From the IMG/VR virus record IMGVR_UViG_3300017773_000127, positions 1 to 25,235 of that record: a DNA stretch of 25,235 nucleotides; one strand, given 5' to 3'. The notes under the pieces are model-generated. The model had not been told where the DNA came from and did no database searches. It worked only from the letters and a program-made list of their open reading frames with translations. The translations under genes were made by a program, and so were the position numbers. Source of the stretch: a virus. Below, one piece after another: positions 1 to 25,235 of the stretch; the first letter of the stretch is position 1, and each line of letters starts with the position of its first letter.

Positions 1-314
1 CGGTCAGCGTACTGCGCTGATAAATTAGCTTCGTGTGCGCCTTGTAGATGTTCCAAGAAATCCGACCCGCCTTCGCGATCAAGGCAAAGCTGCAATACTT
101 GCTGCTGGGTGATACTGCTGTAATCGATAAATGAATCAGACAGAGTGTCAGTGTTCAGGTATGTCAGTATTTGACCTTCGCTGTTCACTGCGCGACGGAA
201 ATCGGCGTCAAAAAACTCTACCTGCCACAGCACTTTTTTGACTACGTTTTCGCGTCCGTCTTGTTCGGGTATCGTATATAACTCTAGTATTTTTGCTTCA
301 TACTCAATGTTCAT
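1..314 (-). CDS. Small phage protein beside the tail-fibre module (C-terminus cut by window edge)
   Basis: An open frame starts at the ATG at 314 and reads leftward for 104 codons without a stop, so the protein is incomplete here. The start is supported by a GAGGA ribosome binding site 8 nt upstream, and it overlaps the end of the preceding gene by 11 nt, which suggests coupled translation. The protein begins MNIEYEAKILELYTIPEQDG and continues with a Trp-rich beta-strand-like stretch (VVKKVLWQVEFFDADF). It then has SITQQQVLQL and an acidic/polar helix. This layout (a short N-terminal beta region, one W-x-V strand, a D-rich turn, then a helix that begins with T-x-x-Q-V) resembles small uncharacterised phage proteins encoded near tail fibres. 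I do not know its function. It may be a minor structural or assembly protein, but that rests only on context. Confidence 0.75.
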   Translation of the reverse strand, partial: MNIEYEAKILELYTIPEQDGRENVVKKVLWQVEFFDADFRRAVNSEGQILTYLNTDTLSDSFIDYSSITQQQVLQLCLDREGGSDFLEHLQGAHEANLSAQYAD

Positions 315-1020
315 TAGTTGTGTCCTCTAATAATGTTTTTGCTAACCCGACTCGTAACTTTGCAGCGCGGGTTAATGTTCTCTCTGCCAAGCTTTTAACA
401 GCGGGTAACTCGTCTGCAAAAGGCAACGCTTTCTCCAAAGCGTAGGCAAACATCTCGTTACCGTTGGCTGAACCTTTTTCAAACACATCCACGTAGTTAC
501 AAATAGAAGCGTTTTCGGCGAGCATTCCGTAATCCATCGCCAGCTTTCCTGACAAAACATTCGCGATGAGCGCATCGCTTTTATGGTTCATGTGTCTCGG
601 CATGCGAAGACGTTTTGCTGTCTGTAGCACCCCCACATCTGAAGCTGGTATGTCAGTCCACCGTGCTGGGTTAATAATGAACACGTTCAGGTCTAAGTGG
701 TTTCTACCAATCTTGCTGCCGATAAGCTCATAAGCCTGACTGTGTTTAGGGTGATCGCTAAATACCCCCGCACGGCTTAAACAAATGTCATACTCATCGA
801 GCAGCTCCCAAGACGGCATATCCCCATCTTGAACGTCCAAAATAACCCCGCTCTTCACGACTAACGCTGTCTTTGTAAGATTCTTCAGGGCTGTGGGTAT
901 AAACCCTCCAACGTAGGGCACCACCTTACAGTCCCAGTCAGGCATGTTCGTTTTTACAGAGTTAACTGTTAACGACGCCAGCCTGTTGCACTCGACTACT
1001 AAAACTTCTGGGCGCGACAT
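304..1020 (-). CDS. Putative GT-A-like glycosyltransferase, divergent (238 aa)
   Basis: The start is the ATG at 1020, not the TTG at 1026, because AGGAG lies 6 nt before the ATG and would be too close to the TTG. The protein opens with a beta strand (EVLVVEC) and then NRLASLTVNSVKTNMPDWDCKVV. That order, a strand followed by 'surname-like' SVKxxxPxW and a second strand, is typical of nucleotide-sugar transferases with a GT-A fold. Around residues 112 to 122 it has LDLNVFIINPARW, which resembles the N-x-G-V-x-x-x-N-x-x-x-W segment of GT8-like enzymes. No clean DxD metal motif is seen; the nearest candidate is LDVQDGD near residue 65. It overlaps the end of the upstream gene by 59 nt in another frame. 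With its neighbour it may decorate the Ser/Thr-rich fibre encoded just upstream. The glycosyltransferase call is a pattern-based inference and could be wrong. Confidence 0.4.
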   Translation of the reverse strand: MSRPEVLVVECNRLASLTVNSVKTNMPDWDCKVVPYVGGFIPTALKNLTKTALVVKSGVILDVQDGDMPSWELLDEYDICLSRAGVFSDHPKHSQAYELIGSKIGRNHLDLNVFIINPARWTDIPASDVGVLQTAKRLRMPRHMNHKSDALIANVLSGKLAMDYGMLAENASICNYVDVFEKGSANGNEMFAYALEKALPFADELPAVKSLAERTLTRAAKLRVGLAKTLLEDTTNEH

Positions 1021-1855
1021 GCTCAACTCCTATGTACTGATCAAAAAAACTAGTCACGTTATCCCGATGACGGTCGGCGCTTGATGGTATTAGCCCTGAA
1101 CTATCGCTACTTAAAAGCGCTTTCAAGCGGTCTGCTCGAAGAACACCTTGAGTTTCCAACGCTCTGTAAATCGCCGTGTACGTACACCACTCATCGCGCT
1201 TGCCGAATAAGTAAACTTTCTTACCTTTTGCAAGGGCTACAATGCCCATCTCACTGTTTTCACAGCAGCCTACAATCGCCGCTCGATCTAGTATTGCTTT
1301 GCCGCTCTTCTTCTTTTCAATAATGTTCTCTGCGCCGTACTTATGTACTAAATGTTGGTACACAGTTGGCGACGTAAGCGGGTGGCACTTCAGCTTTGCG
1401 CCCTGGGCCATTGCTCTTTCGACTTTAGGCCAGTCCGTAACCTTGTCTAATATGTTCGTACCTGGGAGGAAGATAACGAAGTCATGTTGCTCTCCAGTCG
1501 ATCGTAGTCGGTACTTGTCTTCATTGTTCTCAGCAATATCATTGAACCAGCGCTCACCAACCGCGTTAATTCTGCAGCTTGCAGCTTGCAGCATCGTTTG
1601 AGAGGCGTGTTCTATACTCGCTGCTCTTAGGTAAATGAACTTCGTCAGCAAGTCCGTATAAACGTAGCCATGTATCTTGCCGTCGCTGAAGTTGTACCAA
1701 AGGTCATATTCGATCTTTGTACCTCTCCACGTCTCAGGTAACAGCTTCTTGATCGCGATTAACTGGTCGCTCTTTCTGTTCCTCAGTACATTCCCGCTTT
1801 TGAAAAAGTGCGCAGCGGGGTTACCAAACTCGTCATTCTCAGCTAGTTTCTTCAA
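962..1855 (-). CDS. Putative GT-B-like/capsule-polysaccharide-type glycosyltransferase (297 aa)
   Basis: This frame probably starts at a TTG at 1855, because an in-frame stop lies just upstream and no ATG occurs near the N-terminus. There is no clear ribosome binding site, so translation may depend on coupling to the 44-residue gene it overlaps by 17 nt. The C-terminal half is the informative part. It has an 'FVIFLPG' strand, a KCHPLTS segment, then about 30 residues later IVGCCENSEMGIVALAKGKKVYLFG. A Ser-Glu-x-Gly followed by an A-L-x-x-GK-x-V-Y-L-F-G run is how GT-B proteins of the capsule polysaccharide (KpsC/KpsS-like) type end their nucleotide-sugar binding domain. The N-terminal half (WYNFSDGKIHGYVYTDLL) is not recognised. 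A role in making or attaching a sugar on a virion protein is an inference from this motif and the next gene. It could also be an unrelated Rossmann-like protein. Confidence 0.45.
   Translation of the reverse strand: MKKLAENDEFGNPAAHFFKSGNVLRNRKSDQLIAIKKLLPETWRGTKIEYDLWYNFSDGKIHGYVYTDLLTKFIYLRAASIEHASQTMLQAASCRINAVGERWFNDIAENNEDKYRLRSTGEQHDFVIFLPGTNILDKVTDWPKVERAMAQGAKLKCHPLTSPTVYQHLVHKYGAENIIEKKKSGKAILDRAAIVGCCENSEMGIVALAKGKKVYLFGKRDEWCTYTAIYRALETQGVLRADRLKALLSSDSSGLIPSSADRHRDNVTSFFDQYIGVEHVAPRSFSSRVQQAGVVNS
1021..1031 (-). promoter_or_regulatory. Ribosome binding site that fixes the start of the 238-aa gene
   Basis: On the minus strand AGGAG (1031 to 1027) is followed by the 6-nt spacer TTGAGC and then ATG at 1020. 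The spacing is optimal for the ATG and too short for the in-frame TTG inside the spacer, so it settles the start two codons downstream of the longest open frame. Confidence 0.75.
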
Positions 1856-1973
1856 GTCTTTTTACCAATTGAGCCACCTGCTCTTCGAGTTCAGAAATAC
1901 GGTCTTCTGTTTCTGAAAAGTGCTCCATAATTACGTCAAGCGTGTTTTCTAATTTTCGAGCTATATCATCCAT
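1839..1973 (-). CDS. Tiny coiled-coil protein (44 aa)
   Basis: A short gene not easily picked up by length filters. Its ATG at 1973 overlaps the TAA stop of the Ser/Thr-rich fibre gene (TAATG), the same coupling junction seen at other gene borders in this window, and it ends in TGA at 1841 to 1839. The product starts MDDIARKLENTLDVIMEHF and is followed by a heptad-like run with Ile, Leu, Val, Leu at a/d positions (ISELEEQVAQLVKRLEE), so it should form a coiled coil over nearly its full length. It has no signal peptide or membrane segment. The size and composition would fit a small oligomerising chaperone or a trimerisation piece for the fibre upstream, but that is conjecture. The main support for it being real is the gap-free position, the coupled start, and the regular heptads. 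Confidence 0.6.
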   Translation of the reverse strand: MDDIARKLENTLDVIMEHFSETEDRISELEEQVAQLVKRLEETS

Positions 1974-3148
1974 TAGTCTTCCGTCCACTGTGAGCCATCC
2001 CAATAACGGCGATTGTTAGCGCCTTGACTGCCTACTTCGGTCTCATTACCCGTTGCTGTAAGTCTTTCGTAAACCACCGTGGACGTATCCCGATTCGTGT
2101 TAGTCGATCTACTTGTCCCTGTGTCATGCGCGGTAGTGTTGTTAGTGTCAAAAGTCGTAGTGAACGACGTAGTAGTTGATCTGCTTGTTCCAGTAGCCCG
2201 CGACGTATTAAACGACGTAGTAGTTGATCTGCTGGTGCCAGTGGCGCGAGACGTAGTAACCGACGTAGTAGTTGATCTGTTGGTGCTAGTGGCGCGAGAC
2301 GTGGAGAGGTACGTGGTGGTTGCTTTGCTCGTGCCGCGAGAGGTTCCGCGAGAGGTTCCACGGGTGGTTCCGCGAGAGGTTCCATAAGTAGTGGTGCGAG
2401 AAGTGCTGCGGGTTCTGGCGAGCCTCTTAATTCGATACTGTGTGGTCGTGACGCTATAACCGTCAACAATAGAACTGTGTGTAGCGCCCCGCTGGTATGT
2501 AAAACCGCCTGTCGTATAAGTGGTGCTGGCTGCTAAAGATGTGGAATTTAATTGACTACCGTACCACCAGAATTGGGTGCCAGAGCCAGCGATATTGCCG
2601 CCAGATATACGTGTTACACGGTAACTTGTGCTGTACGCTGGGTAGCTTTGTGCGTGTGTCTGTGTGTTAAACGACGTGCTACGCGACGTGTTAAACGACG
2701 TGACGATAGCCGTATTGAACGATGTAGTGTACGACGTATTGAACGACGTAGTAGTTGATCTGCTTGTACCGTAAGTGGTCGTTGTGTTGAACGACGTGGC
2801 GGTTGCTTTGGCGGTGCCAAAAGAAGTCGTGGTGTTAAAGGCTGTAGTCGTAGCGTTGCTTGTACCAAAAGTAGTGGTCGTATTGAACGCTGTAGTCGTA
2901 GCGTTGCTTGTACCAATGCTCGTACTATAAGTCGTTGTATAGCTGGTCGAAGTGTCAAACGCTGTAACTGTACCAAAAATGGTACTGGTGTCTCTGGTTG
3001 TGTCGTAAACAGCATTCCAGACAGTGCCTAACGTACCGTTGTTGTTGGCAACCACATAGTTAACGCCATAAAGCGTCCCCTGGTCACCTTTAGCGAAGAT
3101 TTGGGTAGGCTCTTTAAGAGTACCACTGTCGTTAACTTTTATTGACAT
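1973..3148 (-). CDS. Ser/Thr-rich repeat fibre-like protein (391 aa)
   Basis: Likely virion appendage protein. Residues 1 to 47 form a conserved-looking head (FAKGDQGTLYGVNYVVANNNG). Two low-complexity blocks follow, residues about 48 to 165 and 246 to 355, built from octads and double octads such as FNTSRATG/TSRSTTTS, with an aromatic residue every 8 (or 10 plus 6) positions. Between them lies a non-repetitive domain (residues about 166 to 245) rich in Gly, Tyr and Trp (GSGTQFWWYGSQL). The C-terminus ends with NNRRYWDGSQWTED. About half of the residues are Ser or Thr, and block 2 also has many Arg. Repeats of this kind suit a long beta-rich fibre shaft. It follows two fibre genes and precedes two glycosyltransferase-like genes, so its Ser/Thr could be glycosylated. 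The exact role (host binding, decoration or adhesion to glycans) is unknown. Confidence 0.8.
   Translation of the reverse strand: MSIKVNDSGTLKEPTQIFAKGDQGTLYGVNYVVANNNGTLGTVWNAVYDTTRDTSTIFGTVTAFDTSTSYTTTYSTSIGTSNATTTAFNTTTTFGTSNATTTAFNTTTSFGTAKATATSFNTTTTYGTSRSTTTSFNTSYTTSFNTAIVTSFNTSRSTSFNTQTHAQSYPAYSTSYRVTRISGGNIAGSGTQFWWYGSQLNSTSLAASTTYTTGGFTYQRGATHSSIVDGYSVTTTQYRIKRLARTRSTSRTTTYGTSRGTTRGTSRGTSRGTSKATTTYLSTSRATSTNRSTTTSVTTSRATGTSRSTTTSFNTSRATGTSRSTTTSFTTTFDTNNTTAHDTGTSRSTNTNRDTSTVVYERLTATGNETEVGSQGANNRRYWDGSQWTED
2084..2413 (-). repeat. 48-bp in-frame tandem repeats, block 2 of the fibre gene
   Basis: On the plus strand the start GTAGTAGTTGATCTG recurs at 2169, 2217 and 2265, exactly 48 bp apart, with the intervening sequence mostly conserved (CCAGTGGCGCGAGACGTAG-like). 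This equals 16 codons per unit (SFNTSRATGTSRSTTT). A shorter 12-bp RGTS unit is iterated nearby at about 2330 to 2390. The array lies inside the coding frame and keeps it open. Confidence 0.85.
2654..3007 (-). repeat. 24/48-bp in-frame repeats, block 1 of the fibre gene
   Basis: The 28-bp string beginning GCTGTAGTCGTAGCGTTGCT occurs at 2841 and again at 2889 on the plus strand, a 48-bp period. Toward 2660 to 2760 the unit shortens to about 24 bp (AACGACGT... and GAACGACGT...). It encodes 16- and 8-residue Ser/Thr repeats of the fibre protein. Confidence 0.8.
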
Positions 3149-3157
3149 GGCTGGCCC

Positions 3158-3745
3158 TTAGCTCACTACATACCAGACGTGTCCGTTTGCAAAGCCACTG
3201 GCACTGGTAGGAGCCGTAGTGACAACAGATTGTGTACCCGCATTATTGAGCTTCGTGTGATCTGCATCAGTAAACACATTTGAGTCGCTTGCGGCCTCAA
3301 CAGCCGCGCGTATCTCGGCATTTGTCTGGTCAGCAGTGGCACTAGCCTCTATACCATCGAGCTTGGTATGGTCCGCATCGGTGAAGTTGTTCTGCGTTAG
3401 ACCGCCATCGCCCACTGTGTAGGTAGTGTCTGTATCAGCTTGTGTTGCAACATCGTTTAAACCTGCAGCGGTAAGCCTAAGCTCACACTTATCTCCTGAC
3501 GAAAAGGTACGGGCAGTAGAGTTATCTTGGGCTCTAACGACCGTCAACGTGTTACTGCTACGAGCCGTACATTTAACAATCTCTTTAAGCGTCGGGTCGC
3601 TGTCTACTTCAAGAGTCAGATAAAGGTAGTCGCTACCAGAAAGCGCTGGAAACGCTGACCCATCTGCCACCGTAATAGATGTGGCAGAGTCGCTAACACC
3701 CGCCGACAGCGTTGTAGTCGCATTGTTGTGAAATAAAACTGCCAT
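3158..3745 (-). CDS. Tail fibre/appendage protein (195 aa)
   Basis: A typical marine-phage tail-fibre module. Residues 1 to 95 are a compact beta domain with the recurring family pattern: NNATTTL, ITVADGSAFP, YLYLTLE, EIVKCTARSSNTLTVVRAQ and ELRLTAAGL. Residues 120 to 165 carry the FTDADHTKL motif twice, around an ATADQTNAEIRAAVEAASDSN segment known from many phage fibres, where it repeats as a stiff linker. The last 25 residues (ASGFANGHVWYVVS) look like a short tip. The start ATG at 3745 has AGAGG 6 nt upstream. It lies 9 nt upstream of the Ser/Thr-rich fibre gene and 12 nt after the previous fibre gene, so the three are cotranscribed. It most likely attaches to the tail or baseplate and positions other fibre parts. 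The family is recognised, but the receptor is not. Confidence 0.85.
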   Translation of the reverse strand: MAVLFHNNATTTLSAGVSDSATSITVADGSAFPALSGSDYLYLTLEVDSDPTLKEIVKCTARSSNTLTVVRAQDNSTARTFSSGDKCELRLTAAGLNDVATQADTDTTYTVGDGGLTQNNFTDADHTKLDGIEASATADQTNAEIRAAVEAASDSNVFTDADHTKLNNAGTQSVVTTAPTSASGFANGHVWYVVS

Positions 3746-3757
3746 GAGAAACCTCTC

Positions 3758-4183
3758 TTACGAAGCGGTTATTGCCCAAGTCACGGTCATAGCGTCTGAA
3801 GAACCTTTGTTGACTGTCGCAAAGACTGTTCTACACAACATTGTGCCGCCGCTAGAAGCGTTCAGGATCGCTGCTTCAGTAAGAGCCGCCGTGGCTGTGC
3901 CAGCTGGGAACGTAGCTACGTAAGTAATAACGTTGCTGCTAACAGTGGTAGAGGTTAAACCCACACGTCCAGACTCCGTACCAAGCGCGGTATCACCTGC
4001 GGCTGCCGCTGTGTTGTCTGTGCCCGTAGCCATGTGACTCATAGCACCAGCTGTGGTGTCTTTCATGCGGCTCGCAACGTAACCCTTGCCAGCCGTAACG
4101 ACGAGGTTGGGTATCTCTTGCACCACTTCATTGTTGATTGCCACGGTTACATGGCCTGTCAGTTTTAATGCTTCATTAATCAT
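3758..4183 (-). CDS. Conserved phage tail-fibre-like protein (141 aa)
   Basis: The protein matches a widespread small phage structural family by pattern: NLVVTAGKGYVASRM near residue 27, then a 'hMATGTDNTAAAAGDTALGTE' stretch, a beta strand YVATFPAGTATAALTEAAI, and LNASSGGTMLCRTVF close to the end (TVTWAI). It is all beta with no membrane segment. Members are usually encoded next to tail fibres and are annotated as tail-fibre or appendage proteins. The start ATG at 4183 has AGGA 7 to 8 nt upstream. It is followed 12 nt later by the fibre gene at 3745. It probably forms part of the fibre network or its attachment site. I cannot tell which part. Confidence 0.8.
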   Translation of the reverse strand: MINEALKLTGHVTVAINNEVVQEIPNLVVTAGKGYVASRMKDTTAGAMSHMATGTDNTAAAAGDTALGTESGRVGLTSTTVSSNVITYVATFPAGTATAALTEAAILNASSGGTMLCRTVFATVNKGSSDAMTVTWAITAS

Positions 4184-4192
4184 GGTTTTATC

Positions 4193-4885
4193 CTATGAAT
4201 TAAGTGTGAATGTGTTTAATGCTGAGGTGTTCAGTACAGCGTTGTGACCAGCTCTTATCTCGTAACTAAAACTGTCTGAAAACGACAGAACATTTGTTTT
4301 CTCGACGCCCCAGTTCGGGCTAACGTTTACTACTTCGTCCAGACCGAACGCTTCGGTAAAGCCTCTGGAAAAATTCGCAACTCGGCTAAACGAGTCAGAC
4401 ACCGAAAACGCGTCGCTTGCAGGTTTGGCATAAGTACTGCTGTATAAATCTCCGAGCGATATAGAGTCTGTCTTGCTTGTATCAAATGCTCGATCTATTA
4501 CTTCGGACAGAGCGACCTGATCACTAATACCTTTGTCAAACGTAAAGACAGATGCGTCTGTCACCGCAAACGAATCGGTAAAGTCACGTATAACTGTCAC
4601 CAGCAAAGTGACTGAGTCGCTAAATCCAACGCTATCAACTGCGCTTTTAGCTAACGCAATGGCCTGAGATTCAGTGAATCCCAAGCTGTCTAAAGTGGTC
4701 TTTTGCGTATGGAGCGCTGCTACATCCGAAAAATTAAACAGGTTGTCGAAATACTGATTTATTGGATACGCATCCAACTTAATCTCAGTAGCAGTCATGT
4801 CCGTGTAAGACACTTCGCCCTTTGCTAACTGGTAGGCAGCTCTGCCTGTAATTTTTACGTAAGTAACGCTAGCCTTCGGACCCAT
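4193..4885 (-). CDS. Tail appendage protein with SDxF-type repeats (230 aa)
   Basis: Residues 1 to 50 form a unique N-terminal part (VTYVKITGRAAYQLAKGEVS). From about residue 86 to 207 there are roughly seven units of 17 to 21 residues with the pattern [S/T]-D-x-[F/V]-x-[L/V]-[S/T]-[D/E]; examples are TDSFAVTD, SDQVALSE, SDAFSVSD and VLSFSDSFS. The end is another short repeat (LNTSALNTFTLNS). Repeat proteins of this sort occur in marine phage tail regions and probably build an elongated beta structure. The ATG overlaps the stop of the upstream gene (TAATG) and has no Shine-Dalgarno sequence, so translation is probably coupled. No catalytic motif is present. Function is inferred from repeats and position only. 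Confidence 0.8.
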   Translation of the reverse strand: MGPKASVTYVKITGRAAYQLAKGEVSYTDMTATEIKLDAYPINQYFDNLFNFSDVAALHTQKTTLDSLGFTESQAIALAKSAVDSVGFSDSVTLLVTVIRDFTDSFAVTDASVFTFDKGISDQVALSEVIDRAFDTSKTDSISLGDLYSSTYAKPASDAFSVSDSFSRVANFSRGFTEAFGLDEVVNVSPNWGVEKTNVLSFSDSFSYEIRAGHNAVLNTSALNTFTLNS

Positions 4886-5259
4886 TAGTCAAAATCACTA
4901 CGTACTTTTAGCTTTAACAAGTCATAAACAGTCTGAATACCGCCGTTAGCAAAGGTCATTTCAATTTCACCTTCAAACGTACCAGCTGTATCTAGCGTCC
5001 CAGTGGGGAAGTTAGTGGCTACTTTCCCGCTCGTGGCATCAGTTACCGTGCAGTTGAGTGTGCTCTTCACGGTTGTACTGCCAAGCTCTCGTATACGTAG
5101 TTTTACCGAGCCGCCTGTTATATCAATCGGAGCCCATGTGGCGGAGTCATTTTCGTCTAGCGTTTTGCCAGACGCTGCGGACTGACTGTCTTTTAGCGTA
5201 AAAGTCAGCTCTGGCAGAGTGTCACCTGCAACAAGGTTAAGTGTTTGTGAATACGCCAT
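4885..5259 (-). CDS. BppU-like small tail/baseplate protein (124 aa)
   Basis: The order of segments resembles the N-terminal domain of baseplate upper proteins (BppU-like). It opens LNLVAGDTLPELTFTLKDS, then has ITGGSVKLRIRE, a short polar loop, TGKxx-like strands (SGKVATNFPTGTLDTAG), and ends FEGEIEMTF plus a C-terminal KLKVRSDFD. It is all beta, 124 residues, with no signal or membrane segment. The start ATG at 5259 has AGGTG 5 nt upstream. It is the first gene after the lysis genes and heads the fibre cluster, with a palindromic promoter-like site in the 55-nt gap before it. It probably anchors the appendages. The family resemblance is moderate, and it could be an unrelated immunoglobulin-like structural protein. 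Confidence 0.75.
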   Translation of the reverse strand: MAYSQTLNLVAGDTLPELTFTLKDSQSAASGKTLDENDSATWAPIDITGGSVKLRIRELGSTTVKSTLNCTVTDATSGKVATNFPTGTLDTAGTFEGEIEMTFANGGIQTVYDLLKLKVRSDFD

Positions 5260-5281
5260 TTTTACACCTGTATGTTATCTG

Positions 5282-5306
5282 ATTATATTAGCTGAACTAA
5301 TATAAT
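5282..5306 (-). promoter_or_regulatory. Palindrome with embedded -10 hexamer upstream of the fibre cluster
   Basis: A perfect inverted repeat: 10-bp arms ATTATATTAG and CTAATATAAT flank the 5-nt loop (TTCAG on the minus strand). The right arm on the minus strand contains TATAAT, a perfect -10 hexamer, about 45 nt before the ATG at 5259. No good -35 is seen 17 nt upstream. A second, imperfect palindrome (GCTAGTAATTAATAGC, 5307 to 5322) abuts it. The same core occurs at 21096 to 21117. It could be a promoter, a repressor or activator operator, or both. There is no T-run after it, so it is not a terminator. Confidence 0.5.
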
Positions 5307-5314
5307 GCTAGTAA

Positions 5315-5662
5315 TTAATAGCACCAAAGGACCGGAGTAGTCTTTCTGATATCTACATGTACGAAGCCCTTTGCGACACCAACAGACATTCCCATCGCTA
5401 ATGCATGAGCCACAATTGCGCGCCGTTGAGCGCCACCTTGTACTGCGACATCTGCGGCAATACCCTGTGCATGGGTGCCTGGTTCTGCTTTTCGCTTCTC
5501 AACGCTGTGCTTTTTACTTCTAAAACCGCTGGTTATGTAGAACGGGAAACCGCATGCCGCTCTCAGCTGATCTAATACGTGAATAAAATCTTCTTGCATT
5601 TCATTCTCGCCAGTCTCTTGGCAGTCGAAATCTTCTATCTTGAAGTACTTAAAGTCTGTCAT
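5315..5662 (-). CDS. M15-family peptidase, probable endolysin (115 aa)
   Basis: Probable zinc-dependent peptidase that cuts peptide stems of peptidoglycan. The sequence shows ITSGFRSKKHS (residues 43 to 53) leading to GTHAQGIAADV, with His64 and Asp71 matching the H-x(6)-D zinc pair of the peptidase M15/VanY-like fold. FVHVDI (His102, Asp104) supplies the third ligand. The catalytic acid cannot be assigned with certainty. At 115 residues it is a minimal domain without a cell-wall binding part or a signal peptide, so it needs the upstream holin-like protein to reach the periplasm. The ATG is at 5662, 2 nt after the stop of the coiled-coil membrane gene. This trio forms the lysis cassette. Confidence 0.85.
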   Translation of the reverse strand: MTDFKYFKIEDFDCQETGENEMQEDFIHVLDQLRAACGFPFYITSGFRSKKHSVEKRKAEPGTHAQGIAADVAVQGGAQRRAIVAHALAMGMSVGVAKGFVHVDIRKTTPVLWCY

Positions 5663-5664
5663 TG

Positions 5665-5946
5665 CTATTCTCTAAATAAGTAAAAAACGAAGCCGAGCAA
5701 TGCTGCCCATATTGATGCTACAAGTCCTTGGCCAACCTTCACGACCTGACTATTGGTAGCTACTTGCTCAGCAACTTCTTCGAGCTTCTTTTCACCTTCA
5801 TCGAGGCGGAACTCGTGGCGCTTTAGGCGAGCGTCTGTACCAATGAGCTTCTCTTCAACACGAGCCACGTTAGTCAGCACCTCGGTCAGCTTGTCTATCT
5901 TTGCTTCAAGGCGGTCAAACCGTCGGTTAGTTTCTGGGTCGGTCAT
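5665..5946 (-). CDS. Coiled-coil, single-membrane-segment lysis-associated protein (93 aa)
   Basis: Residues about 8 to 65 form a charged helix with heptad spacing (RFDRLEAKIDKLTEVL, RVEEKL, RLDEGEKKLEEVAEQV). Residues about 72 to 90 are a membrane helix (GLVASIWAALLGFVFYL), followed by the short tail FRE. This layout is like XhlA-type haemolysin enhancers or small spanin/holin helpers. The start ATG overlaps the stop of the holin-like gene by 4 nt (ATGA), and the endolysin follows after 2 nt, so the context is a lysis cassette. There is no lipobox or Cys, which argues against an outer-membrane spanin subunit. It may anchor the endolysin or modulate the holin, but this is inferred. Confidence 0.7.
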   Translation of the reverse strand: MTDPETNRRFDRLEAKIDKLTEVLTNVARVEEKLIGTDARLKRHEFRLDEGEKKLEEVAEQVATNSQVVKVGQGLVASIWAALLGFVFYLFRE

Positions 5947-6320
5947 TTACGCATTCCCATTAGTTTTGATGCGCCCTTGATTCCAAAGGAACTCGAGATC
6001 GCAATAAATAGTAAGTACTGATACCACTCAGGCAGATCGTTCAGCGTTGAGAATGCTTGCCGCACACGATCTACAACTGTCATGTCGTTAGCTATGATTG
6101 CGTAGCCAACCATGAATATTGGTACAGCTAATATTATAGTCCAAAACTCATCTTTCCACGAGCTGCCAGAGGCATCGGCCATCTTCGCTTCCCAGTCTGC
6201 GTCGTTCTGGATAACGTTCATTTTAGCTTCGTGCTTAGCCTGCTTTTCAGCAGCCTTGTTAGCCAAAAACGTTTTGCCAATATCGGCCACAGGGCCTAGT
6301 AGTGCTGTAAATATGCTCAT
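5943..6320 (-). CDS. Holin-like membrane protein, 3TM/gene-transfer-release type (125 aa)
   Basis: The protein opens with a short amphipathic hydrophobic stretch (IFTALLGPVADIGKTF), then a Lys/Ala-rich polar helix (residues about 18 to 45). Next come ADWEAKMADASGSSWKDE and a membrane segment at about residues 59 to 78 (WTIILAVPIFMVGYAIIA). A second hydrophobic stretch lies at about 98 to 116 (EWYQYLLFIAISSSFGIKG). The W-E-x-x-M ... S-W-K-D-E run before the first segment and the F-G-I-K-G near the end match the holin family called 'holin of 3TMs, for gene-transfer release'. AGGAG sits 6 nt before the ATG at 6320. It would form pores in the inner membrane to release the M15 endolysin. The family match is by pattern, but the position strongly supports it. 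Confidence 0.75.
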   Translation of the reverse strand: MSIFTALLGPVADIGKTFLANKAAEKQAKHEAKMNVIQNDADWEAKMADASGSSWKDEFWTIILAVPIFMVGYAIIANDMTVVDRVRQAFSTLNDLPEWYQYLLFIAISSSFGIKGASKLMGMRK

Positions 6321-6329
6321 AAATTTCTC

Positions 6330-9300
6330 CTAAAGTACTAGACTGTATCCAGGGATTATCCGAGCAGGCACTACGTCCCAGCCTTTACCGCTGTAAAGAC
6401 CTAACGCTATATCGTCGACAAGGAATCCGTATGTGGGGCCAAAGATAGGCGATAACGCTTTGGCGGTTTGTCCGATCGGGCCAAGCCCTTGAGACTCGCC
6501 CCATTCAGCGCTCTTGCCAATCATGCCGAATATAGCCATCGGCCCAGCTAAGCCACCTCGATCGAATAGCTCACCCATGTAAGTCATCATATCCATTCTG
6601 TCAGAACGGAAGTAACGGGCGTTTGCTTCTACGCCAGGGAGTACGCCTGCAATACCTGCTTTCGCAATTTCTCGTAATTCCAAAGACAACGCTGCAAGCG
6701 GCATAAACGCTGCTGCCGTAAGGAGGCCCATCATTCCGACGCTGCTAAGTTTCGCGAGCGTAGTGTCGCCCTCTGCCAAACGCATCTGCATTTCGCGTTT
6801 AACGCCACCTAGGATTACTTTACCGAACGAGAATAGGTATGACTTTAGCGCCCAGATAAGCTGATACTTCGGGTCGTTACCCCAGCTAGTACGCTCAGCT
6901 GCATTCGGCTTCAACATAGAGTTATCTACAAAGCGTTGCATAGCGCCCATCACCGCTTTTCCGGCTTCACCCTCAAAGGTGTAGTGAGCACCATCAACCT
7001 GATCGATGAGCCAAGACTTTACTTGCTCAGCTGTTACGCCGTGATCCTTTAAGTACCGCTCTGACCTATCTATCTGAGTTTCTGGGTTAGCATGAGTAGT
7101 CAAAAACTCTACGCTCATTACAGACGCAAACTCTCTGGTGTAGCGGGTGAAGTAATCCAAGCCGATCTTCGAAAAGAACGCGTCAGAGTATTTACGTACT
7201 CGAGGGTCTAAGTACTCGGCATCTGCTTCGGTAAGCCCAAGATTACCCATTACTGTGCTGTGGGTTACACCAAGTGTTCTAGCGAGTTGAATAGCTTGCT
7301 CGGGGTTCTGGATACGCGAGAGTATGGCGTTCTTAGCCATGCCAAAACCGTTGAACTCTTTAGTGTTAACGATAGCACCACCAAACTCTGGGATAGACCC
7401 AATAGTAGCTAGCGGCAACAACGTAACCCAGTTGAACAGTTGCATCCAAGACATAGCTTTAGAAAGTCTTGGGTTTAGTGGCTTATCTGTGTAACCGAGG
7501 TATCGCTCTAGGGTGGTGACCACTTCTTTACGCTTCGTTTCATGTAACTTTTCCAACTCAGACGCAAGCATGTCGTTGCCGTCTGCGTCGTGGGTATTAC
7601 GCTTCCATTCAGAACGTGTGATTACGTGCCGTATGTACTTCATCAATGCCACTTCTGGCTTTTCAATGAACGGCTTCAGCTCACTATGCGGTATGTTTTG
7701 TGTCAGTACTCGCGCTTTTTCAACGACGCTCTGTGGGTTTTGGGAGTCAAAAGTAATCTCATCGTCATTTACGATACTCTGCTGTCTTGCGACAAGACCG
7801 CTTACCGCTTGGCGAATGGTCTCCTCGTTAGCAAGTGGGTTGTACTTGATGACAAGCTCAGTAAATGTAATTTCAGGGTTGGCTAATCTAAGCCGTTCCC
7901 GCATAAGGCGCTCCGTCATTACACCTTTTTCTACACGGGTCATTTCCCCAAAAGGTTTTTCCATTCTGAAATCTTGATTCAGAAAGCTAGCAATCTCTTC
8001 ATCCGTAAGTTCTTTAATCGTCTTGAGATCTTGGATATCAATAAAACCGTTCGGATCAACGCCATCTTTCAAAAACCCAGCCTCTGGAGGCATACTCATC
8101 TCAGAGTACTGGTGCGTTATATCTGTAGCATCATTAACCTTCCGACGAGTTTCGTTGTTAAAGATAGCCGCCAAGTCTAGCGCAACGGGGAAATAGTCTT
8201 CGCGCTTAGCTATCTCATTGCCTGGGGTCTTGGCGATGTAGTCGTCGTAAAATTTGTTTAGCCAGTCTCTAATCTCTCGAGCCTTGCCGTCCATTGCCTC
8301 AGTCTTCCTGTCTTGGTCTGCCGCAAGCTCAAATGCATCTTGGATTTCTTTAGATTCCCAGTTTGTACCGAGAATCTTTTCGAGTTGGTCATACACTTGT
8401 CCGCGTACATGGTCTTTCGACTTGAGATAACCAAACTGGTTGTTGGCCCGAGATTTAGCATTCGAACGCGCGTACATCATGTCGGCTATTACTGGGCTAA
8501 TACCGCGAAGAATGTTGTCCTCTGGTAGCACCATTTTAAACATAGTGTGGCCAGCAGCGGTGCCATCAATGTGATCTTTAAAGTTCCGAAGCATTGAGTT
8601 AACGCTTTGCTGGGCATCGGGGTTCTTTGTGATCGACTCTTCCATCGCCCGAACAAGCGATTTTTTGCTGTAAGCCACTTCTCTTGACGCCTTGCCAGCC
8701 ACTTGTCGCAAATGCGCTCGTTCTTTAATGATGGTGTTTTCTATGTAGTCATCAAAGCTCTTTGAGTAGGAGTCTTTACCAAATCGGCGTTTGAACTCCG
8801 CGCTTAGCGAGTCCCACATAGCTTTTAGCTTCTCAGCTATCTTCGCAAAGGTTCTGCCGACAACGCCGTTGGGCTGCTTCTGATCTCTGATGTATATGTT
8901 CTTAGCTGTGATTGCAGTCTGATCCGCAAACCATTCTTCGAACCCGTGTTCAGTTTGATACTGTGCAGGTGCACCTGGAGCCGTGCGCGCTTTCTCAAAG
9001 TCACGTTCAAGCCTCTTTCTCAAGGTAGGGTTAGCTAGTGTGCCTTCAATCTCTTCATTAAACAGAACATGCCCCAGCGCTTCGTGGGCAGAAATTAAAG
9101 CAGTCTGCAAGTCATTAGCTACACTAATATCGTCAACCAAAGCAACGTGAGCATTGGTGAAACCGATATACTCCCCGCGTTTATCGTTGTTGCTCGCTAA
9201 CTCAGCTGCAACGTTCGCGATCATAGCGGCGACTTGCGGATCGTTGAACTGCTCTGCAATTTTTGCAGGAGTAAGTTTTTTAAGTTGCGAAAGACCAATA

Positions 9301-12300
9301 ACGATTACCGGCTTCTTTGGCTTTATCTTAGCGATCGTCTTAGTCACAAACTCAGTCGCTAGCGTACCCAAGCTACCAAAGGGGTATTCAGCGCCGCGAT
9401 AAGTCTGGCGTCCATACGTTTGCCTGTTCTTCCCGCCCAAGCTGCGATCAACGTCGCGTCGTGGGTTCATCTCCAGATTCAATCGTGTTTTAGGCAGATC
9501 TGGGTCAGCAGCATCAAAACCGTCTTTGTTGTAGTTCGACGTGCTCATGCCTGCTACTTCGTCGCCAAGACCTTGCTCCGTGTCTCGGTTAGCGCCTTCG
9601 TTTACGACAGGATCTTTGACAGTGACGTTATCGAAGCCTTCTGTGTCGCGCAGCCTAGTTGCGTAAGCATCAGCTTCTTCGGCGCTGTAGAAGTACTCTT
9701 CTACGTTTTCTACTTCATTAAATTGATCGCGTGCTAAAGCCTCATCGACAGCTTTTGCTCTGGTGGTTTGAGTCTGTTTAGCTGTGATTATCTGCTCAAC
9801 TCTGGCTTGGCTAGCGGGCTGAGGTGCGCCAGCTAAGTTAGAGCCGAGTTCGGAAGGCTGCGGGTCACGCTCGCGAAGCGTCGGAGCGTTTACGGCATCA
9901 CCGCGCGATACACGTCGCGTTGCAGTCACAACAAAAGCGCTGTTCTTAGGCGTGAGACGCAATTCCGGTTTGAAACCATCTCGCTCGAGGCGAGCAACTT
10001 CTTTCTTTGCAGTCTCGAGTGTAAGTGGCTTACCGTCAGGACGGTTGTTTTCGCGGCGGACAGAATACTGCTCTCCGAACGAATCCGTGAATTCTACGCT
10101 AACGAAATTATCTGACTTGCGATCCGTGACAACTGTGTTTCTAACCCGAGCGCCACTGGCGGTCTGTTCTACGGTTGTCTCAACACGCGAGTCTCCCATC
10201 TGACCTCTAGCGCCTAGCACATCACGGAGCTGTACATCGGCACCGTCTGCTCTTGCCGCCACAACGTCGCCTATTGGGCCTAACAAGTCTTGGCTAGTGA
10301 TATCAAAGATCGACTTGCCTTGTATGCGTATGTCGACAGTAGGCTTACCTTCATCTGCCAGCTTAACGTTTAGCTCTGTTATCTCAGTAATAAACTCGGG
10401 CAGACCCTGTCTCGCCATTTCGGCTAACTTGTCGCCCTGATAAGTACTGTTACCACGCTGTCGAACCAACTCACGTCCAGCGTCTGTCAGATTAACTAGG
10501 TTGATTTCTTTTGGCTCAAGACCAGCCTCGATAAGTTCAACGCCTGAGCCAGCCGCGAACTGACTGCGTTTAGCGCCGCGTAGCGTCTTCAGAACAAACT
10601 GATCATCGAGAGCGTCGGGGTCTTTAATGAACGACGTTTTCTCGAGCACGTAGCCTTTTTCAGTAGCTACAATCTTAAAGTCAGACTGCGGGTCGCCCTC
10701 GGCAGTGACATCTGCCATCTTCGCTTCGGCGGCTCGTCTCAAGAACGATTCAGTCATATGAGCGTAGAAGGGGTCGCTCCAATCTTTCTTGCCGAACGCT
10801 TCTTCAAACTGGGCTCGAGAGGCTTCGGTATTCTTAAAAGTCTTCTTGGGGTCTTTCTTTCGCGAGTAGCCTTTAGTCTCAATTGTTTCGACATTCTCTT
10901 GAAAGCCCTGACCTTGGAAGTAGTCTTGTACTTCTTCCATCGTTGCTTCTTCGTCGCGAGCGTCAGGCCGCGTTTTCTGCAACTCCTGCTTCTCTGCGTA
11001 TAGCACGCCGAGGATTTCGTCTTTACGCGCGTTATCGCCTTCGCGGTACTGCTTCTCAAGGGCTACAAGACGCGCGTTGTCAGGATCTTCTGCAACTAGT
11101 GCGGTTAGGTTCTCACCAACCGTAGCTCGGAACTCTTCGCGTTTCGGCTCAAGGTCTGGTTTCTGTGGGCGGGTAGACTCAGGCTCGCTGACAGGAATAG
11201 GTGCGGGTTGCCGGTTGGTTGGGCCACCAAGGTTCAACTGTTTCTGAGAAAAACCTTCTGCATCAGTAGGAGTAAATGTCTCCATCGACCGTTGCGTTGG
11301 CTCGTCGTCTTGCTCGTTGCCGTAGTACTCGTTGTACGCGTCCTCGAGGCTCTGCTCGGTTGGCCCCTTAACAGCTGTGAAGTAAGGGGTTTCGGGGTCT
11401 GCAAGTGCGTTAACTAAGTCGTCGAGTAAATCATTGCCACCAAAATCGTCTGGTCGACCCTCCGGCGGGAAGTTGTAGTAACCCAATTCACGCAGCGCTG
11501 TGACCATTTCATCAAGCTGTAAACCGCCTTCCTTTCGAAAGACAGAGCGTCCTTTTACTCGAGCGGTCTTGAACGAATCAGTAATTTGAGGCCCGTCTCG
11601 CTCAACTGAGCTACGAGATATACCCCCAGCAGCGACGATTGCCGCTAGTAGCCCATCTTCTGGGTCAGCGGAAAAGTTCTTTTTAGCCTGCGCCTGACGT
11701 TTCTTTCTCTGTGCCGCTTTACGCTGGACCTCTGCCTCTTCTAGCTGTTTACGGTAAGCAGCTGCTTTCTCAGCGCGGTCTGCTTCCCACACGGCTTTCT
11801 CTTCGGGGGTGCGCTCGGGCTGAAGGTTCTCAGGCGCAAACAGGTCGTCTGATCTTTCTTCGCTCTGCATTTCGCTCTGCATACGAGCGTTAAATTCATC
11901 GCGAAACCGTTGGTCTTCTCCTTCTGCCCGACGTCGTTCTAGTAGGTCAGCACGTTCTTTTTGTAAAGCCTCCATATACTCTCGCGGAGGATTAACTACA
12001 TAACTGCCATCGGCTAGCTGCGAGTCGCTCCACGCAATGGTTAGACCATCTTCGGTCTTACCTAAATAGACGGTATCTCCATTATCGTCTTTCTTAACCT
12101 TTACGATGGTAACTTCGTCTGGCGTAATTTCGCGCTCAGTGAGGATAGACCCATCATCAGCTTCTACCGCAGATCTTGGGCCAGACCCACCTTTCAGTAC
12201 GGTTACAACTTGTCCTTCAGCAAACCCTGATTGCGGCGCTTGCGCACCTTGAGCTTCTTCTTCATCAATCTTGTCGTTTTGCCGACGCTCGATTGAGTCT

Positions 12301-13379
12301 TCCCAGAGCTTTTTGGACTTCTCAAATATAGGAGCGGCTTTCTCAGCGGCAGCGCCTCTGTTCTGGTAAAGAGTGGATACAGCGCCGCCAGCACCACCAG
12401 CGAAACCACCAACGACCGCGCCTGCGAAGAAAGACTCCATACGGCGGAGGTTTCGCTCTTCTTGTGAGTAGTCAGGGTCGTAGCTGAGTCTATTTTGTAT
12501 AGCAATTTCAGTTTGAGCGTATTCTGAAGCGCCCTCTAGGCCAGCGCCTCTCCCAAATTTTTGACCTATGTTGCTAGCTAATTGACCGAAAACTGATCCT
12601 TCGCCAGTCGATCGTGAAGCCGCGCTCTTCCCGAGGAGTTTTAAGAACGCAACTTCTGTACCTACGCCTATCGCCGCTTGAGGCACGGCTACTAAAGCAG
12701 ACTGTAAAGCTGTCTCAAGATCTCTGTTTTGCCCAGCACCTAGTGCTTCAGAGAAATTCTCGCCCGCTAGTGATGGGTATTCACCTGCGGCAAGACCCGC
12801 GTAACTACCAAACTTAGCGCCTTTTCTGGTCGCTGCTTTCTTGGTTAGATCGTAAGCCGCCTGAGCCAGTTCAAGATCGCGTGGGTTAGCTGAACCATCT
12901 AAAACTTTTTGGGTGGCGTCATCTATTAGTCTTTTAGCTGCTTTCTTGGAGCTAGTTCTTGCGAGTGCTCCACCAGCCGCGCCCAATACGCCGCCTGTGG
13001 CTAGCGTGCCGATGCTGTAAAGAAGAGAGGGTAAGCCTTGACCGCCAGCTTTTGCGATCTGAGTAAATGCGCCACCAACGGTAGGTTCTTCGAGGAACTC
13101 GCCGAACTCCTCAACGCCTGCTAACGCTGCCCGACCAGTTGCGTTTGCACGTTCTGCCTCTAGGACATTTTTTTCCGCGAATTCGTCTGCGCCTACAGCC
13201 GTGCCAAGTAGGGCTTGGAAGTAGTCGATTGATGCGCCCATGCCTTCGGTGCCAGCAGTAAGCCCGCCGCTAAAAGCGTTGCTCATACTGTTGTCGGCTT
13301 CAAGCTCTAAAGGTTGATCTTCGTCAACTGAAGACCCGTCTAGGTTGCTTGCGTAAAACTGCTCGAGAAGTTCATCCAC
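6330..13379 (-). CDS. Giant internal virion (ejection) protein with zinc-peptidase signature (2349 aa)
   Basis: Probably a multi-domain 'polyvalent' protein packed in the head and ejected with DNA. It starts at a GTG (13379) whose G overlaps the stop of the previous gene. Visible parts: a Gly/Ala-rich, possibly membrane-active stretch (residues about 100 to 140); a small beta domain opening GQVVTVLKGG (about 385 to 460); charged Lys/Glu/Gln-rich linkers (about 465 to 560). Two short alpha/beta segments of similar type (ETAKKEVARLERDGF and AEEADAYATRLRDTEGF) follow. At 1432 to 1437 is HEALGH, followed at 1481 to 1486 by EEWFAD, a zinc-peptidase pair. The C-terminal part has hydrophobic segments (about 1970 to 2000, 2210 to 2235, 2275 to 2290) and a Pro/Gly-rich end ('PGYS') resembling large polyvalent protein C-terminal domains. 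It could cut a host envelope protein or a virion protein. Substrate unknown. Confidence 0.85.
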   Translation of the reverse strand: MDELLEQFYASNLDGSSVDEDQPLELEADNSMSNAFSGGLTAGTEGMGASIDYFQALLGTAVGADEFAEKNVLEAERANATGRAALAGVEEFGEFLEEPTVGGAFTQIAKAGGQGLPSLLYSIGTLATGGVLGAAGGALARTSSKKAAKRLIDDATQKVLDGSANPRDLELAQAAYDLTKKAATRKGAKFGSYAGLAAGEYPSLAGENFSEALGAGQNRDLETALQSALVAVPQAAIGVGTEVAFLKLLGKSAASRSTGEGSVFGQLASNIGQKFGRGAGLEGASEYAQTEIAIQNRLSYDPDYSQEERNLRRMESFFAGAVVGGFAGGAGGAVSTLYQNRGAAAEKAAPIFEKSKKLWEDSIERRQNDKIDEEEAQGAQAPQSGFAEGQVVTVLKGGSGPRSAVEADDGSILTEREITPDEVTIVKVKKDDNGDTVYLGKTEDGLTIAWSDSQLADGSYVVNPPREYMEALQKERADLLERRRAEGEDQRFRDEFNARMQSEMQSEERSDDLFAPENLQPERTPEEKAVWEADRAEKAAAYRKQLEEAEVQRKAAQRKKRQAQAKKNFSADPEDGLLAAIVAAGGISRSSVERDGPQITDSFKTARVKGRSVFRKEGGLQLDEMVTALRELGYYNFPPEGRPDDFGGNDLLDDLVNALADPETPYFTAVKGPTEQSLEDAYNEYYGNEQDDEPTQRSMETFTPTDAEGFSQKQLNLGGPTNRQPAPIPVSEPESTRPQKPDLEPKREEFRATVGENLTALVAEDPDNARLVALEKQYREGDNARKDEILGVLYAEKQELQKTRPDARDEEATMEEVQDYFQGQGFQENVETIETKGYSRKKDPKKTFKNTEASRAQFEEAFGKKDWSDPFYAHMTESFLRRAAEAKMADVTAEGDPQSDFKIVATEKGYVLEKTSFIKDPDALDDQFVLKTLRGAKRSQFAAGSGVELIEAGLEPKEINLVNLTDAGRELVRQRGNSTYQGDKLAEMARQGLPEFITEITELNVKLADEGKPTVDIRIQGKSIFDITSQDLLGPIGDVVAARADGADVQLRDVLGARGQMGDSRVETTVEQTASGARVRNTVVTDRKSDNFVSVEFTDSFGEQYSVRRENNRPDGKPLTLETAKKEVARLERDGFKPELRLTPKNSAFVVTATRRVSRGDAVNAPTLRERDPQPSELGSNLAGAPQPASQARVEQIITAKQTQTTRAKAVDEALARDQFNEVENVEEYFYSAEEADAYATRLRDTEGFDNVTVKDPVVNEGANRDTEQGLGDEVAGMSTSNYNKDGFDAADPDLPKTRLNLEMNPRRDVDRSLGGKNRQTYGRQTYRGAEYPFGSLGTLATEFVTKTIAKIKPKKPVIVIGLSQLKKLTPAKIAEQFNDPQVAAMIANVAAELASNNDKRGEYIGFTNAHVALVDDISVANDLQTALISAHEALGHVLFNEEIEGTLANPTLRKRLERDFEKARTAPGAPAQYQTEHGFEEWFADQTAITAKNIYIRDQKQPNGVVGRTFAKIAEKLKAMWDSLSAEFKRRFGKDSYSKSFDDYIENTIIKERAHLRQVAGKASREVAYSKKSLVRAMEESITKNPDAQQSVNSMLRNFKDHIDGTAAGHTMFKMVLPEDNILRGISPVIADMMYARSNAKSRANNQFGYLKSKDHVRGQVYDQLEKILGTNWESKEIQDAFELAADQDRKTEAMDGKAREIRDWLNKFYDDYIAKTPGNEIAKREDYFPVALDLAAIFNNETRRKVNDATDITHQYSEMSMPPEAGFLKDGVDPNGFIDIQDLKTIKELTDEEIASFLNQDFRMEKPFGEMTRVEKGVMTERLMRERLRLANPEITFTELVIKYNPLANEETIRQAVSGLVARQQSIVNDDEITFDSQNPQSVVEKARVLTQNIPHSELKPFIEKPEVALMKYIRHVITRSEWKRNTHDADGNDMLASELEKLHETKRKEVVTTLERYLGYTDKPLNPRLSKAMSWMQLFNWVTLLPLATIGSIPEFGGAIVNTKEFNGFGMAKNAILSRIQNPEQAIQLARTLGVTHSTVMGNLGLTEADAEYLDPRVRKYSDAFFSKIGLDYFTRYTREFASVMSVEFLTTHANPETQIDRSERYLKDHGVTAEQVKSWLIDQVDGAHYTFEGEAGKAVMGAMQRFVDNSMLKPNAAERTSWGNDPKYQLIWALKSYLFSFGKVILGGVKREMQMRLAEGDTTLAKLSSVGMMGLLTAAAFMPLAALSLELREIAKAGIAGVLPGVEANARYFRSDRMDMMTYMGELFDRGGLAGPMAIFGMIGKSAEWGESQGLGPIGQTAKALSPIFGPTYGFLVDDIALGLYSGKGWDVVPARIIPGYSLVL
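8922..9086 (-). other. HEALGH / EEWFAD zinc-peptidase signature within the giant protein
   Basis: HEALGH is encoded at 9086 to 9069 (residues 1432 to 1437) and EEWFAD at 8939 to 8922 (residues 1481 to 1486). HExxGH provides two His ligands and the catalytic Glu, while the EExxAD Glu would be the third ligand 49 residues later. The same two-part signature is known from M49 dipeptidyl-peptidase III (HELLGH with EExxA[D/E]) and from zincin-like peptidases in phage polyvalent proteins. The short segment preceding it (SVANDLQTALISA) is a plausible helix leading into the motif. Confidence 0.6.
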
Positions 13380-16033
13380 TATTGAGGGCGTCCATATCTT
13401 TCAGAGTTTGCTTGAGCTGCTTTCTTTAAGAAATTTCCAGCTTTTGAATTCTTATTGTTCAACGCTCGAATCGAAAAACTCTCGTCAAGTACATCGTACT
13501 GCCACTGACCATTGACTAGTGTTGGCTGGGTTATGTATTGAATTCTATTGCCATCCATAATTACCCGACTCAAGAAATCATCGCTCGCTCCAACGTTACC
13601 GTCAGCATCCATACGGAATAAAGAGACCACGCTTTCCCATGCGCCTCCTTTTTCTTTGGACGCTTCGCCAGCAGCAACCTGGCTAAAAACCATATTCGCC
13701 GACTTCATCAACATCTTGTGCTCTTCGGGGTAGTCTTTAGCGTTAAAAACCGACAGCTTGTTCCAGAAAGTGTTCAGTATTCCGCTTTGCAAAACCATGT
13801 CTGATCGCTCACCAAGGTCACCAAGTTCGTCATCACCCATAATCTCGGCGACGCCGTTTACTAGATCGTCTGCGTACCCAATAGCGGCTTGTTTCTGTTC
13901 GGCATTGAATTTCTTTACTTGTAAACCTAGTGTCTTGTCAGCTGCTTCGCGTCTCTGCTGGATAACAGCGAATTCTTTTGGACCTATAGCCTGACCGATC
14001 CCTGGAGTCATAAGACCGAGCACTTGCTGTCGGAGAGCCGCCGCTTCTGTGCCCATACCTGCGTTAGATCCAGCAGTACCACTGTTGACTGTAGAGGCAA
14101 GTGCCGCAAGAGCGAGTGCGCGGTCTTTGTTATTCAAACGACGCATGTCTTCAAGCGTTTGTATGCCTTCGGCTTGCAGTTTCTCTGCAACTTGTTGGCG
14201 AGCCTGCGGAGAAAGATTCACCTCACCCGAGATGATCATGTCAGCTAACTCGTCGTTAGTCTTACCTTCAGATACTTTGGCAAAGTCGTCGAACTGCTGT
14301 TGAACCGCATTATTCGAAGAGGCGATCTTCGTTGCTTTTTGGTTGGCCTCTTCAGGTTTTTCTCTGACAAGTTTGGTGCCATTTGATTCAGGCAGTAAAC
14401 CTTCGTCTTCTACGAGTTTCTTTCTGCGGGCCTCGAGGCTTTCTCTGCGAGAGTCGGTAATGTTCCGGCCTAACTGAGCATCGATAGCTTTCAGTTTTTT
14501 CCTGAGAGGCTCGTCTTTTCGTTCCTGCCGATCAGCGCGTCGTTGGTCTACTTCTGCGTAAACAGCTCTTAGCTTTTCTTGGTTCGCTTTAAGACGTGTT
14601 TCAGCAGCGTTTTGTGCCGGACCTTTCGGCCCTGGTTTATTTGCTATCTCTAGGTCTTTTTGGATGCTGGCCTGCAAAGTTGATGCTCTACGTAAAGCGT
14701 CTCGGGAGCCGTCAACTCTTTTTGATATCTCCGCGTAGCTATAATCGATAAGAGTCTCGTCATCACCTCGATCAGGCTCTGGGTATTCTTTTTCTAGGCG
14801 GCTTTCGCGGGATACGGGCCCTGATTGCGGCTTACCACCCATTTGAGCGAATACTTTATCGGCGTACTCTCTAGTTTCTTTGCCCCCAGGCATTTTGTCT
14901 GGGTCAGCACCAGCAGCTATCCAGTCGTCTGTAGCCTTTGGGCCCTGATTGTATGCGGCTAAAGCATGCGCAACGTTACCGTTATACTTCTTGAGCATCG
15001 CATCGAGATACTCTCGGCCAACTCTGCGGTTCTCTGCTTCACTATCATCTTTAACGCCTTCGATCCCAAAGCCTGGGTTCCTAGCTGTAGCTGGCATCAA
15101 CTGCATTACGCCCTGAGCGCCAGCTGGGCTGACTGCGCTATGATCGCCACCGCTTTCAACTTGCTCGACAGCGTTATACAGCGCTTCGTTGCCCTTGAGC
15201 ATTTTTCCGTCGCCAGAGGTTTGCGCCTGTGCTTGGCGGAGTGCTACTTGTTCGTTCTGCGCATCTGTCAGATCAACACCGGTTTGTTTTGGTGGTACGA
15301 GTGGCTCAAGGCCTTGATCTTTAGCCATCTCGTTAACGACTTCGAGCTTTTCTTCGGGGGTGTCAGCGGCGGCAACAACGCCCATAGCTTGCGTTTTAGC
15401 TGCTCCTTTGGGGAATCCATTCAAGACTTTGCCAGTGAGTACGCGCAAAGCTCTCTGAGCCTCTACTTCCTCAGCGTTTGCACCAGCGTTTGCATTGATT
15501 AAGTTCTCAGTCGCTCCCATAACAGAGACGCCTATCTCGTTCTGATAGGCCATAACACTTGAATCCCACGCTGTGTTCACTGTATCCAAGATCTTACTGT
15601 CGGGGATGAATATGGCCGGATCATCTGGATCTTTAGTGCCGTTTTCAGTCTTCACTCCAGGCGAACCGTCGGCGTTGGTTACATCTATTAGGTATCCACC
15701 ATTAACGTTGTCGCGAGTAAGTCCTGTAACGCGCCCATCGCCTTCTACAATGTCTGATTCATTAAGCATTGTGATGGCAAGGTCTATGCCATTTTTATCG
15801 CCTTTTTTTAACGCTTCCTCGAAACCTGCGCCCAGTCCAAGCCTGCTGCTATCTAAGTAGTTACCAGCGCTAGCATTTTTGTAGATTTCGCTTGTCTTTT
15901 TTACTTGATTCTCTTGTGCTCGTTTCTCTTGGTCGAGCAATAGGTTGTCGCGATAAAGATCATTGCGATCTCTGGATGCCCGCGCCGTATTGGCTTGTTG
16001 GCCACTTGCAAATAAACCCTCAAAGAAACTCAT
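13379..16033 (-). CDS. Internal virion protein with lytic transglycosylase domain (884 aa)
   Basis: Residues about 282 to 380 form a Slt-type lytic transglycosylase domain. E293-S-G-G is the catalytic Glu-Ser, followed by AGAQGVMQLMP (residues 305 to 315) and AYNQGP (360 to 365), the three motifs of this family in their usual spacing. The N-terminal 280 residues and the long charged C-terminal part (coiled-coil-like residues about 400 to 560) have no motif I recognise. It should make a local hole in peptidoglycan during DNA entry, in the way of T7 gp16. A RBS (AGAGG) lies 4 to 5 nt before the ATG at 16033. Its stop overlaps the GTG start of the giant protein, so both are made together and probably act as a pair. 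No signal peptide is seen, which fits delivery from inside the virion. Confidence 0.9.
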   Translation of the reverse strand: MSFFEGLFASGQQANTARASRDRNDLYRDNLLLDQEKRAQENQVKKTSEIYKNASAGNYLDSSRLGLGAGFEEALKKGDKNGIDLAITMLNESDIVEGDGRVTGLTRDNVNGGYLIDVTNADGSPGVKTENGTKDPDDPAIFIPDSKILDTVNTAWDSSVMAYQNEIGVSVMGATENLINANAGANAEEVEAQRALRVLTGKVLNGFPKGAAKTQAMGVVAAADTPEEKLEVVNEMAKDQGLEPLVPPKQTGVDLTDAQNEQVALRQAQAQTSGDGKMLKGNEALYNAVEQVESGGDHSAVSPAGAQGVMQLMPATARNPGFGIEGVKDDSEAENRRVGREYLDAMLKKYNGNVAHALAAYNQGPKATDDWIAAGADPDKMPGGKETREYADKVFAQMGGKPQSGPVSRESRLEKEYPEPDRGDDETLIDYSYAEISKRVDGSRDALRRASTLQASIQKDLEIANKPGPKGPAQNAAETRLKANQEKLRAVYAEVDQRRADRQERKDEPLRKKLKAIDAQLGRNITDSRRESLEARRKKLVEDEGLLPESNGTKLVREKPEEANQKATKIASSNNAVQQQFDDFAKVSEGKTNDELADMIISGEVNLSPQARQQVAEKLQAEGIQTLEDMRRLNNKDRALALAALASTVNSGTAGSNAGMGTEAAALRQQVLGLMTPGIGQAIGPKEFAVIQQRREAADKTLGLQVKKFNAEQKQAAIGYADDLVNGVAEIMGDDELGDLGERSDMVLQSGILNTFWNKLSVFNAKDYPEEHKMLMKSANMVFSQVAAGEASKEKGGAWESVVSLFRMDADGNVGASDDFLSRVIMDGNRIQYITQPTLVNGQWQYDVLDESFSIRALNNKNSKAGNFLKKAAQANSERYGRPQ

Positions 16034-16041
16034 AGCTACCT

Positions 16042-16830
16042 CTAAACTCTTCTGAACTCAACGTCGACCTTGTTGTAGTCAACCATGTTGTAACCTACGC
16101 TCCGCTCAACAACTGCCCACGGAACTTCGTCTGCCATTACGCCTTGATAGCGATCATCTGAGCCTTTGTAGCTAAACTCGTAAATATTGACGCCGTTGTC
16201 TGAAACGCCGACTTGCTCAATGTTGTGCTTTAAGCGGCGGTCGCTTGCAAATATTGCGTAGGCGATAATTGCGCTTGAGGCTATGTTCCCAACCGTCGCC
16301 ATCGTCTGCGCTTTTGCAGACGCCTTTGCTTGGGTGTAAGCATTAGCTCGGGCTTGAGCATCGGATGCAGCTGAGCCGAGTTGAGATTGCGAAGACCGAT
16401 TAACGCCTTGTCCAATATTGATTAAGTCTGACGTTAATGCTGTATTTGCTTCTTGCTGTGCAATACGGGCGTCGCCAACTGCTTGTATTGAACCGAGAGT
16501 CGTGCCTCTAGTAAGCGCTCGTTCCTGTTGCTGAAGTTGAGCTGGGGTGAGTGCGGCTCCGTAACGTGAGGCGTTACGTTCTGATACAGCTGACATCAGC
16601 GACGATGCTTTTGAAGTATCCTCTTTGGCAGCGTCAATAAGGCTCGTGTCATTCTTAGCCCTGTCAATCAAGTCGTTTTCAAAACCATCAAAATTTCTTT
16701 TGAAGTTTAGGTACTCATCGCGAGTTATGCTTGAGTAAGTATTGCGTGGGTCCGTAACGGTCGGTAGGTTATTACTACTGTTGTAGTTATTGAAACCTCC
16801 GTTAGGTCTTTCGGATACAATTCGTGTCAT
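16042..16830 (-). CDS. Internal/structural protein ending in a very short S74-like chaperone domain (262 aa)
   Basis: Residues 1 to 180 are polar and helix-rich with no recognised motif: an Asn-rich start, then long Ala/Gln-rich helices. Residues about 181 to 195 are hydrophobic (GNIASSAIIAYAIFA). From residue 196 it reads SDRRLKHNI, then NIYEFSYKG and DRYQGVMADEVPWAV, ending in YNMVDYNKVDVEF. This matches the C-terminal chaperone of endosialidases and tail spikes (peptidase S74), in which the Ser of SDxR cuts in cis with a Lys five residues later; both are present here (Ser196, Lys201). The domain is only about 67 residues, shorter than usual. The ATG overlaps the previous stop (TAATG) and has AGGA 8 nt upstream. 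It sits among internal proteins, not fibres, so its role is uncertain; self-cleavage is an inference. Confidence 0.75.
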   Translation of the reverse strand: MTRIVSERPNGGFNNYNSSNNLPTVTDPRNTYSSITRDEYLNFKRNFDGFENDLIDRAKNDTSLIDAAKEDTSKASSLMSAVSERNASRYGAALTPAQLQQQERALTRGTTLGSIQAVGDARIAQQEANTALTSDLINIGQGVNRSSQSQLGSAASDAQARANAYTQAKASAKAQTMATVGNIASSAIIAYAIFASDRRLKHNIEQVGVSDNGVNIYEFSYKGSDDRYQGVMADEVPWAVVERSVGYNMVDYNKVDVEFRRV

Positions 16831-17489
16831 TAGTAGTTCCTCGGTCGACCGCCAGCTAATGAAGACGCAAGGTTATAGCCGAAAGACCCTTTGTTTCCGG
16901 GTGTGAAAACAGGCTCAGCAACCCCTTCCTTGTTGGTCCAAGTAGCGGCCTGTGGCGCTTCGCCAAACATGCCTTTCTCTGCGCCTAATTGAATCGCGGC
17001 CCCAGCAACTTGACCTATAGCCTTAGTTTTGGCCGCGCGTACATCTTGTTTACCTTTAGCTCTTGTTAAGGCATCGGAAGTCGCAAGTCTGGAGGCTTTA
17101 GCCATACCTGTCTGAGCGTCAGCGACCTGACCTCTGGCTGTACCTAATACGTTTGCGCCGAGCTTATCTTGGACATCCTTGCCTGATTGGTTTGCTACGC
17201 CCAGCTGTCCTTGCAAGCCCTGTGACATTTCGGAAGGTTTGTTATTTGCTTGCGTATCTTCGTAGCTAGTCTCAGAAGTTAGAGCCTGCATGGTGTCCGC
17301 GTTTGCCCTGCCGCGAAGAAGGTTTGTCGGGTCTTCTGACTTCGACTTATCCCGCATCTCTAAGAGCATGGGTTGGTACTTTTTCTTGAAACTGTTGTAC
17401 TCAGCCAAAGCTACGCTAGCGGACGTTTTCTCGTCTTCTGACGGCTCGTATTCAGCTTTTTTAGGCTTCGATCCGAATAAAAATGACAT
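16830..17489 (-). CDS. Ala/Gln-rich internal virion protein (219 aa)
   Basis: I start it at the ATG at 17489, whose A overlaps the TAA of the previous gene (TAATG). The longer open frame would use a TTG 39 nt upstream, which lies wholly inside the previous gene. A GAGAG sequence upstream may serve as the ribosome binding site. The product begins MSFLFGSKPKKAEYEP, contains a helical charged region (residues about 20 to 70), and then a long polar, Ala/Gln/Gly-rich part (QGLQGQLGVANQSGKDVQDK; ATSDALTRAKGKQDVRAAKT). It ends with FTPGNKGSFGYNLASSLAGGRPRNY. No enzymatic motif or membrane helix is present. Proteins of this size, composition and position (between the GNAT-like protein and the transglycosylase protein) are internal core proteins in related podoviruses. 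The assignment is by context. Confidence 0.65.
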   Translation of the reverse strand: MSFLFGSKPKKAEYEPSEDEKTSASVALAEYNSFKKKYQPMLLEMRDKSKSEDPTNLLRGRANADTMQALTSETSYEDTQANNKPSEMSQGLQGQLGVANQSGKDVQDKLGANVLGTARGQVADAQTGMAKASRLATSDALTRAKGKQDVRAAKTKAIGQVAGAAIQLGAEKGMFGEAPQAATWTNKEGVAEPVFTPGNKGSFGYNLASSLAGGRPRNY

Positions 17490-17944
17490 TACAAATCTCT
17501 CGTATAGGTTGCTGATTGTCTCTCCCAACCAACAGACAACAAACTTCGTTCAAAGTCTGGAATGTTTGTTCGAGTCTCAATCCTTTTAAAGCCCATCTCT
17601 TTGGCTATCTCTGCGAAAACAGGCACATACTTCTCAAGTACCGTTCTTTGACCGCGTTTCTTCACCCACACTAGCCAGAAAAAGAATATGTGGTCACCCG
17701 AGTATTCATCTTTCTCTGCTGTGTTTATTGAAAACCCCTCTGGGAACACCCAAAGAAAAGCCTCTTCGTTTAAACACGCTGCGTAGACGTCTTCAGCCCT
17801 AAACGTCAGGTTAGGTTGCTCTCGTAAAATCTCTTCAACGCCTGGCTTTACCCAATCCCATTCTTCGCGAATCGATGCGATTACTGGTTTAGCCGCCGTG
17901 TCCGTACCTACGTCTCGTTCGCCACGCTCGTGTGACACCACCAT
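17489..17944 (-). CDS. GNAT-like internal virion/assembly protein, T7 gp13-type (151 aa)
   Basis: Pattern of a small GNAT-fold protein seen in podovirus core modules. It shows REEWDWVKPGVEEILREQPNLTF, EDVYAACLNEEAFLWVFPEGFSI, a HIFFFWLVWVKKRG strand-turn-strand, and then YVPVFAEIAKEMGFKRIETRT followed by F-E-R-S-L-L-S-V-G-W-E. The last part is the usual 'ALAKExGFxxIexxS ... FxRxLxxxGW' helix-strand of acetyltransferase-like proteins. The acyl-CoA binding loop (Q/RxxGxG/A) is not seen, so it is probably not an active enzyme. The ATG at 17944 has AGGAAG 7 nt upstream, and the gene overlaps the end of the previous gene by 56 nt in another frame. In T7, gp13 helps assembly of the internal core; the same role here is inferred. 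Confidence 0.7.
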   Translation of the reverse strand: MVVSHERGERDVGTDTAAKPVIASIREEWDWVKPGVEEILREQPNLTFRAEDVYAACLNEEAFLWVFPEGFSINTAEKDEYSGDHIFFFWLVWVKKRGQRTVLEKYVPVFAEIAKEMGFKRIETRTNIPDFERSLLSVGWERQSATYTRDL

Positions 17945-18575
17945 AATTAACCTTCCTAGCTACGCCTTCGTCCGCATGACGTGCTTTTCTTTCTGCGTTA
18001 GTAATCCCTTCCGCGAAAAGAGCACCGTAAATTTGTGCTCCGGTGTAATCAGTCCAAGCCTGACCTGGAGTACGCAACAGCCGGAACAAAGTGCCGTTAA
18101 TAATGCTGTCGCGGTATTCTGAAATGAGATCTGAGTCGCAGGCTGTAGATGTCGCCGTAGGCTTCAACTGAACCCTGATGAATGTGCTGGAGACCATAGT
18201 CGCCGAAGGTGTCGGCACTAACCAAATTAGTCCTTGCCCTTGCTTGACGTAATACTCTGGCGTCCCTGCGTTATCTGATTTGCGCCAGTCTGGTTTTCTC
18301 TGATCCAGCAACTCAGGAGATACGGCTTCCAGATTAGTGCCGTTAAACACTGTGTTCATAATCTTATGGACCACTGTGCCGCTGGGCGGTTCTAAGTCGT
18401 ACTCATAGATACCGCCAACAGTTGTCAGGGGGTCGAGATCCGCTTGGTAAATACCAGTCTTCTCGCAAAACTCGATAACTGCTGAGCGAATGTTTCTCTC
18501 AATTAAGCTATCGGGACAGGCGGGTACGACCGGTAAAATGTCTGGGAATAATGTTTCGTAGCTAGTCTTAGCCAT
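17889..18575 (-). CDS. Head-tail adaptor/tail-tube-like protein (228 aa)
   Basis: The protein starts MAKTSYETLFPDILPVVPACP, then a helix (DSLIERNIRSAVIEFCEKTGIY) and an alternating beta region. The pattern resembles a widespread podovirus connector family: YEYDLEPPSGTVVHKI, NGTNLEAVSPELLDQRKPDW, GTPEYYVKQGQGLIWLVPTPS, and RVQLKPTATSTACDSDLISEYRD, followed by two helices ('IINGTLFRLLRTPGQAWTDY ... YGALFAEGITNAERKA'). The end is very basic (RAWRTRRRYGHGG), consistent with contact with DNA or an acidic neighbour. It follows the other adaptor-like gene by 11 nt. The fold suggests it attaches under the portal or forms part of the short tail. No enzyme motif. The exact place in the virion is not known. 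Confidence 0.75.
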   Translation of the reverse strand: MAKTSYETLFPDILPVVPACPDSLIERNIRSAVIEFCEKTGIYQADLDPLTTVGGIYEYDLEPPSGTVVHKIMNTVFNGTNLEAVSPELLDQRKPDWRKSDNAGTPEYYVKQGQGLIWLVPTPSATMVSSTFIRVQLKPTATSTACDSDLISEYRDSIINGTLFRLLRTPGQAWTDYTGAQIYGALFAEGITNAERKARHADEGVARKVNYGGVTRAWRTRRRYGHGG

Positions 18576-18586
18576 AAACTAATTTC

Positions 18587-19279
18587 CTACGCCATCACTG
18601 GAGCGGTTGGGCGCATTTCAGGGTTCGGGGTAGTAACTAGATCGACTTGCGCTTTCCCCGTTACCGACGCCGTGAATATCTGATAATGGCTAGCAGCACG
18701 TTGTTGGTTGCCAGAGTACTCAGCGTCCTTCATGTAGGCCATGTAGAGCACATAGTTCATAACAGCGTTAGCAAATATGTCAGGTAAAACCAGATTGTCG
18801 CTCAACCCAACAGTGGCTGGATTGGTCGAATAGATAATCTCGATGTAAGCGTTTCCACTAACCCCTGGGTAAACATAAAAGTTACGGGGGTTGGTCTCGT
18901 CGTACATGTAATGCTTGACTATATTTGTATGAGCAGCATCACCAGTTACGGTAGGGTCATGCCAGTCGGGGCTCTGAGTATCCAAGATGTCACGACCCAC
19001 TAACCTAATTGATCGTTTGCCTGTGCCGCTGTTAGCAGCTGACATGTTGCGAACAACTTTGAGCAGTCTGTTACCCGTACTGGGGATGTCTTGTTTAGTG
19101 CCATCCGTTAGCGTAACCGTTGCATTAACGGCACTAGCATCAGGTTTTAATAGGGCTATCTCTCGTTGGGCATCATTTACCCACAATACAAGCTCTGCAG
19201 TTGCGGGCCAGCGAACGCCAGTCGTGTCTTGCAGTACGGTTTGTACTCGGTCGATAACGCTCTGTACTGTTACTGCCAT
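18587..19279 (-). CDS. Phage adaptor protein (230 aa)
   Basis: The sequence has the marks of a common phage adaptor (connector) family. It opens VQSVIDRVQTVLQDTTGVRWPATAELVLWVNDAQREIALLKPDA, then a beta segment (VNATVTLTDGTKQDIPSTGNRLLKVVRNM) and DILDTQSPDWHD. Next are YPGVSGNAYIEIIYSTNPATV and VLPDIFANAVMNYVLYMAYMKDAEYSGNQQRAASHYQIF. The W-V-N-D-A-Q-R-E-I helix and the closing helical bundle with Y-x-A-Y-x-K-D-A-E-Y are typical of adaptors that bind the portal ring. The ATG at 19279 has AGGTATACAGC upstream. It is followed at once by the second adaptor-like gene. Confidence in the family is good, but the position within the neck is inferred. Confidence 0.8.
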   Translation of the reverse strand: MAVTVQSVIDRVQTVLQDTTGVRWPATAELVLWVNDAQREIALLKPDASAVNATVTLTDGTKQDIPSTGNRLLKVVRNMSAANSGTGKRSIRLVGRDILDTQSPDWHDPTVTGDAAHTNIVKHYMYDETNPRNFYVYPGVSGNAYIEIIYSTNPATVGLSDNLVLPDIFANAVMNYVLYMAYMKDAEYSGNQQRAASHYQIFTASVTGKAQVDLVTTPNPEMRPTAPVMA

Positions 19280-19288
19280 GCTGTATAC

Positions 19289-19666
19289 CTATGAGTTAAG
19301 TGCTAATTCCCAAGCCGCTTCGCGCTCATCAGTTCTTACTGTGCGACCTAGCATCTTGTTAACGACGGCAGCTTTTGGAGTGCCATCGGTCTTAAATATG
19401 TTGGGGTCAGCTTCTTCGATCAGTTTTTGAAGAACTTCGACTAGTTCAGCGTCAGTCTGTGCGGGTTCCTGCACAGCTACCTCTTCAAACTCAGCGATCT
19501 CAGCTGTTTCCTCTTCGACATACTTGTCGTTATATTCTTTTGCGCCCATCTGAATGGCTAGCAAGCCAATCTCTTCAGAGATTTCTCTTGGTACGCCTGC
19601 TTCAAACAACACTGCTGTACCACCAAGGGTTGTGACTCGTAATGGTTCACTACTTACAATCTTCAT
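19289..19666 (-). CDS. Small acidic protein between capsid and adaptor genes (125 aa)
   Basis: Not recognised as a known family member with confidence. The first half is compact (RVTTLGGTAVLFEAGVPREI, then LLAIQMGAKEY). The middle (residues about 50 to 72) is a run of Glu-rich residues (VEEETAEIAEFEEVAVQEP) and probably disordered. The last third (ELVEVLQKLIEEADPNIFKTDGTPKAAVVNKMLGRTV) looks like a small helical domain with a basic-acidic pair. The start ATG at 19666 lies only 15 nt downstream of the intrinsic terminator behind the capsid gene, so it is expressed either by read-through or from a weak site in the AT-rich spacer. Position suggests a head-completion or capsid-stabilising role. 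Confidence 0.8.
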   Translation of the reverse strand: MKIVSSEPLRVTTLGGTAVLFEAGVPREISEEIGLLAIQMGAKEYNDKYVEEETAEIAEFEEVAVQEPAQTDAELVEVLQKLIEEADPNIFKTDGTPKAAVVNKMLGRTVRTDEREAAWELALNS

Positions 19667-19680
19667 GATTAATACCTATA

Positions 19681-19713
19681 TAAAAGAAACCTCTCCCCCC
19701 GAAGGAGGAGAGG
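19681..19713 (-). terminator. Intrinsic terminator behind the capsid gene, TTCG loop
   Basis: On the minus strand a 10-bp stem (CCTCTCCTCC pairs with GGGGGAGAGG, one T-G wobble) closes a TTCG tetraloop and is followed by TTTCTTTTA. Plus-strand arms are 19690 to 19699 and 19704 to 19713. It begins 11 nt after the capsid TAA. This is a canonical Rho-independent terminator with a very stable loop, and it should lower transcription of the neck, core and lysis genes relative to the capsid gene. Confidence 0.85.
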
Positions 19714-19724
19714 GTTAGTCTTAC

Positions 19725-20879
19725 TTACTGGGCAGTATCGAGAGCGATAACACCGAAGTCCTGTACAGAGCCACTTACGTCGCTGTTGTACTTGGGCTTA
19801 CGGAGACCGAAGATCTTGCCTACAGAAATACCTGACTGGTTGCCATAGTCGAAGGTGTCTTCAACCATTTCTGGCAGACCGATGTCAGCCATTGCCAGAG
19901 CCTGAGCACCACAGAACAGAGCACGTCCGCCAACAACGTTAGCGTCAGCACCCCACTTGTAGCCAGCTGCGCCAGCGTTAGAGGAAGTACCAGTAGTAGC
20001 GCCAGAAGTGTTAAACACATGACGGAACTCATGGATCATCACACCGTCAACCATCAACGAAGCAGAACCAGAGAACAGGCTGTTGCCAGTTCCTCGAACG
20101 CCAGCGTTACGGACGTTAGCTAGGAAGTCAGAATCTAACTTCAGAGCAGCCATCTGCTGAGGAGTAACGAACATGTGGAAAGTTTCTTGGTTACCGGCAC
20201 CACGAATACCACGGATGTAGTTGTCTTTGGCATAAGCCTTCAACTCTACAATTGTGCGATATCCAATGTTGTCAGCATCAGCGACAGCAGTAGTGTCACC
20301 AGCAACTAGGCCGCTAGTAGCGTCCCAACGACGGTGACGATCACCAGTTGGAGCAGAAACGTCTGAAGCGAACTCTAGATCTTCTAGGTCGTGACCAGCG
20401 TTACCAGAACCAGCGTGCGCACGAAGAGCACCATTGTTTTTCTGACTGTAAGCAACACCTGACAGAGTCAAGAATGCCAACTGGTCACAACGGTCAGCAA
20501 TTGCATAAGCAAGTGCATCACGAGATTGCTCACGGAAGTTAACAACAGTCTTCTGGTCGGTCATACGGCCAGCAATGCGGTTAGCAAAACGTAGCTGATC
20601 CAGCTCAATGGTGATGTCATACGCGCGAAGGGCTTCTTCGTTGCCTTCCAGAGTATTGTCACCGGTGATGCCGTCAGAAGTCATGTCAGCTAGCAAAGTG
20701 ATGTTAGCTTTAGTGCCTTTTTGGTTCTTAGTAAGTTCAGTTACTCGCTGAACCATAGCGTTAGAACCTGTGCCAGCGAACTGGTTGATGAAAGATTGGT
20801 TGCGAGCTACTTTCCAGAAGTCGCGGCTCCAAGTTTGGAGTTGGTCGCCTGTAAGCGTACCGAAATTTGTTAAAGCCAT
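19725..20879 (-). CDS. Major capsid protein, N4 gp56-like family (384 aa)
   Basis: Builds the icosahedral head shell (HK97-type fold expected). The sequence follows the N4 gp56 family: an N-terminal helix (GDQLQTWSRDFWKVARNQSFINQFAG), a strand-rich extension (QRVTELTKNQKGTKANITLL), then GDNTLEGNEEALRAYDITIELDQLRFANRIAGRMTDQKT. A long helix NFREQSRDALAYAIADRCDQLAFLTLSG follows, and later TFHMFVTPQQMAALKLDSDFLANV. AGGAGG stands 5 nt before the ATG, the strongest ribosome binding site seen in this window, as expected for the most abundant virion protein. The scaffold lies upstream, separated by three small genes and a 250-nt leader, and a terminator follows immediately. No N-terminal cleavage site is evident. 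Confidence 0.9.
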   Translation of the reverse strand: MALTNFGTLTGDQLQTWSRDFWKVARNQSFINQFAGTGSNAMVQRVTELTKNQKGTKANITLLADMTSDGITGDNTLEGNEEALRAYDITIELDQLRFANRIAGRMTDQKTVVNFREQSRDALAYAIADRCDQLAFLTLSGVAYSQKNNGALRAHAGSGNAGHDLEDLEFASDVSAPTGDRHRRWDATSGLVAGDTTAVADADNIGYRTIVELKAYAKDNYIRGIRGAGNQETFHMFVTPQQMAALKLDSDFLANVRNAGVRGTGNSLFSGSASLMVDGVMIHEFRHVFNTSGATTGTSSNAGAAGYKWGADANVVGGRALFCGAQALAMADIGLPEMVEDTFDYGNQSGISVGKIFGLRKPKYNSDVSGSVQDFGVIALDTAQ

Positions 20880-20890
20880 GATGGCCTCCT
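20880..20890 (-). promoter_or_regulatory. Strong ribosome binding site of the capsid gene
   Basis: On the minus strand AGGAGG (20890 to 20885) is followed by CCATC and the ATG at 20879, a near-perfect Shine-Dalgarno at 5-nt spacing. It is stronger than the sites of neighbouring genes, many of which rely on stop-start overlap, and this fits high translation of the capsid protein. Confidence 0.85.
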
Positions 20891-21095
20891 ATTAAATTGA
20901 CGAAATAATTTATGCGGCACGCGCCGCCTTATCAGCCGACTTAAAGGAGCGGCTAATCCGTATTCCCGTATCGTGGGACAACGAACTAGCGCTTATTTAC
21001 GAGGTGCGACCTCGGCAGGTTTAACGCCTTTGCAGGCGAGGAGTACGTTTTTTACGGCTACGGGCCGACCCCATGTCGTAGGGATGGACGTAAAA
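20891..21095 (-). other. Structured leader upstream of the capsid gene
   Basis: A 250-nt gap (20880 to 21130) separates the capsid gene from the previous gene, the longest non-coding stretch in the window. It contains several short perfect GC-rich hairpins: GCGGC-ACGC-GCCGC (20914 to 20927), AGCCG/CGGCT (20934 to 20954), CGAGGT-GCG-ACCTCG (21000 to 21014), CGCCT-TTGC-AGGCG (21025 to 21038) and CTACG/CGTAG (21058 to 21081). None is followed by a clear T-run on the minus strand, so they do not look like terminators. No tRNA T-arm (TTCRA) or CCA end was found. It may be a folded 5' untranslated region of the capsid mRNA. It also holds two short open frames, listed separately. Confidence 0.45.
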
Positions 21096-21100
21096 ATCAT
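20993..21100 (-). CDS. Possible 35-aa small protein or decayed gene in the capsid leader
   Basis: An open frame from ATG at 21100 to TAA at 20993 encodes 35 residues with protein-like composition: SIPTTWGRPVAVKNV followed by LLACKGVKPAEVAPRK. Directly after it, in the -1 frame (20996 to 20910), 28 more codons read GIRISRSFKSADKAARAA at their end and stop 30 nt before the capsid ATG. Joined, they would give about 63 residues of plausible small protein, which suggests a frameshifted gene or two tiny genes. There is no Shine-Dalgarno before the ATG, and this ATG falls within a -10-like TATGAT of the palindrome, so initiation here is doubtful. I did not find a classic slippery site at the junction (CGTAAATAAG). 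Status: uncertain. Confidence 0.3.
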   Translation of the reverse strand: MIFTSIPTTWGRPVAVKNVLLACKGVKPAEVAPRK

Positions 21101-21117
21101 ATTAGTACAGCTAATAT
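21096..21117 (-). promoter_or_regulatory. Second palindrome with -10-like hexamer, ahead of the capsid leader
   Basis: Inverted repeat with 7-bp arms ATATTAG and CTAATAT and a 5-nt loop (CTGTA on the minus strand), followed on the minus strand by GATTTTT. It lies 14 nt after the stop of the 131-residue basic gene. Compared with 5282 to 5306, both have ATATTAG-N5-CTAATAT-RAT, and the hexamer TATRAT falls at the same place. The trailing TTTTT could alternatively make it a weak, AT-rich terminator; the shared core with a site that lacks a T-run argues against that as the main role. Confidence 0.45.
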
Positions 21118-21130
21118 TACAATGCAACCA

Positions 21131-21526
21131 CTATCTATGACGGGCTGTCTTTTTAGCTATCTTCTTAGGCTGTTTACTGAATTGCTTGCCTGCTTTGGTG
21201 TCTTTACGCTTCTTAGCACTGGTCTTGGCATACTCTTTCTTGCTCAAAGCCTCTCGAGCCTTCTTAGGCAAGTACCGTTCGCCAGTAGCTTTCTTACCTT
21301 GAGTACTGTTCTTGCCTGATTTAGTACCCCATTTCTCTTTAGTCCACTTGGACAAAGACTTTTGAGCCTTAGTTTTGGCTCCAGAGTACCCGCCACCAGA
21401 TTTCTTGTAGCGTTGCGTTGCCAGTTGGGCTTTGCGGGCTGACCATTGGCCTGGTTTGCCGCCTTTCGAACCCGCTTTTACAGCTGCGACAATACGTTTC
21501 CACTTAGCTTCGTCAGTTCTGGCCAT
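21131..21526 (-). CDS. Small highly basic conserved phage/viral protein, DUF5872-like (131 aa)
   Basis: Rich in Lys/Arg/Gly/Ser, with little acidic charge. Recognisable segments: WKRIVAAVKAGSKGGKPGQWSARKAQLATQRYKK, GGGYSGAKTKAQKSLSKWTKEKWGTKSGK, then KATGERYLPKKAREALSKKEYAKTSAKKRKDTKAGKQFSKQPKK. The 'WSARKAQL', 'SLxKWTxxKW' and 'KATGERYLPxxAR' blocks match by memory a small family (DUF5872) found in phages, giant viruses and some bacteria. The function is not established. The composition suggests binding to nucleic acid or to an acidic protein. It is coupled to the 75-residue gene by TAATG and precedes the capsid leader. Confidence 0.75.
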   Translation of the reverse strand: MARTDEAKWKRIVAAVKAGSKGGKPGQWSARKAQLATQRYKKSGGGYSGAKTKAQKSLSKWTKEKWGTKSGKNSTQGKKATGERYLPKKAREALSKKEYAKTSAKKRKDTKAGKQFSKQPKKIAKKTARHR

Positions 21527-21753
21527 TACACGGTTACCTCAAGATCAGTTTCGATCCAGACTTTAGCGCCACATGAGAGGGGCTTATCTGGGCTGTACAC
21601 AACTGTGGCAACGACTTTTCCCCCTGCTGTGACAATCTCTGCTCTATTGACCTTACGATTAGCTTTATAGTCTTTAACAGTGAGTACGGGCTCGTCTGCG
21701 CCCTTGTTGTTAGCGCGGATGTTATGTTGGTTGACATGGATGCGGGTCTTCAT
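21526..21753 (-). CDS. Small conserved phage protein, all-beta (75 aa)
   Basis: A 75-residue protein with segments I have seen conserved in phages: RIHVNQHNIRANNKG, then EPVLTVKDYKANR, and a closing VVYSPDKPLSCGAKVWIETDLEV. The order is basic first, then beta strands, and it has a single Cys in LSCGAKVW. Its function is unknown; it is not an enzyme with a motif I can name. Its ATG follows the stop of the 96-residue gene by 3 nt, and its own stop overlaps the next start (TAATG). With its neighbours it forms a tight three-gene group between the scaffold and capsid genes. Confidence 0.75.
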   Translation of the reverse strand: MKTRIHVNQHNIRANNKGADEPVLTVKDYKANRKVNRAEIVTAGGKVVATVVYSPDKPLSCGAKVWIETDLEVTV

Positions 21754-21756
21754 GTC

Positions 21757-22047
21757 TCACCACTTAACGCGGTTTGCCCAATAGGCCGCGCTCATTTTAC
21801 CCTTCGAAATGTTACGGCGGTGCCTAGCCTTGAAAGAAGCACGCTTCTTCTTCATCTTTTCAGACTCACCAGCTTTTGGTTTGCCTGCAGTAGATGCGCC
21901 TTGTTCGCCAAAACGGATGGTTTTGATCTTGTCACCTTCTTTAGCCACAACAATGTGTGACTTCTTGGGGTGACTAGGAGTCCTTTTTGGCTTATTGAAG
22001 CCCGAGACTCCAGCTCGGGCCAATCTTGGGTCTTTTTTAACTGGCAT
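21757..22047 (-). CDS. Small basic conserved phage protein, DUF6321-like (96 aa)
   Basis: Very basic protein. The recognisable segments are FNKPKRTPSHPKKSHIVVAKEGDKIKTIRFGEQG, then a Lys-rich middle and RASFKARHRRNISKGKMSAAYWANRVKW at the C-terminus. The final 'FKARH..NI.KGKMSAAYWA' run matches by memory a family common in marine phages (DUF6321). Its function is unknown. The ATG at 22047 has GAGGT 5 nt upstream. It comes 10 nt after the scaffold gene. A role in packing DNA or in capsid assembly is a guess from charge and position. Confidence 0.8.
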   Translation of the reverse strand: MPVKKDPRLARAGVSGFNKPKRTPSHPKKSHIVVAKEGDKIKTIRFGEQGASTAGKPKAGESEKMKKKRASFKARHRRNISKGKMSAAYWANRVKW

Positions 22048-22057
22048 AGTTACCTCG

Positions 22058-23038
22058 TTATAAAATATCGCCTCTAAGACGTTTTAACGTTGCTTCTGGT
22101 AGGGCGTCGAACTCTTCTTCGGTCATGCTAGACAGGTCGAGTGCCTTCTCGCCTCGAGTCGCTGCGCCTTCGCCGCCCATTTCGGGTGGTTGAGCGTCAG
22201 CTGCTTTCAACTTCTTGTTAACTTCTGCGCGTTTTTTGGACATTTCGTCGGTTGCGCCCAAAGTCGTGCCTGTTTCGCTGTTATCTACCAAATTATTCTC
22301 GTTGATAACGAATTTCGCTGCCCTCGAGAGTGCTGCAACAGGGTTTGCGCCTTGAACCATGAAGGCATCACGCAGTTCGATAACTTCAGTAGTCAGAGCT
22401 TCGTCATAAGCACTGCTTTTCTGGTCAAAAACTGGGAAATCTGCCTCGAGAGCGGCCGCAGCTTGCTGCAAAGCGTTCGCCTGATGGTTGTTCGAGACCG
22501 TGTCGGTCATTTTTTGAGTCATTTCGTACTCAATCTGAACGCGTTCTGCTTGACGTATCTCTGCGCGCACTGAAGCGGCCTTTTCTGCGTCGCCATCCAA
22601 CAAATGGTTCTGGTAGTCCATCTCCTTTGAAGCGAAATCAAACTCTTCGGGGGCGTCCGGAGCAGGCTGCTGAGCCGCTTTCATGTCATCGATCTGTTTT
22701 TGCAGTGCTTTCTGCTTGTTTAATACTTCATCTAAACGGGCTTTTGGCACCATTGGCTTTTTAGCGGGCTTTTGCTCTGCTACGGGTTCTTCAGCTTGTG
22801 CTTCGGGTTCGCCCCCTTCGTCTTCGGCCACAGTTTCCTCGGGTTCTTCGGCAGTGGGTTCTTCGATCTCGTCCTCTGCCACAACTTCCTCTTCTTCAGC
22901 AACCTCTTCTGGCTCCTCTTCAGGGGTTTCAAAATTAAGATCTAACTGCGGAGCGTCATCGTCTTCGACCTTGTCGGCTCCAGGCATTACGTCAAACTCC
23001 ATTGCTTTATCTTCAACTGCTTCTTCTTTCTTGCTCAT
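22058..23038 (-). CDS. Scaffold protein (326 aa)
   Basis: Acidic N-terminal half (residues 1 to 90) with long Glu/Asp runs (FETPEEEPEEVAEEEEVVAEDEIEE) and then KKPMVPKARLDEVLNKQKALQKQIDDMKAAQQ, a short basic coiled-coil region. The rest is helical and polar, ending in SSMTEEEFDALPEATLKRLRGDIL. Such acidic, Gln/Glu-rich helical proteins directly after the portal and ahead of the capsid gene are scaffolds that guide head assembly and then leave. The closing 'DLSSMTEEEFDALPEATLKRLRGD' element is also typical of scaffolds of related phages. The ATG at 23038 overlaps neither neighbour and has AGGAG 6 nt upstream. There is no protease motif, so it is released intact or cut by another protein. Confidence 0.85.
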   Translation of the reverse strand: MSKKEEAVEDKAMEFDVMPGADKVEDDDAPQLDLNFETPEEEPEEVAEEEEVVAEDEIEEPTAEEPEETVAEDEGGEPEAQAEEPVAEQKPAKKPMVPKARLDEVLNKQKALQKQIDDMKAAQQPAPDAPEEFDFASKEMDYQNHLLDGDAEKAASVRAEIRQAERVQIEYEMTQKMTDTVSNNHQANALQQAAAALEADFPVFDQKSSAYDEALTTEVIELRDAFMVQGANPVAALSRAAKFVINENNLVDNSETGTTLGATDEMSKKRAEVNKKLKAADAQPPEMGGEGAATRGEKALDLSSMTEEEFDALPEATLKRLRGDIL

Positions 23039-23039
23039 A

Positions 23040-25166
23040 TCAATCTCCTATTGGGGTTTTGTTTTTTTCTTGCTTCGCAGCCGTTTGCATAGCGGTAGCT
23101 GCTATGCGTGTTGCTGCATTAGTTTCTGATTGGTTAGTACGGGTGGTGTTGGTGAGATCTGCCAACTCTCTACGCAGCTGCAGCTCTTGCATCTTCATCT
23201 CCATCTTCGTTTGCAGTTCTTGCAAGCGGATCTGAGGATCTACGTCAGCTATGTCTTGTACTTTGGCGATGTTCACTGCTGCTTCAGAAGAGATCTTCTT
23301 AACTTCAGCTTCCAGCTTCGCGATCTCGAGCTGTACTTGCTTCATCTGGACCTGCTGTTGCATAGCCGCTGCTTCTTGTTGCTCTGGCGATTTCTCAATG
23401 CCAGTTAGCATGCGAATCCGCTTAGCTAGCTCACCTTTCTTAGTGAGGTGGCTGTACTCAATGATTGCGTCGTCGGGAATAGCCACGCCGACCTGTCGCA
23501 GATTAAGTGCTTCGGCAAACTGAACTTCGTCAAAGCTGTCGCGTGCAGGGGCGGTAGATATAACAACGTCATATTCGCCGATGGTGAGATCGTTAACGAT
23601 CCGTCCTTCGGGCGTCATCTCGTTGACTACTATTTCTTCGCGGGGCTTCATTGGATCAGATTCATTAGTGATCTGGATAAGCCGCTGTTCTGAGTAGAAC
23701 GTCTGGATTAGGTTGAGAACTTTCTCTGCGAGGTACTGTCTTGCTTTCTTCAGGTTATCTAGTGGCACTTGAATCATGATTGCGCCACGAGCGCTTTTCT
23801 CGCGCATTGCGATGCCAGACACTTCCGCAGAGTCCGACCCCAACATCGAGTCATTAACGCCTGATATAGCTTTGATATTGATCGCAGCTTTCTGGCCAAT
23901 GCGATCTAGCCCTGTAGGGATACTGTTAGGTTGGATCTTCGTTGGTGGTGTTGTGCCGCGAGCGTATTCAAGTACTAGGCCGGTCTCAGCGCCATGCTCC
24001 TCGAGGTCATCGGGCGTCATACCTACCAGCGAGCCGCTCTCAACCATCCAGCCACTATTAGCTGTAGTATTAACGATATGCAGCTCTTGAGATGCAATCT
24101 TGTTCAATTGCTCCTGTGGGCTGATTAAGTTACGGATAGCTCCGAACGGGCGTCCTCGTCGGAAGTATGAGAAAAACGGAACAATCGTAAACTGGTTGTA
24201 TGGAGACCAATCGTCGTGCAATACAACTTGGTCACATGTCACAGTCCAGCGGACTTTCTTTTTGAGCTTCGTAATAACGCTCAGACCATACTGCTTAGCG
24301 AACTTCTTGACCTTTGACTCTTTCCAAGCGTCAGGTGCCTCGCGTTGGTCGCCAGTGTTAGGGTCTACAAAGCAAGTGACCCGCGACATCTTCTTGTGCT
24401 GGCGTTCTACTACTCGTAGGGACTTAATGTTGCGGTAGTCATCGTCATCAACATTTGTAGCGCCGAACATGTCGTCTTCTGGTTCAACGTCGCCGTAGCG
24501 GTTCTCTTCATACTCAATCGAGTCCCGACCAAAACTGTTACCGTTCTCGGCAATAAACTGTAGCTCTTCAGCTTTCTTCTTACCGTAGTGCTCCTCGATG
24601 TCATCGAGGGTCATCCACTTAGTTTCGAACACTTCGTTCCAAGTCTTAGGGTCGTAGTCCTTTGCATCTGGATCGATGAGGATGTCCAACGGATCTTTGG
24701 CGGTTATCCGGATCTCACCTTCAACGTGATCACTGAAGTCCATACGGACATCGAAATAGCCACGCCCGTCCATTATTAATCCGTCGCTGAATACCTGCTG
24801 TTCGACCCAATCCAACTTGTTGTTGTCGGCTATTTGCATGTAAACCTTAGTCAGCACTTCGGCTACAGCTTGATCGCCGCCTCTTCGCGGTTTGAACTGT
24901 ACGTCCGCTCTGCGTGTGGACTGCTCGCCAAGAATCGTATTAATAGTAGGGAGTATCGTATTAATAGTAAGAGCGGGGCGACCTTCAGACTCAAGCATCG
25001 CTTCGTCGTCTTCGTCCCACTGATCACCTCGATAGAAGTCATCGCACTTCTTGGCCATGTAGATATATTCAAGATGGCCGTGATCTCGTGCTCTTACGTA
25101 TCGATCCCACTGAAAGCTAGCAATCTGCTGCTCCTTCTCGGGGGTGAGTCTTGTTGTCTTTTTCAT
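23040..25166 (-). CDS. Portal protein, P22-like (708 aa)
   Basis: Forms the dodecameric ring at one head vertex through which DNA is packaged and ejected. The N-terminus has DDFYRGDQWDEDDEAMLESEGRPALTINTILPTINTILGEQ (residues 42 to 82), the recurring 'GxQW ... GRPxLxxNxI ... GxxxxxR' opening of P22-like portals. The clip and wing regions follow: EIRITAKDPLDILIDPDAKDYDPKTWNEVFETKWMT. Later come IVPFFSYFRRGRPFGAIRNLISPQEQLNKIASQ and SGVNDSMLGSDSAEVSGIAMREKSARGA. The C-terminal part (about residues 593 to 708) is a Gln/Glu/Lys-rich coiled coil (MQQQVQMKQVQLEIAKLEAE) like the barrel or crown helices. The start is the ATG at 25166, 2 nt after the stop of the previous gene, with no clear Shine-Dalgarno. 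The adjacent scaffold and capsid genes confirm it. Confidence 0.9.
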   Translation of the reverse strand: MKKTTRLTPEKEQQIASFQWDRYVRARDHGHLEYIYMAKKCDDFYRGDQWDEDDEAMLESEGRPALTINTILPTINTILGEQSTRRADVQFKPRRGGDQAVAEVLTKVYMQIADNNKLDWVEQQVFSDGLIMDGRGYFDVRMDFSDHVEGEIRITAKDPLDILIDPDAKDYDPKTWNEVFETKWMTLDDIEEHYGKKKAEELQFIAENGNSFGRDSIEYEENRYGDVEPEDDMFGATNVDDDDYRNIKSLRVVERQHKKMSRVTCFVDPNTGDQREAPDAWKESKVKKFAKQYGLSVITKLKKKVRWTVTCDQVVLHDDWSPYNQFTIVPFFSYFRRGRPFGAIRNLISPQEQLNKIASQELHIVNTTANSGWMVESGSLVGMTPDDLEEHGAETGLVLEYARGTTPPTKIQPNSIPTGLDRIGQKAAINIKAISGVNDSMLGSDSAEVSGIAMREKSARGAIMIQVPLDNLKKARQYLAEKVLNLIQTFYSEQRLIQITNESDPMKPREEIVVNEMTPEGRIVNDLTIGEYDVVISTAPARDSFDEVQFAEALNLRQVGVAIPDDAIIEYSHLTKKGELAKRIRMLTGIEKSPEQQEAAAMQQQVQMKQVQLEIAKLEAEVKKISSEAAVNIAKVQDIADVDPQIRLQELQTKMEMKMQELQLRRELADLTNTTRTNQSETNAATRIAATAMQTAAKQEKNKTPIGD
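24934..24969 (-). repeat. 21-bp tandem duplication within the portal gene
   Basis: The 15-mer ATCGTATTAATAGTA occurs at 24934 and 24955, 21 bp apart, giving the in-frame peptide repeat TINTIL-P-TINTIL (residues 67 to 79). The reading frame is kept. Confidence 0.8.
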
Positions 25167-25168
25167 GG

Positions 25169-25235
25169 TTAAGCGCCCATAGCTGTTTTACTTCGTACCT
25201 CTTTACCGAGGAAGGGGAGACGATCGCGCCAAGAG
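25169..25235 (-). CDS. C-terminal end of an upstream gene, probably terminase (partial)
   Basis: An open frame enters from the right edge and ends with TAA at 25171 to 25169, 2 nt before the portal ATG. Only 21 residues are visible (DRLPFLGKEVRSKTAMGA at the end), with one Trp near the start and a Leu-Pro-Phe-Leu-Gly stretch. No catalytic motif lies in this part. In phages of this layout the large terminase subunit directly precedes the portal gene, so that is the likeliest identity, on position only. Confidence 0.5.
   Translation of the reverse strand, partial: SWRDRLPFLGKEVRSKTAMGA

Follow-up and report, generated by a model that had tools for sequence, protein, structure and literature searches.

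Does this phage put sugar on its own tail fibre? The question is raised by a 25-kb marine phage record (IMG/VR record IMGVR_UViG_3300017773_000127), in which a gene for a Ser/Thr-rich repeat protein (ST) is followed by a small coiled-coil gene (CC) and by genes for two glycosyltransferase-like proteins (GTB and GTA). A first-pass annotation had taken this arrangement for a possible fibre glycosylation system. The window is the whole stretch of DNA analysed, 25,235 nucleotides long.

Gene order and the repeat fibre

The four-gene string lies on the minus strand at the end of the window's structural set. The minus-strand structural genes are podovirus-like and encode a portal, a major head protein and an SLT-transglycosylase virion protein; the same set comprises a 2349-aa protein, an M15 peptidase and several fibre genes. 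The features of the string and its neighbours are the following:

3158..3745, minus strand: tail-fibre gene upstream of ST (PHROG tail fibre matches), product ending in ...GHVWYVVS
1973..3148, minus strand: ST, Ser/Thr-rich repeat fibre of 391 aa, proposed acceptor (from composition and repeats)
3017..3148, minus strand: conserved N-terminal segment of ST, MSIKVNDSGTLKEP...NYVVANNNGTLGTVW, found again at the ST starts of related loci
2621..3016, minus strand: ST repeat block 1, residues 45-176, 52% S+T (from composition)
2054..2413, minus strand: ST repeat block 2, residues 246-365, 57% S+T (from composition)
1985..2005, minus strand: YWDGSQW motif at the C-terminus of ST, a WDGxxW-type ending present in 70/70 ST genes
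1839..1973, minus strand: CC, coiled coil, 44 aa from its ATG (ORF call)
962..1855, minus strand: GTB, KpsC-like GT-B protein of 297 aa with a TTG start, proposed catalytic glycosyltransferase (from predicted fold)
304..1026, minus strand: GTA, GT-A-like protein without DXD, possible second enzyme or acceptor-binding partner (from predicted fold)
3..314, minus strand: DUF7936-like gene directly downstream of GTA, truncated by the window end (PF25590, E 4.5e-9)

The genes are closely coupled. The stop of ST and the start of CC share the sequence TAATG, CC overlaps GTB, GTB overlaps GTA, and the stop of GTA overlaps the ATG of the following gene. GTA counts 240 aa from a TTG, or 238 aa from the ATG at 1020. 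Purifying selection on both GTB and GTA is strong, with a dN/dS of about 0.1 against three relatives. The gene order, the coordinates and the coupling of the four genes given by the first-pass annotation were all borne out by the ORF calls and the overlaps. Synteny shows the DUF7936-like downstream gene to be common to close relatives only. Among the proteins of the window that were scanned, none was identified as an enzyme of nucleotide-sugar synthesis.

ST had been described as about half Ser/Thr and built of octad repeats, and both statements held in part: S+T amounts to 43% overall and reaches half only in the two blocks, and the repeats are better called tetrad-based, periods 4 and 16 being the strongest and 8 a multiple. 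No Pfam or PHROG family was found for ST apart from a weak C-terminal match to DUF2510 (E 0.002, below the cut-off), and neither a hydrophobic signal segment nor an LPXTG motif was found in its sequence. A mucin-like reading was ruled out, Pro making up less than 1% of the window-type ST genes. The placing of ST in the virion is an inference from context alone. The upstream fibre ending in ...GHVWYVVS is likely to be its structural partner.

Linkage of the repeat gene with GTB in close and distant relatives

Linkage was measured on loci fetched by the GTB profile alone, taking the best 80 of 199 relatives; 78 of these 80 GTB loci carried enough upstream sequence to be testable, and an ORF was counted as S/T-rich if it held at least 35% S+T. 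Such an ORF lay immediately upstream of GTB in 70 of the 78 loci (median 50% S/T), as against 6 of 404 background ORFs, and GTA followed GTB in all 78. Four of the eight loci lacking an adjacent ST had one located one or a few genes farther upstream. At the other four, the CC-GTB-GTA string adjoins a gene resembling a small terminase; the longest contig of this type has an ST fibre of 815 aa at another place, and the remaining three are fragments of 5-20 kb. Many contigs are near-identical, so that the counts are not independent and the effective number is smaller than 80; an earlier retrieved set contained 38 clearly distinct GTBs. The pairing of ST with GTB is well beyond chance, and the gene order, the overlaps, the co-occurrence and the selection are direct observations.

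The converse test gave the same picture, GTB or GTA being present in 59/59 loci retrieved by ST that had enough downstream sequence; two ST loci were listed as lacking both, and there the sequence breaks off within about 40 bp of ST or CC. Retrieval by each of GTB, GTA and ST led separately to the same quartet. A small ORF occupies the CC slot in all loci with an adjacent ST gene (70/70), and it is possible that CC acts as a fibre assembly factor. The gene adjoining ST on the upstream side ends in WY[VI] in 55 of 55 cases.

Relatives of GTB were also recovered from named phages. Sharing 26-34% identity with the window GTB, they follow S/T-rich genes whose N-termini are unrelated: KVP40 gp254 (49% S/T; the KVP40 locus is gp254-256), QD01_260 (46%), Lullwater gp41 (40%), BL198 gp46 (39%) and Quill gp41 (37%). 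Cr30 gp254 is a weak case, with 116 aa, 27% S/T and many Tyr. In the Vibrio phages D484, F86 and D479, which are relatives of KVP40, the place of ST is taken by an unannotated open reading frame that encodes 181-202 aa, 40-42% of them S/T. What the distant STs have in common is their S/T composition, together with period-4 repeats in KVP40 and Quill, the two that were measured. This sharing of composition and repeats by divergent STs suggests that the repeats are recognised, not one specific fold.

The second gene is more variable. The corresponding proteins of KVP40/D479 and DLP_6/L097 are unlike GTA, homology of GTA to them being undetectable when tested, and no GTA-like gene was seen adjoining GTB in the Caulobacter podoviruses. 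Since the link with ST persists while the second gene varies, GTB and an S/T-repeat gene make up the usual core. The module is carried by a podovirus-like genome (the window), by a SAR92 prophage with a tape-measure-like gene and by Straboviridae. Scans of viral contigs with the GTBs of KVP40 and Cr30 yielded no phages beyond those.

The Stenotrophomonas phage DLP_6 is a clear exception: CC, GTB and a third gene come after a long fibre of Ig-like type whose S/T content is 19-25%, and no S/T-repeat gene was found beside its CC-GTB pair. The first-pass annotation would have been refuted by related phages keeping the enzyme genes without ST nearby; this was run and not met, DLP_6 excepted. The exception bears on a rival explanation, in which another virion protein, such as the WYVV-ending fibre upstream or, in DLP_6, the Ig-like one, is the substrate and ST is a mere physical carrier. 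In its favour stand DLP_6 itself, whose fibre beside CC and GTB is without S/T repeats, and the conserved ending of the upstream fibre. Against it, the S/T-rich gene is constant in KVP40 and the Caulobacter phages, where the other neighbours differ, and we regard this explanation as very unlikely.

Predicted folds and motifs of GTB and GTA

The AlphaFold2 model of GTB (pLDDT 84.7, pTM 0.83) was compared with the PDB using Foldseek, and the top seven matches were all beta-Kdo transferases (KpsC and the K13 Kdo transferase KrKA). Structures of KpsC ranked first: 6mgd (E 3e-6), 8fux, 8fuw and 6mgc. The beta-Kdo matches had E values of 3e-6 to 4e-4 and a probability of 1.00, with low TM-scores (0.33-0.43), which means that the match depends on local structure and on the order of the elements. 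Independent support was given by a profile of nine diverse GTBs, which matched the two KpsC modules at 94% probability (E 1.3e-7) over the KY, HP and Ser-Glu/GK region; a profile from close GTB homologues alone reached only 20%. In PHROG, GTB belongs with phrog_26179 (E 6e-43), a family of unknown function. The window GTB did not match the Pfam family Capsule_synth (PF05159, gathering cut-off 20 bits), for which borderline matches were obtained with the Quill GTB (19.8 bits, just below the cut-off) and with 5 of 34 close homologues. The KVP40 GTB gave a sub-threshold Pfam match to GT52. Sequence search of solved structures returned nothing for the profile of GTB or of GTA.

Three segments of GTB are of particular use for the comparison with KpsC:

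1511..1516, minus strand: Lys114-Tyr115, aligned with Lys133-Tyr134 of KpsC (alignments; PMC10148158)
1379..1384, minus strand: HP motif, His158-Pro159, invariant in 34/34 homologues and 9/9 diverse members
1244..1258, minus strand: NSEMG segment, residues 200-204, invariant save for one Q at 202 (A1)

The polar residues invariant in 34/34 sequences are H16, K19, E49, D51, Y66, D68, K114, Y115, N134, K156, H158, N200 and S201. The catalytic Asp160 of KpsC belongs to a QXXXD motif that is invariant, and Glu66, Tyr93, His94, Lys133, Tyr134 and Asp196 are placed around the sugar (PMC10148158). The QXXXD nucleophile is absent from GTB, which reads G[TSA]N without any conserved Asp, the aligned position 133 being T/S/A and position 137 N/D/E/Q/K; likewise the residue after HP is Leu/Ile where KpsC has Asp196. 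Since both are missing, the mechanism and the donor of KpsC cannot be transferred to GTB, and KpsC-type chemistry was set aside. GTB is thus predicted by its model to be KpsC-like in fold and, by the defining motif, to fall outside the retaining beta-Kdo enzymes. The HP motif is also met in some CMP-sialic-acid enzymes (PMC10148158); on this ground a CMP-sugar donor can reasonably be guessed at, but not claimed. We infer, with high confidence and without any activity data, that GTB is a glycosyltransferase; as the active site differs from that of KpsC, even catalysis is an inference.

GTA gave a more confident model (pLDDT 92.5, pTM 0.88) and weak PDB matches, the best at E 1.7e-3, to LARGE1, STIV A197 and nucleotidyl-sugar enzymes. 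Against viral models, 22 matches were found at E <= 0.001, and the majority of those that carry an informative name are glycosyltransferases; the best, A0A142EZR9 (250 aa, TM 0.69), agrees in length with the third gene of DLP_6. The DXD position, as assigned from the strand order of the model, reads x[SG]G in 33/33 sequences, and the residues invariant in GTA include D89, D110, N117, R142, N145, H146 and D149. It is possible that GTA is an enzyme that works without metal, or that it is a partner with no catalytic role. Assignment to GT8, from the likeness of FIINPxxW to MLINLxxW, failed in a profile comparison with WaaO/WaaJ. Both folds, and the relics of an active site in GTB, remain model predictions. 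The GT-B/capsule-type call of the first-pass annotation held at the level of predicted fold, the defining QXXXD being missing; its GT-A-like call rests on a confident model and viral matches, but with weak PDB matches and no DXD. That neither protein folds as a glycosyltransferase would have counted against the idea as well; this was run and not met.

The loss of motifs supports the strongest rival explanation, in which GTB and GTA were once glycosyltransferases but now serve ST as dedicated chaperones or assembly factors, and no sugar is transferred. Both QXXXD in GTB and DXD in GTA are lost, a fibre chaperone, too, would be strictly linked to a fibre gene and a small coiled-coil gene, and low-complexity repeat fibres possibly need help in folding. 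However, HP, KY, K156 and N134, near the predicted nucleotide site, are invariant down to about 21% identity, beyond what a scaffold needs, and the Caulobacter podoviruses have GTB without the adjoining GTA-like gene. We consider this explanation unlikely.

In a third alternative, the enzymes modify polysaccharide at the surface of the host in the course of infection or lysogeny, to alter the receptor or exclude superinfection, and their genes adjoin the fibre gene since enzymes and fibre alike have to do with the receptor. Some phage glycosyltransferases are known to change the host serotype in lysogeny (reviewed in PMC12619734), GTB resembles capsule enzymes, and one copy of the module is in a prophage. 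Against this, neither GTB nor GTA has a transmembrane segment, the genes overlap fibre genes of the structural operon, and the partner is specifically an S/T-repeat gene, unrelated phages included. This alternative is very unlikely.

A putative glycosylated fibre and known systems

The reading that we prefer is that the four genes would be a mobile module for a glycosylated tail fibre. ST would form a fibre segment that follows the upstream WYVV-ending fibre and is probably joined to it, and CC would probably aid the trimerisation or folding of ST. GTB, as a soluble GT-B glycosyltransferase akin to KpsC and to GT52-type CMP-sugar enzymes, would transfer sugar from a host nucleotide sugar to Ser/Thr of the ST repeats in the cytoplasm, before assembly. 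It would be helped by GTA or, in other phages, by a replacement; with its GT-A fold, GTA may add a second sugar or, DXD being lost, bind the acceptor. The sugar may alter receptor binding, protect the fibre or mask it.

Three observations point to ST as the acceptor: it remains the partner where the fold, the neighbouring genes and the second gene change; GTB and GTA are soluble and belong with it to one string of overlapping genes; and the STs of distant phages share a tetrad-like S/T composition. On this inference ST is the likely substrate of GTB; its role as substrate, the O-linked bond, the CMP-type donor and any function of the sugar are all inferred. For the whole, a sugar-bearing fibre with ST glycosylated by the GTB/GTA module, the balance tips only modestly in favour, by inference and in the absence of biochemical or mass-spectrometric evidence. 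The loss of QXXXD and DXD, the low TM-scores, the failed comparison of GTA with GT8 enzymes, DLP_6, the weak ST of Cr30 and the want of a nucleotide-sugar synthesis gene among the scanned window proteins count against it. The idea of fibre glycosylation in the first-pass annotation is supported in this sense; sugar transfer is not shown, and donor and catalysis are inferred.

A bolder reading is a widespread, horizontally moving system in tailed phages of several morphotypes, which would place a capsule-type sugar (perhaps a CMP-activated acidic one) in O-linkage on a dedicated fibre of Thr/Ser repeats, by means of a two-protein transferase unrelated to GtfA/GtfB. We put this forward tentatively and would not, on present evidence, bet on it. 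If true, phages would possess a sugar-coated fibre, and the KpsC-like fold would gain a new branch that glycosylates proteins.

If the glycosylation reading is true, a family annotated merely as hypothetical, with members in model phages such as KVP40 and Caulobacter phage Lullwater, would be a phage protein-glycosylation system for tail fibres, on which host range depends. Virion glycosylation would extend from mycobacteriophages to phages of Proteobacteria, protein glycosylation would be placed in a fold so far known for capsule/LPS enzymes, and the effect of sugars on a phage fibre would become testable in laboratory phages. No description of the ST-GTB gene pair was found in the open-licence literature searched, which is weak evidence of absence.

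Phage virion glycosylation and bacterial S/T-repeat adhesins with linked transferases are both already known. The statement of the first-pass annotation that no such phage system was known needs a limit, since the mycobacteriophages Che8, Corndog and Myrna encode glycosylation of their capsid and tail tube (Freeman 2023, as cited in PMC12363180). In both cases a phage enzyme acts on its own virion, as shown there and proposed here; the targets there are capsid and tail tube, whereas here a dedicated repeat fibre would be the target, and the enzyme is encoded next to it. The Ser-rich-repeat adhesin (SRRP) systems of Gram-positive bacteria similarly have an S/T-rich repeat protein gene beside a pair of genes with glycosyltransferase folds, which in our case are predicted. 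Priming there is by catalytic GtfA with GtfB as acceptor chaperone (PMC6973325). The resemblance of GTB/GTA to this pair is an analogy of logic, not homology: neither protein gave a Pfam match to GtfA/GtfB (DUF1975). The SRRP features of export and anchoring are not met, as no accessory Sec gene was found among the window proteins scanned, and the long signal peptide and LPXTG anchor of the adhesins are both lacking in ST. Membership of ST, GTB and GTA in mycobacteriophage or SRRP-type systems is not established.

With the retaining beta-Kdo enzymes KpsC (GT107) and WbbB (GT99), GTB shares the predicted whole-length GT-B fold, the HP motif, the Lys-Tyr pair and a Gly-Lys segment. It differs in having neither the QXXXD nucleophile nor the Asp after HP, so that only the HP part of that motif is met, and in its partner, a phage fibre in place of a capsule lipid. 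Phage tail-fibre cassettes with assembly chaperones are mobile units of a fibre gene and a small helper gene; the helper set described here differs from theirs in that it includes proteins of predicted glycosyltransferase fold.

Conserved ends and variable length of the Ser/Thr-rich fibre

The fibre gene lying directly 5′ of the Ser/Thr-rich repeat fibre gene (ST), at 3158-3745 in the window and adjacent to ST in the related loci, terminates in WY[VI] in all 55 cases compared. The remaining parts of these upstream genes are unrelated among loci, and the shared terminus has the appearance of a conserved docking end. The C-terminal YWDGSQW of ST itself (window 1985-2005) is similar to the second half of DUF2510, a match that remained below the cut-off (E 0.002). 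Across the related loci, the length of ST ranges from about 240 to more than 1500 residues while its termini are conserved, and the repeat number is therefore readily variable.

Unannotated frames beside the coiled-coil and GTB genes

Three Vibrio phages carry a Ser/Thr-rich open frame (40-42% Ser/Thr, 181-202 residues) immediately 5′ of the genes for the small coiled-coil protein (CC) and the KpsC-like predicted GT-B protein (GTB). In the deposited annotation these frames are absent, or tiny ORFs alone occupy the place.

Ser/Thr-rich open frames in Vibrio phages
L195:3141-3692, phage D484
L196:3062-3667, phage F86
L107:6909-7451, phage D479

In the linear record of Stenotrophomonas phage DLP_6, an unannotated long open frame runs to both record ends (L103 and L108), and the CC and GTB genes come after the end of this frame.

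Rearranged cassettes and a bacterial copy

At L163, L164, L181 and L188, at least one additional gene of unknown function sits between ST and CC-GTB. CC, GTB and the GT-A-like gene (GTA) are relocated from the fibre at L162, L165, L171 and L172, where they adjoin a gene resembling small terminase; one of these four contigs has the ST fibre at another place. The full ST-CC-GTB-GTA cassette, with an ST of 988 residues, was also found in SAR92 clade bacterium H921 (L193, JAOALD010000003.1, a 520-kb bacterial contig), within a prophage-like region containing a tape-measure-like gene and a capsid-like gene. From this prophage-like locus, the SAR92 clade is a likely host group for one branch.
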